Position numbers and translations under genes: made by a program. A DNA stretch of 64,000 nt, from NCBI RefSeq assembly GCF_039539965.1, contig NZ_BAABED010000001.1, positions 4,588,001 to 4,652,000 on the forward strand. Direction: 5' to 3'. The notes below the pieces were generated by a model. That model was given only the letters and a program-made list of their open reading frames with translations. It was not told the DNA's origin and ran no database searches. This stretch comes from Arthrobacter methylotrophus. GTDB taxonomy: Bacteria > Actinomycetota > Actinomycetes > Actinomycetales > Micrococcaceae. Below are positions 1-64,000 of the stretch, one piece after another. The stretch's first letter is position 1; each line of letters starts with the position of its first letter.

Positions 1-156
1 GGCGGCATGCTCATCGTGTGCGGAGTGATCCTGGTGCGCCTCGATGAACTGCGGGCCGGCAAGCGTGATGCCGCTGAGTCCGCAAACTTCAGGGCGGCGC
101 GGGAGCTTGACCACGCGAACGACGTCGAGCCCGTCCCTTCCGAGAGGGTCCTCTAG
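1..156 (+). CDS. C-terminal end of a membrane protein (partial)
   Basis: The frame is open from the first base of the window to a TAG at 154-156, giving the last 51 residues of a protein that starts upstream. It begins with a hydrophobic stretch (GGMLIVCGVILVRL), typical of a final transmembrane helix, followed by a polar tail rich in Arg, Asp and Glu that should lie in the cytoplasm. The glycine-rich last helix resembles the end of EamA/DMT-type transporters, but the fragment is too short to assign a family. Confidence 0.5.
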   Translation, partial: GGMLIVCGVILVRLDELRAGKRDAAESANFRAARELDHANDVEPVPSERVL

Positions 157-195
157 ACCTCCCCTGCCTAGGCCAGGCTGGCCTAGCATGTTGGT

Positions 196-468
196 ATGTG
201 CCGCAACATCCACACCCTTCACAATTTCGAGCCACGAGCCACCTCGGCGGAGGTGGAAGCTGCAGCCCTGCAATACGTGCGCAAGATCAGTGGAAGTACA
301 AAGCCGTCCAAAGCCAACGAGGAGGCTTTCGCCGAAGCCGTCCACGAGATCGCGCACATCACCCAGCATCTGCTTGATTCCCTGGTGACCCACGCGCCTG
401 CTCGGAATCGCGACGAGGAGGCGGCCAAGGCCAAGGCGCGGTCCGCTGTTCGTTTCGGAACGGCCTAG
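196..468 (+). CDS. DUF2277 family protein
   Basis: A 90-residue protein opening MCRNIHTLHNFEP, the hallmark start of the DUF2277 family, followed by the family-typical AALQYVRKISG and a His-rich AEAVHEIAHITQHLL segment. It is predicted to be soluble and largely helical. No biochemical role is known to me. It stands alone, 79 bp from the convergent copper ATPase gene, with a 66-bp palindrome between them. The ATG start matches the family N-terminus. Confidence 0.85.
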   Translation: MCRNIHTLHNFEPRATSAEVEAAALQYVRKISGSTKPSKANEEAFAEAVHEIAHITQHLLDSLVTHAPARNRDEEAAKAKARSAVRFGTA

Positions 469-471
469 GCG

Positions 472-537
472 CCCAACTAGCTCGCATTTGGTGTCGTTTT
501 GAGGCTCGAAAGCGACAACAAATGCGAGCTAGTTGGG
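472..537. repeat. 66-bp intergenic palindrome, copy 1
   Basis: An inverted repeat with 29-nt arms that begin CCCAACTAGCTCGCATTTG and differ at two positions, around an 8-nt loop. It lies between the convergent DUF2277 and copA genes and could fold as a bidirectional terminator. A second copy of the same length and nearly the same sequence lies at 17389-17454, so it looks like a dispersed repeat rather than a one-off terminator. Confidence 0.8.
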
Positions 538-547
538 GAGGCAGAGG

Positions 548-2854
548 CTACTTTGCGAAGGACCGCAGCCGAAGCGAGTTCGCGACCACCAGGACCGAGC
601 TTGCAGCCATGGCCGCGCCGGCGATCATGGGGTTGAGCAATCCCAACGCCGCCACCGGGATGCCGATGGCGTTGTAGAAAAAGGCCCAGAACAGGTTTGT
701 CTTGATGGTGCTGAGCGTCTTCCGGGACAGCTCGATGGCTTGCACCAGCTGGCCGAGATCGCTGCCCATCACGGTCAGGTCCGAGGCCTCAATGGCCACG
801 TCCGTCCCCGATCCCATGGCGATCCCCAGGTCTGCTTGCGCCAAAGCTGCGGCATCGTTGACCCCGTCCCCGGCCATTGCCACCGTGAAGCCCTGGGCTT
901 GGAGTTTCTTGACCGCGTCCACTTTTCCTTCCGGCAGCACACCGGCGAACACATCTTCCGGGGCAATCCCGACGGCGGTAGCCACTTGCGCGGCCACAGC
1001 GGCGTTGTCTCCGGTCAGCAGCAGGGGGCGGATTCCAAGCTCCTTGAGCCTCTCGATTGCAGCGGCCGAGCTTGCTTTGATGGAGTCCCGTAGCGTGATG
1101 ATTCCTGCGGGCTTCCCGTCCACAGCAACCCAAATGGCCGTAGCACCACCGGTTTCCTCGGTGGCCAGTGCTTGGCGTTGAGCGTCGCCCGGGAAGATTC
1201 CGTTGTGTTCCAACCAGCCCGTCCTGCCCACCACGACAGTGCGGTCAGCGCCGGTTCCATTCAGCGCAACTTTCCCACGGACTCCGCCGCCCGGGGCTGA
1301 ACTGAAGTCCTTCACGGCAGGGAGCGGGCCGGCGTCGCGCATTGCGGACTGTGCGGCAACGGCAATGGCATGGGCGATGGGGTGCTCGGATGCTGCCTCA
1401 ACAGCGCCTGCGAGAGACAGGACGTCGGCAGGGGAGTGGCCGTCCAAGTCCAGCGTGTGCCCGACTGCCAGCTTGCCGAGGGTGACGGTGCCCGTCTTAT
1501 CCAGCAGGATGGCGTCCACCGTGCGCGTATCTTCAAGTACCTGTGGACCCTTGATGAGGATGCCGAGCTGGGCCCCACGGCCGGTTCCGGTGAGGAGGCC
1601 GACAGGTGTGGCGAGTCCAAGCGCACACGGGCAGGCAATCACGAGCACAGCCACGGCCGCCGTGAACGAGGCGTTGAGGTCCCCGCTCAGGGCGAGCCAG
1701 AAAACGAAGGTGACAACGGCGATGAGCAGAACCACCGGAACGAAGACGGCACTGATGCGATCGGCGAGCCGCGCGATCGGGGCTTTGCCCGTCTGTGCCT
1801 GACTCACCAAGCGTCCCATTTGCGCGAGTGTGGTGTCGGAACCGACCCTAGTGGCTCTGACCAACAGCCGGCCCGAGGTGTTGATGGTGGCGCCTGTGAC
1901 CTGGCTGCCGGGTCCGGCCTCGACGGGAACGGATTCGCCGGTGACCAACGAAGCGTCTATGGCAGATGCACCGCTCGTCACGACGCCGTCGGTGGCGATC
2001 TTCTCTCCGGGTCGAACCACGAAGATATCGCCGGCCAGGAGTTGTTCGGCCGGGATCTTGTGCTCGACGCCGTCGCGGAGCACCGTTGCGTCCTTGGCCC
2101 CCAGATCGAGGAGGGCCTTGAGGGCATCCCCGGCTTTGGCCTTGGCGTTGGCCTCGAGATAGCGGCCGAGAAGCAGGAACGTAGTAACCACTGCGGCCAC
2201 TTCGAAGTACAGCCCGCCGCCCATGGACTCCATGCCAGGGTGTTCATTGATCATGGGGTCGGCGAAAAGCTGCCACGCCGAATAGAGGTACGCGGCCAGG
2301 ACTCCAATGGAGACGAGCGTGTCCATAGTGGAGGCGAAGTGGCGGGCGTTGATTGCGGCGGCGCGATGGAAGGGCCAAGCAGCCCAACTCACCACCGGAA
2401 GTGCCAGGACGGCCGCCACCCAGCCCCACTGCGGGAACTGCAACGCCGGGATCATCGAGATGGCGAAGACCGGGACGGTCAGCACTGCGGCCGTAATCAG
2501 CCGTGGTTTCAGCTGGCGCGCAGCAGGCCCGTGATGCATGTGGTCGCCAGCCATGTGTCCCGCATGGTCGACCGCCATGACATGGTGCTCGATGAGCGGA
2601 GGGTTTGGCCTCGATTCGTGGATCCGGGCTTTGTAGCCCGTTGCGTTGACCGTGTCCACGATTTGTTGGTCCGTGACGTCGGCCGGGACTTTTACCTGGG
2701 CTGATTCGAGCGGGAGGTTGACGGAGGCCTCCACGCCGTCGAGCTTGCCTAGTTTCCGTTCCACACGGGCAACGCACGATGCGCATGTCATCCCCTCGAT
2801 GTCGAGTTCGATGATGCGCGTACCCGACTGATGGAGGATGTCCTGATTGTTCAC
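548..2854 (-). CDS. copA: Cu(+)-exporting P1B-type ATPase
   Basis: A 768-residue heavy-metal ATPase that should pump Cu(I) out of the cytoplasm. The order is: an N-terminal metal-binding domain with GMTCASC (residues 21-27), a His/Met-rich linker (about 90-112), membrane helices, the CPC metal site (CPCALGLATP, about 405), the phosphorylation motif DKTGTVT (about 450), an SEHPIAHA nucleotide-site histidine, TGDN, and the hinge GDGVNDAAAL (about 660). YN in the seventh helix (FFYNAIG) and the M-x2-SS pattern in the eighth (AAMAASSV) are the Cu(I) signature. It is the last gene of csoR-copZ-copA, 8 bp after copZ, and is presumably repressed by CsoR. Confidence 0.95.
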   Translation of the reverse strand: MNNQDILHQSGTRIIELDIEGMTCASCVARVERKLGKLDGVEASVNLPLESAQVKVPADVTDQQIVDTVNATGYKARIHESRPNPPLIEHHVMAVDHAGHMAGDHMHHGPAARQLKPRLITAAVLTVPVFAISMIPALQFPQWGWVAAVLALPVVSWAAWPFHRAAAINARHFASTMDTLVSIGVLAAYLYSAWQLFADPMINEHPGMESMGGGLYFEVAAVVTTFLLLGRYLEANAKAKAGDALKALLDLGAKDATVLRDGVEHKIPAEQLLAGDIFVVRPGEKIATDGVVTSGASAIDASLVTGESVPVEAGPGSQVTGATINTSGRLLVRATRVGSDTTLAQMGRLVSQAQTGKAPIARLADRISAVFVPVVLLIAVVTFVFWLALSGDLNASFTAAVAVLVIACPCALGLATPVGLLTGTGRGAQLGILIKGPQVLEDTRTVDAILLDKTGTVTLGKLAVGHTLDLDGHSPADVLSLAGAVEAASEHPIAHAIAVAAQSAMRDAGPLPAVKDFSSAPGGGVRGKVALNGTGADRTVVVGRTGWLEHNGIFPGDAQRQALATEETGGATAIWVAVDGKPAGIITLRDSIKASSAAAIERLKELGIRPLLLTGDNAAVAAQVATAVGIAPEDVFAGVLPEGKVDAVKKLQAQGFTVAMAGDGVNDAAALAQADLGIAMGSGTDVAIEASDLTVMGSDLGQLVQAIELSRKTLSTIKTNLFWAFFYNAIGIPVAALGLLNPMIAGAAMAASSVLVVANSLRLRSFAK

Positions 2855-2862
2855 ATTGGCCC

Positions 2863-3102
2863 CTAGGCCTCGTTGGCGACTACCAAGTAGCCGGCTTCGG
2901 CGACGGCTTCGCCGATCTCCGACGGCGACAACTCCTGAGTGGAGGTGATGGTGACTGTGGAGATTCCGCCGTCATTCAGATCGATCTCGACACTTTCCAC
3001 GCCGGCCAGGGACTCGATTTCCTCGCTGACGGCTGAAACGCAGTGCCCGCAGGTCATGCCGGAAACACTGACGTTCGTTTGGATGGTTGCAGTGTGGCCC
3101 AT
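2863..3102 (-). CDS. copZ: Copper chaperone CopZ-like
   Basis: A 79-residue heavy-metal-associated (HMA) domain protein with the ferredoxin-like pattern and the copper motif GMTCGHC at residues 15-21. It should bind Cu(I) in the cytoplasm and pass it to the adjacent CopA. The ATG at 3102 is chosen because an AAGGAG site lies 8 nt upstream and the protein then begins at the conserved first beta strand; the longer open frame would run back into csoR. Middle gene of the copper operon. Confidence 0.92.
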   Translation of the reverse strand: MGHTATIQTNVSVSGMTCGHCVSAVSEEIESLAGVESVEIDLNDGGISTVTITSTQELSPSEIGEAVAEAGYLVVANEA

Positions 3103-3151
3103 GGCGTACTCCTTGGTGGTGAGTTGGATGGTGTGGTGGGTGCTGGCGGGA

Positions 3152-3502
3152 TTACCGCAGCAGGCGCCCGATGGCATCAGCAGCCTCCTTGACTTTGATG
3201 TCGATTTTCTCCGCACGGATTTCCGGGTCTGCCTCGGAGGCGGCGCCCGCTACGCAGTGTCCGATATGTTCTTCGACGAGTCCTAGGCTGACGGCGTGCA
3301 AGGCCTTGGTGGCGGCAGCAACCTGGGTGAGGATGTCGATGCAGTATTTGTCCTCCTCCACCATGCGGGCAATGCCGCGGACCTGACCCTCGATGCGTTT
3401 CAGGCGGCGCAGGTAGGCGTCCTTATTGGCTGAGTATCCGTGCACGGCTGCAGGCTCAAGCTCGATGACCGGGGGGTTGATTTGCAGGTCTGCCTTGCTC
3501 AT
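3152..3502 (-). CDS. csoR: Copper-sensing repressor CsoR
   Basis: A 116-residue all-helical DUF156/CsoR-family repressor. The copper ligands are present as C54, H79 and C83, with the same 25- and 4-residue spacing as the C36-H61-C65 set of Mycobacterium tuberculosis CsoR. The N-terminal LRRLKRIEGQVRGI helix is typical of the family. In the absence of copper it should bind the two palindromes just upstream of its own start; Cu(I) would release it. First gene of the copper operon. Confidence 0.93.
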   Translation of the reverse strand: MSKADLQINPPVIELEPAAVHGYSANKDAYLRRLKRIEGQVRGIARMVEEDKYCIDILTQVAAATKALHAVSLGLVEEHIGHCVAGAASEADPEIRAEKIDIKVKEAADAIGRLLR

Positions 3503-3513
3503 GTCATTACGAT

Positions 3514-3554
3514 ATACCCCCAGGGGGTATCAATACAAGTACCCCCTGGGGGTA
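3514..3554. promoter_or_regulatory. Double CsoR operator
   Basis: Two palindromes lie just upstream of csoR: ATACCCCCAGGGGGTAT at 3514-3530 and TACCCCCTGGGGGTA at 3540-3554, with centres 25 bp apart. GC-rich C-run/G-run palindromes flanked by AT are the known operator type for CsoR proteins. Their place 12-52 bp ahead of the csoR start implies autoregulation of the whole operon. Confidence 0.85.
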
Positions 3555-3582
3555 TATCAATCTAGTGACAGGGTGTCCAGCG

Positions 3583-3981
3583 TCAGCTTCCTGGCCGGCT
3601 CACTAGCTGGATGAGGTTACCGCAAGTGTCATCCAGGACTGCCGTAACCACGGGACCCATGGGCGTTGGCGGTTGCATGAAGGTCACGCCCAAGGCTTGG
3701 AGTTCCTGGTGGGCTGAAGCGACGTCATCCACCGCGAACGAGGCCGCGGGAATTCCATCGGCGACGAGTGCCTGTTTGTAGGTCTTCGCAGCAGGGTGCT
3801 GGTCCGGTTCAAGGAGTAGTTCAACGCCTTCGGGTTCTCCGGCGCCAACAACCGTCAGCCACCGGTAGTCCCCGGCGGGCACGTCCGCCTTGGGAACGAA
3901 TCCCAGTTTCCCGGTATAGAAGGCCAGCGCCTTGTCCTGATCGTCGACAAAGACGCTGGTTACATGGATGCGGGGCTGCAT
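3583..3981 (-). CDS. Glyoxalase/VOC superfamily protein
   Basis: A 132-residue vicinal-oxygen-chelate fold protein with two beta-alpha-beta-beta-beta halves: VTSVFVDDQDKALAFYTGKLGF at the start and ASFAVDDVASAHQELQALG in the second half, ending DTCGNLIQL. It resembles the bleomycin-resistance / YP_-type small glyoxalase group, whose substrates are mostly unknown. The ATG at 3981 has an AGGAG site 7 nt upstream; a longer frame exists but would run into the next gene. Possibly co-transcribed with the upstream EAL gene, 35 bp away. Confidence 0.8.
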   Translation of the reverse strand: MQPRIHVTSVFVDDQDKALAFYTGKLGFVPKADVPAGDYRWLTVVGAGEPEGVELLLEPDQHPAAKTYKQALVADGIPAASFAVDDVASAHQELQALGVTFMQPPTPMGPVVTAVLDDTCGNLIQLVSRPGS

Positions 3982-4016
3982 GGGAATCTCCTGATCGTTC
4001 CGGGCACTGGTGGCGG

Positions 4017-5462
4017 TCATGGTTGTTCGGTGGTTGTCGATCCTACTCTTTGCCATCTCGAACCCGCCGACTCATTGCCCCACTCTGCCCAGTCTTCGGG
4101 TCGGAGCGAGGGGCGGCCGAGCAGGTAGCCTTGCGCCGCGGTCATCCCGAGCTTGGCGACCGCAGCCAACTCGGCTTCGGTCTCGATCCCTTCGGCCACT
4201 AGGGTTGCTCCTATTTCCGAGGAAAAACCAACCATTGCGGCTCCCAGGGCCCGCTGTCCCGGATCTGCGTCGATTCCCGCGATGATCCCGCGATCAAGCT
4301 TGATCAGCTCCGGCTTGAGCTGCAGGATGTGGCGCATGGAAGCAAAACCCGCTCCGGCGTCGTCGACGGCGATTCGCAGGCCCGCGCGACGCAGCGGTGC
4401 CAGTGCTTCAGCGAGCGGTTCATAGTTGCAGACTTCGTGGCGCTCGGTGAGTTCGAGCACGATACGGTGCAGGGGGAGGGCGGATTCTCTCAGTGCGGCC
4501 GCAAACCGAGGGTCAAGACACGAGCGTGGCGAGAGATTCGCACCCACGTACAGTCCCGGCGGAAGTCCGCCTGCGGAGGCCAACGCGGTCCGGAACGCAA
4601 GGATTTCAAGTTCGATATCCAGTCCGATGGAAGCCGCCTCAATAAAACGAACTTCAGTGGATGCTCCCGCCCGTCCGCCGAATCGTGTCAAGGCTTCCAC
4701 TCCGACGACGTTGCCCGTTTCCAACGATGTGATCGGTTGGAAAGCCGTCGTGAGCGAGTCCCCCGTGAGCAATTCCCTGGTGCGGGCAGTGGCTGCCGCG
4801 CGGGACAACGCGGACTGTGCGTCCAGGATGCGAGAGTTACCCTCAAAGCCGCGAGCCTTGCCTTCCCGATCACGCACTGGCCTCCCGGACACGTCCACCA
4901 AGACCCGGCTGCCATTCCGGTGGCGGCATACCGTGACCACCCGGGACCATGAGGAGTCCCCGTCTTCCCTGGCTTTCCAGTCTTCCCGGGCTTCCGTCAA
5001 ATCGGCGCGGTCGATCACCGCGGTGATGTGCCTTCCCAGCAGCTCCGCCGGTTCGTATCCGGTGATGTCCTTGCAGCCCGCACTGCAGAAGGTGAACCGG
5101 CCGTCGGGGCCGATGGCCCATAGCCAGTCGAGGCTTACGCGCAGGGCAGTGTCCATCAAATGGGAGGTGCGGAATGCTTGGCTTCGTTCCTGCTGTTGCT
5201 GCCGCACGAGGCGCCATGCTGCCAGGACCACCAGGGGCACTACCAGCAGCGAAAGAAGACCAGGGAAGGCCGTGGAATCGTCGATGCCTCCCCACGGCGG
5301 GTATCCAAGAGCCATGGGCAGGCGAATAGACAGGGCGACCGCGGCCTCGACAAATATGACGATCAGCAGCCACCATCCAGTCGAAGCCGACGCCAGCCGG
5401 GTCGCTTGGCGTTCTCTTCGGTAGGGCATCTTCTTGAGCCTTGGAACGCGCATGAAGGGCAT
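4017..5462 (-). CDS. Membrane PAS-EAL protein, putative cyclic-di-GMP phosphodiesterase
   Basis: About 481 residues: two membrane segments near the N-terminus, a PAS domain (WLWAIGPDGRFTFCSAGCKDITGYEPAELLG) with a PAC-like tail, and a C-terminal EAL domain. The catalytic signatures are intact: EALTRF, the N of ANLSPRS, ELTERHE, the DDAGAG pair, K in LIKLDR and E in VAEGIE, so hydrolysis of c-di-GMP is expected. I prefer the ATG at 5462. The open frame continues to a TTG at 5585, but that would place a strong hairpin (5511-5549) inside the coding region. No diguanylate cyclase domain is present. Confidence 0.85.
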   Translation of the reverse strand: MPFMRVPRLKKMPYRRERQATRLASASTGWWLLIVIFVEAAVALSIRLPMALGYPPWGGIDDSTAFPGLLSLLVVPLVVLAAWRLVRQQQQERSQAFRTSHLMDTALRVSLDWLWAIGPDGRFTFCSAGCKDITGYEPAELLGRHITAVIDRADLTEAREDWKAREDGDSSWSRVVTVCRHRNGSRVLVDVSGRPVRDREGKARGFEGNSRILDAQSALSRAAATARTRELLTGDSLTTAFQPITSLETGNVVGVEALTRFGGRAGASTEVRFIEAASIGLDIELEILAFRTALASAGGLPPGLYVGANLSPRSCLDPRFAAALRESALPLHRIVLELTERHEVCNYEPLAEALAPLRRAGLRIAVDDAGAGFASMRHILQLKPELIKLDRGIIAGIDADPGQRALGAAMVGFSSEIGATLVAEGIETEAELAAVAKLGMTAAQGYLLGRPSLRPEDWAEWGNESAGSRWQRVGSTTTEQP

Positions 5463-5510
5463 CACCCAATAGTGCCACCAAGCTCGGGGATTGGGGGGCT
5501 TAAACAAAGA

Positions 5511-5549
5511 GCTCCGGAGTGCGTTATTGGGGGATACGCACTCCGGAGC
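5511..5549 (-). promoter_or_regulatory. Leader hairpin ahead of the EAL gene
   Basis: A perfect 13-bp inverted repeat, GCTCCGGAGTGCG and its complement, around a 13-nt loop. Read on the minus strand it is followed by TCTTTGTTT, so it has the look of an attenuator or terminator in the leader of the EAL gene. No gene on the minus strand upstream needs a terminator here. Confidence 0.5.
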
Positions 5550-5751
5550 GGACTTTGGAGCAGGTTCTTTGCTTCCTGCTGACAATTAGCTTACGTGCCC
5601 TGACTGCCCTCCGCTACCAATCCGAATAACTACTTTCACTTTACTTTTTACGGGCCTGAATCTGCGGCCGGATCCGGTGTTTGAACGACGCCCCCTTGTA
5701 GAGCACCCTGCGCGGGCCTAGCGTTAACTTGCACAGGAAGGGGTGGTCCAC

Positions 5752-5952
5752 GTGGAGATCTTCATGTGGTGGCTGGACATAGACCTCAAGAGCAAGGAAT
5801 GGTTGCGCGAAAACCTCCGTTCCACGGAACTTCCGCAGGAAGTTCTGCAATGTATCGCCGATGCCGGCGGCCCGCACCTTGATGACTTGGCCGGCGGCCT
5901 GAGTGATGCAGACTGGGACTTCATCGAGACGCAGTCCGAGTTCGTGGACTGA
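5752..5952 (+). CDS. Small acidic protein of an unrecognised family
   Basis: A 66-residue protein I do not recognise. The GTG at 5752 is chosen because AGGAAGGGG ends 8 nt before it and because the product then starts MEIFMWWLDIDL, aligning with the start MKILEWWPLVGA of the protein encoded at 61950-62183. Both share WW, a WL about ten residues later, a GG, and LSDA followed by D-W/F-IE near the end. Alternative starts are GTG 5743 and ATG 5764. It is acidic, has no membrane segment, and lies divergent from the EAL gene and 66 bp before the propeller gene. Confidence 0.6.
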   Translation: MEIFMWWLDIDLKSKEWLRENLRSTELPQEVLQCIADAGGPHLDDLAGGLSDADWDFIETQSEFVD

Positions 5953-6018
5953 ACCGGTTTCCTCGACCGGTCCGCAAAACCGTTGCGGCTCCCGCGCGGG
6001 AATGGTTGCATGGGGTTC

Positions 6019-7176
6019 ATGGCTACCGCAGAGAGTTATGTCTTGGCGATCGGGACCAAAAAGGGACTGTGGCTGGCGCGCAGCACAGACCGCAAAGACT
6101 GGTCCCTCTCCGGTCCGCACTTCCTCATGAGCGAGATCCCCAGCATCGGGATCGACACCCGTGGGGACACTCCCCGGATCATGGTGGGCGTGCGATCCGA
6201 ACACTGGGGGCCTACCGTGGCCCACTCCGATGACCTAGGCGCCACCTGGAGCGAGCCCGAACAAGGCGCCATCAAATTCCCCGAGGACACTGGGGCCGCG
6301 CTGGAGCGGATCTGGCAGATCTACCCCGATTCGGCGTCCCGGCCCGGCGTCGTCTGGGCCGGTTGCGAACCGATCTCGGTCTGGAAATCGACGGACGGGG
6401 GCGAGCACTTCGAGCTGAACCGGGGACTGTGGGATCACCCCCATCGCAGCGAATGGGGGGCAGGGTACGGCGGCGCTGCCGCCCACTCGATCGTGGTCAA
6501 CCCTTCCGGGGAGAACGTCCACGTCGCCATGAGCACCGGCGGGGTTTACAGATCGCTCGACGGCGGGGCCTCCTGGGAGGCCCGCAACAAGGGGATTACG
6601 GCTCGCTTCATGCCGGATCCCTACCCGGAGTTCGGCCAGTGTGTGCACAAGATCGCCGCGGATGCCGCCGTCGAAGGCCGACTGTATGCGCAGAACCACC
6701 ACGGCGTGTACCGCACGGACGACAACGGCGAGAACTGGATCTCGATCGCGGACGGGTTGCCAGCCGATTTCGGCTTCGTGATGCTCACCCATCCGCGCCG
6801 CGAAGGAACGGCCTGGGTGGTCCCGATCAAAGCGGACAGTGAGCGGATTCCGCCAGATGGCCGGCTTGCAGTGCACCGCACCGACGACGCCGGGAAGACC
6901 TGGAAACGCCTGGATGTGGGCCTCCCGGACCATGAATACAACGCCGTGCTCCGTGACGCGGCCGCGGTGGATTCGGCCGAACCCGTCGGGGTGTACTTCG
7001 GAACACGCGGTGGCTCGGTCTACGCCAGTGCCGACGAAGGCGAGACTTTCATTGAAGTTGCCTCGCACTTGCCTGATGTTTTGTGCGTCCGGGCTGCCGT
7101 TGTCTCAGGCGTTGTCTCCACAGATGGGGCCGCCGAAGTGGCCGCTGCCTCTGCGGCATCTGCCCTGCCAGCCTAG
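6019..7176 (+). CDS. BNR/Asp-box beta-propeller protein (sialidase-like fold)
   Basis: About 385 residues with repeated Asp-box turns of the S-x-D-x-G-x-T/S-W type: SDDLGATW, STDGGEHF, SLDGGASW, TDDNGENW, TDDAGKTW and SADEGETF. Such repeats build a six-bladed propeller of the sialidase / YVTN class. No secretion signal is visible, so it is probably cytoplasmic. The catalytic set of true sialidases cannot be confirmed. The first strand (YVLAIGTKKGLWLA) is kept by starting at the ATG at 6019; an ATG at 6010 is also possible. It is followed at 8 bp by the MoaD/ThiS-like gene. Confidence 0.8.
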   Translation: MATAESYVLAIGTKKGLWLARSTDRKDWSLSGPHFLMSEIPSIGIDTRGDTPRIMVGVRSEHWGPTVAHSDDLGATWSEPEQGAIKFPEDTGAALERIWQIYPDSASRPGVVWAGCEPISVWKSTDGGEHFELNRGLWDHPHRSEWGAGYGGAAAHSIVVNPSGENVHVAMSTGGVYRSLDGGASWEARNKGITARFMPDPYPEFGQCVHKIAADAAVEGRLYAQNHHGVYRTDDNGENWISIADGLPADFGFVMLTHPRREGTAWVVPIKADSERIPPDGRLAVHRTDDAGKTWKRLDVGLPDHEYNAVLRDAAAVDSAEPVGVYFGTRGGSVYASADEGETFIEVASHLPDVLCVRAAVVSGVVSTDGAAEVAAASAASALPA

Positions 7177-7184
7177 GACGGACC

Positions 7185-7472
7185 TTGCCCGATATCACCG
7201 TGGTTTTGCCCAGCATCCTCCAGCCACTCGCCGGCGGGCAGTCCTGCCTGACTGCGCCCGCCGACGGAGCTGTAACCGTGGAAAGCTTGCTCGACGCGGT
7301 GACCGGGGACTACCCGGTGCTGGCCCGGAGGCTCCGGGATGAAACCGGTTCCCTCCGCCGCTACGTGAATATTTACGTGAATGGCGAGGAGGTCCGGCGT
7401 CTGAAGGGTCTGGATACTGAGGTTGCGGCCGGCCAGGAGGTCTTGATCATCCAGTCCGTGGCTGGCGGCTGA
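7185..7472 (+). CDS. MoaD/ThiS-family ubiquitin-like protein
   Basis: A 95-residue beta-grasp protein that ends in VAGG. The C-terminal diglycine is the site adenylated and thiocarboxylated in MoaD, ThiS and related sulfur carriers. VNIYVNGEEVRRLKGLDTEVAAG resembles the central strand region of that family. The TTG at 7185 is chosen because AGGA lies 6 nt upstream, just beyond the stop of the propeller gene; the open frame continues upstream inside that gene without a ribosome site. Translational coupling to the propeller gene is likely. No moeB/thiF-like activating enzyme is in the window. Confidence 0.8.
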   Translation: MPDITVVLPSILQPLAGGQSCLTAPADGAVTVESLLDAVTGDYPVLARRLRDETGSLRRYVNIYVNGEEVRRLKGLDTEVAAGQEVLIIQSVAGG

Positions 7473-7488
7473 GCGGTTCGGGGCCAGG

Positions 7489-7725
7489 TCAGGCCACTCG
7501 CCAGACGGTGCATTCGTCGGTATTGATGGCCTTGCGCAGTCCGCTCAGCTGATCCATGATCCAGACGACGCCGATGCCCGGAGCCGTTTCCTGGACGCTG
7601 CCCCTGCGGATGACCACGTCATCGTAGGAGGGTCCGACGGAAAGGCGGGCTTCGATTTGGTCGCCGCGGTGCAACTGGTCAAGTGCGCGGACTCTTGTGG
7701 GCTGGGTTGATAGGTCCTTCAACAT
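7489..7725 (-). CDS. Conserved hypothetical protein, 78 residues
   Basis: The ATG at 7725 has a GGAGG site 7-8 nt upstream. The product (MLKDLSTQPTRVRALDQLHRG...) is rich in short beta-like segments, RGDQIEARLSVGPSYDDVVIRRGSV, and ends DECTVWRVA. There is no membrane segment or motif that I recognise. It converges with the MoaD/ThiS-like gene (17 bp apart). The good ribosome site and typical codon use support a real gene. Confidence 0.6.
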   Translation of the reverse strand: MLKDLSTQPTRVRALDQLHRGDQIEARLSVGPSYDDVVIRRGSVQETAPGIGVVWIMDQLSGLRKAINTDECTVWRVA

Positions 7726-7841
7726 GGTTGGCCTCCCTGGCTGGAGCTGCCAGCGTTTGCCGGCCATTCCAGTGTGGCGGGCCAATGTTGCAGGGTGATT
7801 TCGGCAGGGTTAGCCGTGGGTAAGACTTCGGTAGCCAAAAT

Positions 7842-7893
7842 AATCCATTGCCCCGCCTACCGGCGAAACGGCCGGGGAGCGGGGCAATGGATT
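7842..7893 (-). terminator. Terminator of the MHS transporter gene
   Basis: Inverted repeat with perfect 14-bp arms (AATCCATTGCCCCG and its complement). On the minus strand it is followed by ATTATTTT, as in a rho-independent terminator, and sits 20 bp after the stop of the transporter gene. Confidence 0.8.
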
Positions 7894-7912
7894 GGGGGGT
7901 GAGGCGAGGGAC

Positions 7913-9229
7913 TTACTTGAGGCCGAGTTCCGCCGTCGGGGTCTTGAAGGATTCCCGGGCAGTCATCGCGGCGACCGCTGCGATCACGCAGATGACGCCG
8001 GTGAAGATGCTGGTCTGGACCCAGCCGCCGGCTTTGGTGCCGCCCATCGCGGTGACGATTGTCGGGGCGAAGCCGGCCATGAGGAAGCCGATCTGGGTGC
8101 CGATGGCCAAACCGGAGAAGCGGACTCTGGTGCTGAACATCTCGCCGTAGAAGGAGGGCCACACAGCGTTCGCGGCGGCGTATCCGAGAGCGAAGTACAC
8201 CACGGAGACCAAGAACATGAGGGGCACGTTTCCGGACTCGAGGGTCAGGAAGAACACCGGCGTCATGATGGCGCTGGCTATGGCGCCGTAGATGAAGACG
8301 GGCTTGCGGCCGATCCGGTCAGCGACCTTGCCGAAGACCGGCTGGGTGCCGAGAGCCACGATGTTGGCTGCCACGACGAGCCACAGGGTGATGGTGCTGT
8401 TGACGTGGGCCACGTCTTTGGCGTAAGCGATGGCCAAGGTGCCGAAGACGGTGCTCACGGCGGAGATGAAGGCGCAGCAGACAACGCGCAGGACGTCTGC
8501 CCAGTGCTGCCGGAGGAGGTCGGCCACCGGGAGCTTGGCGATCTGGTTGTTCTTCTTGGCCTCGGCGAATGCCGGCGGTTCGTGCAGGGTGCGGCGGATG
8601 AAGAACGCTACCAGGACCACCACGGCGCTGAGCCAGAACGGGATACGCCAGCCGATGCCGTACTTGACCTCGTCCGGCAGGGCGACGACGGGGATGAAGA
8701 CCAATGCCGCGAGGATCTGGCCGCCCTGGGTTCCCGTGAGGGTCCAGGAGGTAAAGAAGGAGCGGCGGTTGTCCGGGGCATGTTCCAGCGTCATGGAGGA
8801 CGCGCCGGCTTGCTCGCCCGCAGCGGAGAGGCCCTGGCAAAGGCGGGCGAAGACCAGCAGCGCAGGAGCCCACCAACCGATGGCCTTGAAGTCGGGGAGG
8901 CAGCCAATGATGAACGTCGCACCGCCCATGAGCACCAGTGTGAACATCAGCACGCGCTGGCGGCCGATACGATCGCCGAAATGTCCCAGGATGATGGCGC
9001 CGACCGGCCGAGCCACGTAGGCGAAGCCGAAGGTCGCGAAGGACATGATGGCGGCGTTGGCGTCGGCGCTGGGGAAGAAGACGTGCGGGAAGATCAGGGC
9101 CGCGGCCGAACCGAAGATGAAGAAGTCGTAGTACTCGACGGCGCTGCCGAGGAAGCTGGCGAGGGCGGCCTTCTTCGGCGTTCCTGCCGTGGCAGTGCCC
9201 GGCGTCGTAGACGGGATCGTGTGACTCAT
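7913..9229 (-). CDS. MHS-family MFS transporter, probable shikimate/quinate or related acid importer
   Basis: A 438-residue, 12-helix major facilitator of the metabolite:H+ symporter (ShiA/ProP/KgtP) type. It carries the two copies of the loop motif, GHFGDRIGRQRVL after helix 2 and GKVADRIGRKPV after helix 8, plus the AxAFLGSAVEYYDF-like start. The ATG at 9229 has AAGGAA 8 nt upstream. It is divergent from an IclR regulator that is followed by shikimate dehydrogenase and dehydroshikimate dehydratase, so import of shikimate, quinate or dehydroshikimate is the best guess; substrate specificity cannot be read from sequence. Confidence 0.85.
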   Translation of the reverse strand: MSHTIPSTTPGTATAGTPKKAALASFLGSAVEYYDFFIFGSAAALIFPHVFFPSADANAAIMSFATFGFAYVARPVGAIILGHFGDRIGRQRVLMFTLVLMGGATFIIGCLPDFKAIGWWAPALLVFARLCQGLSAAGEQAGASSMTLEHAPDNRRSFFTSWTLTGTQGGQILAALVFIPVVALPDEVKYGIGWRIPFWLSAVVVLVAFFIRRTLHEPPAFAEAKKNNQIAKLPVADLLRQHWADVLRVVCCAFISAVSTVFGTLAIAYAKDVAHVNSTITLWLVVAANIVALGTQPVFGKVADRIGRKPVFIYGAIASAIMTPVFFLTLESGNVPLMFLVSVVYFALGYAAANAVWPSFYGEMFSTRVRFSGLAIGTQIGFLMAGFAPTIVTAMGGTKAGGWVQTSIFTGVICVIAAVAAMTARESFKTPTAELGLK

Positions 9230-9417
9230 GGTGTTCCTTAGTGTGACGGCGATGTCGCATCTGGCTGAATATTGCGTACCTGAACACTGGGGTGGGTCCG
9301 GCAGCGGCCTCACACTGTAGCCACATTGTGAGAGCTACTTGTGCGATACAGCAATGATGGCTGTGAGCGTAGTCACTTGTCAAGATATTTACTCACCATC
9401 TAGATATAACTCTCACG

Positions 9418-10206
9418 ATGTGGCAATCTTTAGCTATGGATGTGAAGGAAGACACAAAGACCGACATGATCGGCAAGGCCCTGGGCCTCCTCGTTTTGCT
9501 GGGCAATGAGCCGAAGGGCGCCAGCGCCTCCGACCTTGCCCGCCAAGCGGAGCTGCCGTTCAGTACCACTTACCGCCTGCTCGGATCCCTGACTCGGGAC
9601 GGATTCGTGGACTACGAGCCCGATGGCCGCCGGTATCACTTGGGCCTCCGCGTCTTCCAGCTTGGGCAGCGGGTGTCCAATCACCATGGCTTTGCGGGAA
9701 CGGCCCGGCCCATTCTGCAGCGCGTGACGGAGGCGACCGGCGAGGCCACCATCCTCTCGGTCCGGGATGGCCACCACCACCTCACTGTCAACAAGGTGGA
9801 CGGTCCCCAGATGTTCCGGGTCACCAGCGATCCGGGGCATCTTGGAATGCTGCACACCACCGCCGTCGGCAAGGCGCTGCTTGCCTTCGCGGACGACGAC
9901 GAGCGGCGGCGGCTGGTGGAAGAGCTTGAGCTGGAGCCCCTCACGGAGTCCTCCATTACCGATCGCGACGTCTTCCGCCTGGAAATCGAGAAGGTCCGGC
10001 GCCAGGGCTACGCCATCATGGACGAGGAGAACGAGGTGGGCATGCGGGCCGTCGCCGTTCCTGTCCTCAATTCCCAGGGTGTCGCCTTCGCGGCGCTTGC
10101 CACCGCGGTCCCTGTTTTCCGGATGAGCGTGGAGCAGTTGGTGGCGGTAGTTCCCTTGCTGAAGAGTGCGGCGTCCGAGCTTGCCGACCGTTTACCGCAA
10201 CGCTGA
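9418..10206 (+). CDS. IclR-family transcriptional regulator
   Basis: A 262-residue regulator with an N-terminal winged helix (MIGKALGLLVLLGN...SDLARQAELPFSTTYRLLGSL) and a C-terminal IclR effector domain (GMLHTTAVGKALLAF, GYAIMDEENEVGMRAVAVPV). It sits between the divergent MHS transporter and the shikimate-catabolic genes and is likely to sense shikimate, quinate or protocatechuate and control both sides. Neither the ATG at 9418 nor the in-frame ATG at 9436 has a clear ribosome site, so a leaderless transcript is possible. Confidence 0.88.
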   Translation: MWQSLAMDVKEDTKTDMIGKALGLLVLLGNEPKGASASDLARQAELPFSTTYRLLGSLTRDGFVDYEPDGRRYHLGLRVFQLGQRVSNHHGFAGTARPILQRVTEATGEATILSVRDGHHHLTVNKVDGPQMFRVTSDPGHLGMLHTTAVGKALLAFADDDERRRLVEELELEPLTESSITDRDVFRLEIEKVRRQGYAIMDEENEVGMRAVAVPVLNSQGVAFAALATAVPVFRMSVEQLVAVVPLLKSAASELADRLPQR

Positions 10207-10227
10207 AGCGTCAGCGGCACTCACTTT

Positions 10228-10244
10228 TGTTCGCGATAAGAACA
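10228..10244. promoter_or_regulatory. Putative IclR-type operator
   Basis: TGTTCGCGATAAGAACA, 5-bp arms with a 7-bp spacer, lies 129 bp before the shikimate dehydrogenase start. IclR-family sites in aromatic-acid pathways often contain TTCG/CGAA-type half sites, so this is a candidate target for the neighbouring IclR protein. Evidence is limited to the symmetry and position. Confidence 0.4.
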
Positions 10245-10372
10245 CTAGTGCAATATGTGAACATTTTGTGTAGTCTGATTCATACCGCCCGGGGGAGCAG
10301 CCCACTTTGGATGACTCAATGCGATCCAGAGAGAGCCAACCCGCGGGTGCAGTTGTCAAAGGAGCAATGAGC

Positions 10373-11296
10373 ATGAGCAACCGAGCCGAATCCTTCTTGG
10401 TGGGCCTGATCGGTGAAGGCGTATCGCCTTCGCTGACGCCGCCCATGCATGAGAGGGAGGCCGACGTCCAGGGGCTCCGCTACCTGTACCGGCCCATCGA
10501 CCTCCTGGAGCTCTCCCTGCCCGGCTCCGCCGTCGGCGATTTGCTGACCGCCGCTTTCCGGCTTGGTTACAACGGCCTCAACATCACGCATCCGTGCAAG
10601 CAACTCGTCCTGCCCTTCCTGGACGAGGTTTCCGAGGACGCAAGGCGGCTCGGCGCGGTGAACACCGTGCTGATCCAGAACGGCCGCTTCATCGGCCACA
10701 ACACGGACTTTTCGGGTTTCGGTTCAGCTTTGGCCAACGGACTCCCCGACGCAGCCCTGGAACGCGTCGTTCAGCTAGGCGCCGGGGGTGCCGGCTCCGC
10801 CGTCGCATATGCCCTCCTTTCTGCGGGAGTCAAGACACTGGACCTTGTGGACGTGGACCCCGCGCGCGGCGCCGAACGGGCGGCGGAACTCGCTGCCCTG
10901 TTCCCTGACAGCACCGTCGCGGCGCGCACGACGGCGGAGCTCCCGCCGCTCATGCTGCTGGCCGACGGTCTGGTGCACTGCACTCCAGTAGGCATGGCCG
11001 CACATCCCGGCCTCCCACTGGACACGTCCCTCGTGGAACCCCGCCACTGGGTAGCCGACATCGTCTACCGTCCCATCGAAACCCAGCTGGTTCTCCAGGC
11101 CCGGGCCAAGGGCTGCCGCGTGCTCGACGGCGGACGCATGGCCGTGGGGCAGGCCGCCGACGCTTTCCGCATCTTCACCGGCCGCGACGCCGATCCGGAA
11201 CGGATGCGGTCACATTTCCTGGAGCTGGTAAACGCCGAAGAATCCATGGCTGAAGAATCGAAGGCTGACAAGGCGCTCGCTGGAGCGGGGCACTGA
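10373..11296 (+). CDS. qsuD: Shikimate/quinate dehydrogenase (catabolic, probably NAD-dependent)
   Basis: A 307-residue AroE-family protein. It has the substrate-binding S-x-S like segment (SPSLTPPMHE), the catalytic Lys in NITHPCKQ, Asp in HNTDFSGF, and a Rossmann motif GAGGAGSA followed by VDVDPARG. The acidic residue ending that strand (VDVD) and absence of a basic patch suggest NAD rather than NADP, as in catabolic QsuD of Corynebacterium. The ATG at 10373 has AAGGAG 8 nt upstream. Its stop overlaps the start of the dehydratase gene (TGATG), so the enzyme should make 3-dehydroshikimate for it. An anabolic AroE cannot be excluded. Confidence 0.85.
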   Translation: MSNRAESFLVGLIGEGVSPSLTPPMHEREADVQGLRYLYRPIDLLELSLPGSAVGDLLTAAFRLGYNGLNITHPCKQLVLPFLDEVSEDARRLGAVNTVLIQNGRFIGHNTDFSGFGSALANGLPDAALERVVQLGAGGAGSAVAYALLSAGVKTLDLVDVDPARGAERAAELAALFPDSTVAARTTAELPPLMLLADGLVHCTPVGMAAHPGLPLDTSLVEPRHWVADIVYRPIETQLVLQARAKGCRVLDGGRMAVGQAADAFRIFTGRDADPERMRSHFLELVNAEESMAEESKADKALAGAGH

Positions 11297-13206
11297 TGCG
11301 CACGGGAATCGCTACCGTCTGCCTCTCCGGCACGCTCAAGGAAAAGATGCAGGCCTGCGCCATCGCGGGCTTCGACGGCATCGAGATCTTCGAACAGGAC
11401 CTCGTCACCTCCTCCCTGAGCCCCGAGGACGTGCGGAAAATGGCCGCGGACCTGGGACTCGGTCTTGACCTATACCAACCGTTCCGCGACTTCGACAGCG
11501 TCCCCGAGAACATCCTGCGGGAGAACCTGCGACGGGCCGACACCAAGTTCAAACTCATGTCCCGCCTGGGCATGGATACCATCCTCGTGTGCACCAATGT
11601 GGGAACCGCCACGATCGACGACGACGAGCTCCGGGCCGAGCAGCTCGGCCGCCTCGCGGAACTGGCGGAGAACCACGGCGTCAAAGTAGCGTACGAGGCC
11701 CTCGCTTGGGGCAAATACGTCAGCGACTACGAGCATGCGCACCGCCTCGTGGACGCCGTGGACCACCCCAACCTGGGCACGTGCCTGGATTCCTTCCATA
11801 TCCTCTCCCGCGATTGGGACACGGCGCCCATCGAGGCCATCAAGCCTGAAAAGATCTTCTTCGTCCAGGTGGCCGACGCTCCGAAGCTCGCCATGGATGT
11901 GCTGTCCTGGAGCCGCCACTACCGGGTCTTCCCTGGCGAAGGACAATTCGAGCTGGCCAAGTTCATGGGCCACGTTGCCCGCGCAGGCTACTCCGGTCCC
12001 GTCTCCCTGGAGATCTTCAACGACGTCTTCCGCCAATCGGATGTGGAGCGCACCGCCGTCGACGCCATGCGTTCGCTGATCTGGCTCGAGGAACAGAGCG
12101 CCAAGTGGCTCGATGCGAACGGTGACGTTCCGGATAACGCCGCCAATCGCCGTCGTTATCCCATGGAATTGGCCACACTGCCTAAGGTGGCCGAACCGGC
12201 AGGATTCAACTTCGCCGAAGTCAAAACCGATGAACCCGCACAGCTCGAAACGCTGCTGGGCCGCCTCGGCTTCGAATTCGACGGCCGGCACCGGACCAAG
12301 GACGTGCAGTTGTGGTCCATGGGACAGGCGCGCGTCATCATCAACGAACAAGCGCCGTCGCACAGTGAGCCTGCCATCGCGGCGCTGGGGTTCGACGTCG
12401 ACTCTCCTGTGATTGCCTCGGCCCGCGCCCAACAACTGAAGGCCCCCGTGGTGCCGCGCAAAGTCCAGGCGGACGAGGAAGTGTTCCAAGGCATCGCCGC
12501 ACCGGATTCCACCGAGATCTTCCTGTGCCAAGGCAGTCCGGACGGCACGGCGGCCTGGACTAGCGAATTCGGGCAGAGCCGAGAGTTTGGCGAGGGTCTT
12601 GAGCACCCGTCGTCGGAAACCCAAGCGGTGATCGACCACGTGAATCTCGCCCAGCCATGGCAGCACTTCGACGAAGCCGTCCTCTTCTATACGAGTGCCC
12701 TCGCCCTCGAACCCCAGCCGTTTGCTGAAGTGCCGAGCCCCAGCGGATTGGTGCGATCGCAGGTCATGCAGACGGCCGACCGCGCGGTGCGCCTGGTGCT
12801 GAACCTTGCACCCGTCATCCAGCAAGAACCCGGCCGGCAGGGCGTTGGGCAGAGGAAGAGTTACCAGGAACACATCGCCTTCGCGGTGGACGACCTCGTG
12901 GCTACGGCACGGGCAGCGAAGGGACGCGGGCTGGAGTTCCTCCAGATTCCAGCGAACTATTACGAGGACCTGGACGCACGTTTCGCCCTGGACCCGGTCT
13001 TCCTTTCCACCCTCAAGGAACTGAACCTTCTCTACGACAGGGATGCCAACGGTGAATTCCTCCACTTCTACACCGCCACCGTGGGCAGCGTGTTCTTCGA
13101 AATGGTGGAACGCCGCGGCAACTACGACGGCTACGGCGCCCCCAACGCCCCTGTGCGGCACGCCGTCCAATACGACTCGCTTCACGCCCAGAACCTGCAC
13201 CGCTAA
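11296..13206 (+). CDS. qsuB: 3-dehydroshikimate dehydratase (QsuB-type, two-domain)
   Basis: A 636-residue enzyme converting 3-dehydroshikimate to protocatechuate. Residues 1 to about 280 form a sugar-phosphate-isomerase/epimerase TIM barrel (GFDGIEIFEQDL, VKVAYEALAWG, LGTCLDSFHIL, VSLEIFND) carrying the metal-binding Glu, Asp and His positions of the family. Residues from about 290 on are a 4-hydroxyphenylpyruvate-dioxygenase-like VOC region (IDHVNLAQPW, YQEHIAFAVDDL, LHFYTATVGSVFFEMVER). This two-domain architecture is that of QsuB. It starts inside the qsuD stop codon, indicating translational coupling, and precedes pcaH. Confidence 0.92.
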   Translation: MRTGIATVCLSGTLKEKMQACAIAGFDGIEIFEQDLVTSSLSPEDVRKMAADLGLGLDLYQPFRDFDSVPENILRENLRRADTKFKLMSRLGMDTILVCTNVGTATIDDDELRAEQLGRLAELAENHGVKVAYEALAWGKYVSDYEHAHRLVDAVDHPNLGTCLDSFHILSRDWDTAPIEAIKPEKIFFVQVADAPKLAMDVLSWSRHYRVFPGEGQFELAKFMGHVARAGYSGPVSLEIFNDVFRQSDVERTAVDAMRSLIWLEEQSAKWLDANGDVPDNAANRRRYPMELATLPKVAEPAGFNFAEVKTDEPAQLETLLGRLGFEFDGRHRTKDVQLWSMGQARVIINEQAPSHSEPAIAALGFDVDSPVIASARAQQLKAPVVPRKVQADEEVFQGIAAPDSTEIFLCQGSPDGTAAWTSEFGQSREFGEGLEHPSSETQAVIDHVNLAQPWQHFDEAVLFYTSALALEPQPFAEVPSPSGLVRSQVMQTADRAVRLVLNLAPVIQQEPGRQGVGQRKSYQEHIAFAVDDLVATARAAKGRGLEFLQIPANYYEDLDARFALDPVFLSTLKELNLLYDRDANGEFLHFYTATVGSVFFEMVERRGNYDGYGAPNAPVRHAVQYDSLHAQNLHR

Positions 13207-13252
13207 GCAGAAACCCAAGCAGAAACCCAACTAGAAACCCAAGCAGAAACCA
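13205..13252 (+). repeat. Four-copy 12-nt tandem repeat
   Basis: Four head-to-tail copies of AAGCAGAAACCC (third copy AACTAGAAACCC, last ending CCA). It begins in the last two bases of the qsuB stop codon and fills most of the gap to pcaH. Probably replication slippage; a role is not evident. Confidence 0.8.
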
Positions 13253-13281
13253 CGAAAGCAACCACCCGAAAGGAGCCGGCC

Positions 13282-14157
13282 GTGCTGCTAGACGCAAATG
13301 CCGGGAACCACCAAGACGACGAGCTCGTACCGGCGGCCGAACCGCATGCCGGGCACGCGTCGTCGGACGCCGCTGCCGAGACCCAAGCGGATCTCAGCGC
13401 CGAGATCAAGGCCATTGGCGAGTCATACGCCCGGGCGCTCAAGGACGGTGCCGCACCGGAAACCCAGCCCCGCCTGGACTTCGCTCCGTACCGCAGCAGC
13501 ATCCTGCGCCACCCCACCAAGAGCCTGCACCACGCTGACCCGGAGACCATCGAACTGTACTCGCCGGCTTTCGGGCACCAGGACGTGCATGCCTTGGAAT
13601 CGGACCTCACCATCCAGCACAATGGCGAACCCCTGGGCGAGCGGATCATCGTGCAAGGCAAAGTGCTAGACGGCGACGGCCGCCCCGTTGTGGGCCAACT
13701 CGTGGAAATCTGGCAGGCCAACGCTGCCGGCCGCTACATCCACAAGCGTGACCAGCACCCGGCACCACTGGACCCCAACTTCACGGGAGTCGGACGCTGC
13801 ATCACCGGAGCTGACGGCTCTTACCGCTTCACCTCCATCAAGCCCGGCGCCTACCCGTGGAAAAACCACCTCAACGCCTGGCGTCCGGCGCACATCCACT
13901 TCTCCCTGTTCGGCACGGACTTCACGCAGCGCATCGTCACGCAAATGTACTTCCCGGGCGACCAGCTGTTCCCGCTGGACCCCATCTACCAGTCGATTGT
14001 GGACCAAGAAGCCCGGGACAGACTCGTGGCCACGTACGACCACGATCTGACAAGCCCCGAATGGGCGCTCGGCTACACCTGGGACATCGTCCTGAGCGGC
14101 TCGAAGCGGACCTGGACCGAAAATGAAGCCTTTGGCGACGCCGGAGACGAGGAGTAA
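13282..14157 (+). CDS. pcaH: Protocatechuate 3,4-dioxygenase beta subunit
   Basis: A 291-residue intradiol dioxygenase subunit that, with PcaG, opens the ring of protocatechuate to 3-carboxy-cis,cis-muconate. The Fe(III) ligands are recognisable: Tyr in GRYIHK (about 151), Tyr in AYPWKN (about 190), and two His in RPAHIHFS (about 203 and 205). The GTG at 13282 has AAAGGAG 7 nt upstream. This start gives about 45 extra N-terminal residues, low-complexity and rich in Ala, Glu and Asp, compared with the usual length near 240. Pathway: first step of the protocatechuate branch of the beta-ketoadipate route. Confidence 0.95.
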   Translation: MLLDANAGNHQDDELVPAAEPHAGHASSDAAAETQADLSAEIKAIGESYARALKDGAAPETQPRLDFAPYRSSILRHPTKSLHHADPETIELYSPAFGHQDVHALESDLTIQHNGEPLGERIIVQGKVLDGDGRPVVGQLVEIWQANAAGRYIHKRDQHPAPLDPNFTGVGRCITGADGSYRFTSIKPGAYPWKNHLNAWRPAHIHFSLFGTDFTQRIVTQMYFPGDQLFPLDPIYQSIVDQEARDRLVATYDHDLTSPEWALGYTWDIVLSGSKRTWTENEAFGDAGDEE

Positions 14158-14161
14158 GCAC

Positions 14162-14737
14162 ATGAGCAAGTTGATCCCCACCCCCGGCCAGACCGTTGGC
14201 CCGTTCTACGGCTACGCACTCCCCTTCAATAAGGACAACGAGCTTCTTGCCCCGGGCAGCGTCGGAAGCATCCGCCTGCAAGGCACCGTGTACGACGGCA
14301 ACGGGGAAACCATCCCGGACGCGATCCTGGAGATTTGGCAGCCCGACTCCGAAGGCAACGTGGTCCAGCGCACCGGCTCCCTGGTCCGCGACGGCTACAC
14401 CTTCACGGGGTGGGGCCGCGCCGCGGTAGGCAACTCGGGTGTATTCACCTTCACCACGGTCAATCCCGGGCCCACTGAAGCAGGAGCTGCTCCGTTCATT
14501 TCAGTGGCCGTCTTTGCCCGTGGCCTCATGAACCGCCTCTTCACCCGCATCTACCTGCCGGAAAACGAGGAAGCGCTCGCGGCCGATCCGTTACTCAGCT
14601 CCCTCGACCCCGAGCGCCGAAGCACCCTGATAGCCCGCCGCGATCCGGATGGCGGCCTCACGTGGGACCTGCGCCTGCAGGGCGAGAACGAGACGGTATT
14701 TCTCGACTTCGAGCGCGTCGAAGGCGCCTCCCATTGA
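14162..14737 (+). CDS. pcaG: Protocatechuate 3,4-dioxygenase alpha subunit
   Basis: A 191-residue partner of PcaH, with the start TPGQTVGPFYGYALP and the beta-sandwich strands GTVYDGNGETIPDAILEIWQ common to intradiol dioxygenases. It lacks the iron ligands, as expected of the alpha subunit. The ATG at 14162 lies 4 bp after the pcaH stop with GAGGAG upstream; the stop overlaps the pcaB start, so the genes are translationally coupled. Confidence 0.94.
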   Translation: MSKLIPTPGQTVGPFYGYALPFNKDNELLAPGSVGSIRLQGTVYDGNGETIPDAILEIWQPDSEGNVVQRTGSLVRDGYTFTGWGRAAVGNSGVFTFTTVNPGPTEAGAAPFISVAVFARGLMNRLFTRIYLPENEEALAADPLLSSLDPERRSTLIARRDPDGGLTWDLRLQGENETVFLDFERVEGASH

Positions 14738-16158
14738 GTGGCGACGGCGATTTCGGGCTACTCAGCCCGGTTTCGGCGTCGCCCGCCGTGGCGGCACTGA
14801 CGAGTGACCGTGCGGTCGTCGCGGCCATTCTCGACGTCGAGGTCGCCTGGGCGTCGGTGCTCGACGAGGCGGGCCTCGTGCCCGCCGGTTCCGCCGCCGT
14901 CGTCGCGCAAGCTGCCGACGACGGCGCCTTCGACGTCGCTTCCATCGCTGAACGCGCACAAGGCGGCGCCAACCCGGTCATCCCGTTGCTGGCCGACCTC
15001 CGGCTCCGGGTCAAAGAACTGGACGCCAGCGCGATGGCCGCCGTACACACCTCGCTGACCAGCCAAGACGTTCTGGATTCTGCCCTGATGCTGCTGGCGC
15101 GCCGCGTCGTCTCGGCGCTTCTCGTCGAAGTTAGAAGTACGACGACGGCGCTCGCCGCCTTGGCGGAGGAGCATGCCGAGACGCTGTGCGTGGGCAGGAG
15201 CCTCACCCAGCACGCGCTGCCGTATACCTTCGGGCTCAAAGCGGCGCAGTGGTTCCACGGGGTGGCCGCAGCGGGGCGACGCCTGGAATCGCTGCAGTTG
15301 CCCGTTCAGTTCGGCGGGGCCGGCGGCACCCTGGCTTCAGGCACCGTACTGACGGAAGGTTCGTCGTCGAACCCGTTTGCGCTGGCAGATGACCTGGCCG
15401 CGAAGCTGGGTCTGGCTGACGTTCCCGCTCCGTGGCATACCAGCCGGCTGGCCGTCACCTCTCTCGGCGATGCTCTGGCGTCCTTGACGGACTCCTTTGG
15501 CAAAATCGCTGCGGATCTCCTGTTCCTTAGCCGCCCCGAAGTCGCCGAGTTGGGGGAGCCCCTTGCCGCGGGCCGTGGCGTTTCCTCGGCGATGCCGCAA
15601 AAGCAGAACCCGGTGCTGTCTGTGCTCATCCGCAGTGCGGCGCTCCAGGCACCAGGCTTGGCAGCGCAACTGCACCTGGCTGCGGCCAATTTCAACGATG
15701 AACGCCCGGATGGGGCCTGGCACAGCGAATGGCAGGCTATGCGGGGATTGCTGCGGCTGGCTCTCGGTGCCGCAATCCAGCTCCGTCAGCTTGCCGAAGG
15801 ACTTCGCGTCTTCCCCGAGGCGATGCGGCGCAACCTGGACATCTCCGGGCCATTGCTGCTCAGTGAAGCCGTGGTGTCCTCGCTTGCTCCGCTCCTTGGC
15901 GCGGACCGAGGTGAGGCGAAAGCAAGGCTGCAAGCCGTCGTCGACGAGACCCTCCAGGCGACCGCAGCGGAGCAGCCCCGGATCTACACCAAGCTTCTTC
16001 GCGAGGCCGTCCCGCCCAGCAAGCTGTCAGACGAGGAACTGACGGCGCTGCTGGACCCGGCCAACTATCTCGGCGAGGCCGTCGAAATCAGCCGCCGCAT
16101 CCTGGCCGCTTACCCGGAATTTTCACACCCCAACCCGAAGGGAGCCGATCGTGGCTAA
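14734..16158 (+). CDS. pcaB: 3-carboxy-cis,cis-muconate cycloisomerase
   Basis: A 474-residue fumarase/aspartase-superfamily enzyme that lactonises 3-carboxymuconate to 4-carboxymuconolactone. The signature loop appears as SSAMPQKQNP (about residue 285), and TSLTSQDVLDSALML and VGRSLTQHALP are typical of PcaB. The TTG at 14734, overlapping the pcaG stop (TTGA), is used because GAAGG lies 10 nt upstream; the frame is open further back only inside pcaG. The 3' end overlaps pcaD by 8 bp. Confidence 0.93.
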   Translation: MSGDGDFGLLSPVSASPAVAALTSDRAVVAAILDVEVAWASVLDEAGLVPAGSAAVVAQAADDGAFDVASIAERAQGGANPVIPLLADLRLRVKELDASAMAAVHTSLTSQDVLDSALMLLARRVVSALLVEVRSTTTALAALAEEHAETLCVGRSLTQHALPYTFGLKAAQWFHGVAAAGRRLESLQLPVQFGGAGGTLASGTVLTEGSSSNPFALADDLAAKLGLADVPAPWHTSRLAVTSLGDALASLTDSFGKIAADLLFLSRPEVAELGEPLAAGRGVSSAMPQKQNPVLSVLIRSAALQAPGLAAQLHLAAANFNDERPDGAWHSEWQAMRGLLRLALGAAIQLRQLAEGLRVFPEAMRRNLDISGPLLLSEAVVSSLAPLLGADRGEAKARLQAVVDETLQATAAEQPRIYTKLLREAVPPSKLSDEELTALLDPANYLGEAVEISRRILAAYPEFSHPNPKGADRG

Positions 16159-16960
16159 GCCCAACGTCAAGGCCGTGTTGCTATCCCCGCAGCGCATCCT
16201 GGGGGAGAAGCCCCTCCTCGTCGTGGGGAACTCGCTCGGAACGTCTACGGTGCTGTGGACCGAGACAGCAACCCTGCTGGGTGAGGAGTTCGACATCATC
16301 GGCTGGGACCTTCCGGGCCATGGAGTTTCGCCGGCGGCCGCCGAAACTTTCAGCGTGGCCGAACTGGCCGATGCGGTGGTGGACCTGGTGGATTCGATCG
16401 CGCCCGGCGCGGTGTTCCACTACGCGGGAGTTTCCCTGGGTGGGGCAACGGGCCTGCAATTGGGTATCAAGCACGGCGAACGCCTCAAGAGCCTGTCCGT
16501 GCAGTGCACCGGGGCGAAGATCGGCACGCCGGAAGGGTGGCTGGAACGTGCCGAGACGGTCCGGGCGCAGGGTACTGCCGTAATGATTCAAGGTTCCGCG
16601 CAGCGCTGGTTCGCCCCGGGTTTCATGGATCGTCAACCGGTGGTCAGCAGCCGACTCCTGCACGTCCTGCGGGATGCCGACCGCTTCAGCTATGCCTTCT
16701 GTTGCGAAGCCCTCGCTGGTTTCGATGTCCGCGCCGAGCTCGGCGGCATCACCGTCCCCACGCAGGCGCTGGCCGGCGTCGAGGACACTGTTGCGCCGCC
16801 GTCGTTCGCTGAAGAAATCGCCGATGGCATCAACAGGGGGACCCGCGCAGGCGGCGCTGTTTCCGTGGGGCTCGACGGCGTCGGGCACCTTGCGCCCGCG
16901 GAGGCACCCGGCGTCGTCGCGGAGCTCATGCGAACGTTCATGACGGAGGCCGGCAAATGA
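16151..16960 (+). CDS. pcaD: 3-oxoadipate enol-lactonase
   Basis: A 269-residue alpha/beta-hydrolase that opens beta-ketoadipate enol-lactone to 3-oxoadipate. The triad is visible: nucleophile Ser in GVSLGG (about 95), Asp in GVEDTV (about 210) and His in GVGHLAP (about 245). The oxyanion segment is VVGNSLGTS. The GTG at 16151 has AAGGGAG 7 nt upstream. It is a stand-alone gene, followed by a separate pcaC with a 4-bp ATGA overlap, unlike the fused PcaL found in Rhodococcus and Streptomyces. Confidence 0.92.
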   Translation: MAKPNVKAVLLSPQRILGEKPLLVVGNSLGTSTVLWTETATLLGEEFDIIGWDLPGHGVSPAAAETFSVAELADAVVDLVDSIAPGAVFHYAGVSLGGATGLQLGIKHGERLKSLSVQCTGAKIGTPEGWLERAETVRAQGTAVMIQGSAQRWFAPGFMDRQPVVSSRLLHVLRDADRFSYAFCCEALAGFDVRAELGGITVPTQALAGVEDTVAPPSFAEEIADGINRGTRAGGAVSVGLDGVGHLAPAEAPGVVAELMRTFMTEAGK

Positions 16961-17397
16961 GCGCCAATCCGTCCCAAGGCGCTGTCCAGCGCGGTGCCAC
17001 CTCGCAGGAAATCTACGACGCCGGTATGGTGGTCCGCCGTGAAGTGCTTGGCGATGCCCACGTGGACCGCGCCAACGCCAAGAAGGATCCTTTCACCGAG
17101 GACTTCCAGGACATGATCACGCGAATCGCCTGGGGCGGCATATGGACCCGACCGGGCCTGACGCGGCAAATGCGCTCTGCCGTCACGATCACCGCCATGG
17201 TGGCGCACGGGCACTGGGAGGAGCTGGCCATGCACATCCGCGCGGCCATCACGAACGGGCTGAGCAGGGACGAAATAAAGGAAATCCTGCTGCAGACCGC
17301 CATCTACTGCGGAGTCCCCTCCGCCAACACAGCTTTCAAGACTGCGCAGGCCGTCTTCGCCGAGCTCGACAACACCCCCATCCCTTCCCCCAACTAG
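16957..17397 (+). CDS. pcaC: 4-carboxymuconolactone decarboxylase
   Basis: A 146-residue AhpD-like fold protein that decarboxylates 4-carboxymuconolactone to the enol-lactone hydrolysed by PcaD. Family signatures include VRREVLGDAHVDRA, FQDMITRIAWGGIWTRPGL, RSAVTITAM and the C-terminal IYCGVPSANTAF. It overlaps pcaD (ATGA). Its last codons, CCC AAC TAG, are the first bases of the 66-bp palindrome, so the repeat provides the stop codon. Confidence 0.94.
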   Translation: MSANPSQGAVQRGATSQEIYDAGMVVRREVLGDAHVDRANAKKDPFTEDFQDMITRIAWGGIWTRPGLTRQMRSAVTITAMVAHGHWEELAMHIRAAITNGLSRDEIKEILLQTAIYCGVPSANTAFKTAQAVFAELDNTPIPSPN

Positions 17398-17454
17398 CTC
17401 GCAGTTGTTGTCGGTTTGAGCCCTCATAACGACAACAACTGCGAGCTAGTTGGG
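17389..17454. repeat. 66-bp intergenic palindrome, copy 2
   Basis: Nearly the same sequence and exactly the same length as the element at 472-537, with arms beginning CCCAACTAGCTCGCAGTTG. It starts inside pcaC, supplying its final codons, and ends 23 bp before pcaF. It may attenuate or stabilise the transcript between pcaHGBDC and pcaFIJ. Confidence 0.82.
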
Positions 17455-17476
17455 ACTACCGAATGTAGAGGAACTT

Positions 17477-18706
17477 ATGAAGCAGGCTTTTGTGTACGAT
17501 GCCGTGCGCACCCCTTTTGGAAAGTTCGGCTCCGGTCTTGCCGGGGTCCGTCCGGATGATCTCGCGGCCCATGTGGTGCGCGAAGCCGTCAAGCGCGCCC
17601 CGGCCTTGGATGTTGAGCGGATCGATGAGGTGGTCTTCGGGAACGCCAACGGTGCGGGGGAAGAGAACCGCAACATCGCCCGTATGGCCACCCTGTTGGC
17701 GGGGCTGCCGGTCTCGATCCCGGGCACCACGGTCAACCGCCTGTGCGGCTCGTCGCTGGATGCTGCCATCATTGCTTCGCGCCAGATCAACGCCGGCGAC
17801 GCCGAGCTCATGTTGGTGGGCGGGGCCGAGTCGATGTCCCGTGCCCCGTGGGTACTGCCCAAGACTTCCAAGCCGTACCCGGCCGGTGACATGACCCTGG
17901 CTTCGACCACCCTGGGCTGGCGGTTGGTCAACCCGGCGATGCCGAAGGACTGGACCGTTTCCCTCGGTGAGGCCACGGAGCGGTTGCGGGAGAAGTACGG
18001 GATTACCCGGGAACGGCAGGACGAGTTCTCGGCTGCCTCGCACAACCTGGCTGCAGCTGCCTGGGATGAGGGCTTCTATGACCAGTTGGTGACCCAGGTT
18101 CCTGGCACGGATCTGGTCCGCGATGAAAGCATCCGGGCAGGCTCGACGGCGGAGAAGCTCGCCGGGCTCAAGACGGTGTTCCGGCCCGAATCGTCCGGTG
18201 TTGAGGGCGGAACCGTCACCGCCGGCAATGCCTCGCCGTTGTCCGACGGCGCCTCCGCGGCGTGGATCGGCAGCGAAAGCGCCGCCGGGCTGCTGGGACT
18301 GGAACCGCTGGCACGGATCGCGGGCCGCGGGGCCCACGGCAACGATCCGCAGTTCTTCGGCTACGCGCCGGTGGAGGCCGCGAACAAGGCACTCGCGAAG
18401 GCAGGCATCGGCTGGGACCAAGTGGGCGCCGTCGAACTTAACGAAGCATTCGCCGCGCAATCCCTGGCGTGTATTGATGCGTGGGGGATCGACCCGTCCA
18501 TCGTGAACCGGCACGGCGGCGCGATCGCCATGGGCCACCCTTTGGGTGCTTCCGGGACCCGGATCCTGGGGACGCTGGCCCGCAGCCTGCAGGCTTCCGG
18601 TCAGCGTTGGGGCGTCGCGGCGATCTGCATCGGCGTCGGGCAAGGCCTGGCCGTGGTACTCGAAAACGTCACTGCCGGCACGTCGGCACAAGCGGTTAAG
18701 GGTTAG
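17477..18706 (+). CDS. pcaF: 3-oxoadipyl-CoA thiolase
   Basis: A 409-residue thiolase that cleaves 3-oxoadipyl-CoA to succinyl-CoA and acetyl-CoA. The acyl-accepting Cys is in NRLCGSS (about 90), and the general-base His and second Cys are in GGAIAMGHPLGASG and CIGVGQG near the C-terminus. The ATG at 17477 has AGAGGA upstream; the frame is open a little further back into the palindrome, without support. It is followed at 3 bp by pcaI. Confidence 0.94.
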   Translation: MKQAFVYDAVRTPFGKFGSGLAGVRPDDLAAHVVREAVKRAPALDVERIDEVVFGNANGAGEENRNIARMATLLAGLPVSIPGTTVNRLCGSSLDAAIIASRQINAGDAELMLVGGAESMSRAPWVLPKTSKPYPAGDMTLASTTLGWRLVNPAMPKDWTVSLGEATERLREKYGITRERQDEFSAASHNLAAAAWDEGFYDQLVTQVPGTDLVRDESIRAGSTAEKLAGLKTVFRPESSGVEGGTVTAGNASPLSDGASAAWIGSESAAGLLGLEPLARIAGRGAHGNDPQFFGYAPVEAANKALAKAGIGWDQVGAVELNEAFAAQSLACIDAWGIDPSIVNRHGGAIAMGHPLGASGTRILGTLARSLQASGQRWGVAAICIGVGQGLAVVLENVTAGTSAQAVKG

Positions 18707-18709
18707 GAA

Positions 18710-19369
18710 ATGCTGAATTTTATTGACACTGTCGGCGAGGCAGTCTCCGGCATCAAGGACGGCTCCACCGTGATGATCGGCGGCTTCGGCAATGCCGGGC
18801 AGCCGTTCGAACTGATCGACGCGCTGCTGGACTGCGGCGCCACCGAGCTCACTGTGGTGAACAACAACGCCGGCCAGGCCGATCAGGGCCTGGCGCTGCT
18901 CATCAAGGAAGGACGGGTCCGCAAGATGATCTGTTCCTTTCCGCGCCAGTCCGATTCCTGGCACTTCGATGCCAAGTACAGGGCCGGGGAAATCGAACTC
19001 GAGCTCGTTCCGCAAGGCAACCTGGCCGAGCGCATCCGGGCCGCCGGCGCCGGAATCGGCGGCTTCTTTACCCCCACCGGCTACGGAACCATGCTGGCAG
19101 AGGGCAAGGAAACCCGGCTGCTGGACGGCAAGTGGCAAGTGTTCGAGACCCCTATCCACGCCGACGTCGCGCTCATCAAAGCGCTCAAAGCGGACGGCAA
19201 GGGAAACCTCGTCTACCGCAAGACGGCCCGGAACTTCGGCCCCATCATGGCTGCCGCGGCCAAGCACACCATCGTCCAGGTCTCCGACATCGTTCCCACC
19301 GGCGCCATGGACCCGGAGAACGTGGTGACCCCCGGAATCTACGTCAACAGCATCGTGAAGGTGGCATGA
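18710..19369 (+). CDS. pcaI: 3-oxoadipate CoA-transferase subunit alpha
   Basis: A 219-residue family I CoA-transferase A subunit, with GSTVMIGGFGNAGQPFELI at the start and GAGIGGFFTPTGYGT in the middle. With PcaJ it moves CoA from succinyl-CoA to 3-oxoadipate. The ATG follows the pcaF stop by 3 bp with GGTTAGGAA upstream, and the stop is one base before the pcaJ start. Confidence 0.93.
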   Translation: MLNFIDTVGEAVSGIKDGSTVMIGGFGNAGQPFELIDALLDCGATELTVVNNNAGQADQGLALLIKEGRVRKMICSFPRQSDSWHFDAKYRAGEIELELVPQGNLAERIRAAGAGIGGFFTPTGYGTMLAEGKETRLLDGKWQVFETPIHADVALIKALKADGKGNLVYRKTARNFGPIMAAAAKHTIVQVSDIVPTGAMDPENVVTPGIYVNSIVKVA

Positions 19370-19370
19370 C

Positions 19371-20033
19371 ATGAGCATCCAAACCAACATCCAGACTTCG
19401 GCCACGCCACTGGGTCGCGACGACCTCGCGCGGCTCGTGGCCCGGGACATCGCCCCTGGTTCGTTCGTGAACCTTGGCATCGGACAGCCCACGCTCGTTT
19501 CCAACTACCTCACGGAAGAGCAGAACATCACGCTCCACACGGAGAACGGGATGCTCGGCATGGGTCCTGAAGCCAAGGGCGACGAGATCGACGGCGACCT
19601 TATCAACGCCGGCAAGATTCCCGTCACTGAGCTCCCGGGGGCGAGCTACTTCCACCACGCCGATTCCTTCGCGATCATGCGCGGCGGCCACCTGGATATC
19701 TGCGTGCTGGGCGCTTTCCAAGTCTCCGCCACGGGAGACCTCGCGAATTGGCACACCGGCGCGCCGGACGCGATCCCGGCCGTCGGCGGGGCGATGGACC
19801 TGGCCACCGGCGCGAAGGACGTGTTCGTCATGATGACGCTCCTGACCCGCGACGGCGTGTCCAAACTCGTCGATACCTGCAGCTACCCGCTCACCGGTGT
19901 GGGCTGCGTGACGCGGGTGTACACGGAAAAGGCCGTGTTCCTGACAGGGCCCGACGGCGTGAGGGTGCGTGAGACGTTCGGCTGCACGTTCGAAGAACTC
20001 CAAGCCTTGGTCCCGGTCCCGCTGCTGCACTGA
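19371..20033 (+). CDS. pcaJ: 3-oxoadipate CoA-transferase subunit beta
   Basis: A 220-residue B subunit of the same CoA-transferase. It contains NLGIGQPTLVSNYL and the segment ENGMLGMGP, whose Glu forms the acyl-glutamyl and CoA-glutamyl intermediates. Last structural gene of the pcaFIJ block; a palindrome and pcaR follow. Confidence 0.93.
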   Translation: MSIQTNIQTSATPLGRDDLARLVARDIAPGSFVNLGIGQPTLVSNYLTEEQNITLHTENGMLGMGPEAKGDEIDGDLINAGKIPVTELPGASYFHHADSFAIMRGGHLDICVLGAFQVSATGDLANWHTGAPDAIPAVGGAMDLATGAKDVFVMMTLLTRDGVSKLVDTCSYPLTGVGCVTRVYTEKAVFLTGPDGVRVRETFGCTFEELQALVPVPLLH

Positions 20034-20042
20034 CAACCGCCA

Positions 20043-20105
20043 GCGCGAACTGGCGGCAGATGCCCTCTGGAAAGACTTTAAAGGGCATCTGCTGCCAGTT
20101 CGCGC
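20043..20105. repeat. 63-bp palindrome between pcaJ and pcaR
   Basis: Inverted repeat whose arms begin GCGCGAACTGGCGGCAGATG, paired over about 24 bp with one G-T position, plus a weaker inner region. It begins 10 bp after pcaJ and ends 17 bp before pcaR. It has no T-run after the stem. Its size and position match the 66-bp elements but the sequence differs. Confidence 0.75.
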
Positions 20106-20122
20106 CAATAAGATTGGTAACC

Positions 20123-20947
20123 ATGACCGATGCAGCAGTAGCCGGGGCGCCGCGGACACGCGCTCCTCAGGCGAGTGACCAGTACGTGCAATCACTGGCC
20201 CGTGGCTTGTCCGTGATCCGCGCGTTCGACGCAGCCCACCCCGTCATGACGCTCAGTGAGGTGGCGGCGCGTACCAACCTGACCCGCGCCACCGCCCGCC
20301 GGTTCCTGCACACCCTCGTGGAGCTGGGTTATGTCCGCACGGACGGTAAAACCTTCGCCCTGACGGCGATGGTGCTGCAGCTCGGCTACTCCTACTTGTC
20401 GGCATTGTCCCTGCCCCAGCTCGCGCAGCCGCACCTTGAAGACCTCTCACTGAACCTGGGGGAGTCCACGTCGGCCGCGGTGCTCGATGGCATGGACATC
20501 TTCTACGTAGCCCGGGTGACAACGCGCCGCATCATGACGGTCGGCATCTCGGTGGGCACCCGCTTCCCGGCCTACGCGACGTCCATGGGGCGCGTGCTTC
20601 TGGCGAATCTTCCGCCGCAGAAACTGGACGAATACCTGTCTGCGGTGGAGTTCAAAGCCCTGACGCCACGCACCATCACGGCCCGTGAAGAACTCGTGGC
20701 CGAGCTGAACCGCGTGCGCAAGCAGGGCTGGTGCCTGCTGGACCAGGAGCTGGAAATCGGACTCATGTCGATCGCCGCGCCCGTCTGGAACCACAATGCG
20801 GGCCATGTGGCTGCCGCGGTCAATGTCTCGCTTCAGGCCCAAAATGTCGCCGCGCAGCCGAACCCGGAGGCCTACCTCGAATCGGTCAGGGAGCAGATCG
20901 TGGAAACTGCCAGGGCGATATCGCGGGACGTCTCGGCAAAGCACTAG
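20123..20947 (+). CDS. pcaR: IclR-family regulator PcaR-like
   Basis: A 274-residue IclR-family activator/repressor with an N-terminal winged helix (LARGLSVIRAFDAAHPVMTLSEVAAR then TRATARRFLHTLVELGYV) and the effector domain (RFPAYATSMGRVLLA, GWCLLDQELEIGLMSIAAPV). PcaR, PcaU and PobR share this architecture. Placement directly after pcaFIJ supports control of the protocatechuate genes by an intermediate such as 3-oxoadipate. The ATG at 20123 is used; no strong ribosome site is visible and the longer frame runs into the palindrome. Confidence 0.88.
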   Translation: MTDAAVAGAPRTRAPQASDQYVQSLARGLSVIRAFDAAHPVMTLSEVAARTNLTRATARRFLHTLVELGYVRTDGKTFALTAMVLQLGYSYLSALSLPQLAQPHLEDLSLNLGESTSAAVLDGMDIFYVARVTTRRIMTVGISVGTRFPAYATSMGRVLLANLPPQKLDEYLSAVEFKALTPRTITAREELVAELNRVRKQGWCLLDQELEIGLMSIAAPVWNHNAGHVAAAVNVSLQAQNVAAQPNPEAYLESVREQIVETARAISRDVSAKH

Positions 20948-20963
20948 GCCGGGGGCGCCTGGG

Positions 20964-21575
20964 TTACCGCGTCAGTTTGGCATCGTCAGGGTGCTCGTCG
21001 CCGATGTGCCCTGGTGCGTTGGCGGCCAGGACCCGCTGGACGAAGGCGCCGTATTCCTCCATGTAGTGGCGTAGGACGGACGCGGTGCCTTCGTCTTGGA
21101 CCGTTCCGTCCTCGTTGTAGGCGGCGGGATTGAATTTGATGTAGGCCTCCGGAGAGTTCAGTTGCGGTGCGTCGAGGAAGCTCAACACGCTGCGCATGGA
21201 GGCCTGCATCACGGCCGTACCGATGCTGCCGGGGGACGTGCCGATGATGCCCGTGGGCTTGCGCGCGAAGGAGTTGGTTCCCCAGGGCCGGGATCCCCAG
21301 TCGATGGCATTCTTCAGGGCGCCGGGGATGGAGCGGTTGTACTCGGGGGAGATGAACAGGATGCCGTCCGACGCTGCGATCGCCTCCTTGAGGGCGCGTG
21401 CCGCGGGAGGGTAGTCGGCGTCGTAGTCCGGGCTGTACAGGGGCAGGTCCTTGAGGAGAATCTCGGTGAATTCGAGTTCCTCCGGCGCTACGCTGATGAG
21501 CGCCTTGGACAGAACCCGGTTGATGGATCGGCTTGAGAGGCTGCCGACGAAGTATCCGATCTTGTACGTGGCCAT
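20964..21575 (-). CDS. NADPH-dependent FMN reductase family protein
   Basis: A 203-residue flavodoxin-fold protein with the FMN phosphate loop GSLSSRSINRVL at residues 10-21 and the family motif SPEYNRSIPGALKNAIDW. It should reduce FMN or quinones/azo compounds with NAD(P)H in the cytoplasm. It converges with pcaR, 16 bp away, and is probably independent of the pca genes. The ATG at 21575 gives the normal family start; a longer frame lacks support. Confidence 0.88.
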   Translation of the reverse strand: MATYKIGYFVGSLSSRSINRVLSKALISVAPEELEFTEILLKDLPLYSPDYDADYPPAARALKEAIAASDGILFISPEYNRSIPGALKNAIDWGSRPWGTNSFARKPTGIIGTSPGSIGTAVMQASMRSVLSFLDAPQLNSPEAYIKFNPAAYNEDGTVQDEGTASVLRHYMEEYGAFVQRVLAANAPGHIGDEHPDDAKLTR

Positions 21576-21731
21576 GGCAGCGAGCTTAGTAGAGCAGTCT
21601 GAAGATGGAAATGGCCTGGCAGCCCCGGGCACCTACTCCCGCCCGCGCCTTCCGCGTCCTAGACTCAAGCCAACGACGGCTCGGGGCAATGATGTCCGGA
21701 AAGGCATTGAGGTTTCGGGAAGGGAGCGCGG

Positions 21732-22940
21732 GTGAAACTTGGCATAGCGCGGGAACGCCTGGACGGCGAACGGCGGGTGGCTGCGACGCCGGAAACCGTC
21801 AAGCAGTTGGCGGGACTCGGGCTGGAGGTCTTGGTCGAAAGCGGAGCAGGAACCGCCGCGGGCCACAGCGATGAGGACTACCGGCAGGCTGGCGCACTCA
21901 TCGTCCCCGCGCTGGATCTCGCAGCTCTGAACGTTTACGCGCATGTCCGCCCCCTTGAGCCCACGACGGCGGCCGCGCTGCGCCGGGGGGCCGTCACCGT
22001 GGGCCTGGCCTCGCCGTCGTCGGAGCTTCCCACCGTCCGCGCGCTCGCCGAAGCAGGCGTGACCTCGTTTGCCCTTGAGTTGGTACCACGTATTTCGCGG
22101 GCACAGTCCATGGACGCGCTCACTTCCCAGGCGCTCGTGGCCGGGTACCGCTGCGTGCTCGAGGCCGCGATGCGCCTCCCGCGTTTCTTCCCGCTTTACA
22201 TGACCGCGGCCGGAACCATCCCCCCGGCCCGCGTGCTGGTGCTGGGTGCCGGCGTGGCAGGCCTGCAGGCCATCGGCACCGCCAAACGGCTGGGCGCGCG
22301 CGTCTCCGCCAACGACATCCGGCCGGCGTCAGCGGACGAGGTCGCATCCATGGGCGGCACGTTCATCAAGCTCGACGTCGAGACGGCGGAGGCCTCGGGA
22401 GGCTACGCCCGAGAGCTCAGCGCAGACCGCGGCGCCTTGCAGCGCGAGCTGCTCGCCCCGCACGTGGCCCAGGCGGACGTTCTCATCACGACGGCGTCCG
22501 TCCCCGGGCGGCGGGCACCGCTTCTGGTAAGCCGCGAGATGGTGCAGCACATGCGCCCCGGATCGGTCGTCGTCGACCTCGCCGCGGAGTCCGGCGGCAA
22601 TGTGGAAGGCTCGGTGCCTGGCTTGGATCTTGAGATCCCGACGGCGGATGGCCAGGGCATGGTCACCCTGGTGGGGATGAAGGATGTCGCCTCCGCGATG
22701 CCGGCGGACGCTTCGCGCCTCTACGCGAAGAATGTCGCGAACTTCATCGCCCTCATGGCCGCGGAGGGCCAGGTGGTGCCGGACTTCGGCGATGAGGTGG
22801 TGGCAGGTGCGTGCCTGACGCACGACGGCGAGGTGCGGCATGGCCCGACGGCTGCGGCACTTGCGGCGCTATCAGCCGAGGCTGCCGAATCCGTGGGCTC
22901 CGCAGGTTCCGTCAGCTCGGCGAACGAGGGGGTTTCCTGA
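21732..22940 (+). CDS. pntAA: NAD(P) transhydrogenase subunit alpha part 1
   Basis: A 402-residue NAD(H)-binding domain I of proton-translocating transhydrogenase, related to alanine dehydrogenase. It shows ARERLDGERRVAATPETV, RISRAQSMDALTSQA and the Rossmann GAGVAGLQAIGTAKRLGARV. The GTG at 21732 has AAGGGAG upstream. The alpha subunit is split here, with the membrane part encoded by the next gene, as in many actinobacteria and Rhodospirillum. Start of a coupled three-gene operon. Confidence 0.93.
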   Translation: MKLGIARERLDGERRVAATPETVKQLAGLGLEVLVESGAGTAAGHSDEDYRQAGALIVPALDLAALNVYAHVRPLEPTTAAALRRGAVTVGLASPSSELPTVRALAEAGVTSFALELVPRISRAQSMDALTSQALVAGYRCVLEAAMRLPRFFPLYMTAAGTIPPARVLVLGAGVAGLQAIGTAKRLGARVSANDIRPASADEVASMGGTFIKLDVETAEASGGYARELSADRGALQRELLAPHVAQADVLITTASVPGRRAPLLVSREMVQHMRPGSVVVDLAAESGGNVEGSVPGLDLEIPTADGQGMVTLVGMKDVASAMPADASRLYAKNVANFIALMAAEGQVVPDFGDEVVAGACLTHDGEVRHGPTAAALAALSAEAAESVGSAGSVSSANEGVS

Positions 22941-23311
22941 TGGACGGCATCGCACTGCTCACCATCACCGTGTTGGCGGTGTTCGTGGGCTTCGAAGTGG
23001 TCTCCAAGGTCTCGAGCACGCTGCACACGCCCTTGATGTCCGGGGCCAACGCCATTCACGGGATCATCCTGGTGGGCGCCATCATCGTCGCCGGGCAGGC
23101 CTCGGACCCGTGGGTTCTCGCGGTAGCCTTGCTCGCCGTCGTCCTCGCTACCGCCAATTTGGTGGGCGGTTTCGTGGTGACGGACCGGATGCTGGAGATG
23201 TTCCGCGGACGGAAGCGGGATTTATCGGCGGACAAGGAACCCGTGTCTAAGACCCCCGAGGTCAAATCCCCCGAGGTCAAATCCCCCGAGGTCAAGGAGG
23301 ACTTCCGGTGA
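22940..23311 (+). CDS. pntAB: NAD(P) transhydrogenase subunit alpha part 2
   Basis: A 123-residue membrane subunit with about four helices (LLTITVLAVFVGFEVV, HGIILVGAIIVAG, VLAVALLAVVLATANLVGGFVV). HTPLMSGANAIHGI is the conserved proton-channel segment. The start ATG overlaps the pntAA stop (TGATG). The C-terminal tail carries three PEVK units encoded by a 15-nt tandem repeat (about 23251-23295) not normally found in this subunit. Confidence 0.92.
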   Translation: MDGIALLTITVLAVFVGFEVVSKVSSTLHTPLMSGANAIHGIILVGAIIVAGQASDPWVLAVALLAVVLATANLVGGFVVTDRMLEMFRGRKRDLSADKEPVSKTPEVKSPEVKSPEVKEDFR

Positions 23312-24681
23312 CCGCCATCAATCCCATGGCGACCTCGCTCCTCTACCTCGCGGCTGCCGTGTGTTTCATCCTCGCCTTGAAAGGACTGAACTCTCCGCGC
23401 ACGGCCAGGCGCGGCAACCTGGTGGGCGCTTTCGGTGCGGCGCTCGCCGTCGCGACGGTCTTCTTCTCGGTCAGAATGGACAACGTGCCCTGGATCCTGG
23501 GTGCGATGGTAGCCGGTTCGGGGGTGGCCGCGCCGGTCGCGCGGCAAGTGAAAATGACCCAGATGCCGCAACTAGTGGCGCTCTTCAACGGAGTGGGCGG
23601 TGGTGCAGCGGCGCTCGTGGCGCTGCTGGAACTCGCGCACACGGAGGACTCCTGGGTGCGTGTGGCCATTGTCTTCACCCTGTTGGTGGGGGCGGTGTCG
23701 TTTGCGGGTTCAGCCATCACGTTCTCCAAGCTGCAGGAGCTCATGACCACCCGACCGGTGGTGTTCCCGGGTCTGCCGACGCTCATGGGAGCGGTGCTGC
23801 TCGCGGCGGTGGGTGCCGCCGTCGCGGTCGTTTTCAGTGGCTCCCTCGCGCTCGCACTGGCGCTGTTGCTGCTGGGGCTCGCGGCGGGCGTGCTTCTCGT
23901 GTTGCCGGTAGGCGGCGCGGACGTGCCGATCGTGATTTCGCTGTTGAATGCCTTCACCGGACTGGCCGTGGCGGCGTCGGGATTGGTGCTGGGCAATGTG
24001 CTTTTGGTGGTGGCCGGCACGTTGGTGGGCGCCTCGGGCACTATCCTCACCCGGGCCATGGCCGCGGCCATGGGCCGCAGTGTTGCGGGTATCCTCTTCG
24101 GCGCGTTCAAGGGAGGCTCGACGGCGGGCTCGACGGCGGTGAGCGAGCGTCCCGTCCGATCCTCCAGCCCGGAGGACGTGGCAGTGCTTCTCGGCTATGC
24201 GCAGCGGGTGATCATCGTTCCCGGCTATGGGCTCGCGGTAGCCCAAGGGCAGCACACGGCCGCCGAGCTTGCGCTCACGCTTGAGGCTCGGGGGATCGAG
24301 GTGGATTTCGCGATCCACCCGGTGGCCGGTCGGATGCCGGGCCACATGAACGTCCTGCTTGCCGAAGCCAACGTGCCCTACGAGTCGCTCAAGGAAATGG
24401 GCGAGATCAACTCGGAGTTCCGCACGGCCGACGTCGCCTTGGTGGTCGGCGCGAATGACGTCGTCAATCCCGCGGCCAAGACCACTGCGGGTTCGCCGAT
24501 CTACGGCATGCCTATCCTCGAAGTTGCCGACGCGCGTCAGGTGGTCTTCCTGAAGCGGTCCATGCGGCCGGGATTCGCGGGGATCGAGAACGAACTCATG
24601 TACGAACCGCAGACCACGCTGTTATTTGGCGACGCCAAGGAATCCCTGGCGAAGGTATTGAGTGCTGTTAAGGCGCTCTGA
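23308..24681 (+). CDS. pntB: NAD(P) transhydrogenase subunit beta
   Basis: A 457-residue subunit with about nine membrane helices and a C-terminal NADP(H)-binding domain III (VIIVPGYGLAVAQ, DFAIHPVAGRMPGHMNVLLAEA, VALVVGANDVVNPAA, VVFLKRSM). It uses the proton gradient to make NADPH from NADH. The GTG at 23308 overlaps the pntAB stop, with GGAGG upstream. The nearby oxygenase pathways could draw on this NADPH, but that is inference. Confidence 0.94.
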   Translation: MTAINPMATSLLYLAAAVCFILALKGLNSPRTARRGNLVGAFGAALAVATVFFSVRMDNVPWILGAMVAGSGVAAPVARQVKMTQMPQLVALFNGVGGGAAALVALLELAHTEDSWVRVAIVFTLLVGAVSFAGSAITFSKLQELMTTRPVVFPGLPTLMGAVLLAAVGAAVAVVFSGSLALALALLLLGLAAGVLLVLPVGGADVPIVISLLNAFTGLAVAASGLVLGNVLLVVAGTLVGASGTILTRAMAAAMGRSVAGILFGAFKGGSTAGSTAVSERPVRSSSPEDVAVLLGYAQRVIIVPGYGLAVAQGQHTAAELALTLEARGIEVDFAIHPVAGRMPGHMNVLLAEANVPYESLKEMGEINSEFRTADVALVVGANDVVNPAAKTTAGSPIYGMPILEVADARQVVFLKRSMRPGFAGIENELMYEPQTTLLFGDAKESLAKVLSAVKAL

Positions 24682-24720
24682 TTTCCCCTAGGGTGCTGGG
24701 GTTTCGGCGAGGTCGAGCCG

Positions 24721-24892
24721 AGCAGCTCCCCGCTGGCCCTCACGACGCGCTGGCCGCCCCGGGCGATTCCATCCCGGTGGTGCCGCTCAGGCACCCGTCC
24801 GCGCGGCCATCGCCGTCGTCCTCATCCTTGTCGCCTTGAGCGCCATGCGGGACATGGCCGTGAACCAGCGGTACCACTGGGATGTCGTCGTC
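24721..24892 (+). pseudogene. Remnant of a polar amino acid ABC transporter permease
   Basis: Two frames together read like the N-terminus of an amino-acid ABC permease: DSIPVVPLRHP (24765-24797), then after a one-base shift VRAAIAVVLILVALSAMRD with NQRYHWDVV (24797-24892). The sequence then loses similarity. I recall this His-Pro, hydrophobic helix, N-x-R-x-x-W-D-V-V order from HisM-type permeases. No intact transporter gene follows. Confidence 0.45.
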
Positions 24893-24954
24893 GCGCCGTC
24901 GCTCCCTAACCCGCGGGGGAGGAACTCACGGCAAACTGTCAGAAACCGCGGGGC

Positions 24955-25035
24955 GCATGGGATGTGCTCTTCGATGTCCAGGGTAAACGGCAGTCCGCGG
25001 GGATTGTCTGCAGTTGCGCCGATGACGAATTCGGG
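24955..25035 (-). pseudogene. RelE/ParE-type toxin remnant
   Basis: On the minus strand the frame reads EFVIGATADNPRGL directly joined to PFTLDIEEHIPCA. The same two segments occur in the RelE-like pseudogene at 35833-36107 (EFVTGALADNPYGLG and LFTLDIEEHI), where about 20 residues separate them. This copy therefore looks internally deleted and is not functional. Confidence 0.5.
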
Positions 25036-25071
25036 CCGAGGAAATCGTTCATTATTTGACCTTCGGTTCAG

Positions 25072-25419
25072 CTAGGGGTGTAGGGGTAAGAGCAAGACGG
25101 TGAAGATTCCCAGCCCTGCTAGGACGACAACGCTGGCAGAGAGGGCGGCTATTGAAGTCGTAGCGGGTGTAATTGCTTCCTGGTTGATGCCGTGTATCGC
25201 GCGGTGGAATCGTCGCTTGCGGGTGCTACCGATGGCCATGGCTGTGACGATTGAGGTCGCGACGAGGGTGCCGACGAACCAGCCATGGTGGGGCATCCAC
25301 CGCAGGAACACGACGGCCGCGATCGTCATGGACATTGTGGTCCGGCCCCAGGCCAGCTCTGTGCGTTCCGGCTGCAGGCCGGCGTCGCCATGGGTTGGCG
25401 TGTAACGTCGCGAAGGCAC
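25072..25419 (-). CDS. DUF202 family membrane protein (shorter of a pair)
   Basis: A 115-residue protein with the DUF202 start motif GLQPERTELAWGRTT and three membrane helices. A GTG start at 25419 follows the preceding gene by 3 bp, so the two DUF202 genes are one unit. The family is a small inner-membrane group of unknown function, often encoded in pairs as here. Confidence 0.85.
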   Translation of the reverse strand: MPSRRYTPTHGDAGLQPERTELAWGRTTMSMTIAAVVFLRWMPHHGWFVGTLVATSIVTAMAIGSTRKRRFHRAIHGINQEAITPATTSIAALSASVVVLAGLGIFTVLLLPLHP

Positions 25420-25422
25420 GGG

Positions 25423-25821
25423 TCAGAGGGGACGAGCGAGAACGAAGACCACCAGTACGGCTGCGACGAGTGCCCCCCCGATCGCCAGGACCGGGGCAAT
25501 CCAAGGCAAAGGAAGCGGAGTTTGGCGGCGAATCGACCGTTCAACATTCAGCCACCGGAAGAACGCGCCCCCGCCAATCAGCAGTGCCAGCATGAGCAGC
25601 AGAACGGAGATGGCTTTGCGCAGTTCTGGACCAAAGAGGTCCGCCATGAATGCTTCCACGGCAACACCGCCGGCGAGCAGCGCCAGCGAGGTGCGGATCC
25701 AGGCCAGGAATGTGCGTTCGTTGGCCAGAGTGAACCGCGGGTCCGGTTCCGTGCCGCCGCCCAGGATCCGCTCGGAGAGGCCGGTCCGTCCTCCGCCGCT
25801 CCGGGACTTGAGATCCTCCAT
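25423..25821 (-). CDS. DUF202 family membrane protein (YidH-like)
   Basis: A 132-residue inner-membrane protein with DPRFTLANERTFLAWIRTSLALLAGG, the defining DUF202/YidH motif, and three membrane helices. The ATG at 25821 has AGGAAGG upstream. It is the first of two adjacent DUF202 genes. Function unknown; nothing ties it to the transporter genes beside it. Confidence 0.88.
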   Translation of the reverse strand: MEDLKSRSGGGRTGLSERILGGGTEPDPRFTLANERTFLAWIRTSLALLAGGVAVEAFMADLFGPELRKAISVLLLMLALLIGGGAFFRWLNVERSIRRQTPLPLPWIAPVLAIGGALVAAVLVVFVLARPL

Positions 25822-25922
25822 GGGTGGTTCCTTCCTGGGTGTGTCGTTGTTTTTTCAGCTCATGCGATGGCAGGCGAGCCGCGATTGGGCGCCTTCGCTG
25901 GATGCTTTTGCGCCGTAGTGGC

Positions 25923-27368
25923 TTAGGCCTTGGTGACTGCCACTTTGGAAACAGGCTCCGCTCCGGCTGATGAGGCAGAGGCGCCCGGGGCTGGTGCCGC
26001 CGGCGAGTAGCTTACGGCTGTGTCGAGGCCCAACCTGCGGCGGTCGCGCTGCTGGTTGACGAACATCAGGGCCAGGATGCCGAAGGTCAGCATGAGGCCC
26101 CCCGCGAGGGCGAAGGCCGCACGGTATCCGTCACCAGGGGTGGCAGCGCCGCCGATCAGGAAACCCGAGACTGCCGGTGCGAACACGCCGCCGGTGGTGA
26201 GGACCGCGTTGGCGATCGAGAGGTTGGCGCCGCGCTGGCCAATGGTGGTCAGTTCTGCCACCACCAGGTATGTGATGGCGAAGAGCGCAGGGGCGGTGCC
26301 GAAGCCGAAGACCATGAGGGCGATGGACAGGACTGGGGAGGTGGTCATGGTTGCCCCCACCAAGCAGGCGCCGGCGAAGGTTCCGGAGGCGCCGAGTACC
26401 CAGCCGCGGGCCTTCCGCGTGGGAACGCCTTTCAGGTGCAGGCGCTGGGTCAGTGCGCTCAGGCCGACGGTGGCGATGGTGCCCCAGGCGGCGGGCAGGG
26501 CGATCATGGTGCCGGACTGCTGCCCGCTGAAGCCCAGGACGTTCTGGAAGTACGCCGGCCCCCAGGACATGGCCAGGGTGAAGGTCCAGTAGCCGAAGAA
26601 GGAGGCCAGCACTGCGAAGATCCAGCTGGGGGAGAGGATGGTGCGCCAGTAGCGGACCTTGGTCTCCGCCACCACAGGAGCTTCTTCCGGCGCGATGCCG
26701 TCGATGTCCTGCTCTGCCTTCCGGCTGGTGTAGGGGCCTTCCTTGCCCACGATGAACCAGAAGACGGTCCAGACCAGCCCCACGACGGCGAGCACGGCGA
26801 AGGCGGTCTGCCAACCGAACTGCCCGATCACCCAGGCCAGGACCGGGGCGAACGCCACGATGCCCAGCGTCACGCCGGAGGACGCCAGTGCCGCCGGGGT
26901 GGCGCCCTTCTTCTCCGGGAACCACTTGTAAATGCCGTGCATCAGCACCGGCGCCAGCGGGCCTTCGCCGGCGCCCAGTAGGAGGCGGCTGGCCCAGAGG
27001 GCGGGCAGCGACGCGAACAGCAGGATGGGTGCCTGCGCCAGGGACCACAGCAGGCACAGGACCAAGAGGATCCACTTGCTGGAGATCTTGTTGGCGATGG
27101 GTGCGGCCACGATCTGGGCCACGCCGAAGGTCAGGAACATGGCACTGCCGACCAAGCCGAACTGCTCCGGCGTGATGCCTAGCTCTTTCATCAGCGGCAC
27201 GGCGGCGATGCCCAGCACTGCCTTGTCCGCCCAGCTGAGCATCATCAGGAAGAGCAGGGTGAAGGTGATGATCCAGCCGTAGCGGTTGCGTTTGGCATGG
27301 GGCCAGTTTCGGGGATTGCGGGAGTTCGCGGAGCCGGTGGCCACGTCCGGAAGGGGAGTTGCAGACAC
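25923..27368 (-). CDS. MFS transporter, anion:cation symporter (ACS) type
   Basis: About 481 residues with 12 helices; TLLFLMMLSWADKAVLGIAA and RLLLGAGEGPLAPVLMHGIYKWFP are typical of ACS-family permeases (aromatic or hexuronic acid uptake). The start is uncertain: GTG at 27368 gives the expected short N-terminus, while the open frame runs back into the next MFS gene. A motif shared with two other promoters of the cluster lies 93 bp upstream (27461-27476), so it is probably co-regulated with the P450 genes. A 4-methoxybenzoate-like acid is a guess at the substrate. Confidence 0.82.
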   Translation of the reverse strand: MSATPLPDVATGSANSRNPRNWPHAKRNRYGWIITFTLLFLMMLSWADKAVLGIAAVPLMKELGITPEQFGLVGSAMFLTFGVAQIVAAPIANKISSKWILLVLCLLWSLAQAPILLFASLPALWASRLLLGAGEGPLAPVLMHGIYKWFPEKKGATPAALASSGVTLGIVAFAPVLAWVIGQFGWQTAFAVLAVVGLVWTVFWFIVGKEGPYTSRKAEQDIDGIAPEEAPVVAETKVRYWRTILSPSWIFAVLASFFGYWTFTLAMSWGPAYFQNVLGFSGQQSGTMIALPAAWGTIATVGLSALTQRLHLKGVPTRKARGWVLGASGTFAGACLVGATMTTSPVLSIALMVFGFGTAPALFAITYLVVAELTTIGQRGANLSIANAVLTTGGVFAPAVSGFLIGGAATPGDGYRAAFALAGGLMLTFGILALMFVNQQRDRRRLGLDTAVSYSPAAPAPGASASSAGAEPVSKVAVTKA

Positions 27369-27460
27369 AGTATGCCCAATCGTTGAAGTGGGAGCCTTTG
27401 CTGGATTGCAGCGGCGTTTCCTTGACTCTAGGCTCGTGTGATCGGTCTTACATTTGAGTA

Positions 27461-27476
27461 TTCCGTTGGATGGAAA
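27461..27476. promoter_or_regulatory. Shared operator-like site 1 (MFS promoter)
   Basis: TTCCGTTGGATGGAAA, an imperfect palindrome with TTCC/GGAA ends, upstream of the ACS-type MFS gene. It matches the sites at 31170-31188 and 33069-33087 at nearly every base. A likely target of the cluster's IclR regulator. Confidence 0.7.
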
Positions 27477-27480
27477 CCGT

Positions 27481-28731
27481 TTATCCGACTGCAGTCTCCT
27501 GGCGTTGCCGCTGGTCGGGTTTGCCAAGGAAGGCCAGCAGAACCATCCCTAGAGCACTGAGCCCGCAGGTCAGCCACCAGGTGGTGCCCCAACCCCCGGT
27601 TCTGGTGGCGAGGAGGGCAAACAGCATGGGACCCAAGAAATTTCCCACGTTGAAGATTTGCTGTGTGAGCCCCAGAACGGCCGTGACTGACCCGTCCGCG
27701 GGTGCCATGTGCACCGAGTAGCTGGTCACGGCGGCAGGAATGAGGCCACCGACGGCGGAAAACACGGCTATGAGGGCCCACTGGACAAGGACGCCGTTTG
27801 CCGTGCTTTCCCAGCTGACGGCGAAGGTGCCCACGGAGGCAGCGGACATCGTCAGGAAGGTCCAGAAGATAATCCTCCTCTCGGAGACTCCTCGTTGGAT
27901 GAGGGGTCCTGCGCTGAGCGCTCCTATCGCGTTGATACCGCCCACGATGGCGCTGAGGATGCCGGGCCACGGCCCGCCGAGCCCGGCTGACCGGTAGATG
28001 GACGGCAGGAATCCGAGTACGGCCATCCACTGCGCCGTGTAGCAGGCGAAGACCACTCCGATGATCCAAGGGCCGCGGGTGGCGACCGTGCGGCCCACCC
28101 GGCGGAGCGCGGACCGGAACCTGGCGTCGGCCGCTAGCACGTCCCTGGGTATCCGGCGTAGCAGCAGCGGCACGGGGAGCAGCGTGACCATGGCCATCAC
28201 CAGCCACCACTGGCGCCACCCGGCGGCCTGGAGGAACAGCGCACCCGCTGACAGGCCAATCATCGTGGCCACACCCTGAAACGTGGCCCACGATGCCAGC
28301 GCGACGTGCAGCCGTCGGGGGGCCGACACTTTGCGGATCAGGGCAGGAGCGGGAACGACGACCAGCAGGAAACCAACGCCCTCCAGGGTGCGTGCCGCCA
28401 TCAGCAGTGTGGTGCTGGGGGCTGCCGCGCCGAGCACTGAGGCGATGCTGAGCAGGACCAGTCCTGCGAGAAGGAGGCGGCGGAGACCTACGATCTCCCC
28501 GCCCACGGCCGTGACCACGCCGCCCACCACGCTGGCCAGTTGGATCATGCCCAGCAGCAGTCCTGCCTGGACCAGCGTGATGCCCAGATCCGTTTGAATG
28601 CTGGCCAGCGCGGCTGGCAGCTTCCAGATATGCATCGCTGCCGCGATTCCCGCGGCGAGGACGGCGAGCCAGGCCCCGTCCCCGGCCGTTCTTTGGTCAT
28701 CAGGTGCTGTGATTGGCGACGGGAATGCCAA
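27481..28731 (-). CDS. MFS transporter (CynX/NimT-like)
   Basis: A 416-residue, 12-helix facilitator. AAMHIWKLPAALASIQTDLGITLVQAG and the ARTLEGVGFLLVVVPAP segment resemble the CynX/NimT group. The TTG at 28731 has AGGAG 5 nt upstream. It is the last gene of a minus-strand run aldehyde dehydrogenase - metallo-hydrolase - MFS with gaps of 29 and 33 bp. The substrate is unknown; import or efflux of an aromatic compound would suit the neighbours. Confidence 0.8.
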   Translation of the reverse strand: MAFPSPITAPDDQRTAGDGAWLAVLAAGIAAAMHIWKLPAALASIQTDLGITLVQAGLLLGMIQLASVVGGVVTAVGGEIVGLRRLLLAGLVLLSIASVLGAAAPSTTLLMAARTLEGVGFLLVVVPAPALIRKVSAPRRLHVALASWATFQGVATMIGLSAGALFLQAAGWRQWWLVMAMVTLLPVPLLLRRIPRDVLAADARFRSALRRVGRTVATRGPWIIGVVFACYTAQWMAVLGFLPSIYRSAGLGGPWPGILSAIVGGINAIGALSAGPLIQRGVSERRIIFWTFLTMSAASVGTFAVSWESTANGVLVQWALIAVFSAVGGLIPAAVTSYSVHMAPADGSVTAVLGLTQQIFNVGNFLGPMLFALLATRTGGWGTTWWLTCGLSALGMVLLAFLGKPDQRQRQETAVG

Positions 28732-28764
28732 GAGCTCTCCTTGCTGGAGCGTGAGCGGAATTCC

Positions 28765-29691
28765 TTAGGCGGGAGCGAGGGCGGGACTGCCCATACGGAA
28801 GCGCTGGCCACTGACGGCTACATCCACAAGCCCGTCAAAAGTTGAGGCGGCACGGCTGCGCCACCACTGTGGCTCGGCCCGGCCCGCCAGGTGGGAAAGC
28901 ACCAGGCGCCCCACCCCGGCGGCCGCGGCCACGCGGCCGGCACCCTCCGGGGTGGTGTGCGCGATCCGTTGGTGGTTCAGGAACTCCGGCGCGAAACCTT
29001 TACCCGCATAGAAATCGAGGTTCACCGCTTCATGGACCAGGACGTCGGCGCCCCGGGCGAGAACTGCCATGGCATCGCATTCGGCGGTGTCGCCGGAAAA
29101 CACCACCGATCCGGCGTCGGTATCGAAGCGGAACGCCAGCGCGGGGCGGACGGGCGGGTGCTCCACGAGGATGCCGGTGACCTTGACGCGGTCATCCTCG
29201 TAGACGTAGAAGGGGCGTCCTGCCTCCGGTGTCCCCACCGGGGGCGTGGTGAGGTCCACGGTGTGCACGAGGGAGGCCAGAGGTGGTCGTGCTTCATCGT
29301 GGACGCGGATGTCGATGTCGTAGGAGAAGGCCTCCAGCGAGTGGGAGACCAGCTCGCTGGTGCCGGAGAGCCCCGCGCCACCGGAGCGGGTAGCGTCCTT
29401 GCCCGGTCCCACCACGGAGACCGGGCCGGTGAAGCCCTCCACCGGGTTGCCCCAATTCCACAGCAGGAAGCCGGGCAGCTCCACCACATGGTCCGAGTGC
29501 AAGTGGGTGACGAAGCCGGCCACGAAGTCCTTGCCCCGAAGGCCTGCCTCATGGGCGGCGCGGGAGCAGCCGAGGCCGAAGTCCACCATGTAGAAGACAT
29601 CGCCCACCACCAGTGCGCTGGAGATGCCGTTTTCCGGTCCGCGGATAGCCGGCCCGGCGGCGGTGCCAAGAGTGATCAGTTCGACGCTCAC
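28765..29691 (-). CDS. Metallo-beta-lactamase-fold hydrolase (RNase Z / arylsulfatase-like subgroup)
   Basis: A 308-residue protein with the metal motif THLHSDHV (about residues 62-69), a later FSGDTAECD and a C-terminal LVLSHLAG histidine, so a two-zinc MBL site is complete. The start resembles RNase Z-like hydrolases (ITLGTAAGPA). The GTG at 29691 has GAAGGA 7 nt upstream; a longer frame lacks a ribosome site. In this catabolic context it may hydrolyse an ester or lactone, but the reaction cannot be named. Confidence 0.82.
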   Translation of the reverse strand: MSVELITLGTAAGPAIRGPENGISSALVVGDVFYMVDFGLGCSRAAHEAGLRGKDFVAGFVTHLHSDHVVELPGFLLWNWGNPVEGFTGPVSVVGPGKDATRSGGAGLSGTSELVSHSLEAFSYDIDIRVHDEARPPLASLVHTVDLTTPPVGTPEAGRPFYVYEDDRVKVTGILVEHPPVRPALAFRFDTDAGSVVFSGDTAECDAMAVLARGADVLVHEAVNLDFYAGKGFAPEFLNHQRIAHTTPEGAGRVAAAAGVGRLVLSHLAGRAEPQWWRSRAASTFDGLVDVAVSGQRFRMGSPALAPA

Positions 29692-29720
29692 AGGAAAGTC
29701 CTTCTGCAGAGTTGGCGGGG

Positions 29721-31100
29721 TCAGGAGTGGGGGCGGGCGTTGATGACGCGGGTTTCCAGGTATTCCTCCAGTCCCCAGCGGCCGCGCTCGCGGCCGACGC
29801 CCGATGCCTTCCATCCGCCGAACGGGGCGTCCGGTTCCACCAGGGTGTGCTGGTTTACCCAGACTGTTCCGGCCTCAAGGCGAGAGGCGGTTGCGTGGGC
29901 GCGCTCCAGGTCGGGGCTCCACACGGATGCACCCAAGCCGAATTCCCCGGCGTTCAGCCCGGCGATGGTCTCATCGAGGTGGTCGTAGGCAACAATGGGC
30001 AGCGCCGCGCCGAACTGTTCCTGTTCCACTAGGTCCATGCCCGGTTCGGCGTCGATCACCACAGTGGGGGAGAGGAAGTAGCCTGGCAGGTCGCAGCCCG
30101 GGGTGCCGCCGGTGATAATGCGGGCTCCGGCACCTACAGCGGAGTCAACCAGGCTGTGGACCAGCTTGAGCTGGGATTCGTTGTGCATGGGGCCCATGGT
30201 GGTGCCGTGCGCGATGCCGTGGCCCAGCACATGGCGGGATGCTTCGGCGGCGATGGCCTCGGCCAGCTCCGTGCTGCGGCAACGCGGGACATACACGCGC
30301 TTGACCGCCATGCACACCTGGCCGGCGTTGCGGAAGGCGCTCCCCACGATCCCGCGGGCGGTGACGGCGATGTCCGCGTCGTCCAGCACGATGGCAGGAT
30401 CGTTGCCGCCAAGCTCCATGGTGACGCGCTTGACCGTGGACGCGGCCTGCTGTGCGATGGAGATACCCACCTCCGTTGAGCCGGTGAAGGAGATCTTGCG
30501 GATGCCCGGGGAGATGCTCAGCGCGACGTTCACTGTCCGCCGCGAACTGGTCCGGGCCTGCAGCACGCCGGCGGGGAGGACCTCGTTGAGCAGGTTGACC
30601 AGCGCGAGGGTGGACAACGGCGTGGAGGGGGAGGGCTTGGCGATCACGGTGCAGCCGGCCAGCAGGGCAGGGGCGAGTTTCACGCAGAGCAGGGAGATGG
30701 GAAAGTTCCACGGCGTGATGGTGCCAACAATGCCCACCGGCCGGTACTGGACTTCAAGGGTACGGTCGGCGCGGGGTTTCAGCTGTTCGGTTTCGTCCCA
30801 GACCAGGTCCGCGTAGTACTCAAAGAGTCCTGCGGCCACCGTGAACTCACCGGCGGCGTCGGCCTTGGGCTTGCCCTGTTCCCGGGAGAGCAGGGTGGCC
30901 AGCGCGTCCAGGTCGCGACGGATCAGTGCCGCGCCTGCACGCATGGCGTTGCGGCGCGTTTCCCGGTCCGCGGCCCAGTCGGCCGATGCTGCTTGGGCTG
31001 CCGCAACCGCGGCCGCAACGTCCTCTGCTGTGTTTTCCGGAGCGTGTCCGATGAGCTCAAAGGTGGCCGGGTCGAGGACCTCGTACTGGGCTGCCGTCAT
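29721..31100 (-). CDS. NAD(P)-dependent aldehyde dehydrogenase
   Basis: A 459-residue ALDH with TITPWNFPIS, FTGSTEVG, general base Glu in MELGGND (about 230) and catalytic Cys in NAGQVC (about 261). The ATG at 31100 has AAGGAC upstream. Its promoter region is shared with the divergent SDR gene and carries one of three common operator-like sites. A role in oxidising an aromatic aldehyde such as anisaldehyde to the acid, next to an alcohol dehydrogenase and an O-demethylating P450, is inferred from context. Confidence 0.88.
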   Translation of the reverse strand: MTAAQYEVLDPATFELIGHAPENTAEDVAAAVAAAQAASADWAADRETRRNAMRAGAALIRRDLDALATLLSREQGKPKADAAGEFTVAAGLFEYYADLVWDETEQLKPRADRTLEVQYRPVGIVGTITPWNFPISLLCVKLAPALLAGCTVIAKPSPSTPLSTLALVNLLNEVLPAGVLQARTSSRRTVNVALSISPGIRKISFTGSTEVGISIAQQAASTVKRVTMELGGNDPAIVLDDADIAVTARGIVGSAFRNAGQVCMAVKRVYVPRCRSTELAEAIAAEASRHVLGHGIAHGTTMGPMHNESQLKLVHSLVDSAVGAGARIITGGTPGCDLPGYFLSPTVVIDAEPGMDLVEQEQFGAALPIVAYDHLDETIAGLNAGEFGLGASVWSPDLERAHATASRLEAGTVWVNQHTLVEPDAPFGGWKASGVGRERGRWGLEEYLETRVINARPHS

Positions 31101-31169
31101 GGTTTGTCCTTTCGGCCGGGAGGGAATTCCTATCCCAGTGTCATAGCACCGGTCACATCCGTGGGCACT

Positions 31170-31188
31170 CTTTCCATCCAACGGAAAG
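31170..31188. promoter_or_regulatory. Shared operator-like site 2 (ALDH/SDR divergent promoter)
   Basis: CTTTCCATCCAACGGAAAG lies between the divergent ALDH and SDR genes, 70 bp from each start. Its reverse complement, CTTTCCGTTGGATGGAAAG, equals the site at 33069-33087 except for one base. Confidence 0.75.
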
Positions 31189-31258
31189 TGCGCTGCCAGA
31201 GCACGCGCTAGCTTGCCACTATGGAGTGAAGCACGTCACGCACTAACGAGGAGCCTGC

Positions 31259-32059
31259 ATGTCCCAAGAGCAACTGCCCATCGTACTTACCGGGGTCTCC
31301 TCGGGCATCGGGGCCCGGACGGCCCGGATCCTCGCCGGCCGCGGCGTCCCGCTGATCGGCATTGACCGCAACGCGCCCACCGGGTTCAGCGGCACGTTTG
31401 TCCAGGCGGACCTTTCGAGCCAGGCCGGCATTGACACCGCCGCGGCTGCAGTCAAGGCTGCAGCGCCGAACGGCATCGCGGGACTGGCGAACATTGCCGG
31501 GGTCCCCGGCACCGCACCGTGGCGGACGGTGCTGTCCGTCAACGTCTTCGGCGTCCGCGGGCTGGTCCGGGCGCTGGCACCCTTGCTTGGCGAGGGGTCT
31601 GCCGTGGTGAACCTCGCCTCCAGCGTCGCCGTGAACTGGCGGGAGGTCAAGGCAAAGTGCTCCGCTTTCGCGCTTGCCGGCGATCAGGCTGCCGCCCTGG
31701 AGGCAGTTGCGGGCGATGACGAGGTCACGGCTGAGTCCTACCTCTTCTCGAAGCAGTGCGTCCGGCTCCTCACCGAGCACCTGGCCGCCGAACTCTTGCC
31801 GCGGCAGATCCGCGTCAACAGTGTCAGCCCGGGACCCGTGGCCACCCCCATCCTCGAGGACTTCAAAAAAGACCACGGCCGGGACAAGGTGGAGGGCGCC
31901 GGTGCCCTGCTGGGCCGCTTCGGCGAGCCGGACGACATCGCGCCCGTCATCGACTTCCTGCTCCGCCCCGAATCGGGCTGGGTAAACGGTTCGGATATTC
32001 GCGTGGATGGCGGCCTGGGTGCGCACCGCGGCTCCGGCCTCGCCGCTGTGGCCGGCTGA
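31259..32059 (+). CDS. Short-chain dehydrogenase similar to coniferyl-alcohol dehydrogenase
   Basis: A 266-residue SDR with cofactor motif TGVSSGIG, the NIAGVPGT segment, and an active-site Tyr and Lys in SYLFSKQC. The order FVQADLS, GIDxxxxxV, NIAGVPGTA and SPGPVATPILEDF closely follows my recollection of CalA-type coniferyl-alcohol dehydrogenases and 3-alpha-hydroxysteroid dehydrogenases. Oxidation of an aromatic alcohol to the aldehyde used by the divergent ALDH is a reasonable inference. The ATG at 31259 follows ACGAGGAG. Confidence 0.85.
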   Translation: MSQEQLPIVLTGVSSGIGARTARILAGRGVPLIGIDRNAPTGFSGTFVQADLSSQAGIDTAAAAVKAAAPNGIAGLANIAGVPGTAPWRTVLSVNVFGVRGLVRALAPLLGEGSAVVNLASSVAVNWREVKAKCSAFALAGDQAAALEAVAGDDEVTAESYLFSKQCVRLLTEHLAAELLPRQIRVNSVSPGPVATPILEDFKKDHGRDKVEGAGALLGRFGEPDDIAPVIDFLLRPESGWVNGSDIRVDGGLGAHRGSGLAAVAG

Positions 32060-32202
32060 ACGCCTTCGTCCCACGGCGGATGCACTAATGTACGACGCCG
32101 GCGCCTCGCCTTTCGCGCCAGGGGGCACCGGCGTCGGGCCTTAAAATGGCTGGAGAGCGCTCCGCCACATGCAACGCTCCCCAGCACTCAGAAGGGTGAC
32201 TC

Positions 32203-33039
32203 ATGGCAAACGCCGCCCCGACGGGCCGTACCACCCGGACGGTTACGGCGGCCGCGCCGAAGCGTCCGTCCGGCGACGGCGGTGCTGCCGACCACCAGGC
32301 GACCAGTGTCACGTCACGCGCCCTGGCGTTGCTGGGCACCTTCGATACCGAGCACTCGGTCCAAAGCCTCAGCTCAATGGCCCGGCGTGCAGGGCTGCCA
32401 GTGGCCACAGCTCACCGCCTTGCCGGTGAGCTGGTGTCGTGGGGTGGCCTGGAGAAGGTGAACGGCGAGTACCGTGTGGGTCAGCGGATCTGGCGCCTTG
32501 GCCTGCTGGCTCCCGCGCAGCAGAACATCGCCGAAGTGGCGGCTCCGTTTATGCAGGATGTCCTTTTCGTCACCCATAACGTGGTGAATCTGTTCATCCT
32601 GGATGGGGAGGAGGTCCTGCTGGTGGAACGGATGTCCGGCACTGGAGCGGGTCAGCCGTTCCGGCGGGTGGGCGCGCGGCTGCCGTTGCACGCCAGCGCT
32701 GCGGGCAAGATCATGCTGGCCTATGGGGCCAAGGAGCTGTTTTCCGCGGCTGCGCAGCGGTTGGAGCCGCATACGTCCCGCACCATCACCAGTCCCTCGG
32801 TGCTGGCCGCCGAGATTGAACGGGTCCGGACCAATAGTTACGCCACCACAGAGGAGGAGGCGGGGCCTGACAACTACGGCCTGGCCGTCCCGGTGTTTTT
32901 GCCGAACAAGCAGGTGGTTGCCGCCCTGGGCATCGTCACCCGCGGCCGTCCCGCACCGGTGGGCAGCGTGGTTCCGGTGCTCAACATCGCCTCGCGGGGA
33001 ATCGCCCGGCGGCTGGGTGTGGAGCACCTGCCGCAGTAG
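32203..33039 (+). CDS. IclR-family regulator of the methoxy-aromatic cluster
   Basis: A 278-residue IclR-type protein with a low-complexity N-terminal extension (about 35 residues), the winged helix (SRALALLGTFDTEHSVQSLSSMAR, LPVATAHRLAGELVSWG) and the effector domain (RLPLHASAAGKIMLAYG, SYATTEEEAGPDNYGLAVPV). The ATG has AAGGGTGA upstream. It stands between the SDR and the reductase/P450 genes and is the natural candidate to bind the three matching sites in the cluster. No such site is visible in front of its own gene. Confidence 0.87.
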   Translation: MANAAPTGRTTRTVTAAAPKRPSGDGGAADHQATSVTSRALALLGTFDTEHSVQSLSSMARRAGLPVATAHRLAGELVSWGGLEKVNGEYRVGQRIWRLGLLAPAQQNIAEVAAPFMQDVLFVTHNVVNLFILDGEEVLLVERMSGTGAGQPFRRVGARLPLHASAAGKIMLAYGAKELFSAAAQRLEPHTSRTITSPSVLAAEIERVRTNSYATTEEEAGPDNYGLAVPVFLPNKQVVAALGIVTRGRPAPVGSVVPVLNIASRGIARRLGVEHLPQ

Positions 33040-33068
33040 TTCGTTCTTTCCGCCTGCGACAGGCCAGT

Positions 33069-33087
33069 CTTTCCGTTGGGTGGAAAG
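33069..33087. promoter_or_regulatory. Shared operator-like site 3 (reductase/P450 promoter)
   Basis: CTTTCCGTTGGGTGGAAAG, 116 bp before the reductase start. It is the most symmetric of three near-identical sites in the cluster. Confidence 0.75.
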
Positions 33088-33202
33088 CTGTGCCTTGCCT
33101 GTGTCGTGGAACACCTAACCTCAAGTGAGCCGTTAAAGCGGCCGGATCTCCGGCCGAAGCCTGCTTTGCAGGCGAGCCGTTCCAAAGGAAGTGAATACCC
33201 TC

Positions 33203-34168
33203 ATGACTGCACCTGCAGGAGCCACCATCGACGCCGTCGTCGACCAGGTGGACGTTGTGGCGGACCAAGTGGTCTCCCTGGTACTGCGGCGCGTGGACGG
33301 CCAGCCGTTCCAGCCCTGGCAGCCCGGCGCACACATAGATGTCCATGTGGGCGACGGCCTGGTTCGCCAGTACTCCCTGTGTTCCTCGCCGGATGAGCTG
33401 GACCACCTGCGGATTGGCGTGCTGCACGTGCCGGATTCCCGCGGTGGATCAAAGGCGGTGCACGCGCTGCTGGCCGGCACACCGCTGACCATCTCCGAAC
33501 CGCGCAACAACTTCCCGCTGCGCGAGTCGCGGCGTTACCTCTTCATCGGGGGCGGAATCGGCATCACCCCGCTCATTCCGATGCTGGAGGCGGCCCAGGC
33601 TGCCGGCAAGGAATGGACCCTTATCTATGGCGGCCGGAGCCGGAACACAATGGCATTCGCGCAGCAGCTGGAGGACCAGTACGGCCCCGACCGGATCCGG
33701 ATCATAGCCGAAGACGAGGTAGGCCGGCTGGATCTGGACCAGATCCTCGGCATGCCCCGGGCACACATGCTGGTGTACGCGTGCGGCCCCGGCGGGCTGC
33801 TTGGCGCGGTGGAGGAACGCTGCATGGGTTGGCCTCCGGGCACCCTGCACACCGAGCGTTTCGTTGCCTCCACACTGGGCGCAGCGGCGGCCAACGCGCC
33901 GTTTGAGGTGGAGCTGGCCCGGACCGGGGCCACCGTGACCGTGCCGAATGACAAGACCATCCTTGAAGCCGTGGAAGAGGTGGGCGTCCGCGTCCTGTCC
34001 TCCTGCCGCGGCGGATTGTGCGGCACCTGCGAAACCCAGATCATTTCGGGTGAGCCGGAGCACCGGGATGCCGTCCTCACCCAGGAGGACCGTGACGCCG
34101 GCGAAATCATGCTGGTCTGCGTCTCGCGTGCAGCCGCCGGCTGTCCGCGCCTCGTCCTGGACCTCTAG
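33203..34168 (+). CDS. PDR/VanB-type 2Fe-2S flavin reductase (P450 partner)
   Basis: A 321-residue phthalate-dioxygenase-reductase type electron carrier: FMN-binding domain (VRQYSLCSSPDE), NAD(P)H domain (YLFIGGGIGITPLIPML, CGPGGLL) and a C-terminal plant-type ferredoxin with Cys at about 267, 272, 275 and 305 (SCRGGLCGTC ... LVCVSRA). It would pass electrons from NADH to the P450 encoded 45 bp downstream. I prefer the ATG at 33203, 11 nt after AAAGGAAG, over the GTG at 33191. Class-III-like PDR partners are less usual for bacterial P450s than separate ferredoxin and reductase. Confidence 0.88.
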   Translation: MTAPAGATIDAVVDQVDVVADQVVSLVLRRVDGQPFQPWQPGAHIDVHVGDGLVRQYSLCSSPDELDHLRIGVLHVPDSRGGSKAVHALLAGTPLTISEPRNNFPLRESRRYLFIGGGIGITPLIPMLEAAQAAGKEWTLIYGGRSRNTMAFAQQLEDQYGPDRIRIIAEDEVGRLDLDQILGMPRAHMLVYACGPGGLLGAVEERCMGWPPGTLHTERFVASTLGAAAANAPFEVELARTGATVTVPNDKTILEAVEEVGVRVLSSCRGGLCGTCETQIISGEPEHRDAVLTQEDRDAGEIMLVCVSRAAAGCPRLVLDL

Positions 34169-34213
34169 CCACTTCACTTACCCCGCCAAGTTTCGTCCCC
34201 AGGAGTGTTTCCC

Positions 34214-35413
34214 ATGACCGTTATCACCCATGACGCCAACGTGTTAGGCGAGGATCCGTTCGACACCGTCAACCTTCTGGACCCGTACCCGTTCCTGGGG
34301 CGGCTCCGCGATGCCGGCGCCGTCTCCTATCTGGAGAGCACCGGCAGCTATGCCGTGGCGGGGTATCAGGAGGTCTATGAGGTCTTGACGGACTTCGAAA
34401 CCTACATCTCCTCCGGTGGCCTGGGCCCGCGGGATATCCGGAAGGATTCGGGCTGGCGTCCGCCCAGCATCCTGGAATCGGATCCTCCCATCCACACCGT
34501 GATGCGCCGCGCTTTGACCGGCGTCATTAACCCCGGCACGGTCCGTGCCTTGCGGGAGCCGTTCACGCCGCCCGCCGTGGAGTTGACGGAGCAGCTGGCC
34601 CGACGCGAGCGGTTCGACGCCATCACGGACCTCGCCGAAAAGTACCCCCTGCGTGTCTTCCCGGACGCAGTGGGGATTCCCGACGTTGGCCGTGAACACC
34701 TGCTGCCGTACGGCAACATGGTGTTCAACGCGTTCGGCCCGGAGAACTACATCTTCAAGCAGGCTTTCGCCGAGGGCGATGAGCACGCTGCCGCGGTAAT
34801 GCGGAACTGCCAGCGCGAAAACCTGGACGACGTCGGCTTTGGCGCCCAGATCTGGAAGCGCGTGGAGGACGGGCTGATCACCGAGCAGCAGGCCACGCTG
34901 CTGGTCCGTGCCCTGCTGTCCGCCGGAGTGGACACCACCATCTTCGGGATCGGCAATACGCTCTCGGTGCTGGCGCGCTACCCGGAAGCCTGGGCCCAGC
35001 TGCGGGAGAACCCCAAGATGGCGAAATTTGCCGTGGATGAGGCGCTGCGCCTGGAATCGCCGTTCCAAAAGTTCCACCGGACCGTTGCCGTGGACACCGT
35101 CCTCGGCGGCGTGCACCTGCCTGCCGGCGCCAAGGTCATGGTGTTCCTAGGGGCCGCGAACCGTGACCCGCGCAAGTGGGGTGAGAACGCCGATGACTTC
35201 GATCTCAACCGCAATGCGTCCGGCCACGTCGCGTTCGGCATGGGCCTGCACCAGTGTGTGGGGCAGCCGATCGCCCGGCTCGAAATGGAAATCGTGCTGC
35301 AGCAACTGCTCCAGCGGGTAGCCACCATCGAACCAGACGGCGCTCCGGTGCCGATTCTGCACAACGTGCTCCGCGGGTTCGAGTCCCTGCCGGTGCGGAT
35401 CACGGCGGCTTAG
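34214..35413 (+). CDS. Cytochrome P450, CYP199-like (4-methoxybenzoate O-demethylase type)
   Basis: A 399-residue soluble P450 with the I-helix SAGVDTT (about 236), ExxR in DEALRLESP, and the heme loop FGMGLHQCVG (Cys about 348). Several stretches match my recollection of Rhodopseudomonas CYP199A enzymes: WRPPSILESDPP, AITDLAEKYPLRVFPDA, GREHLLPYGNMVFNAFGP, LGAANRDPRKW and LRGFESLPV. CYP199A enzymes remove the methyl group of 4-methoxybenzoate. AGGAG lies 9 nt before the ATG. With the upstream reductase it forms a two-gene oxygenase unit. Family placement is confident; substrate is inference. Confidence 0.9.
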   Translation: MTVITHDANVLGEDPFDTVNLLDPYPFLGRLRDAGAVSYLESTGSYAVAGYQEVYEVLTDFETYISSGGLGPRDIRKDSGWRPPSILESDPPIHTVMRRALTGVINPGTVRALREPFTPPAVELTEQLARRERFDAITDLAEKYPLRVFPDAVGIPDVGREHLLPYGNMVFNAFGPENYIFKQAFAEGDEHAAAVMRNCQRENLDDVGFGAQIWKRVEDGLITEQQATLLVRALLSAGVDTTIFGIGNTLSVLARYPEAWAQLRENPKMAKFAVDEALRLESPFQKFHRTVAVDTVLGGVHLPAGAKVMVFLGAANRDPRKWGENADDFDLNRNASGHVAFGMGLHQCVGQPIARLEMEIVLQQLLQRVATIEPDGAPVPILHNVLRGFESLPVRITAA

Positions 35414-35832
35414 GTCTTTGAAATTTGCTCGCTGGGACTTGAAGGTACTCATCTCATGCTGATCGAATAAGTGCTCCTAGCTGGCCCAGTCCACGTCCAC
35501 TACAGAAAGGAGAGGCGGGCTGGGTCTTCTGAATCAGCTGACAGTATGACCACTAATAAGCTCGTGGACGCCGGGTCAGGCATCTGGTGTCAGCTCGAAT
35601 CCGGGTTCCGTGGCGCGCCAAATCAGGTACGCCAGATCTCACGCAGTGGCCTCCCTCGGAAGAGTGCGGAGAACCGTCAGGGAGGCCCGAGGACCGCTCC
35701 TCTCACCGGGGCCGTGCTGCTGACCGGCGGAAACGCCGATTTCTTCAGGAACGGGAGTTCTCGCAGCTACTTCCAACCCCGTGCTTTTGACGCCGATAAT
35801 GGACGCGTCGTCAGCCTGAGCTGGGGGATCGG
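35414..35832. other. Gene-free stretch
   Basis: No convincing gene in 419 bp. Several open frames exist but have no ribosome site, no family motif and no consistent codon pattern. The far end abuts the decayed RelE gene, so this may be eroded sequence; a short enoyl-CoA-hydratase-like string is too weak to call. Confidence 0.4.
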
Positions 35833-36107
35833 CTAACGCGGTTTGTAGACGTCGGAGCGGTGTTCGAGCGGTGGACGTACAAAATGTGCTCTTCGATGTC
35901 GAGGGTGAACAGCACCCTGTAGTCGCCGCGCCTCGCGGTGCGGAGTCCGAGCCGTTCGTTCGTGAGGGGCTTGCCCAGCCCATAGGGATTGTCGGCAAGC
36001 GCGCCGGTGACGAATTCGACGATCGCTGCCGCGGCTTTCTCCGACAGCCGCCTTCGCCGGCCGGTTCGAAAGAGCCACTTACTAATGAAAACCAGCCTGA
36101 CCCACAC
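35833..36107 (-). pseudogene. RelE/ParE-family toxin, frameshifted
   Basis: On the minus strand the main frame gives RLSEKAAAAIVEFVTGALADNPYGLG, RTARRGDYRVLFTLDIEEHILYVHR, the core of a RelE toxin. The expected end, HRSDVYKPR, is present but in another frame, so a frameshift lies near 35860-35885 and in the read-through frame the tail is unrelated. Its 5' part overlaps the next upstream gene, and no antitoxin gene is beside it. Probably a dead module. Confidence 0.65.
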
Positions 36108-36762
36108 CCCGTTTATCGGACAGTCCCGAAACCGCGGGACTGCGGACAGCGCCGGGACCCGGTTCGGTCTCCACATAGTAGATCGTCCCGGCACCGAGGG
36201 CACGGAAGGGGTGTGGTGCGTGACGGGTTGGCCGGTAGTTGTGTCCGAAGGGGTCGCGCACTGTCACTCGTTCAAGATGATCCAGCCGAGCGAGGAGGCC
36301 ATCGACTTCCCTGAGCGTCGCGGGGTGCGTTTCTTTGCCCCCTAGGTCCAGGAGCCAAGGGGAGTCGGTGGCCTCGCTCGCGATTTCGAGGGTCAGGGTT
36401 TCAAATATTCCGGCCAGAAGGGCATCCAGGTTTGTGGGGTAGAAGCGAAGTAAACGATGCGCTTCCGGGTCCCGACGCCGGTCGTTCATCCATGTCTGAC
36501 GGAGCCAAGTGAATTCCACTCGGCCGAACGAGTGGCTAAGCCGGAGCGTCCGTCCTCCCTCCAACGTCAGGCGGAAGTCGTTGCCGGCGCGGTCGAAAAT
36601 ACTGGCCGCTTCGTTTACGGACTCCATGTCTTCGAGCATCGCCGTCTCGGACGGGTAGTAGGTGAAATCACCGAGATCATCGACCACGACGAAGTCTTTC
36701 CGAAGCGAGCCGGGGAGCTCCGGATCGTCTGCGGCACCGTTGGTGGGGATCATGCGTTTCAT
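36082..36762 (-). CDS. Hypothetical protein, unrecognised
   Basis: A 226-residue acidic protein starting MKRMIPTNGAADDPELPGSLRKDF, with mixed alpha/beta character (SFGRVEFTWLRQTWMNDRRRD, LLDLGGKETHPATLREVDGLL) and no membrane segment. TTGGAGC lies about 9 nt before the ATG. The last 25 residues or so overlap the RelE remnant and may not be native. A perfect 13-bp hairpin lies 32 bp upstream. I cannot assign a family; its place beside toxin debris suggests an accessory gene. Confidence 0.55.
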   Translation of the reverse strand: MKRMIPTNGAADDPELPGSLRKDFVVVDDLGDFTYYPSETAMLEDMESVNEAASIFDRAGNDFRLTLEGGRTLRLSHSFGRVEFTWLRQTWMNDRRRDPEAHRLLRFYPTNLDALLAGIFETLTLEIASEATDSPWLLDLGGKETHPATLREVDGLLARLDHLERVTVRDPFGHNYRPTRHAPHPFRALGAGTIYYVETEPGPGAVRSPAVSGLSDKRGVGQAGFH

Positions 36763-36793
36763 GGTGAATTCAGCTCCAATGGCGAGTCGGCCC

Positions 36794-36828
36794 GATGATA
36801 GGAGGGCCGTTTCTTCCCTCCTATCATC
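36794..36828. promoter_or_regulatory. Perfect hairpin upstream of the hypothetical gene
   Basis: GATGATAGGAGGG and its complement, 13 bp, around a 9-nt loop. It lies in the likely leader or promoter of the minus-strand gene at 36082-36762. No gene on the plus strand ends here, so a terminator role is less likely than an operator or leader structure. Confidence 0.5.
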
Positions 36829-37023
36829 ACATCACCCTTAGGGGCGGCCGCTTCCGATCTTGATGGATTCCTTACACCGACGGGCAGGGATTTTGCGCAC
36901 TCTTAACGGGTGGAACCGACGGGGACGGTAGGGGGCTGAGCCACGAGGCCGGTGGCCGTTCGTTTGTAATACTGGATTACCGCGCGCCCAGAATTACGCA
37001 ACAATGGCATGTTGTTATTATAG

Positions 37024-37042
37024 TTAGGTTTGCCTTGCCTAG
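37024..37042 (+). promoter_or_regulatory. IdeR/DtxR iron box and promoter
   Basis: TTAGGTTTGCCTTGCCTAG matches the 19-bp IdeR/DtxR consensus at 15 positions. A TATTAT hexamer at 37016-37021, 16 bp after TTACGC (36994-36999), gives a plausible promoter that the box would cover. The rest of 36829-37143 holds no gene. Confidence 0.8.
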
Positions 37043-37143
37043 CTCAACCGTTCAGGAGCTGGACGAACGCTTCAATTCAACAAGCAAACACCACCCCAAC
37101 ACTCAAGGGTTCCGCTCCCACCGGAACCTTCGAAAGGCCTCCC

Positions 37144-38190
37144 ATGAGATTCGGCATCAAAACCGCAACGGCCTTCGCCGCAGCCACGGCCACGCTGCTG
37201 GCTCTTTCGGCCTGCAGTGGCGCATCCACAGGGACTGCGAGTGGTAGTTCCGCGGCCGGCGGCGACAGCATCGTCGTATACAACGCGCAGCACGAAAACC
37301 TCACCGGCGCGTGGGTGGACGCCTTTACCAAGGAAACGGGAATCAAGGTCACGCTCCGCAATGGAGACGACCTTGAAATGAGCAACCAACTCAGTGAGGA
37401 AGGCAAGAACACCCCCGCGGATGTCTTCCTGACGGAAAATTCCCCGGCCATGGTCCGCATAGCGGGAGCAGGCTTGCTCGCCCCCGTCGATCAGGCAACC
37501 CTCAATCAGGTACCGGCCCAGTACCGGCCCTCGACCGGCGACTGGACGGGCATTGCGGCCCGATCGACTGTGCTTGCCTATAACAAGAACAAGCTCACGC
37601 CCGAGCAGCTGCCCAAGTCCCTCATGGACCTCGCGGACCCGTCATGGAAGGGACGCATCGGCGCGTCCACTGGCGGCGCGGATTTCCAGGCCATCGTCAG
37701 CGCCATGCTTGAGCTTAAGGGAGAAGACGCAACCAAGAAGTGGCTGGAAGCCGCGAAGAGCAACTTCAAGTCCTACAAGGACGACACTCCGGTGCTCGCG
37801 GCGGTCAACTCGGGAGAGGTTGACGCCGGCGTGCTGTACCACTACTACTCCTTCGTGGACCAGGCCCAGACCGGAGAGAACAGCAAGAACGTCGATCTCC
37901 ACTACTTCAAGAACCAAGACCCCGGCGCGTTCGTCAGCGTCTCCGGCGGGGCCGTCCTGGCCTCCAGCAAGAAGCAGGCCCAAGCCCAGCAGTTCCTGAA
38001 GTTCATCACCGGCAAGGAGGGTCAACAGGTCCTTCAAACCGGCAACTCCTTCGAATACACCGTGGGCTCAGACGTGCCGGCCAACTCGAAGCTGGTACCC
38101 CTCAAGGATCTCCAGGCTCCTTCGATGGACCCCGCCAAGCTCAATAGCGAGAAGGTCACCGAGCTGATGACCGAGGTCGGGCTTCTGTAA
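37144..38190 (+). CDS. Iron(III) ABC transporter substrate-binding lipoprotein (FbpA-like)
   Basis: A 348-residue extracellular binding protein: signal peptide with lipobox LSAC (about residue 22), then the family core VVYNAQHENLTGAWVDAFTKETG, NTPADVFLTENSPAM, GRIGASTGGADFQAIVSAM and the tyrosine-rich LYHYYSF, which usually provides iron ligands. The ATG has GAAAGG 7 nt upstream. An IdeR box in the promoter supports iron starvation control. Unusually, no permease or ATPase gene follows; it is an orphan here. Confidence 0.9.
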   Translation: MRFGIKTATAFAAATATLLALSACSGASTGTASGSSAAGGDSIVVYNAQHENLTGAWVDAFTKETGIKVTLRNGDDLEMSNQLSEEGKNTPADVFLTENSPAMVRIAGAGLLAPVDQATLNQVPAQYRPSTGDWTGIAARSTVLAYNKNKLTPEQLPKSLMDLADPSWKGRIGASTGGADFQAIVSAMLELKGEDATKKWLEAAKSNFKSYKDDTPVLAAVNSGEVDAGVLYHYYSFVDQAQTGENSKNVDLHYFKNQDPGAFVSVSGGAVLASSKKQAQAQQFLKFITGKEGQQVLQTGNSFEYTVGSDVPANSKLVPLKDLQAPSMDPAKLNSEKVTELMTEVGLL

Positions 38191-38241
38191 CCAAGGCTGC
38201 TAGGCTCGCAACTGATACCCTTCTCCCGGATTGAGGTTGTT

Positions 38242-38418
38242 ATGTCCCCTCTTATCGTCATCGGCCTGCTCGGAGCTGTTGGCATCGGAGCAGCATCCAT
38301 GTTTTTCCGGCGCCCGGCCCGGGTTGGTCGCCGCGTTGCGTTGGCTCTCGGATGGTTTTGGGCATCCGTGGTTTTCTATGCCACCCTTGCCAGTCCTTCC
38401 GGGGAGGTTCGGTGCTGA
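38242..38418 (+). CDS. N-terminal part of a split VanZ-like membrane protein
   Basis: A 58-residue frame with two membrane helices (SPLIVIGLLGAVGIGAA and ALGWFWASVVFYATLASPSG). It ends in a TGA that overlaps the GTG start of the following VanZ frame. VanZ proteins normally begin with a helix followed by a short T/L-x-P-x motif like ATLASPSG and then the NLVP loop, so this frame looks like the missing N-terminus of the next gene. Confidence 0.55.
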   Translation: MSPLIVIGLLGAVGIGAASMFFRRPARVGRRVALALGWFWASVVFYATLASPSGEVRC

Positions 38419-38735
38419 ATCTGGTTCCCCTCGATCTGACAAACCCGCTCGACCTTAAGGACTTTGCCCTTAATATCCTGTTGTTCCTCCCTGGAGGCGT
38501 CTTTCTTGGGATCTGGGGGATGCGCTGGACTCGAGTGCTCGTCCTCGGATGTGGAATGTCGATGGCCATCGAAATTACCCAGTACGTGACCGCCTCTGGC
38601 CGGACGGCAGACATTAACGACGTGTTAGCCAACACCACCGGAGCTCTGATCGGCTTTCTGCTGGTCGCAGGCGTCCGGAAGGTCGTTCGCCGTATGCGCG
38701 GAACTAAGCGTCAACGAATATCCTTGCGCGGCTGA
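38412..38735 (+). CDS. VanZ-like membrane protein
   Basis: A 107-residue frame with the VanZ core: [31 protein letters not shown], then [30 protein letters not shown]. Three helices are visible. A GGGGAGG site lies 5 nt before the GTG. It overlaps the previous frame by 7 bp. Full-length VanZ proteins carry both parts in one chain. VanZ in enterococci gives low-level teicoplanin resistance; the role of this subgroup is unknown. Confidence 0.8.
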
Positions 38736-38829
38736 ACCCTGCACCGTAGCTTTGAGGAAGCGGACGTATGCGTTCGGGGGCATCGGGGTCGAAGCCGATG
38801 GTCAGTCAGATTCAGAGAAGGACACGGCT

Positions 38830-39033
38830 GTGGCAACAGGTATTGTCAAATGGTTCAACGCCGAAAAGGGTTTCGGCTTCATAGCCCCCGACGACGGTTC
38901 GGCGGACGTCTTTGCCCACTACTCGGCGATCGCCTCGAGTGGGTACAGATCACTGGACGAGAATCAGCGGGTCCAGTTCGACGTCGTACAAGGCCCGAAA
39001 GGCCCTCAGGCGGAGAACATCCAACCCCTGTGA
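38830..39033 (+). CDS. Cold-shock protein (CspA family)
   Basis: A 67-residue single cold-shock domain that should bind single-stranded RNA and DNA. RNP1 is KGFGFI and RNP2 is [17 protein letters not shown] is the classic start. The GTG at 38830 has GAAGGA 8 nt upstream; the upstream open frame has no ribosome site. The canonical K-G-F-G-F-I is intact. Confidence 0.93.
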
Positions 39034-39331
39034 GGTTAGGCCATCCATTCCCGCAGGGATGGTGGCGCCGTAAAGGTTCGTGCACAAGTAAATGAGCGCG
39101 TCCGGGTTCGAGGCTGAAAGTGCCAAGGACCCGGACAGCATTTTCACGTCCGTGACCCACGCAGGCCTTGGACGTGAGGGGCAGCATTGCGCCCCGGATC
39201 TGACCCTGCATGACGACGCGCAAATGGCTACGGGACGCGGAGAAAGCCCCGGGACGCGCGAATATGAGCCGCGCCATGGACTATCCGTGTCGCCAGGCTT
39301 TCGGAGTGTCCGACGGCGACCGTTGGATGGG
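39034..39331. other. Gene-free stretch
   Basis: 298 bp between the cold-shock gene and the convergent mscL gene. I find no supported coding frame and no strong terminator, although it may hold the 3' ends of both transcripts. Confidence 0.4.
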
Positions 39332-39757
39332 CTACCGGGAGGCTTCTTTGTTGGCGGCGGCGAGTTCGGTCAGGAGGTCGCGGATTTCAACCAGCAGGGC
39401 GGTGTCGGCTGGCATGGGCTCGTCCTCGGGCTCTTCGATGGAGGCGCGGCGCTTGGTCAGCTCGTTGAGCTTGTTCATGGGAGCTACGAAGATGAAGTAC
39501 ACCACGGCGGCCGTGATCAGGAAGGTCACGAACGCGGTGATGACCGCGCCGAAGTTAACGAAGGTCTTCGCATTGTCCGGCCAAATGGAGAAGCCCAGGC
39601 CCTCGGCGTTGACGCCGCCAGCAGCGGCGATGACAGGGTTGATGATGTTGTTGGTGAATGCCGTGACCAGGGCCGTGAACGCGGTGCCGATGACCACGGC
39701 GATGGACAACTCGATGATGTTGCCGCGAAGAACGAAGTCTTTGAAACCTTTGAGCAT
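39332..39757 (-). CDS. mscL: Large-conductance mechanosensitive channel
   Basis: A 141-residue MscL: MLKGFKDFVLRGNIIELSIAVVIG (N-terminal helix and first membrane helix), then FVTFLITAAVVYFIFV (second helix) and a charged C-terminal helix. It forms a homopentamer that opens under hypo-osmotic stress. A GGAGG site lies 7 nt before the ATG at 39757. Confidence 0.95.
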   Translation of the reverse strand: MLKGFKDFVLRGNIIELSIAVVIGTAFTALVTAFTNNIINPVIAAAGGVNAEGLGFSIWPDNAKTFVNFGAVITAFVTFLITAAVVYFIFVAPMNKLNELTKRRASIEEPEDEPMPADTALLVEIRDLLTELAAANKEASR

Positions 39758-39826
39758 GGAAAATCCTCCGGGCGGTGCGCGTGTCTGGCTCAAGCAGAGA
39801 TCAAACTACCATTCCAAGGTTTCAAC

Positions 39827-39865
39827 GAGTGTATTGGGCCCGGTTTCGCCGGGCCCAATACACTC
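39827..39865. terminator. Strong hairpin terminator between the FAD oxidase and mscL
   Basis: A perfect 17-bp stem (GAGTGTATTGGGCCCGG and complement) with a 5-nt loop. It is 3 bp after the stop of the FAD oxidase gene and 70 bp before the mscL start, so it ends the ureohydrolase operon. The T-run is weak. Confidence 0.8.
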
Positions 39866-39867
39866 AC

Positions 39868-41163
39868 CTAGCCTAGGAGGGCGCGAGTGTGGTCGTTGAG
39901 GAACATTCCGTGCGGATCGAACTCGCGGCGTACATGGATGAAGGTGTCCAGCTCCGGGTAGAGGCGTTCCAAGCGGTTCCGGGTCATGAAGTGGATCTTT
40001 CCCCAGTGCGCACGTGGTTCGAATTCCTGGAGCAGCGCATCGGCATCCCGGAAGAACTGCCAATAGTCGGTACCGGGTTCGGTGGTGAGAGTAATGACGG
40101 TGCTGTCGCGGCCTTGGAACTGGGACATGTAGCCCTCGTCGGCCTTCACCCAGCGGACCTCCACGGGGTACCTCTGCTCGGGATACTTGGTGCGGATCAG
40201 GTCCTGGATGGCTTCGACGGCGGCCAAGCCGTCGTCGCTGCGGACGAAGTACTCGAGTTCGTGGAACTGCGTGGTGAAGCCGCCCGGATAGATCCGATAG
40301 GAGCGATCAAGGCGGGCGCCCTCAACGGTTGAGATATCTCGCTCGTCCTGGATGTGGGCCACGTTATATCGCTTCGTGTAGCTGCGGTTTGCCATGCTCA
40401 GGCCGGGCGCGCCGGGGAGGTCCAGAAGCTCGCACGAATCGTTCTCGGGACACCAGAGGAATGAGTAGTGCCTGTTGGAATCGATATCCGTATCCCAGGT
40501 CGAAGCGGTCTCAGCCCACGTGGGGTAGGTGATCTGCTCTTGCAGGTAGTAGCGGTCCTCAACAGCCAGTTCTACCTCCAGAAAAACCCCGAGGGTACCC
40601 AACGCGACCTGGGCGGCTCTGAGTTCGCGCAGTTGCCCCTCGCCAATCTCCACGATTTCGCCGTAGCCGTTGATCAGCCTTACCCAGCGAAGGTTGGACG
40701 AGAAGCTGCCCAGGTTCTTCCCCGAACCGTGGGTACTGGTAGCCAGCGCCCCGGCGATCTGCTGTTTGTCGATGTCGCCTTGGTTACCCAAAGCCAGCCC
40801 CTGCTCCCAGAGGGGATCGCCGAAGGCGTTGATGGTGGTACCGGCCAGGGCCCTTGCACGACGCCGCTCGCGATCGGTTCCGGTGATCGCCGAAAGAGCG
40901 GACATGTCCATCAGGACGCCACCTGTCTGGACCAGCGGCGAGGACGAATGCCCCGAGCCGACTGCCCGCACAGGCAGGCCTTCGCGGATGGCGAAACGGA
41001 CGGCGTCGAGGGCTTCTTGTTCATTGCGCGGCCGGACGGTGAAGGCCGGCGTGGCGCTCTGGTTACCGCCCCAGTTGGTCCACGTGACGTCCGTGCCGAA
41101 GGGTGCGGACGGGGTGGCGGCGCGTGCCGGGGATGCCCTGCGGGGAAGGTTCGCGGTGGTCAT
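39868..41163 (-). CDS. FAD-binding oxidoreductase, alditol / aldonolactone oxidase family
   Basis: A 431-residue VAO-superfamily flavoprotein: PRNEQEALDAVRFA, VRAVGSGHSSSP (His about 72, possible covalent FAD site), STHGSGKNLG, and the C-terminal HWGKIHF and EFDPHGMFLN of the D-arabinono-1,4-lactone oxidase type. It should oxidise an alcohol or lactone with O2. The ATG has GGAG upstream. It is the last of four minus-strand genes (ureohydrolase, NCS1 permease, ALDH, oxidase), an unusual partner for polyamine-type enzymes. Confidence 0.85.
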   Translation of the reverse strand: MTTANLPRRASPARAATPSAPFGTDVTWTNWGGNQSATPAFTVRPRNEQEALDAVRFAIREGLPVRAVGSGHSSSPLVQTGGVLMDMSALSAITGTDRERRRARALAGTTINAFGDPLWEQGLALGNQGDIDKQQIAGALATSTHGSGKNLGSFSSNLRWVRLINGYGEIVEIGEGQLRELRAAQVALGTLGVFLEVELAVEDRYYLQEQITYPTWAETASTWDTDIDSNRHYSFLWCPENDSCELLDLPGAPGLSMANRSYTKRYNVAHIQDERDISTVEGARLDRSYRIYPGGFTTQFHELEYFVRSDDGLAAVEAIQDLIRTKYPEQRYPVEVRWVKADEGYMSQFQGRDSTVITLTTEPGTDYWQFFRDADALLQEFEPRAHWGKIHFMTRNRLERLYPELDTFIHVRREFDPHGMFLNDHTRALLG

Positions 41164-41191
41164 TGATAAGCTCCGTTGCTAGTCTGAACGC

Positions 41192-42718
41192 TCATGCGCC
41201 GTGGTTGATCATGACGTGCTTCGTGCGGGAGTAGTCGTCCAAAGCGTAGAGCGAGAGGTCGCGGCCGAAGCCGGATCCCTTGAATCCGCCCCACGGTACC
41301 TCGCAAGCCAACACCAAGTGAGAATTGACCCAAACGGTACCGAAGTCGAGTTGCTTAGGAACGCTCAGCGAGAGGCTTGAATCCCGGGTCCACACTGAAG
41401 CGGACAATCCGTAAGGGCTCTCGTTTGCGCGGGTAATGGCCTCCACGGTGGAACTGAACGTCTCCACCGTGACCACGGGACCGAAGATTTCGTGGGTGGC
41501 GATTTGTGCCCCGGCCGGAACGTCGCTGATTACTGTTGGCTCGATGAAGTAGCCGGGGCCATCGAGGGCCGAACCGCCAATGGCGACGTGCAGTCCAGCG
41601 GCCTTCGCCTCGGCGAGCGATTCCTTGACGCGTTCGAAGTGCGGGCGCGAAATCATGGGACCGATTTCGACGTCGTCCCCCGCCCCTGGTGCCCCGACCA
41701 CCAACGTGCTGACTTCGCGCACGAGGTGTTCGGTGAACTCGGCAGCCACTGACTCGTGGACGAGGACGCGGCAGGCAGCGCCGCAGTCTTGGCCCGCGTT
41801 CCAGTAGCCGGCGTTCCGCACGCCGGCAGCGGCCGCGCGGAGGTCGGCGTCGGGAAACACAACGACGGGAGCCTTGCCGCCGAGTTCCAGGTGGACGCGT
41901 TTGACCGACTTCGCGGCGGTCTGCGCCACGGCCTGTCCGCTGACGACGCTCCCAGTCAAGGCGACGAGGGCAACGCCGGGGTGTTCGGAAAGCCGCTGTC
42001 CAACGGTCCGGCCTTGGCCTGTGACGACGTTGAGGATGCCATCCGGAATGCGCCCGGCCACGAGTTCCGCCAGCTTCAGCGTTGACAGTGGCGTCTGCTC
42101 GGAAGGCTTGAGGACGATGCTGTTTCCGGCGGCCAAGATGGGCGCGATCTTCCAGGCTGCCATCAGGAGCGGGTAGTTCCACGGGGTGATGACGCCCACC
42201 ACGCCCACGGGCTCCCTGAGGATGACCGAGGTGTGTCCCGTGGCGTAGTCGCCGCCGGCCATGGAGGTCAGCGTGCGGGACGCTCCGGCCATGAAACGGA
42301 AGGTGTCAATGGTGCTGGAGACGTCGTCTTCCGCGACGGCCCGCGGTTTACCCGTGTTGGCGGACTCGATGGTTTCGAACGCGTCCCGGTTCGCTTCGAT
42401 GATGTTGGCGATCAGGTTCAAGACCTCGGACCGCTCCTTCGGGGTGGTGGCTCCCCAGGACTTCTGCGCAGCCACGGCTGCTTCAACGGCAACGTCAACA
42501 TCTGCGGCGGTGCCGGCCTGAACGGAGGCGATGACCTGCTCGGTGGCGGGATTGACGACGTCGATCAGCTCCGCGGAATAGCCTGGAACAAACGATCCGC
42601 CGATGAAATGACCGCCGGGAGGCAGCGGCAAGATGCCCGGGACGTTGTGGGCCGCAGTGGAGCTATTGTCTTCGCTGACGCGGCGGACTGTGAACTGTTC
42701 GGTGTCAAGGGGTGTCAT
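41192..42718 (-). CDS. Aldehyde dehydrogenase (aminobutyraldehyde / betaine-aldehyde dehydrogenase-like)
   Basis: A 508-residue ALDH with VITPWNYPLLMAAWK, LTGSVVSGQAV, Glu in LELGGKAP (about 278) and Cys in NAGQDCGAACR (about 309). The NAGQDC form is common in gamma-aminobutyraldehyde dehydrogenases, which would fit a ureohydrolase producing putrescine or a related amine. The ATG at 42718 is preceded by AAAGGC; a longer frame runs into the permease gene. Confidence 0.85.
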   Translation of the reverse strand: MTPLDTEQFTVRRVSEDNSSTAAHNVPGILPLPPGGHFIGGSFVPGYSAELIDVVNPATEQVIASVQAGTAADVDVAVEAAVAAQKSWGATTPKERSEVLNLIANIIEANRDAFETIESANTGKPRAVAEDDVSSTIDTFRFMAGASRTLTSMAGGDYATGHTSVILREPVGVVGVITPWNYPLLMAAWKIAPILAAGNSIVLKPSEQTPLSTLKLAELVAGRIPDGILNVVTGQGRTVGQRLSEHPGVALVALTGSVVSGQAVAQTAAKSVKRVHLELGGKAPVVVFPDADLRAAAAGVRNAGYWNAGQDCGAACRVLVHESVAAEFTEHLVREVSTLVVGAPGAGDDVEIGPMISRPHFERVKESLAEAKAAGLHVAIGGSALDGPGYFIEPTVISDVPAGAQIATHEIFGPVVTVETFSSTVEAITRANESPYGLSASVWTRDSSLSLSVPKQLDFGTVWVNSHLVLACEVPWGGFKGSGFGRDLSLYALDDYSRTKHVMINHGA

Positions 42719-42795
42719 GATTTTTGCCTTTGTTTTCTGGCGCCGGTCGCGGCGTCGGGAGTTTATGGGAAGTGGGGGCCCAGCCCCGCGATGCG

Positions 42796-44253
42796 TTAGA
42801 CCAAGTCGGTTGCGAGTGCGGGGGCCTGAAGCGGTGCGGCCGCGGTCTTCTTCCGGAACGTGCGTGCCGCGACGTAGTAGAGCGGAGCAACCACGACGAG
42901 TCCGACAATCCAAGAGAGGTCCACGCCGCCCATGGCTGCCGCGACGGGTCCGGTGTAGATCGCTGTTGCCGAGAATGGAAGCTGGACCAAGGCACCTGCC
43001 ACGTAGGAACCGATGGCGACCCAGTTGAACCTCCCGTAAACTCCGCCGTCGCGCTTGAAGAAGTCTTCAACCCTGTAATCGCCGTGCCGGAGGAGGTAGT
43101 AGTCCACCAGGTTGATGGCCGTCCAGGGAACCAGCACATACATCAGGAAGGAGAGGAAGTTCGTGTAAAACAGGATGAAATTGTCGCGTGCGAACAACGA
43201 GATCAGGAGTGCGAACGTGAAGAGGATGATTGCCGCAACGCTCCGGGTCTTGGCGCGAGGCAACCAGCTCGGCTTGAACGTCTGCCCAATCGTGAGGCTG
43301 CACAAGACTCCGCAGTAGAGGTTCATGGCGTTCGACGCCGCGACGCCGAGGCAGAAGATTCCGACGACGGCCAGGGTCCACGGCTGGAGCAACGCTCCCA
43401 TGCTGCCCACGATCTCGACATTGCCGGCGTCTGCACCGATGGTGACCGCGAGGGTTCCCACCAAGGCACCCAGGATCATCGGGAAGAGTGTTCCGAGGAC
43501 GCAGCCCGAGTAGGACGCCCAGAAGGCCGGGGCCGAGCCGGTCCCTTGTGGCATGTAGCGGGAGTAGTCCGAAACGTAGGGAGCGTACGCGAGTTGCCAG
43601 AGGGCGGATACGGAGACGGTGGCCATGAAGCCGACCCAGTTGAAGTTTCCCTGGTACAGGAACGTGGCGGGCAGCCCGTGGACGAACATGATCCAGACGA
43701 AGGCCAGCAGCAACGCCAAACCAGCCACGACGCTGAGGAAACGAGCGTAGGCGTGGATGAGTCGGTAGCCGAAAATCGTGGCAACAACACTCACGACGCC
43801 GATGAGGATGATTCCTGCGTCAACACTGATGTCCGGGCTGACGGCGGCCATTGCTTCGCCGCCAAAGACGAGGTTGGCCGCGAAGAATCCGACGTACATG
43901 ATTACCACGATGATCACGATCAGCAGCGCCCCGAAGGAGCCGAATTGGCCGCGCGTCTGGATCATCTGTGCCACACCCAGTTGGGGTCCCTGGGCGGAGT
44001 GGAGCGCCATGAAGACGCCACCGATGACGTTTCCAAGGATGATTCCCACGATGGCGGGCACAAAGCTGAGCCCGAACACCGTAGTGGCGAGTCCGCCGGT
44101 CACGATGGTCATGATCATGATGTTGGAACCGAACCAGATGGTGAAGAGGTCCCGGGCCTTTCCATGCCGTTCGTCGAGCGGGATGGGCTGGATGGTCTTG
44201 TCTTCGAGCCGGGGCACTTCGGTGGCTGGGGCAGGATTGCTTCGGGTGTTCAT
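42796..44253 (-). CDS. NCS1-family permease (cytosine/purine/allantoin type)
   Basis: A 485-residue, 12-helix transporter. DLFTIWFGSNIMIMTIVTG, GAQLG-like PQLGVAQMIQTRGQFG and the YAPYVSDYSRYMP signature identify the nucleobase:cation symporter 1 family. Its ATG overlaps the stop of the ureohydrolase gene (ATGA), so both are made together. It presumably imports the nitrogen compound handled by this operon. Confidence 0.9.
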   Translation of the reverse strand: MNTRSNPAPATEVPRLEDKTIQPIPLDERHGKARDLFTIWFGSNIMIMTIVTGGLATTVFGLSFVPAIVGIILGNVIGGVFMALHSAQGPQLGVAQMIQTRGQFGSFGALLIVIIVVIMYVGFFAANLVFGGEAMAAVSPDISVDAGIILIGVVSVVATIFGYRLIHAYARFLSVVAGLALLLAFVWIMFVHGLPATFLYQGNFNWVGFMATVSVSALWQLAYAPYVSDYSRYMPQGTGSAPAFWASYSGCVLGTLFPMILGALVGTLAVTIGADAGNVEIVGSMGALLQPWTLAVVGIFCLGVAASNAMNLYCGVLCSLTIGQTFKPSWLPRAKTRSVAAIILFTFALLISLFARDNFILFYTNFLSFLMYVLVPWTAINLVDYYLLRHGDYRVEDFFKRDGGVYGRFNWVAIGSYVAGALVQLPFSATAIYTGPVAAAMGGVDLSWIVGLVVVAPLYYVAARTFRKKTAAAPLQAPALATDLV

Positions 44254-45269
44254 GATGCGGTCCAGGAGGCTGCTTGCAGCTCACGGGCATCGTCGAGGGA
44301 GACGGCGTTCGTCTCGGCCTTGCTGCGGTTTACCATCAGCGCGAGGAGGTCGAAGACAAGGGTGGCCGCGGCCACCGTGGTGATGTCTGCGTGGTCGTAG
44401 GCGGGAGCGACCTCGACGACGTCGGCGCCCACAATGTTGATGCCGTTCAGCCCGCGGAGCAGCGCCAGCAGCTCGCGGGAGTGGAGTCCGCCCATTTCGG
44501 GTGTGCCGGTGCCCGGTGCGTAGGAGGGGTCCAGGACGTCGATGTCGATGGAGACGTAGACGGGGGTATCTCCGAGCCGTTCCTTGACCCGCTCGATCGC
44601 TGCGGGAACGCCGATGACGTCCAGGTCCGAGCAACGGATGATCTGGAAACCGAATTCATGGTCGCGGAGGAAGTCGTTGCGGTCGTAGACCGGCCCCCGG
44701 ATGCCGACGTGCATCGACTTGTCTTCTACCAGGAGGCCTTCTTCGAATGCCCTCCGGAAGATGGTTCCGTGCGTGACCGGCTGGTCGAAGTAGGTGTCCC
44801 AGGTGTCCAGATGGGCGTCGAAATGCAGCAATGCGACCGGTCCGTGGACCGTGTTCAAAGCCCGCAGCATCGGGAGGGCGATGGTGTGGTCGCCACCGAT
44901 CGAGATGAGCTTCTTGTCTGCGCTGATCAGGGGCAGTGCCTGCTCTTCGATTTCGCGGACGGCCCGCGTGATGTCGTACGGGGTGCATGCAATGTCGCCG
45001 GCGTCCACAACCTGGACTTCGTACACGGGCTCGACATCAAGTTCGGGGTGGTAGCCGGGACGAAGCAGCCGGGAGGCTTCGCGGACCGCGGCAGGACCGA
45101 AACGGGCGCCGGGTCGGAAGGACGTTCCGCCGTCGAACGGTACTCCGACGATCGCAATGTCGTAGTCCGGCACGTGGTCGATTTGGGGAAGCCTGGCGAA
45201 AGTGCCGAGGCCCGCATACCGGGGGACTTTTGTTGCGTCGACTGGGCCGATGGGCTTGTGCGTTGTCAT
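44250..45269 (-). CDS. speB: Agmatinase/ureohydrolase family protein
   Basis: A 339-residue arginase-fold enzyme with all metal-binding motifs: GGDHTIALP (about 126), FDAHLDTWD (about 149) and SIDIDVLDPSYAPGTG (about 240). It should hydrolyse a guanidino group to urea; agmatine, guanidinobutyrate or a related compound are candidates. The ATG at 45269 has GAAGGA upstream. First gene of the four-gene operon and divergent from the PucR regulator. Substrate cannot be decided from sequence. Confidence 0.82.
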   Translation of the reverse strand: MTTHKPIGPVDATKVPRYAGLGTFARLPQIDHVPDYDIAIVGVPFDGGTSFRPGARFGPAAVREASRLLRPGYHPELDVEPVYEVQVVDAGDIACTPYDITRAVREIEEQALPLISADKKLISIGGDHTIALPMLRALNTVHGPVALLHFDAHLDTWDTYFDQPVTHGTIFRRAFEEGLLVEDKSMHVGIRGPVYDRNDFLRDHEFGFQIIRCSDLDVIGVPAAIERVKERLGDTPVYVSIDIDVLDPSYAPGTGTPEMGGLHSRELLALLRGLNGINIVGADVVEVAPAYDHADITTVAAATLVFDLLALMVNRSKAETNAVSLDDARELQAASWTAS

Positions 45270-45443
45270 GCCGGGATCCTTCGTGCAGTGCTGCCGAGCG
45301 GCTTGCCGGCAGCTTTCGGTGTTGGGAGGAGGGTGCTCGCCTTTGAGCGGGAATGCGGAGTCGAAATGTTGGGGAAGTAAGTAATCCAATTCTTGGTGAC
45401 GCACATCACTGCGTATAGCGGTAGATTGACTACAAATGGTCGA

Positions 45444-45469
45444 GGCGCTTAGACAAATGTCTAAGCGCC
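45444..45469. promoter_or_regulatory. Perfect palindrome in the speB-pucR promoter region
   Basis: GGCGCTTAGACA and its exact complement around AA. It lies 43 bp before the PucR start and 175 bp from the ureohydrolase start. A likely operator for the PucR-type regulator; the core TTAGACAAATGTCTAA is highly symmetric. Confidence 0.6.
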
Positions 45470-45512
45470 GCGAAAACGGCCGGAAACCAATGATCTGGGA
45501 GTGCATCTTTCA

Positions 45513-47006
45513 ATGGCGATTACAGTGGCCGAGCTCGCGGAGGAACCCCAGTTGGGATTGACGCTTCTGGCCGGATATGCAGGCAGCGGCAACCGGATCA
45601 CGTGGGCCCACACCTCTGACCTGCCGCGGCTGTGGGAATGGGTCACCGGCGGCGAACTGATGATGACCAACGGACTGTCCATCCCGGCCGACGCCCCAGG
45701 CCAAGTTGCACTCGCCGAGGCGCTCGTCGATGCAGGCGCCAGCGCGCTCGCCATCGGAGAGAAGATGCACGCGCCGGAGTTGACGCCGGAGTTCCTGGCC
45801 GTATGCGAGCGGTTGCCGCTGCCGCTGCTGAGCATTCCGTACCCGCTGCCCTTCATCGCCATCGCCCGCACCGTGGCCGAGTCTTCCCTACTGGAGGAAT
45901 CACGGCGCCTGCGCCAGACCGCCAGGGTCTATGACTTGCTGCGCACCGCGGGAACAATTGAGGACCACTGGCACGGCCTCCTCCAAGGCCTCGCGGCTGA
46001 GCTCGATGCGGAGCTGTTCGTGGTGGACCGGAGCTGCCTGCATCCGTGGCATCCGGATGGCAAGCCGCTGCCGGATATTTTGCAGACGGAATTGGCTCCG
46101 CTGACGGGCCACATACCCTTGGCCGGGAAGAAGTTCCAGTGGCATCGGCTAGGGGATCGGCACGTGTTGATGATGGACATCCCCACCCACGCCAATGCAC
46201 TGCTGGTGGTGCTGCCCAAAAGCGATCCGCACCCTGACGCCGTCGTACTCCTCCACGCAGCAACAGTGCTAGGGCTGGAACTTTCACGAACGGTCCTGTC
46301 CTTGGAAAGCCAACGCCGCCTGGCGGGCGAGTTCCTCCGGCCGGCCGTTGATGGACGCCTGGGAGTCGCGGAACTGGAGAGTCGCCTGAGTGCTTTTGAT
46401 GTCCCGGCCCAAGATTTCGTGATGGTCGCGATAGCGGCCGACGACGGCGAGCGGCTGGCGAACGTCCACGTGGAACTGTGGCGCCACGGATTTCCAGCCG
46501 CCTGCCTCCGGCGTTTCAATACACTTCATGTGGCGGTCTCTACAGCGGTTACCGACGACGTCTTGATCCATTGCGCGGGGCCCGATGTCCGGATTGGCAT
46601 CAGTTCACCGACGTCCGCCGCCGGCATCCAGCGTGCACTGCAGGAATCGCTGTGGGCGCTCGGTTCAGCCAAAGGCAACGCCGTCAACCTGGCCCACTAC
46701 GCCGACGGACCGTCCTGGCTGGGCCTCACGAGTTTCGAGGAAGGCACGGCGTTGGTCCAGCGGCTGCTCGGCCCGATCTTCGCATATGAACAGGGCCAGG
46801 AAGGGGACCTCATCGTGACTTTGAGGACCTACCTGGACACCCAGAGGTCGTGGCAAAAGACCGCTGCGGCCCTCTTCGCCCACCGGCAAACCGTCATCTA
46901 CCGTATCCGGAAAATCGGCGAATTGACGGGGCTGGACATGGGCGAAACGTCCACGTTGGCGCAGCTTTGGTTTGCTCTCCAGATTCACGAGGCCATGCAT
47001 CAGTAG
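45513..47006 (+). CDS. PucR-family transcriptional regulator
   Basis: A 497-residue regulator: N-terminal PucR domain (ITVAELAEEPQLGLTLLAG, WVTGGELMMTNGL), a central region and a C-terminal PucR helix-turn-helix (DLIVTLRTYLDTQRSWQKTAAALFAHRQTVIYRIRKI). The ATG at 45513 is preferred; GTG at 45501 is in frame but abuts the GGGAG site. Divergence from the ureohydrolase operon indicates it controls that operon, probably in response to a purine or guanidino compound. Confidence 0.88.
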   Translation: MAITVAELAEEPQLGLTLLAGYAGSGNRITWAHTSDLPRLWEWVTGGELMMTNGLSIPADAPGQVALAEALVDAGASALAIGEKMHAPELTPEFLAVCERLPLPLLSIPYPLPFIAIARTVAESSLLEESRRLRQTARVYDLLRTAGTIEDHWHGLLQGLAAELDAELFVVDRSCLHPWHPDGKPLPDILQTELAPLTGHIPLAGKKFQWHRLGDRHVLMMDIPTHANALLVVLPKSDPHPDAVVLLHAATVLGLELSRTVLSLESQRRLAGEFLRPAVDGRLGVAELESRLSAFDVPAQDFVMVAIAADDGERLANVHVELWRHGFPAACLRRFNTLHVAVSTAVTDDVLIHCAGPDVRIGISSPTSAAGIQRALQESLWALGSAKGNAVNLAHYADGPSWLGLTSFEEGTALVQRLLGPIFAYEQGQEGDLIVTLRTYLDTQRSWQKTAAALFAHRQTVIYRIRKIGELTGLDMGETSTLAQLWFALQIHEAMHQ

Positions 47007-47034
47007 GCTCTCCTGCCGGGGCGTGCGGCTTGGG

Positions 47035-48498
47035 TCAGGGAAGAGCGGCGGCCTGGTTCGCGGCATCCTGCTCGGACTCGAGTTCTTCCTGGAATCTTGC
47101 GTACCGGGCCAAATGGGTGCTACGGCGCCGTAGGAAGAACCATGCGACGCCGAGCATGATGAACCATGCCGGGGTCGCCAAGAGCGCCACGAGGGTATCG
47201 GGCTGCGTTGTCAGGGTCCACAGGACAAAGCCGAAGAACGCGAACACTACCCAGACCATCACGATGCCACCGGGCATCTTGAACTTCGAGGTATCGTGCA
47301 AATGCGGGCGACGACGGCGGTAGGCGAGGTAGCTGGCCATGATGATCGACCACACGAAGACGAAGCAGACGGCCGACACGGTGGTCACCATGTCGAACGC
47401 CTTGCCGATGTCCTGTCCGGCGTACATCAGAACGACGCCGGACAGCAGCAGAACGCAGGACAGGAACAAGGCGTTGCGGGGGACCTTTCGGCGGGAAAGG
47501 CCGCTGAACACGGCGGGCGCGTCACCCTCCTGGGCCAGGCCGTAGACCATGCGGGACGTGGAGTAGATGCCGGAGTTGGCCGATGACATGGCCGAGCTGA
47601 GCACCACGAGGTTCACCACGGTGGCGGCGGCACCCAGTCCAGCAAGGGAGAACATAGCGATGAACGGGCTGTGGCCGGCGGCGAACTGGGTCCAAGGAGT
47701 GACGGACATCAGGATGATGAGGGCGCCCACGTAGAAGAGGAGCACGCGCACCGGGATGGAGTTGATCGCTCTGGGCAGGTTCTTCTCCGGGTCCTTCGCT
47801 TCTGCGGCGGTGGTGCCTACCAGCTCAATGCCGACGAACGCGAAGACTGCGATCTGGAAGCCGGCCACGAAACCCATGAACTCGTTCGGGAAGAAGCCCC
47901 CGTGGCTCCATAAGTTGCTGAAGCTTGCCGGTCCGGCGCCGGACCGGAACCCGCTGAAGATCATGAACAGGCCAACCACGATCAGGGCGGCGATCGCGAT
48001 GATCTTGATGAGTGCGAACCAGAATTCGGTCTCGCCGAACGCCTTTACCGTGGTCAGGTTCAGGAGCAACAGGATGGCGATGGTCGCCAGGCCAGGAACC
48101 CATAGCGGGAGGCCCGGCCAGAGTTCCTTTGAGTAACCGGCGATGGCAATGACATCCGCGATGCCGGTGATCACCCAGCAAAACCAGTAGGTCCAGCCAG
48201 TGAAGAAACCTGCCCACGGACCCAGGAGGTCCGCGGCAAAATCGCTGAAGGACTTGTAGTGCAAGTTGGACAGCAGCAGTTCGCCCATGGCGCGCATGAC
48301 GAAGAACAGCATGAAGCCGATGATCATGTAGACGAAGATGACCGAGGGGCCGGCCGCGGAAATGGTCTTGCCCGAACCCATGAACAGACCAGTGCCGATC
48401 GCCCCGCCGATAGCAATCAGCTGGATGTGCCGGTTGCTGAGCTGGCGGTCAAGATGTGGTGTTTCGACGGCTTTGGCGGGCGGGTGATGAATCGTCAA
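47035..48498 (-). CDS. cycA: D-serine/D-alanine/glycine-type amino acid permease
   Basis: A 12-helix APC-family transporter of about 487 residues: HLDRQLSNRHIQLIAIGGAIGTGLFMGSG, then GFQIAVFAFVGIELVGTTAAEAKDPEKNLPRAI, typical of CycA. I choose TTG 48498 because GGAG lies 6 nt upstream; the ATG at 48510 has no ribosome site. A tandem glycine riboswitch precedes it, which supports glycine as a substrate. It converges with the PucR gene. Confidence 0.9.
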   Translation of the reverse strand: MTIHHPPAKAVETPHLDRQLSNRHIQLIAIGGAIGTGLFMGSGKTISAAGPSVIFVYMIIGFMLFFVMRAMGELLLSNLHYKSFSDFAADLLGPWAGFFTGWTYWFCWVITGIADVIAIAGYSKELWPGLPLWVPGLATIAILLLLNLTTVKAFGETEFWFALIKIIAIAALIVVGLFMIFSGFRSGAGPASFSNLWSHGGFFPNEFMGFVAGFQIAVFAFVGIELVGTTAAEAKDPEKNLPRAINSIPVRVLLFYVGALIILMSVTPWTQFAAGHSPFIAMFSLAGLGAAATVVNLVVLSSAMSSANSGIYSTSRMVYGLAQEGDAPAVFSGLSRRKVPRNALFLSCVLLLSGVVLMYAGQDIGKAFDMVTTVSAVCFVFVWSIIMASYLAYRRRRPHLHDTSKFKMPGGIVMVWVVFAFFGFVLWTLTTQPDTLVALLATPAWFIMLGVAWFFLRRRSTHLARYARFQEELESEQDAANQAAALP

Positions 48499-48544
48499 GA
48501 GGAACTCCATCGTTCAAGTGACACCAAAGGCGCCACGATGATTC

Positions 48545-48753
48545 GGGGTTCCTCCCCGCACTGTCTTGGACCTGAGAGATTCCGCAGCGCCGTGCTTTCG
48601 CATGGTTCCGCTTGCCCCGTCGGTGAGCCCGGTTGCCGGGCTGCTTTCCAGAGTTGCCTCGCCGCGGCGGTACATGGGCCTGAGAGTTTCCTGGGGAGGA
48701 TTTGCTCCTACGGCGCCTACTGAATGTACCGGCAGGGCTCTCCCGCCGCAGAT
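48545..48753 (-). promoter_or_regulatory. Tandem glycine riboswitch in the cycA leader
   Basis: On the minus strand two gcvT-type aptamers follow each other. The first opens with GGCGGGAGAGCC and carries GCGCCGTAGGAGCAA and CTCTCAGGC, and ends CTCTGGAAAGCAG. The second carries CACCGACGGGGCAAGC, CTCTCAGGTCCAAGACAG and GGGGAGGAA. These are the conserved blocks of glycine aptamers. For a glycine transporter an off-switch is expected, but the expression platform was not resolved. Confidence 0.88.
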
Positions 48754-48954
48754 CATAAGCAGTATTCAGTTGGGTGAAGAGAATCGCGGATGTGGAGGAT
48801 CGGCCCTTCCGGGTGGCCACCGATTCAGTGTGGGATAGCTCACCAAGAAATGTCAATTCCGCCTTTGTTTCGTCACCTAGGTGCCCGCTGAGTGCCGTTT
48901 TCGAACCAGATGTTGCCCCGACTCTGACCTTGTGTGTATGGTGTGAGCCGAATC

Positions 48955-49069
48955 ACCCTCTGGAAAGCAGCAAGGCTCCGGCCTGGCTCACCGACGGTGC
49001 AAGCGCAACACAAGGTGACAATGTGTTCTGCGGAATCTCTCAGGTCCAAGACAGTGCGGGGAGGAACCC
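48955..49069 (+). promoter_or_regulatory. Truncated second glycine riboswitch
   Basis: On the plus strand the end of a first aptamer (CCCTCTGGAAAGCAG) is followed by a full second aptamer (CACCGACGGTGCAAGC, CTCTCAGGTCCAAGACAG, GGGGAGGAACC). No GGAGAG-type start of aptamer 1 is found in the 200 bp upstream. It leads into the gcvP remnant at 49115 and is about 40 nt identical to the cycA switch in inverted orientation. Confidence 0.8.
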
Positions 49070-49114
49070 AATCCAAGCCGTGCCACTGTGGCCGGTCCTA
49101 TCTTGGAGTTCCTC

Positions 49115-49544
49115 GTGACTGTTCAATCAACCCTCACCGCTTTTGGCCAACGCCTCCTTGCTGGACGAAGCGACCGCCGTGGCCGAAGCGGTGTTGATGA
49201 TGCGCAGGGCGAACAAGAACAAGTCCGCTCATGATGGTAAGACCGTCCTTGACGCCGACTGCTTCGGGCCGGGTGTTCGATCACTCTGCCGTGATCGCCG
49301 CCGCGAATGAACGCGGCGCTTTGGTCACGGTTGCCGCTGATCTTTTGGCGCCGACCTTGATTTTGGCGCCGACCTTGATCATGCCTCCAGGCGAGCAGGG
49401 CGCCGACATCGCCGTCGGCTCCACGCAGCGCTTCGGCGTTCCGCTGTTCTTCGGCGGCCCGCACGCGGCCTACATCGCCGTCCAGAAGGGCCTTGAACGC
49501 TCGATGCCGGGCCGCCTGGTGGGCGTTTCCAAGGACGACGCCGG
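49115..49544 (+). pseudogene. gcvP: gcvP (glycine dehydrogenase) remnant with internal deletions
   Basis: A GTG at 49115 with GGAG upstream begins VTVQSTLTAF, a GcvP N-terminus. It then jumps, with a frame change, to [24 protein letters not shown] and TVLDADC, and jumps again to [20 protein letters not shown] and [20 protein letters not shown] through [12 protein letters not shown]. In intact GcvP (over 900 residues) these parts lie about 130 and 20 residues apart and the C-terminal two thirds follow. An 18-nt tandem duplication lies at about 49344-49379. Non-functional. Confidence 0.8.
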
Positions 49545-49851
49545 GCCGAGTTCAAGGAACGCCAGGAGCGTGTTCTGGCCGGTGCCCGGATCCTGGCCGA
49601 CGTGACTGCGAAGGACCGCGACGCGGTTCCGTTCGACCCGCGCCCGCCCATGGTCACGTCCGGTCTGCGGATCGGCACCCCGGCACTGGCCACGCGCGGC
49701 TTCGGCGAAGCGGCGTTCCGCGAGGTTGCGGACATCATTGCCCAGGCACTGATCGCCGACGCCGACGCCGACCTTTTCCGGCCTGCGTCACCGCGTGGAG
49801 GCCCTCGCCGCCGCGCACCCGCTCTACCCGGGCGTCGCGAACCTTAGCTGA
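49545..49851 (+). pseudogene. glyA: glyA (serine hydroxymethyltransferase) 3' remnant
   Basis: Directly joined to the gcvP remnant in a different frame: [19 protein letters not shown], then after a deletion [20 protein letters not shown] and [20 protein letters not shown], the C-terminal substrate-binding end of GlyA. A late frameshift precedes [15 protein letters not shown] and the TGA at 49849. About 60 residues are missing between ILAD and RDAVP compared with intact GlyA. Confidence 0.8.
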
Positions 49852-49944
49852 TGGAGAAGCCCGGCGCCCGGAGCGTAAGATTCGAAACGGACGCCAGCGC
49901 CGCCGTCGTACTTCTTGACCCTGCGATGAGAGGCAAGCCGCGAC

Positions 49945-50997
49945 GTGAACGCCTTGGCAGAGATGTTCAGGATCGGTCCCGGCAACAAGGACCATTACCC
50001 GGCTGTGCGCTGTGCCGTGGGCGTCTTCCTGCCGTTGATCATCCTCGTGTTGTTCGGACGGCTGGACCTTGTGGTTTTCGCCAGTTTTGCTGCGTTCACC
50101 AATATTTATGGCCGCAACGAGCCCCACAGCCACCGTTTTCGAAGCCAACTCCGGGCAGGTTCGTTGCTGCTGGGCATCATCCTGCTCGCTACTTTGACGG
50201 CCAGGGCTGCGCAGGGCTCCGACGCGTACGTGTGGATCCTCACGATCGGCACCACGTTGGTTGCTGCGCTTTGCTCCGTGACGACTGCGCTGTGGCGGCT
50301 TCGACCGGCAGGTTCCCTCTTCCACATTTTCGCTTTTGCTGCGATCGCCTCCGTGCCCCAGCAGCCGCCCCTCTGGGAAGGGATGCTGGCTGCCGTTTTG
50401 ACTGCGGTGTTGGCGTTGCTGATCGGAATGTCTGCGCGGGTGGTCCCAAGCCACCGGACGCCGTGGAAGCGACCGCCGGCGGATCGGTTGTTGCCGCAGG
50501 AAATCCGGGCAGCGTGGCTGGAAGGCTTGGGCTACTTCGTGGCTGCCGGGCTGGCCGGGACGCTTGCCACCTTGGTTGGGCAGTGGCTCGGGTTCGGACA
50601 CGGCTATTGGGCCATGGTGGCGGCAGTGGTTCCCCTGGTAGGGCGCAGTACCCGGCATCGGATGCAACGGGGAATCCAGAGGATCGTTGGGACCCTGCTC
50701 GGTTTACTGGTGTTGGCCGGAATCCTCTGGCTCGGCCCAGCGCCATGGCAGATGGTGTTGGTGATTGCCGCATGCCAGTTCGGTGCTGAGCTCTTCATTG
50801 CCCGCCAATATCTTGTGGCACAGATATTCGTCACGCCGCTGGCGCTCATTTCCACTCTGCTGGTTGCCAACGTCCCGCCGGGGCTCCTCCTGCGGGACCG
50901 CGTCGTGGAGACCGTCATCGGGGCCGCCGTCGGCGTGGCTGTCGTCGTGGCGCCCGCGGCATGGTCCCGGCTCAGGGCGCGGCGCCTTCGGGTCTAG
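49945..50997 (+). CDS. FUSC-family membrane protein
   Basis: A 350-residue protein with two blocks of about five or six membrane helices, the first with RLDLVVFASFAAFTNIYGRNEPHSHR, the second with GFGHGYWAMVAAVVPLVGRSTRHRMQRG. This is the fusaric-acid-resistance / aromatic-acid-exporter fold. The GTG at 49945 has GAGAGG 11 nt upstream. It may export aromatic or other organic acids. It lies just after the glyA scar. Confidence 0.82.
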   Translation: MNALAEMFRIGPGNKDHYPAVRCAVGVFLPLIILVLFGRLDLVVFASFAAFTNIYGRNEPHSHRFRSQLRAGSLLLGIILLATLTARAAQGSDAYVWILTIGTTLVAALCSVTTALWRLRPAGSLFHIFAFAAIASVPQQPPLWEGMLAAVLTAVLALLIGMSARVVPSHRTPWKRPPADRLLPQEIRAAWLEGLGYFVAAGLAGTLATLVGQWLGFGHGYWAMVAAVVPLVGRSTRHRMQRGIQRIVGTLLGLLVLAGILWLGPAPWQMVLVIAACQFGAELFIARQYLVAQIFVTPLALISTLLVANVPPGLLLRDRVVETVIGAAVGVAVVVAPAAWSRLRARRLRV

Positions 50998-51144
50998 CGA
51001 ACGACGGCGAGCGGCCGCGGTTCAGGCGATGCCGAAAAGAACTTTTACCAGACTTATCCCACAAGGATATGGTGTGTGACTGTGGACGGAGGGGCTTATC
51101 ATTTTCACACACCCCCACCCGCATATTCGCTTGGAGAACGCGCC

Positions 51145-51915
51145 ATGCTCCCTGAAGAATCGACTCCAACCACCGTCGACCAAGTCCAGAACCTGATCCT
51201 GGAAAGTGCTGACTTCGAGGACTTCCTCAATGAACTGGCACGGTTCTCTGCCCACCAGATGGCGGGCGACGGCGATGATGCGCTCTGTGGAATAACCCTG
51301 CTGCGCGAGCGGAAGGCAGTCACCATCGGGTGGAGCAGCGATGTGGCGCGCGAAGTGGACGAGATCCAGTATTCCTTGGCCCAAGGGCCGTGCTTGACGG
51401 CCGCAAAGGAGGAACGGGAAGTCCTCGTTCCGGATCTTCTTGAGGAGAACCGCTGGGGCCCGGACTACGCGAGTGCGGTTGCGTCATACGGCCTGAGGTC
51501 CGTTCTCTCCCTGCCGTTCAACCTTGAGGGCGAGGCCAAGGCAGCCCTTAACCTTTACTCCGAGGCGCCGTACAAGTTCAACGAAAGGGCCACCGACCGG
51601 GCCCGGGGCTACACCCGCGAAGTATCACAGGCCCTGCGGCTTGCCGTCAGGTTCGCCGTCCATAAGGACAGTGCCAACAATCTCCGGGCTGCGATGGAGT
51701 CGCGCACGATCATTGACATTGCCGTGGGAGTTGTCATGGCGCAGAGCCGCTGCAGCCAGGAGGACGCCGTCCGGATCCTGACGGAAGCCTCGAGCAATCG
51801 CAACATTAAATTGCGGGATATTGCCAAATCCTTGGTGGATTCTGTTGGCGGAGCGGGCACCCTGACCCACTTCCAGGAGCCGGTATACCGTCAGGACCAA
51901 AGCCAAGCGGGGTAG
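51145..51915 (+). CDS. GAF-ANTAR domain regulator
   Basis: A 256-residue protein with a GAF sensor (about 20-165; ITLLRERKAVTIGWSSD, YSLAQGPCLTAA, VLSLPFNLEG) and a C-terminal ANTAR domain (about 175-235; RTIIDIAVGVVMAQSRCSQEDAVRIL). ANTAR proteins bind paired hairpins in nascent RNA and prevent termination. GGAG lies 8 nt before the ATG at 51145. No target hairpin pair was identified nearby. It is convergent with phnF. Confidence 0.88.
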   Translation: MLPEESTPTTVDQVQNLILESADFEDFLNELARFSAHQMAGDGDDALCGITLLRERKAVTIGWSSDVAREVDEIQYSLAQGPCLTAAKEEREVLVPDLLEENRWGPDYASAVASYGLRSVLSLPFNLEGEAKAALNLYSEAPYKFNERATDRARGYTREVSQALRLAVRFAVHKDSANNLRAAMESRTIIDIAVGVVMAQSRCSQEDAVRILTEASSNRNIKLRDIAKSLVDSVGGAGTLTHFQEPVYRQDQSQAG

Positions 51916-51938
51916 TTTGATTCCACATGGCACCCGCC

Positions 51939-52679
51939 TCAGCCGGAGGCCGGGTGCTCGACGTCGAGCTCGACGCGAGAGGCGGCGAACCGTGTGACGC
52001 CAAACTGGAGCGGGGTCCCGTCGGGCAGGGCGTCGAGTGCCCGCACTTCGAGGACCACGGACCCCACGGGAAGCCCGAGGTCCTCGGATTCCTCAGGAGT
52101 CGCATGCCTGCCGCCGACGGAGGTCGACGCGCGCACGTAGTCAGTGATCCCCAGCGCGTGCAGCGCCCCTGTGATCGTCCCGAGGGCCGCGAATTGCTTG
52201 GGAAGGCCGGGCACGGAGTCCGCGGCGTACCACTGCGTGGCCCGTGAGACCGGGACGCCGTTGACCGAACGGACCAGCTCCAGCCGGAGCGCTGGCCGGC
52301 CGTCGAGCCGCAGGCGCGCGGCGATCCCCGCGGGCGGCGCGGGCTCAACGGCGCATTCGAGCAGCTGACCGGAAGCCACGGAGCCCTCCCGGAGGCTGTC
52401 GCTCAGCCGGGTGCGGGTTCCGATGCGGTGCACGAGCGTCCCGTGTGCGGCGACGAAGGTGCCGCTTCCGCGCCGGGAGTCCACCAGTCCCTCAGCCGTG
52501 AGGGCCGAGACTGCCTGTCTGACCGTGTTGCGGTGCACCCCGAACCGGGCCGCGAGCTCGTTCTCCGATGGCAGTCTCGATCCGGAGGGGGCTGCCCCGT
52601 CGAGGATGTCGCGCCGCAGACCCTCGGCGATAAGCCGCCATGTCGAATACCCACTGGGGGACCGGGTCTGTGATGACAT
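51939..52679 (-). CDS. phnF: GntR/HutC-family regulator PhnF
   Basis: A 246-residue regulator with a winged helix (LRRDILDGAAPSGSRLPSENELAARFGVHRNTVRQAVSAL) and a UTRA effector domain (LRLELVRSVNGVPVSRATQWY, VRALDALPDGTPLQFGVTRF). It is divergent from the C-P lyase operon, as phnF is in many bacteria, and likely represses it until phosphonate or phosphate limitation. A palindrome in the shared promoter region is the candidate operator. Confidence 0.9.
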   Translation of the reverse strand: MSSQTRSPSGYSTWRLIAEGLRRDILDGAAPSGSRLPSENELAARFGVHRNTVRQAVSALTAEGLVDSRRGSGTFVAAHGTLVHRIGTRTRLSDSLREGSVASGQLLECAVEPAPPAGIAARLRLDGRPALRLELVRSVNGVPVSRATQWYAADSVPGLPKQFAALGTITGALHALGITDYVRASTSVGGRHATPEESEDLGLPVGSVVLEVRALDALPDGTPLQFGVTRFAASRVELDVEHPASG

Positions 52680-52790
52680 AGTGGTTCACCCTATCGGACC
52701 TGTGCCCTCCGGGCGGCCATCTGTTCCCAAGGTTCTCCCGCCTGTTCCGGAACGTTCACTTTGGGGGCCCGTTCCGGCAAGCCACGTCAA

Positions 52791-52812
52791 GTTATCTAGG
52801 CATCTAGACAAC
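52791..52812. promoter_or_regulatory. Putative PhnF operator
   Basis: GTTATCTAG-GCAT-CTAGACAAC, half sites matching at 8 of 9 positions, 28 bp before the phnG start. TCTAGA-cored palindromes with GT/AC flanks are typical of HutC-type GntR regulators. Another CTAG lies just after it (52815-52818). Confidence 0.6.
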
Positions 52813-52840
52813 TCTAGGTTGCGGTAAGTGCGGAGGACGC

Positions 52841-53335
52841 GTGGAGCAAGTGATGAAAGAGGCCGGACCGGCCGGGGATGCCATCCGGGAGAGGCAGGGC
52901 TGGATGCGCACCCTCGCGATGGCCAGCGGACAAGAGCTTGAGGCCGCCTGGAAGGCCTGGACTCCCCGCCCGACGGTCGAGGCGGTCCGCGGGCCCGAGG
53001 AGGGCCTCGTGATGGTCCGGAGCAGGATCGACGCGGCTGGTGCGCGCTTCAATCTGGGCGAGGCCACTGTGACGCGGGCCACCATGCGGCTCCACGGCGG
53101 CCCGCTGACCACTGACGTGGTGGGCAGCGCGTACGTGCTCGGTAGCGATCGCGAGCATGCGCGTCTCGCGGCCATCTTCGATGGCCTGCTGACCGACAAG
53201 GACCAGCGTCCTCGCGTCATGGCCGAAGTCATCGAGCCCCTTCAATCGGCACAAGACGAGCGTGACGCGGCGAGCCGCATTGACGCCCGAAGCACTCTTG
53301 TCGACTTCTTCACGGTCGCTCGGGAGCACGAGTGA
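52841..53335 (+). CDS. phnG: C-P lyase subunit PhnG
   Basis: A 164-residue (160 if ATG 52853 is used) core subunit of the C-P lyase complex that attaches alkylphosphonate to ribose. Family marks are RQGWMRTLAMASGQEL, LVMVRSRIDAAGARFNLGEATVTRAT and the C-terminal ARSTLVDFFTVAR. GGAGGA lies 3 nt before the GTG. First gene of a tightly coupled operon with overlapping starts and stops. Confidence 0.93.
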   Translation: MEQVMKEAGPAGDAIRERQGWMRTLAMASGQELEAAWKAWTPRPTVEAVRGPEEGLVMVRSRIDAAGARFNLGEATVTRATMRLHGGPLTTDVVGSAYVLGSDREHARLAAIFDGLLTDKDQRPRVMAEVIEPLQSAQDERDAASRIDARSTLVDFFTVAREHE

Positions 53336-53961
53336 GTGCCCCCGTCGGCCGGGCCCCCGCGATCCCGGCACCGGGCTTCGCCGATCCTTCAAGGGACGCC
53401 CAACGGGCGTTTCGGGCGATCCTCGACGCGCTCTCCCACCCCACTCGCAGCTATCCGCTGAGCGGACCGGCACAACCGCCGGCGGCGCTCGGGCCGGGAC
53501 TCGCTGCCGTCGCGCTGGCTGTCCTAGATGAGGAATCGGCTATCTGGCTCGGCGGGGCGCTCGACGACGCGGAGGTCGCGGCGTGGCTTGAGTTCCACAC
53601 CGGGGCGCGGCAGGTCGAAGCCGCCGCAGCGAACTTCGTCTTCGCGACTCCGTCCTCCATGCCCGCACTGGGGTCACTGCGCCTGGGCAGCGACGAGGAG
53701 CCGCACCTGTCGGCGACGATCGTCCTGGATGTGCGCGGGTGTGCCGGCTCCCGCCGCTTCGCGGTCCGCGGGCCCGGCATCAAGGGAACCGTGGAGCTCG
53801 AGGCGCCGTGGGCCGACCCCGGCTTCGCCGGGCAGTGGTACGCCAACACGGCTGCGTTCCCGCGCGGCGTCGACCTTCTGCTCATCGATGCCGAGCAGGT
53901 CTCGGCACTGCCGCGCACCACACGAATCGCGGCAGCGGCCGCCAACGGACAGGAGGGCTGA
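53332..53961 (+). CDS. phnH: C-P lyase subunit PhnH
   Basis: A 209-residue PhnH with FADPSRDAQRAFRAILDALSHPTR at the start and GRPRG-type PGIKGTVELE later. It packs with PhnG, PhnI and PhnJ in the core complex. The GTG at 53332 overlaps the phnG stop (GTGA), indicating translational coupling. Confidence 0.93.
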   Translation: MSAPVGRAPAIPAPGFADPSRDAQRAFRAILDALSHPTRSYPLSGPAQPPAALGPGLAAVALAVLDEESAIWLGGALDDAEVAAWLEFHTGARQVEAAAANFVFATPSSMPALGSLRLGSDEEPHLSATIVLDVRGCAGSRRFAVRGPGIKGTVELEAPWADPGFAGQWYANTAAFPRGVDLLLIDAEQVSALPRTTRIAAAAANGQEG

Positions 53962-53964
53962 GCG

Positions 53965-55053
53965 GTGTACGTTGCAGTCAAAGGCGGCGAAAAGGCAATC
54001 GCCAACGCCCACGCCCTGCTAGCGAAAGAGGGGCGCGGAGCCGAGCAGTTCCCGCCGCTCGAATCCGGTGCGGTGGGAGGCCAGCTCGCGGTGCTTGTGG
54101 CCCGCGTCATGAACGAGGGCTCGCTATACGATCCCGAACTCGCGGCGCAGGCCATCCTGCAGGCCCAGGGAGACGTGCTCGAGGCGGTCACCCTGGTGCG
54201 CTCGTACCGCACGACCCTGCCCCGTTTCGGTTACACCGAACCGGTCGACACCGCGCAGCTTCCGCCGCAGCGCCGTGTCTCGGCCACGTTCAAGGACCTG
54301 CCGGGCGGCCAGCAGCTTGGGGCGACATTCGACTACACGCACCGGCTCTTTGCCGATTCCGGCGTCGACGGACCGCTCATCGATGCGGAGGCTGATGCAG
54401 AGGCTGACGTGGACCACGCGGAGGAGATGCCACGCGTCGCCGACCTGCTCGGCGCCGAGTCGCTCATGGAACCCGTGCCTGAACCATCGGGCTCCGGCGA
54501 CCCTGAGCCCGCAGACCTGACCCGGGAGCCCACCGTCTTCCCCATGAGCCGGGCCGAGCGGCTCCAGTCGCTGGCCCGCGGGGACGAGGGGTTCCTGCTC
54601 AGCCTCGCGTACTCGACCCAGCGCGGCTTCGGCCGCACGCACCCGTTCGCCGGCGAGATCCGCGTCGGCGAGGTGGAGGTGGAGTTCGTCGCCCCCGGGC
54701 TGGGCTTCCCGGTGCCGCTCGGGCGCATCGCGGTGACGGAATGCCATATGGTCAACCAGTTCACGGGCAACGCGGACACTCCGGCGCAGTTCACCCGCGG
54801 GTATGGACTCGTTTTCGGGCGGGCCGAACGCAAGGCGATGTCGATGTCGATCGTGGACCGGGCGCTGCGTGCCGACGAGTTCGGGGAGCGCGTCGTCGCG
54901 CCCGCACAGGACGAGGAGTTCGTGATCCACCACGCGGACAACGTGCAGGCCACCGGATTCGTTGAGCACCTCAAGCTGCCGCACTACGTTGACTTTCAGG
55001 CGGAACTCGGCCTCGTGCGCAAACTGAACGCAGAACGTGAGGAAAACGCATGA
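53965..55053 (+). CDS. phnI: C-P lyase subunit PhnI
   Basis: A 362-residue PhnI, starting MYVAVKGGEKAIANAHALLA and containing RRVSATFKDLPGGQQLGATFDY and YSTQRGFGRTHPFAGEIR. PhnI displaces adenine of ATP with phosphonate to form a ribose-phosphonate triphosphate, together with PhnG, H and L. The stretch at about residues 135-160 is unusually acidic (repeated Glu-Ala-Asp). The GTG follows phnH by 3 bp and the stop overlaps phnJ. Confidence 0.94.
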   Translation: MYVAVKGGEKAIANAHALLAKEGRGAEQFPPLESGAVGGQLAVLVARVMNEGSLYDPELAAQAILQAQGDVLEAVTLVRSYRTTLPRFGYTEPVDTAQLPPQRRVSATFKDLPGGQQLGATFDYTHRLFADSGVDGPLIDAEADAEADVDHAEEMPRVADLLGAESLMEPVPEPSGSGDPEPADLTREPTVFPMSRAERLQSLARGDEGFLLSLAYSTQRGFGRTHPFAGEIRVGEVEVEFVAPGLGFPVPLGRIAVTECHMVNQFTGNADTPAQFTRGYGLVFGRAERKAMSMSIVDRALRADEFGERVVAPAQDEEFVIHHADNVQATGFVEHLKLPHYVDFQAELGLVRKLNAEREENA

Positions 55054-55943
55054 GCACCGCCCGGAAGCCCAGCTACAACCCCGGCTACCTCGACGAGCAG
55101 ACCAAGCGGATGATCCGCCGCGCACTACTCAAGGCGGTCGCCATCCCCGGGTTCCAGGTCCCGTTCGCTTCCCGCGAAGTCCCCATGCCGCGAGGCTGGG
55201 GGACGGGCGGCGTCCAGGTCACGGCGTCGATCATCGGCGCGGACGACGTGCTCAAGGTCATCGACCAGGGTGCCGACGACACGACGAACGCCGTCTCGAT
55301 CCGGGCCTTCTTCGCCAAAGTGACGGGTGCACGGACCACCACGCATACCGCCGAGGCATCGATTATCCAGACCCGCCACCGCATCCCCGAGACGGAGCTG
55401 AGGGAAGGGCAGACCATGGTCTACCAAGTGCCGATCCCCGAGCCCTTGCGGTTCTTTGAACCGCGTGAAACCGAGACCCGGCGCATGCATGCGCTCGAGG
55501 AGTACGGGCTGATCTACGTCAAGCTGTACGAGGACATCGCGAAGTACGGGCACATCGCCACGACGTACGCATACCCGGTGCTGGTCAACGGCCGCTACCT
55601 CATGGACCCCTCGCCGACGCCGAGCTTCGACAACCCCAAGCTGAACCAGAGTCCTGCCCTCCACCTGTACGGCGCGGGCCGTGAGAAGCGCATCTACGCG
55701 GTGCCGCCCTACACGGACGTGGTCAGCCTCGGGTTCGAGGACCACCCGTTCGAGCCGCAGCGCTTCGACCAGCCTTGCGCCGTCTGCGGCTCGACCGGGG
55801 TGTACCTCGACGAGATCATCACCGATGACGCCGGCGGCATCATGTTCGCCTGCTCCGATACTGACCACTGCGAGCAAACTGCGGCTGCCGCCTCGGGTGA
55901 CGCCTATACCGAGAACGACGTTACGGAGGAGCCGCAGAAATGA
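55050..55943 (+). CDS. phnJ: C-P lyase, radical SAM enzyme PhnJ
   Basis: A 297-residue PhnJ, which breaks the carbon-phosphorus bond using a 4Fe-4S cluster, SAM and glycyl/thiyl radicals. The four cysteines are at 243, 246, 268 and 274, the same spacing as Escherichia coli C241, C244, C266 and C272, so cluster ligands and catalytic Cys are intact. GFQVPFASREVPMPRGWGTGG near the N-terminus holds the radical-bearing glycine region. The last 20 residues are acidic and extra. Confidence 0.96.
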   Translation: MSTARKPSYNPGYLDEQTKRMIRRALLKAVAIPGFQVPFASREVPMPRGWGTGGVQVTASIIGADDVLKVIDQGADDTTNAVSIRAFFAKVTGARTTTHTAEASIIQTRHRIPETELREGQTMVYQVPIPEPLRFFEPRETETRRMHALEEYGLIYVKLYEDIAKYGHIATTYAYPVLVNGRYLMDPSPTPSFDNPKLNQSPALHLYGAGREKRIYAVPPYTDVVSLGFEDHPFEPQRFDQPCAVCGSTGVYLDEIITDDAGGIMFACSDTDHCEQTAAAASGDAYTENDVTEEPQK

Positions 55944-56743
55944 CGCTCGACAGACTCAGCTTCGACGACGAACAACGGCCCTTGCTCGAAGTGCGGGGAG
56001 CCGGCCACCGCTACGAGGACGGCCACGGATGCCGGGACGTGAGCTTCGATCTTTGGCCCGGCGAGGTGCTCGCCGTCGTCGGTGAATCCGGCTCCGGCAA
56101 GTCGACGCTTCTCCGCACGCTCTCGCAGCACATCAGCCTCACCGAGGGGAGCATCCGCTACCGCCACGGCGACGGCACCGTCGTCGAGCTCTCCGAGCTC
56201 AGCGAGAGCCACGTCCGCCGGCTATGGCGCACCGAGTGGGGATTCGTCCACCAGAACGCTGCGGACGGCCTCCGCATGCATGTGAGCGCCGGGGGCAACG
56301 TGGGCGAGCCGCTGATGGCGACCGGCTGGCGGCACTACGGACAGATCCGGTCCGCCGCCGCTGAATGGCTGAAGCGGGTGGAGATCCCGGCGGACCGCAT
56401 TGACGACACGCCCGCCTCCTTCTCGGGGGGCATGCGCCAGCGCCTCCAGATCGCCCGGAACCTCGTGGTTTCGCCGCGGCTGGTCTTCATGGACGAGCCG
56501 ACCAGCAGCCTGGACGTGTCAGTCCAGGCCCGCCTCCTCGACCTGATCCGCACGCTCGTCGCCGATCTGGGCCTGGCCGTCGTCATCGTCACCCACGATC
56601 TGGCCGTCGCCCGCCTGATCTCGCACCGGACGCTCGTAATGAAGGACGGGTACGTGATCGAATCCGGCCTCACCGACCGCGTGCTCGACGACCCGCAGGC
56701 CGCCTACACCCAGCTCCTCGTTTCCTCGATCCTGCAAGGATGA
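55940..56743 (+). CDS. phnK: C-P lyase ATP-binding subunit PhnK
   Basis: A 267-residue ABC-type ATPase with Walker [10 protein letters not shown], signature [13 protein letters not shown], Walker [13 protein letters not shown] and H-loop TVTHDLA-type [11 protein letters not shown]. PhnK docks on the PhnGHIJ core. ATGA overlap with phnJ. It has no membrane partner, as expected. Confidence 0.94.
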
Positions 56744-57486
56744 CCGTGACACGCATCAGCCCCCCAGAGCCGACCCTCGCCGTCGCGGGCGTAGGCAAAA
56801 CCTTCACTATGCACCTCCAAGGCGGAAAGCAGATCGCCGTGCTGCGCGGCCTGAGCTTCACGGTGGACCCCGGGGAGTGCGTCGTGCTCGGCGGAACCTC
56901 CGGCGCCGGGAAGAGCTCGATCCTGAAGATGGTCTACGGGAACTACGCCGTCGACACCGGGAGCGTGGTCATCACCACCGGCCACCCGGCGTACGGCGGC
57001 CCGGTCGACATCGCAGCCGCGGACCCGCGTCGGGTTCTCGCCGCGCGCCGTGACGCCATGGGCTACGTGAGCCAATTCCTCCGCTGCGTGCCACGCGTCC
57101 CGGCCATCCAGATCGTGGCCGAGCCGCTCACGGAGCGCGGCGTGGGCTCCGAGGAGGCGCTCGACCGCGCTGCCGCACTCCTCACGCGTCTCGCGATCCC
57201 CGAGCGGCTATGGTCCCTCCCACCCGCGACGTTCTCAGGCGGCGAGCAGCAGCGCGTCAACATCGCCCGCGGCTTCATCCCCGAGCTGCCGCTGCTGCTG
57301 CTCGACGAGCCGACCGCCTCGCTCGACGCGCACAACAGCGATGTCGTGGTGGAGCTGATCGCCGAGAAGCGCGCCCGCGGAGTAGCGATGCTCGGGATCT
57401 TCCATGACACCGCGGTGCGCGAACGGGTCGCGGACCGCGTGATCGACGTCCAGGCGTTCGCACCGGTCCCGGCGGCGATGGCATGA
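56740..57486 (+). CDS. phnL: C-P lyase ATP-binding subunit PhnL
   Basis: A 248-residue ABC-type ATPase with Walker A GGTSGAGKSS, signature FSGGEQQRVNIARGF, Walker B LLLLDEPTASLD and GIFHDTAVRERVADRVIDV at the end. PhnL joins PhnK on the core complex and helps form the ribose-phosphonate adduct. It overlaps phnK (ATGA) and the next gene by 4 bp. Confidence 0.94.
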   Translation: MTVTRISPPEPTLAVAGVGKTFTMHLQGGKQIAVLRGLSFTVDPGECVVLGGTSGAGKSSILKMVYGNYAVDTGSVVITTGHPAYGGPVDIAAADPRRVLAARRDAMGYVSQFLRCVPRVPAIQIVAEPLTERGVGSEEALDRAAALLTRLAIPERLWSLPPATFSGGEQQRVNIARGFIPELPLLLLDEPTASLDAHNSDVVVELIAEKRARGVAMLGIFHDTAVRERVADRVIDVQAFAPVPAAMA

Positions 57487-58250
57487 GCGGGCGGGTCGCC
57501 ATCTATGCGGCTCCCGGAACGTCCCCGACCGACGTCGACGGTGGGCAATTGCGCCGCCGGGCGGAGTTGTGGCTCGGCCGTAGCGTAGCAGGCTTCCCGG
57601 TCACCGCGTCCTCGCCCGAGGGGTGGACGCGGGGCGCCGTGGATGAGATCACGGCCGATGCACGCCGCTACGGTTTCCACGGCACGTTCAAGGCGCCCTT
57701 CCGCCTGGCGGAAGGGCGCACGCTTGGAGAAATCGACGCCGCCCTCGCCCGGTTCGCCACCGGGCATCCTCCCGTGGTCCTCCCCGAGCTGGCCCTGAGC
57801 CGGATCGGGAGCTTCTTCGCCCTCGTCCCCGGCGCCCCGGCCGAGCCACTCAACGCGCTTGCGGCCGAGCTCGTGCAGGAGTTCGACGGATTCCGTGCCC
57901 CGCCGGACGCGGCGGAGACCGCCCGCCGAAAACCGGGCGCCCTCAGTGGCCGGCAGCGCGAGGCGCTTGAGCGCTGGGGCTACCCATACGTGCTCGACGA
58001 CTTCCGCTTCCACCTCACGCTCACCGACCGCATCGAGCTCCGACGCCAGGGTGAGGTCGACGCGGTCCTGCGACGTTGGTTCGCAGACAGCCTGGGCCGG
58101 ACGATCCAGCTCGACACCCTGGCTCTTTTTACCGAGCTCGCGCCCGGCGAGCCGTTCATGCTCCATTCGGTGCATCCGCTGCGCGGGGCCATCGACCCGC
58201 TCCTCCCCGACCTGCACCGCCCCGACGTCATGGCAGAAGGAAACGCATGA
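57483..58250 (+). CDS. DUF1045 phosphonate-operon protein, 2H-phosphoesterase-like
   Basis: A 255-residue protein of the DUF1045 / phosphonate-metabolism family. Two H-x-T motifs, HGTFKAPF (about residue 62) and HLTLTDRI (about 180), match the 2H phosphoesterase fold, which acts on cyclic phosphodiesters. No phnP is in the window, so it could open the 1,2-cyclic phosphate made by PhnJ; this is inference. It overlaps phnL and phnM by 4 bp each. Confidence 0.85.
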   Translation: MSGRVAIYAAPGTSPTDVDGGQLRRRAELWLGRSVAGFPVTASSPEGWTRGAVDEITADARRYGFHGTFKAPFRLAEGRTLGEIDAALARFATGHPPVVLPELALSRIGSFFALVPGAPAEPLNALAAELVQEFDGFRAPPDAAETARRKPGALSGRQREALERWGYPYVLDDFRFHLTLTDRIELRRQGEVDAVLRRWFADSLGRTIQLDTLALFTELAPGEPFMLHSVHPLRGAIDPLLPDLHRPDVMAEGNA

Positions 58251-59419
58251 GCCACGAAACCGTCCTCAGCAACGCCCGCCTCGTGCTTGCCGGAGAGGTG
58301 GTGCATGGCTCCGTACTCATCCGCGACGGTGCAATCGCCGACCTCAGTTCGAGAACCACGCCCTCGGGCGAGGATCTCGACGGCGACTACCTCCTCCCGG
58401 GGCTCGTGGAGCTCCACACAGATCACCTTGAGGCGCATGTCCAGCCGCGACCCGGCACACGCTGGGACCCGGTCCCCGCAGTGCTCGCACATGACGCACA
58501 GGTCAGCGGGGCCGGGGTGACCACCGTCTTCGACGCCGTCCGGATCGGTTCGATGACCGGGCGGGAGAACGACGGCACGGCCCTCGCGGCTGAGATCGCC
58601 GCGGCGATCACCTACGCCGCGGCCGCGGAGCTGACCCGGGCCGAGCATTTCATCCACGTCCGCTGCGAGGTCGCCGCTCCCGGCACGGTCAGCGAGTTCG
58701 AGGCGCTCGACAAGATCTCCGACATCCGCCTCGTGTCCCTCATGGACCACACCCCGGGGCAGCGCCAGTACGCCGACGTCGAGGCATTCCGAACCTACAT
58801 GGTCGGCAAAGGCAGGGTATCGAACGACGCATTCCTGCCATTCGTCGACGAGCTCAAGAAGGTCGCAGAAGTCCACTCCGTGCCGAACCGGGCCAAGATC
58901 GCCCGGCTCGCCCTCGAGCGCGGCATTGCCCTCGCCGCGCACGATGACGCAACCCTTGAGCACGTCGAGGAATCCGCGGGCTTCGGCGTGCTCATCTCCG
59001 AGTTCCCCACGACGCGCCTCGCTGCCCAGGCGGCTCGCGAGCACGGTCAGCTGATCGTCATGGGCGCGCCGAACATCATGCGCGGCGGCTCGCAGTCCGG
59101 CAACGTTGCGGCCAGCGAGCTGCTTGAGGCAGGCCTGCTTGACATCCTCTCCTCCGATTACGTGCCCGCGAGCCCGCTCCAGGCCGTCTTCCTCCTTGAA
59201 TCCGAGGGGGTGCTTCCGCTGCACGAGGGTGCCAAGCTCGTCGCGAGCAACCCGGCGCGCGTCGCGGGCCTCGAGGACCGCGGCGTCATCGAGGCCGGCC
59301 GCCGCGCTGACCTGGTGCGCGTCCACGCTCATGACTTGCCGGCCAGTCCGAATCGTCCGCGCGGCCACCGCGTCCCCGTGGTGCGAGCCGTGTGGCGCAG
59401 CGGAGTCCGGGTCTCCTGA
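58247..59419 (+). CDS. phnM: Ribose 1-methylphosphonate 5-triphosphate diphosphatase PhnM
   Basis: A 390-residue amidohydrolase-superfamily enzyme removing pyrophosphate before C-P cleavage. Metal-binding residues are in PGLVELHTDHLEAHVQPRPG and later HDDATLEHVEE; SDYVPASPLQAVF follows. The ATG at 58247 overlaps the DUF1045 stop (ATGA); a longer upstream frame lies within that gene. Confidence 0.94.
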   Translation: MSHETVLSNARLVLAGEVVHGSVLIRDGAIADLSSRTTPSGEDLDGDYLLPGLVELHTDHLEAHVQPRPGTRWDPVPAVLAHDAQVSGAGVTTVFDAVRIGSMTGRENDGTALAAEIAAAITYAAAAELTRAEHFIHVRCEVAAPGTVSEFEALDKISDIRLVSLMDHTPGQRQYADVEAFRTYMVGKGRVSNDAFLPFVDELKKVAEVHSVPNRAKIARLALERGIALAAHDDATLEHVEESAGFGVLISEFPTTRLAAQAAREHGQLIVMGAPNIMRGGSQSGNVAASELLEAGLLDILSSDYVPASPLQAVFLLESEGVLPLHEGAKLVASNPARVAGLEDRGVIEAGRRADLVRVHAHDLPASPNRPRGHRVPVVRAVWRSGVRVS

Positions 59420-59423
59420 CGCG

Positions 59424-60017
59424 ATGGGTGCAATGGACCATGCTCAGCCGGCGGCGTCGACGACCACCGGCCCGGGAGCCTTCCTCGCCATCGTCGGCGC
59501 GAGCGGCGTCGGAAAGGACGCGCTCATCTCCTACGCCCGCGAGCGGCTCGACGAGGCCGCGGTGCACTTCCCCCGGCGCGTCATCACCCGACCGGAGGGA
59601 GCGGGCGAGGACCATGAGCCGATCGACGAGGCAGGGTTCGCGGCTGGGTGCGCTTGCGGCGACTTCGCCGTCTCGTGGCGGGCCCACGGGCTCGGTTATG
59701 GCATTCCGGCAGCCGTTGACGACGAGATTCGATCCGGCCGCACAGTCGTCGCCAACGTCTCGCGTGGCGTGCTCGGCGTTCTCGCCGCGCGCTATCCGGG
59801 GCTCGTCGTGGTCCGCGTGACTGTCTCCGACGACGTTCGTGCAGAACGCCTGCTTGGCCGCGGCCGCGAGGCGGTGCACGACGTCGTCCAGCGCCTTTCA
59901 CGCACTGACCCAGCGCCCGATCATCCCGTAGACGTCGAGATCCGCAACGACGGAACCGTCGCCGAAGGCGGCGACCGCTTGCTGCGGGCCATCATGAAGG
60001 CGCAACAGCTCGTCTGA
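59424..60017 (+). CDS. phnN: Ribose 1,5-bisphosphate phosphokinase PhnN
   Basis: A 197-residue guanylate-kinase-like enzyme that phosphorylates ribose 1,5-bisphosphate to PRPP, closing the C-P lyase route. The P-loop is GASGVGKDALI; RRVITRPEGAGEDHEPI is the lid region. The ATG at 59424 (or 59433) follows phnM by 4 bp. It is the last gene of the operon before a zone of gene fragments. Confidence 0.93.
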   Translation: MGAMDHAQPAASTTTGPGAFLAIVGASGVGKDALISYARERLDEAAVHFPRRVITRPEGAGEDHEPIDEAGFAAGCACGDFAVSWRAHGLGYGIPAAVDDEIRSGRTVVANVSRGVLGVLAARYPGLVVVRVTVSDDVRAERLLGRGREAVHDVVQRLSRTDPAPDHPVDVEIRNDGTVAEGGDRLLRAIMKAQQLV

Positions 60018-60124
60018 ACCCCGCCGGGTTTTCCGCCGGGTTCGGTGTATCCAGCAGTCAGCTTCCGAAGCCGTCTGCACGGAATGTCCGCTGCAGGCAG
60101 AAATCCCGGAAGGCGCGGGCGGGC

Positions 60125-60300
60125 GTGGTCAACACGTTCATGCTGCAAACCGTGCTCGAGGTCCCGGAGTTCAATGAATTGCTCGAGCCAGAAGACCGCA
60201 GGGGTCTGACGCCCTTGTTCTGGACTCATATCAACCCCTACGGACGATTCCCCCTCGACATGAACACCCGCCTTGACCTGGGTCCGGTGTCTCCGGAGCC
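60125..60300 (+). pseudogene. Tn3-family transposase C-terminal fragment
   Basis: The frame reads VNTFMLQTVLEVPEFNELL, then DRRGLTPLFWTHINPYGRF and DMNTRLDLGP, the conserved C-terminal end of Tn3-family transposases. Nothing of the catalytic DDE core is present. No inverted repeats of the Tn3 type were found. Confidence 0.75.
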
Positions 60301-60324
60301 GCGTGACCGTGCGGTGGGCCCGTC

Positions 60325-60540
60325 TGGTCCGGGCGGCTGGTGTAGCGAGCAGGGCACCGTCGGCGCCCTTGGTGATGATGGCCAGGCGCGCGCCATGGTG
60401 CAGCTAGTGGGAGGCCACGTCGTCCGGGGACCATCCGGGGTAGAGCCAGTGTGCATCTTCGTCGCTGAGTTTGACGACGTCCGTGAGCGGGAGCAGGTCC
60501 TCGAAGATCGTCGTTGCCTCGGTGTGGCTGCCAAGGAGAA
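60325..60540 (-). pseudogene. PfkB-family sugar kinase (fructokinase-like) fragment
   Basis: On the minus strand: LPLTDVVKLSDEDAHWLYPG, then after an in-frame TAG, HHGARLAIITKGADGALLAT. The KLSDEDAxWLYPG and ITKGADGA segments are typical of PfkB fructokinases. Both ends are missing. Confidence 0.65.
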
Positions 60541-60586
60541 CGGGACGGAGGAGGGAGCTCCGGTGGAGCGCGGTGCCGGGTGCCTA

Positions 60587-60850
60587 TCAGGCCTTTGCGG
60601 CTCCTGTCATGATGGCGACGGCGTCGGTCATGCTGTGGGACTGCGGGTTGATGGTGGCCACGCACTTGCCCAGGCGCTGGATGTGGATCCGGTCGGCGAC
60701 GTCGAACACGTGCGGCATGCTGTGGCTGATCAGGATGACGGGCAGGCCGCGGTCGCGCAGGTCGCGGACCAGTTGGAGGACCTGGTTCGATTCGCGCACG
60801 CCCAGGGCCGCCGTCGGCTCGTCCAAGACGACGACCTTGGACCCGAATGC
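60587..60850 (-). pseudogene. Sugar ABC transporter ATP-binding protein, C-terminal fragment
   Basis: On the minus strand the frame reads VVVLDEPTAALGVRESNQVL (Walker B and D-loop), LISHSMPHVFDVADRIHI (H-loop) and a tail ending VAIMTGAAKA. This is the second nucleotide-binding domain of an RbsA/FrcA-type ATPase; everything upstream of Walker B is lost. Beside the kinase fragment it suggests a former fructose-type operon. Confidence 0.75.
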
Positions 60851-60900
60851 CGCTGGCCGAGGGGGATTGTTCGCTGAACGGGTCTTTTGCTGCGGGATCA

Positions 60901-61195
60901 GGGGGCGCGTTCTACGAAGACTTCGGTGACAGCTGGCTTCACCGGCTTGAAGTTGTCACCCGTCGGCCCCGGAACGAAACCGATCCTCCCGCGCGGCTGA
61001 TCGCCGCGGCCGGCTCGAAGATTCGGGAGGCTTGCCGGGGTACAGGGAGATTCTGGATGTCCTCCCCGACTCTGCCGGCTCGGATCACGTCGAAGTGTCG
61101 GAATGGGTCGCCGGGGTTATGGGCACCGACGAACCTTACGATCCCGGCGGGCTGGATATCGAAGCGGTGAACCGTGCCCTCGCCGACAGGTCCTG
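60901..61195 (+). pseudogene. Plasmid pRiA4b ORF-3-like protein remnant
   Basis: GAFYEDFGDSWLHRLEVV in one frame, then, after a shift near 61030, GYREILDVLPD and EPYDPGGLDIEAVNRALADR in another. The YxDFGDSWxHxIEV start and FDxxxVNxAL end define the pRiA4b ORF-3 family, which is common on mobile elements. N-terminus missing and frame broken. Confidence 0.65.
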
Positions 61196-61241
61196 GGCAG
61201 TCCGAATCCTGACATGCCGGGCGGTGGGGGATCCCCCGCAT

Positions 61242-61502
61242 CTAGTGCTGGTAGATGTCCCGCCGGTGTCCCATGGCGAGCACCAAGACGATCAGTTGTG
61301 CGTCCCGGATCTCATAGATGATCCGGTAATCGCCGGTGCGGACACGCCAGTCACCGCTGCTGCCGGAGAGCTTCTTTGCTCCCGGCGGACGCGGCGTTTC
61401 GGCCAGGAGCTCGATCGCAGCCTGAATGCGCCTGCGAGCGTCCGGCGGGAGCTTGCGCAACTGCCGGACGGCGGCCGGCGCGACCTGCACGGAATAGCTC
61501 AC
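61242..61502 (-). CDS. relE: RelE/ParE-family toxin
   Basis: An 86-residue toxin: SYSVQVAPAAVRQLRKLPPDARRRI, KLSGSSGDWRVRTGDYRIIYEI and GHRRDIYQ, the complete RelE fold with the Arg/Tyr-rich active region. It would cleave mRNA on the ribosome. The GTG at 61502 overlaps the antitoxin stop (GTGA), so the pair is coupled. Confidence 0.88.
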   Translation of the reverse strand: MSYSVQVAPAAVRQLRKLPPDARRRIQAAIELLAETPRPPGAKKLSGSSGDWRVRTGDYRIIYEIRDAQLIVLVLAMGHRRDIYQH

Positions 61503-61765
61503 GCCAGGCCCAGCTCCGCTTTGACTTCCTCCCACGGCACCGGGCTGTCGCCGGTCTCCGCCATTTCCGTCCGGGCCGCGTTCGCTGCCCGGAGATCCTC
61601 CAAATCCTCGGCCGCCTCGATCAGCGTGGCGAGATCCTCGGCGTCGATCAACGCGGCTACGCGGCGGCCCCGGCGCAGCAAATACACCGGTTCGTGGCTC
61701 ACGCGCGCGGTATCGACCGCCTCGGAAAGCCGGCTCCGCGCGTCAGTCACTGTCATCTCGCTCAT
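61499..61765 (-). CDS. Phd/YefM-family antitoxin
   Basis: An 88-residue antitoxin starting MSEMTVTDARSRLSEAVDTA, typical of the Phd/YefM DNA-binding domain, with an acidic C-terminal tail that should neutralise the toxin. It probably represses the pair's own promoter; a TAATAT hexamer lies about 10 bp before the start. ATG 61756 is an alternative. Confidence 0.88.
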   Translation of the reverse strand: MSEMTVTDARSRLSEAVDTARVSHEPVYLLRRGRRVAALIDAEDLATLIEAAEDLEDLRAANAARTEMAETGDSPVPWEEVKAELGLA

Positions 61766-61949
61766 TGCTCAATATTAGGCCATGCGCGCCGAAATGTACA
61801 TAATCGCGAGAAGTGCGAAAACGCCGATAATGCATCGTCGCCGTGGCGATGGGGCATCGCTCAATGGTCTACGGCGTCTGACAGCCCCGGAGCGCATGCA
61901 GAGGCCCGCCCGGTGTCGGGCCTCTCCATGCTCGTGCAATACTGCGTTG

Positions 61950-62183
61950 ATGAAGATCCTCGAGTGGTGGCCTCTGGTCGGTGCGGAAACGCGCGACTGG
62001 CTCATTGAGCACAACGGCGAGCCGCTGCGGCCGAATGTAATCGCCGACATCATGGCGGTTACGGGCGGCACCACCGATTCTGAGTGGTGGGCTGCCGAAT
62101 CAGCAGACGGTCCCCAGCTTTCCGACGCGGCTGTGGATTGGATCGAGGCTGTCGCCAACGACGAGGAGCCGACTGGCGAGTGA
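61950..62183 (+). CDS. Small acidic protein, paralogue of the 5752-5952 product
   Basis: A 77-residue acidic protein starting MKILEWWPLVGAETRDWL, with TGG in the middle and QLSDAAVDWIEAVANDEE near the end. The WW, WL, GG and LSDA-D-W-IE positions line up with the small protein at 5752-5952. No ribosome site is obvious before the ATG. I do not recognise the family. Confidence 0.6.
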   Translation: MKILEWWPLVGAETRDWLIEHNGEPLRPNVIADIMAVTGGTTDSEWWAAESADGPQLSDAAVDWIEAVANDEEPTGE

Positions 62184-62246
62184 AAACTTCTCCCTCCCGC
62201 TGAGGGTTCGACTTACAGGCAGAGCTGCCTGCTGGTGGAATCGCGC

Positions 62247-62810
62247 TCAGCGCCTCGTCTCGTACCTGGTCAGGACCACGCCGCCGGGAAACGTCCGCGT
62301 CTCCACCAGGTTCAGGTTCACCCAGCTGTCCAGCGAGGTGAAGAACGGAGTGCCGCCGCCCACCAGGACCGGATGGGTAACGATCGCATACTCGTCGATC
62401 AGCCCGGCCCGCATGGCCGCCCCGGCGAGCGTTGCCCCGCCGACGCTCACCGGGCCGCCGTCCCCGGCCTTGAGCCGGGTGATCTCGGCGACCGCGTCGC
62501 CCGTGACCAGTCGGGTGTTCCAACCGACCTTCTTGATCGTCGAGGAGAACACCACCTTTGGCGTGTCCCGCCAGTTCCGCGCGAACTCGACCTCCGCCGG
62601 GGTGGCGTTGGGCTGCTGGTCGCCGGTGGGCCAGTAGGAGCTCATGGTCTCCCAGAGCTTCCGGCCGTACAGCGACAGGCTGCTAGCCCGCTCCTGATCG
62701 AGCCACCACTGGAACAGTTCCTCGCTCGGCCCGCTCCAGCCGATGTCGTCGCCAGCCGCGGCGATGTAGCCGTCCAGGGTCAGATTCATGCCGTAGATCA
62801 GTTTCCGCAC
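62247..62810 (-). CDS. Dihydrofolate-reductase-like (RibD C-terminal domain) protein
   Basis: A 187-residue protein with RKLIYGMNLTLDGYIAAAGDDIGW, SLYGRKLWETM, KVVFSSTIKKVGWNTRLVTG and GGATLAGAAMRAGLIDEY, the RibD_C / YwjB-like DHFR fold. It should bind NADPH; the substrate is unknown. The GTG at 62810 has GGAAGG 9 nt upstream. Confidence 0.87.
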   Translation of the reverse strand: MRKLIYGMNLTLDGYIAAAGDDIGWSGPSEELFQWWLDQERASSLSLYGRKLWETMSSYWPTGDQQPNATPAEVEFARNWRDTPKVVFSSTIKKVGWNTRLVTGDAVAEITRLKAGDGGPVSVGGATLAGAAMRAGLIDEYAIVTHPVLVGGGTPFFTSLDSWVNLNLVETRTFPGGVVLTRYETRR

Positions 62811-62993
62811 GGCGCCAGCCTTCCGTCTCGTAGTGGGCGAGGGCGTCATGGAACTCTGTCGTCCCGCATATGATCGGAAGCATCCTGTCCCTCATGGAGC
62901 CACCGTAACTACCCATGATTCGGATGCGATAGCTTTCGGTCCGCGTTTCAACTGAGCTGCCCGGCAGCCGATGGGCTTGCGGGCGAGCGGTGT

Positions 62994-64000
62994 TCAGGCG
63001 AACACGCGGCGCATCCAGGCCGCGACGCCCTCGACAGCGAGTACCGCAACGACCACCATGAACACCAGCGTGGTCACTTGGCCGTGCAGCGTGAGGACAG
63101 TCGAGGCGTTTGTGAGGTAGAACCCGATCCCGCTTCCGCCGACGATCCCCAGGATCGTGGCCGCGCGGATGTTGGTGTCGACGAGGTACAGCGAGTTGCC
63201 GATCAGCGACGGCAGCCCCTGCGGCCACGTCGCGGCGAGATAGCGCTGCGACCGCGTTGCCCCCGCAGCGGTGAGCGCGCGCTCCGGACCGTTGGGGACC
63301 TCTTCGAACGAGTCCGCGATGAGCTTCCCGAGCAGACCGATCCCACCGAAGGCGAGGGCGACGGCGCCGGCCTGGTTTCCGAGGCCCGTCACCATGATGA
63401 GGAAGATCGCCAGCACGAGCTCGGGGACCCCCCGGAACACGACGAGGATGACCCGAAAGGTGTTCCGCACGGGTCCGCTCGGAGCAACATTGCGGGCGGC
63501 GAGCGAGCCGAAGATGAGCGAGAACACAAGGGAGAGAAGTGCTGCGGCGAAGGCCACCTGGATGGTGATGAGCAATGCCTCGGCGAAGTCGCCGAACGCG
63601 TACGAGCCCAGCGACGGCGGCCAAAAGCTCTCGATGGTGCGCGGGACGAACTGCCACTGCACCTGGGAGAAGTCGATGCCCGACATGAACCACGCGGCGA
63701 TGACCACGACCACAGCGACAACGGCCCACCCGGTGTCGCGGGTGCGTTCACGGGTCCACGGGCGATGCAGCATCTGATGCACATCGACCGTGGCTGACGC
63801 CCCGGACATCCTGGGGGCAGGTGCGGGCCGGTTCCTTGTGGTCGTCCGGACGATCCGGTCACCGAGGCCCCTGCCGGAGGGCTGCACCCCGAGGAGGTTG
63901 CGGCGGATGGTGGAGGAGACGATCTCGAGGACGACGCACATCACGAAGATGACGCACGCGATCCCGAGGCCACGGCCGTAGCCTGTGGGGAAATCCGCGA
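62994..64000 (-). CDS. phnE: Phosphonate ABC transporter permease PhnE, apparent fused double permease (partial)
   Basis: The frame is open to the window edge. From the edge, ADFPTGYGRGLGIACVIFVM and LEIVSSTIRRNLLG look like the end of one PhnE-type permease. After a polar linker of about 45 residues a second permease follows, with WFMSGIDFS, SFWPPSLGSYAFGD, the EAA-type segment AAGATRSQRYLAATWPQGLPSL, and NIRAATILGIVGGSGIGFYL. It would import phosphonates or phosphite together with PhnC and PhnD, expected beyond the edge. It points towards the C-P lyase operon from the opposite strand. Confidence 0.85.
   Translation of the reverse strand, partial: ADFPTGYGRGLGIACVIFVMCVVLEIVSSTIRRNLLGVQPSGRGLGDRIVRTTTRNRPAPAPRMSGASATVDVHQMLHRPWTRERTRDTGWAVVAVVVVIAAWFMSGIDFSQVQWQFVPRTIESFWPPSLGSYAFGDFAEALLITIQVAFAAALLSLVFSLIFGSLAARNVAPSGPVRNTFRVILVVFRGVPELVLAIFLIMVTGLGNQAGAVALAFGGIGLLGKLIADSFEEVPNGPERALTAAGATRSQRYLAATWPQGLPSLIGNSLYLVDTNIRAATILGIVGGSGIGFYLTNASTVLTLHGQVTTLVFMVVVAVLAVEGVAAWMRRVFA

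Follow-up and report, generated by a model that had tools for sequence, protein, structure and literature searches.

The window, by which we mean the whole 64-kb stretch of DNA analysed here, contains a cluster of eight genes that encode two transporters, an MBL-fold hydrolase, an aldehyde dehydrogenase (ALDH), a short-chain dehydrogenase (SDR), an IclR-family regulator and a P450 with its reductase (Table 1). The initial annotation had described this as a methoxy-aromatic cluster, and the P450 agrees with that description, being nearest to PbdA and CYP199A4 (E 1e-113 to 1e-115 for its best PDB matches), both of which O-demethylate p-methoxybenzoate (PMC11530827). By our reading of the alignment, the window P450 keeps the WRPPS motif with the carboxylate-binding Arg and Ser, and WRPPS is present in 35 of the 37 cluster P450s at orthologous loci (L055 carries another P450 and was left out of these counts). 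At the place of PbdA Ser237, the window P450 has Ala (LLVRALLSAG) and not a second Ser, as do 36/37 cluster P450s, L194 having no match to the string. Since the S237A variant of PbdA is also active on p-methoxybenzaldehyde (PMC11530827), the substrate range may differ here. In this soil bacterium the cluster genes are probably catabolic, acting on a methoxy-aromatic acid of plant origin, and the SDR and ALDH suggest oxidation of an alcohol and an aldehyde. The window also holds a pcaR gene (20129-20947), preceded by frames that we take to be beta-ketoadipate genes, and about 8 kb beyond the window end lies a frame that is presumably pobA-like.

Table 1. Cluster genes, predicted operators and inferred -10 hexamers, in window coordinates
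Feature	Position	Strand	Remarks
MFS1 transporter	25923..27371	-	MFS_1; D-galactonate-transporter subfamily, under cut-off; GTG start likely near 27368
Inferred -10 of MFS1	27425..27430	-	TAGAGT; 28 nt from operator 1
Predicted operator 1	27459..27477	-	Upstream of MFS1, between MFS2 stop and MFS1 start; outer bases weak; orthologous place conserved
MFS2 transporter	27481..28731	-	MFS_1
MBL-fold hydrolase	28765..29694	-	Lactamase_B_2
ALDH	29721..31100	-	Aldedh 472.9 bits
Inferred -10 of ALDH	31137..31142	-	GACACT; 27 nt from operator 2
Predicted operator 2	31170..31188	+	One site only in divergent ALDH/SDR gap
Inferred -10 of SDR	31217..31222	+	CACTAT; 28 nt from operator 2
SDR, coniferyl-alcohol-dehydrogenase-like	31259..32059	+	NF009092 220.2 bits, below cut-off 242
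IclR-family regulator, proposed binder	32203..33039	+	IclR_C 109.8 bits, HTH_IclR 37.6 bits
Predicted operator 3	33069..33087	+	Between IclR stop and reductase start
Inferred -10 of reductase/P450 operon	33116..33121	+	TAACCT; 28 nt from operator 3
P450 reductase, NAD-binding and C-terminal 2Fe-2S	33203..34168	+	Fer2, NAD_binding_1
CYP199-type P450	34214..35413	+	Best PDB matches 9g9q (PbdA), 2fr7, 4dnz (CYP199A4)

Three near-identical sites in the window

Three near-identical sites had been reported at 27461-27476, 31170-31188 and 33069-33087, before the MFS gene, between the divergent ALDH and SDR genes and before the reductase/P450 pair, and all three are present and placed as claimed. They have TTTCC-N7-GGAAA in common, with at most one change over 17 bp: compared on either strand with TTTCCATCCAACGGAAA, the 17-mer of site 2 (31171-31187, no mismatch), site 1 (ATTCCGTTGGATGGAAA, 27460-27476) and site 3 (TTTCCGTTGGGTGGAAA, 33070-33086) each show a single mismatch, and the next best match in the window has five. 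No 17-mer at one mismatch or fewer appeared in any of 200 dinucleotide-preserving shuffles of the window, the observed number being three. The initial annotation worded the shared motif as CTTTCC...AAAG. The full 19-bp CTTTCC...GGAAAG is found only at sites 2 and 3, since the outer ends of site 1 (TATTCC...GGAAAC) match it less well. Taken as a strict 21-mer (CTTTCCNATCCAACGGNAAAG), the same wording has no matches because it is two bases too long. The window contains the bare skeleton TTCC-N7-GGAA four times, where shuffles average 0.98 (maximum 6), and the genome contains it 175 times, where the reversed control gives 90; this skeleton is only mildly enriched by itself, and the signal therefore resides in the longer form. 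No site of this type was found directly upstream of the IclR gene in the window.

Distribution and conservation of the motif

In the whole genome, TTTCCRYYSRRYGGAAA occurs without mismatch at two places, sites 2 and 3. With one mismatch allowed, site 1 joins them, as does C1:1422215; the latter was rejected as a fourth regulon member since it lies inside open frames, one of which presumably encodes a phosphate transporter. At two mismatches 26 places match in total, the reversed control matching at 5, and of the 22 further places those beside IclR paralogues were inspected.

Random scatter or non-conservation had been named beforehand as evidence that would speak against a regulon. The scan of genome and genus gave neither result, so that the regulon was not refuted by it: of 206 genus genomes, 16 contain CTTTCCRYYNRRYGGAAAG, and it is precisely these that carry an IclR orthologue (at least 86% identity at E <= 1e-90); none of the remaining 190 has the motif. 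All 39 listed places are within 6 kb of the IclR gene, every match being at this cluster, and the reversed control gave two matches in the window's genome and one in G084. The P450 at 95% identity or more is found in the same 16 genomes, and 22 further genus genomes have only a CYP199-like P450 of 45-56%, with motif and IclR orthologue both absent. G084, although labelled as the same species, has neither the orthologue nor the motif, and the cluster is thus accessory. Among 395 family genomes the exact motif is present in 15, all within the 43 that are IclR-positive (match at E <= 1e-60); the other 28 have no exact copy, with diverged sites in most of the loci examined. A phylum-wide search for the IclR protein at E <= 1e-50 returned one genome of 396, the window's own, and a relative of 55% in a Propionibacteriaceae MAG (L116) was found by another search.

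Conservation was assessed over 39 cluster loci, which are related and not independent samples, with family stretches taken for 20 of the 43 IclR-positive genomes; L118 (28%), L116 (reductase/P450 not found in the stretch) and the duplicates L196 (of L110) and L198 (of L113) were omitted. Sites facing cluster genes at three mismatches or fewer are present in 38/39 loci, which, together with the co-occurrence of motif and orthologue in the genus, bears out the small regulon that had been tied to the IclR gene, with binding as a prediction. By gene, such sites were counted in 33 loci for SDR, 34 for ALDH (these two figures include three-mismatch matches at L108:8899 and L124:8869 that are likely due to chance), 30 for the reductase, 23 for MFS1, 8 for MFS2, 4 for IclR and 2 for MBL. 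At two mismatches or fewer there are 162 strand matches in 707 kb and none within cluster genes, and column-shuffled controls gave no matches in seven of eight cases and two in one. The columns of the sites are better conserved than the 20 nt upstream (SDR 0.93 vs 0.61, reductase 0.95 vs 0.54, MFS1 0.89 vs 0.57).

Gene order is rearranged in other genera, and most loci retain the reductase site and the ALDH/SDR site. In L112, L113, L114 and L197 an MFS gene separates IclR from the reductase and has the site in front of it, and a Micrococcus MAG (L117) has diverged sites before MFS1, within the ALDH/SDR gap and beside IclR. No site was found in L181 or in the ALDH/SDR gap of L186 and L190; among near relatives, too, the MFS1 site of L123 has a one-base insertion, and a single change in GGAA is seen before the reductase in L110 and L126.

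Promoter geometry and the proposed regulator

The sites stand at a nearly fixed distance from hexamers, chosen after the alignments had been inspected, that may serve as -10 elements: A-N3-T is found 27-29 nt from the site edge at 33/35 SDR, 33/36 ALDH and 8/10 MFS2 sites, and TA-N3-T at 29/32 reductase and 25/25 MFS1 sites. In the opposite, gene-free direction, TA-N3-T at this distance is found at 0/27 reductase sites and 0/23 MFS1 sites, the corresponding A-N3-T controls being 3/27 and 5/23. On the assumption that the hexamer is the -10, the operator is centred near -50. For the -35, the best match scores 2.5-2.9 of 6 on average, which at four promoters differs by no more than 0.2 from shuffled linkers. 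The MFS1 linker shows conservation of its own (0.79), and the TGTAAG block that it holds at the -35 place may be a weak element of that kind. A scan of 27000-35700 for the sigma-70 consensus found no promoters, with 0.6 expected. This geometry, taken from related loci and a putative -10, would point to activation.

The sequences show that the sites exist, are conserved, are linked to the IclR gene and keep a fixed spacing. We infer that they are likely operators of the IclR protein of the cluster, which would respond to a ligand and activate a pathway for p-methoxybenzyl alcohol, aldehyde and acid. From each operator, with its centre near -50, the bound protein would assist RNA polymerase at promoters with a conserved -10 and no consensus -35, and would do so in the presence of a methoxy-aromatic acid or of 4-hydroxybenzoate, its product. 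Both divergent promoters, those of ALDH and SDR, would be served by the one operator between them, and the regulon would consist of MFS1, ALDH-MBL-MFS2, SDR and reductase-P450. Following uptake, p-methoxybenzyl alcohol and aldehyde would be oxidized to p-methoxybenzoate, which the P450 would O-demethylate to 4-hydroxybenzoate.

It may also be that the IclR protein binds the same sites as a repressor and is released by its ligand, since an RNA polymerase footprint would in its upstream part cover some of an operator placed at about -60 to -41, and a centre near -50 is also compatible with repression. Yet a simple repressor needs neither the site-to-(-10) spacing of 27-29 nt, kept despite unlike linkers, nor a -35 matched little better or worse than in shuffled linkers, and we consider repression unlikely.

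Activation by the cluster's own IclR protein presupposes that this protein is the one that binds. It exceeds the Pfam cut-offs for HTH_IclR (22) and IclR_C (24) and is an IclR family member; against TIGR02431 (pcaR_pcaU) it scores 127.8 bits, under the cut-off of 284.75 and outside that subfamily, which the PcaR of the window enters with 312.1 bits. Comparison with relatives suggests that its gene, which adjoins the sites, governs the cluster genes. The protein and the sites also vary together: six orthologue loci with the helix-turn-helix reading TC[HY]R (47-53% identity) have a CCAG or CGAG core in 9/9 sites, and the other 32 loci (TAHR; TTHR in L187) have this core in 0/89 sites and CAAC or CAAT in 76/89, a covariation that amounts to about one clade-level split. 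L116, also TCHR, has the site TTCCACTGAATGGAA, which is TCAGT on the opposite strand, and the paralogue L055 (TAHR with a CCAGC site), outside the orthologues, breaks the covariation. The nearest solved structure, 5h1a (E 5e-26), is too distant for the ligand to be named from it. A group-1 TTCC-N7-GGAA site was also considered as a general companion of IclR genes and rejected, such a site being within 1.5 kb of only 2/22 other PF01614 genes in this genome (L055 and L069).

Because the motif is confined to the cluster, co-occurrence alone does not tell this IclR apart from some other factor that all these genomes possess, and a regulator encoded elsewhere, for example PcaR or the PobR-like paralogue, might bind the sites instead. 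Similar sites indeed stand beside the PobR-like paralogue, at C1:4659392, and beside a third one, at C1:4091909. These read CTTCC...GGAAK, however, and differ from TTTCC...GGAAA at an outer base; moreover, the cluster motif is missing from the 190 genus genomes that lack the cluster IclR, and the IclR is the sole regulator among the eight cluster genes, which makes binding by another regulator very improbable. Chance similarity or a repeat element, to which the commonness of the TTCC-N7-GGAA skeleton might point, can be practically dismissed in view of the shuffles, the retention of sites in all but one of the loci compared and the lack of any exact copy off the cluster in 206 genus genomes.

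Relation to known systems

The initial annotation knew of no IclR site with such a sequence, a claim that fails on two described forms that cover that of the motif. GenR of Corynebacterium glutamicum (3-hydroxybenzoate/gentisate) has the site ATTCC-N7(5)-GGAAT in Table 1 of PMC8222616, and a title in the reference list of that paper has GenR both activating and repressing gen genes. The regulator proposed here shares with GenR, as far as that table describes it, the IclR family, aromatic catabolism and the half-sites and spacing of TTCC-N7-GGAA, and differs in having mostly TTTCC/GGAAA and in its pathway genes; of the ten named bases of ATTCC-N7-GGAAT, site 1 has nine and sites 2 and 3 have eight, so that no site is a full GenR-type match. 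The second form is the WTT-11-AAW subgroup of IclR group 1, given as WTTYCRYW3RYGRAAW (Suvorova and Gelfand 2021, PMC8222616). The three window sites match this consensus, in the form quoted, at all 14 positions outside the central W3, but their central triplet is CCA or TGG and not all A/T, and most orthologues here have an additional outer C...G.

Regulators of the PcaR, PcaU and PobR type are also close in kind: TIGR02431 is the best NCBIfam match of the cluster IclR, although its score is far under the cut-off, and for the PobR-like paralogue of the genome a related site stands ahead of the pobA-like frame, at 28 nt from CACACT. The sites that Table 1 of PMC8222616 gives for PobR and PcaU have a different sequence. 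We advance, tentatively and with somewhat less than even confidence, that in this actinobacterial family a set of PobR-like IclR activators may share one promoter grammar, in which each regulator would have its own TTCC-N7-GGAA variant, the operator would lie about 28 nt from the -10 and the -35 would be given up. Sister regulators might then run successive steps of a single aromatic pathway, methoxybenzoate demethylation followed by PobA, with the same geometry, and one operator may drive two divergent promoters.

With PbdAB of Rhodococcus jostii RHA1 (PMC11530827), a CYP199A O-demethylase, the cluster shares the best P450 PDB match, WRPPS and a paired reductase, and it differs in the third contact described for PbdA, where Ala replaces Ser237. 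Neither the word regulator nor IclR occurs in the main text of PMC11530827, and searches of one open-access library turned up no description that we recognised as this regulon. Our analysis puts forward a candidate regulator with its operators and promoters for a CYP199-type O-demethylation pathway, which is of interest where aromatics derive from lignin. The proposal can be put to the test directly at the bench, would give sensor promoters for methoxy-aromatic acids and offers a clean comparative setting in which to ask how RNA polymerase is placed by IclR activators. Set beside GenR, the group-1 regulators and PbdAB, the motif has a known form, and the predicted regulon appears to be a new and well-supported case of gene control of a familiar type.

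Sites beside IclR paralogues and relatives

At the L069 locus of the window's own genome, a PobR-like IclR gene is followed by CTTCCGTTGAACGGAAT and then by a frame that we take to be pobA-like, with CACACT lying 28 nt beyond CTTCCGTTGAACGGAAT, a geometry that matches that of the window sites. A second paralogue, at L055, is followed by ACTTCCGTCCAGCGGAAGC and a P450 frame unlike the cluster's, and CACACT is found ~29 nt beyond ACTTCCGTCCAGCGGAAGC. The position of the diverged operator predicted beside IclR in the Micrococcus MAG locus L117 suggests autoregulation in L117, not in the window. The same-species genome G084 lacks both the cluster IclR and the motif.

Coordinates of the features discussed
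Feature	Position	Remarks
MBL-fold hydrolase	28765-29694	RNase-Z-like
CYP199-type P450	34214-35413	
PobR-like IclR gene locus L069	G000:C1:4659392-4660163	~8 kb right of window
Second IclR paralogue locus L055	G000:C1:4091787-4092634	37%
Diverged operator (predicted)	L117:9944-9962	Between IclR and divergent transporter-like frame
Other CYP199-like P450	G084:C1:2833931-2835115	55%

Cluster enzymes

The RNase-Z-like hydrolase gene is retained in most clusters read; the proposed pathway contains no step with an obvious need for it. The cluster's CYP199-type P450 carries Ala where PbdA, the Rhodococcus jostii RHA1 O-demethylase, has Ser237, as do nearly all cluster P450s compared (Ala in 36/37), and this residue might extend the enzyme's substrates to aldehydes.
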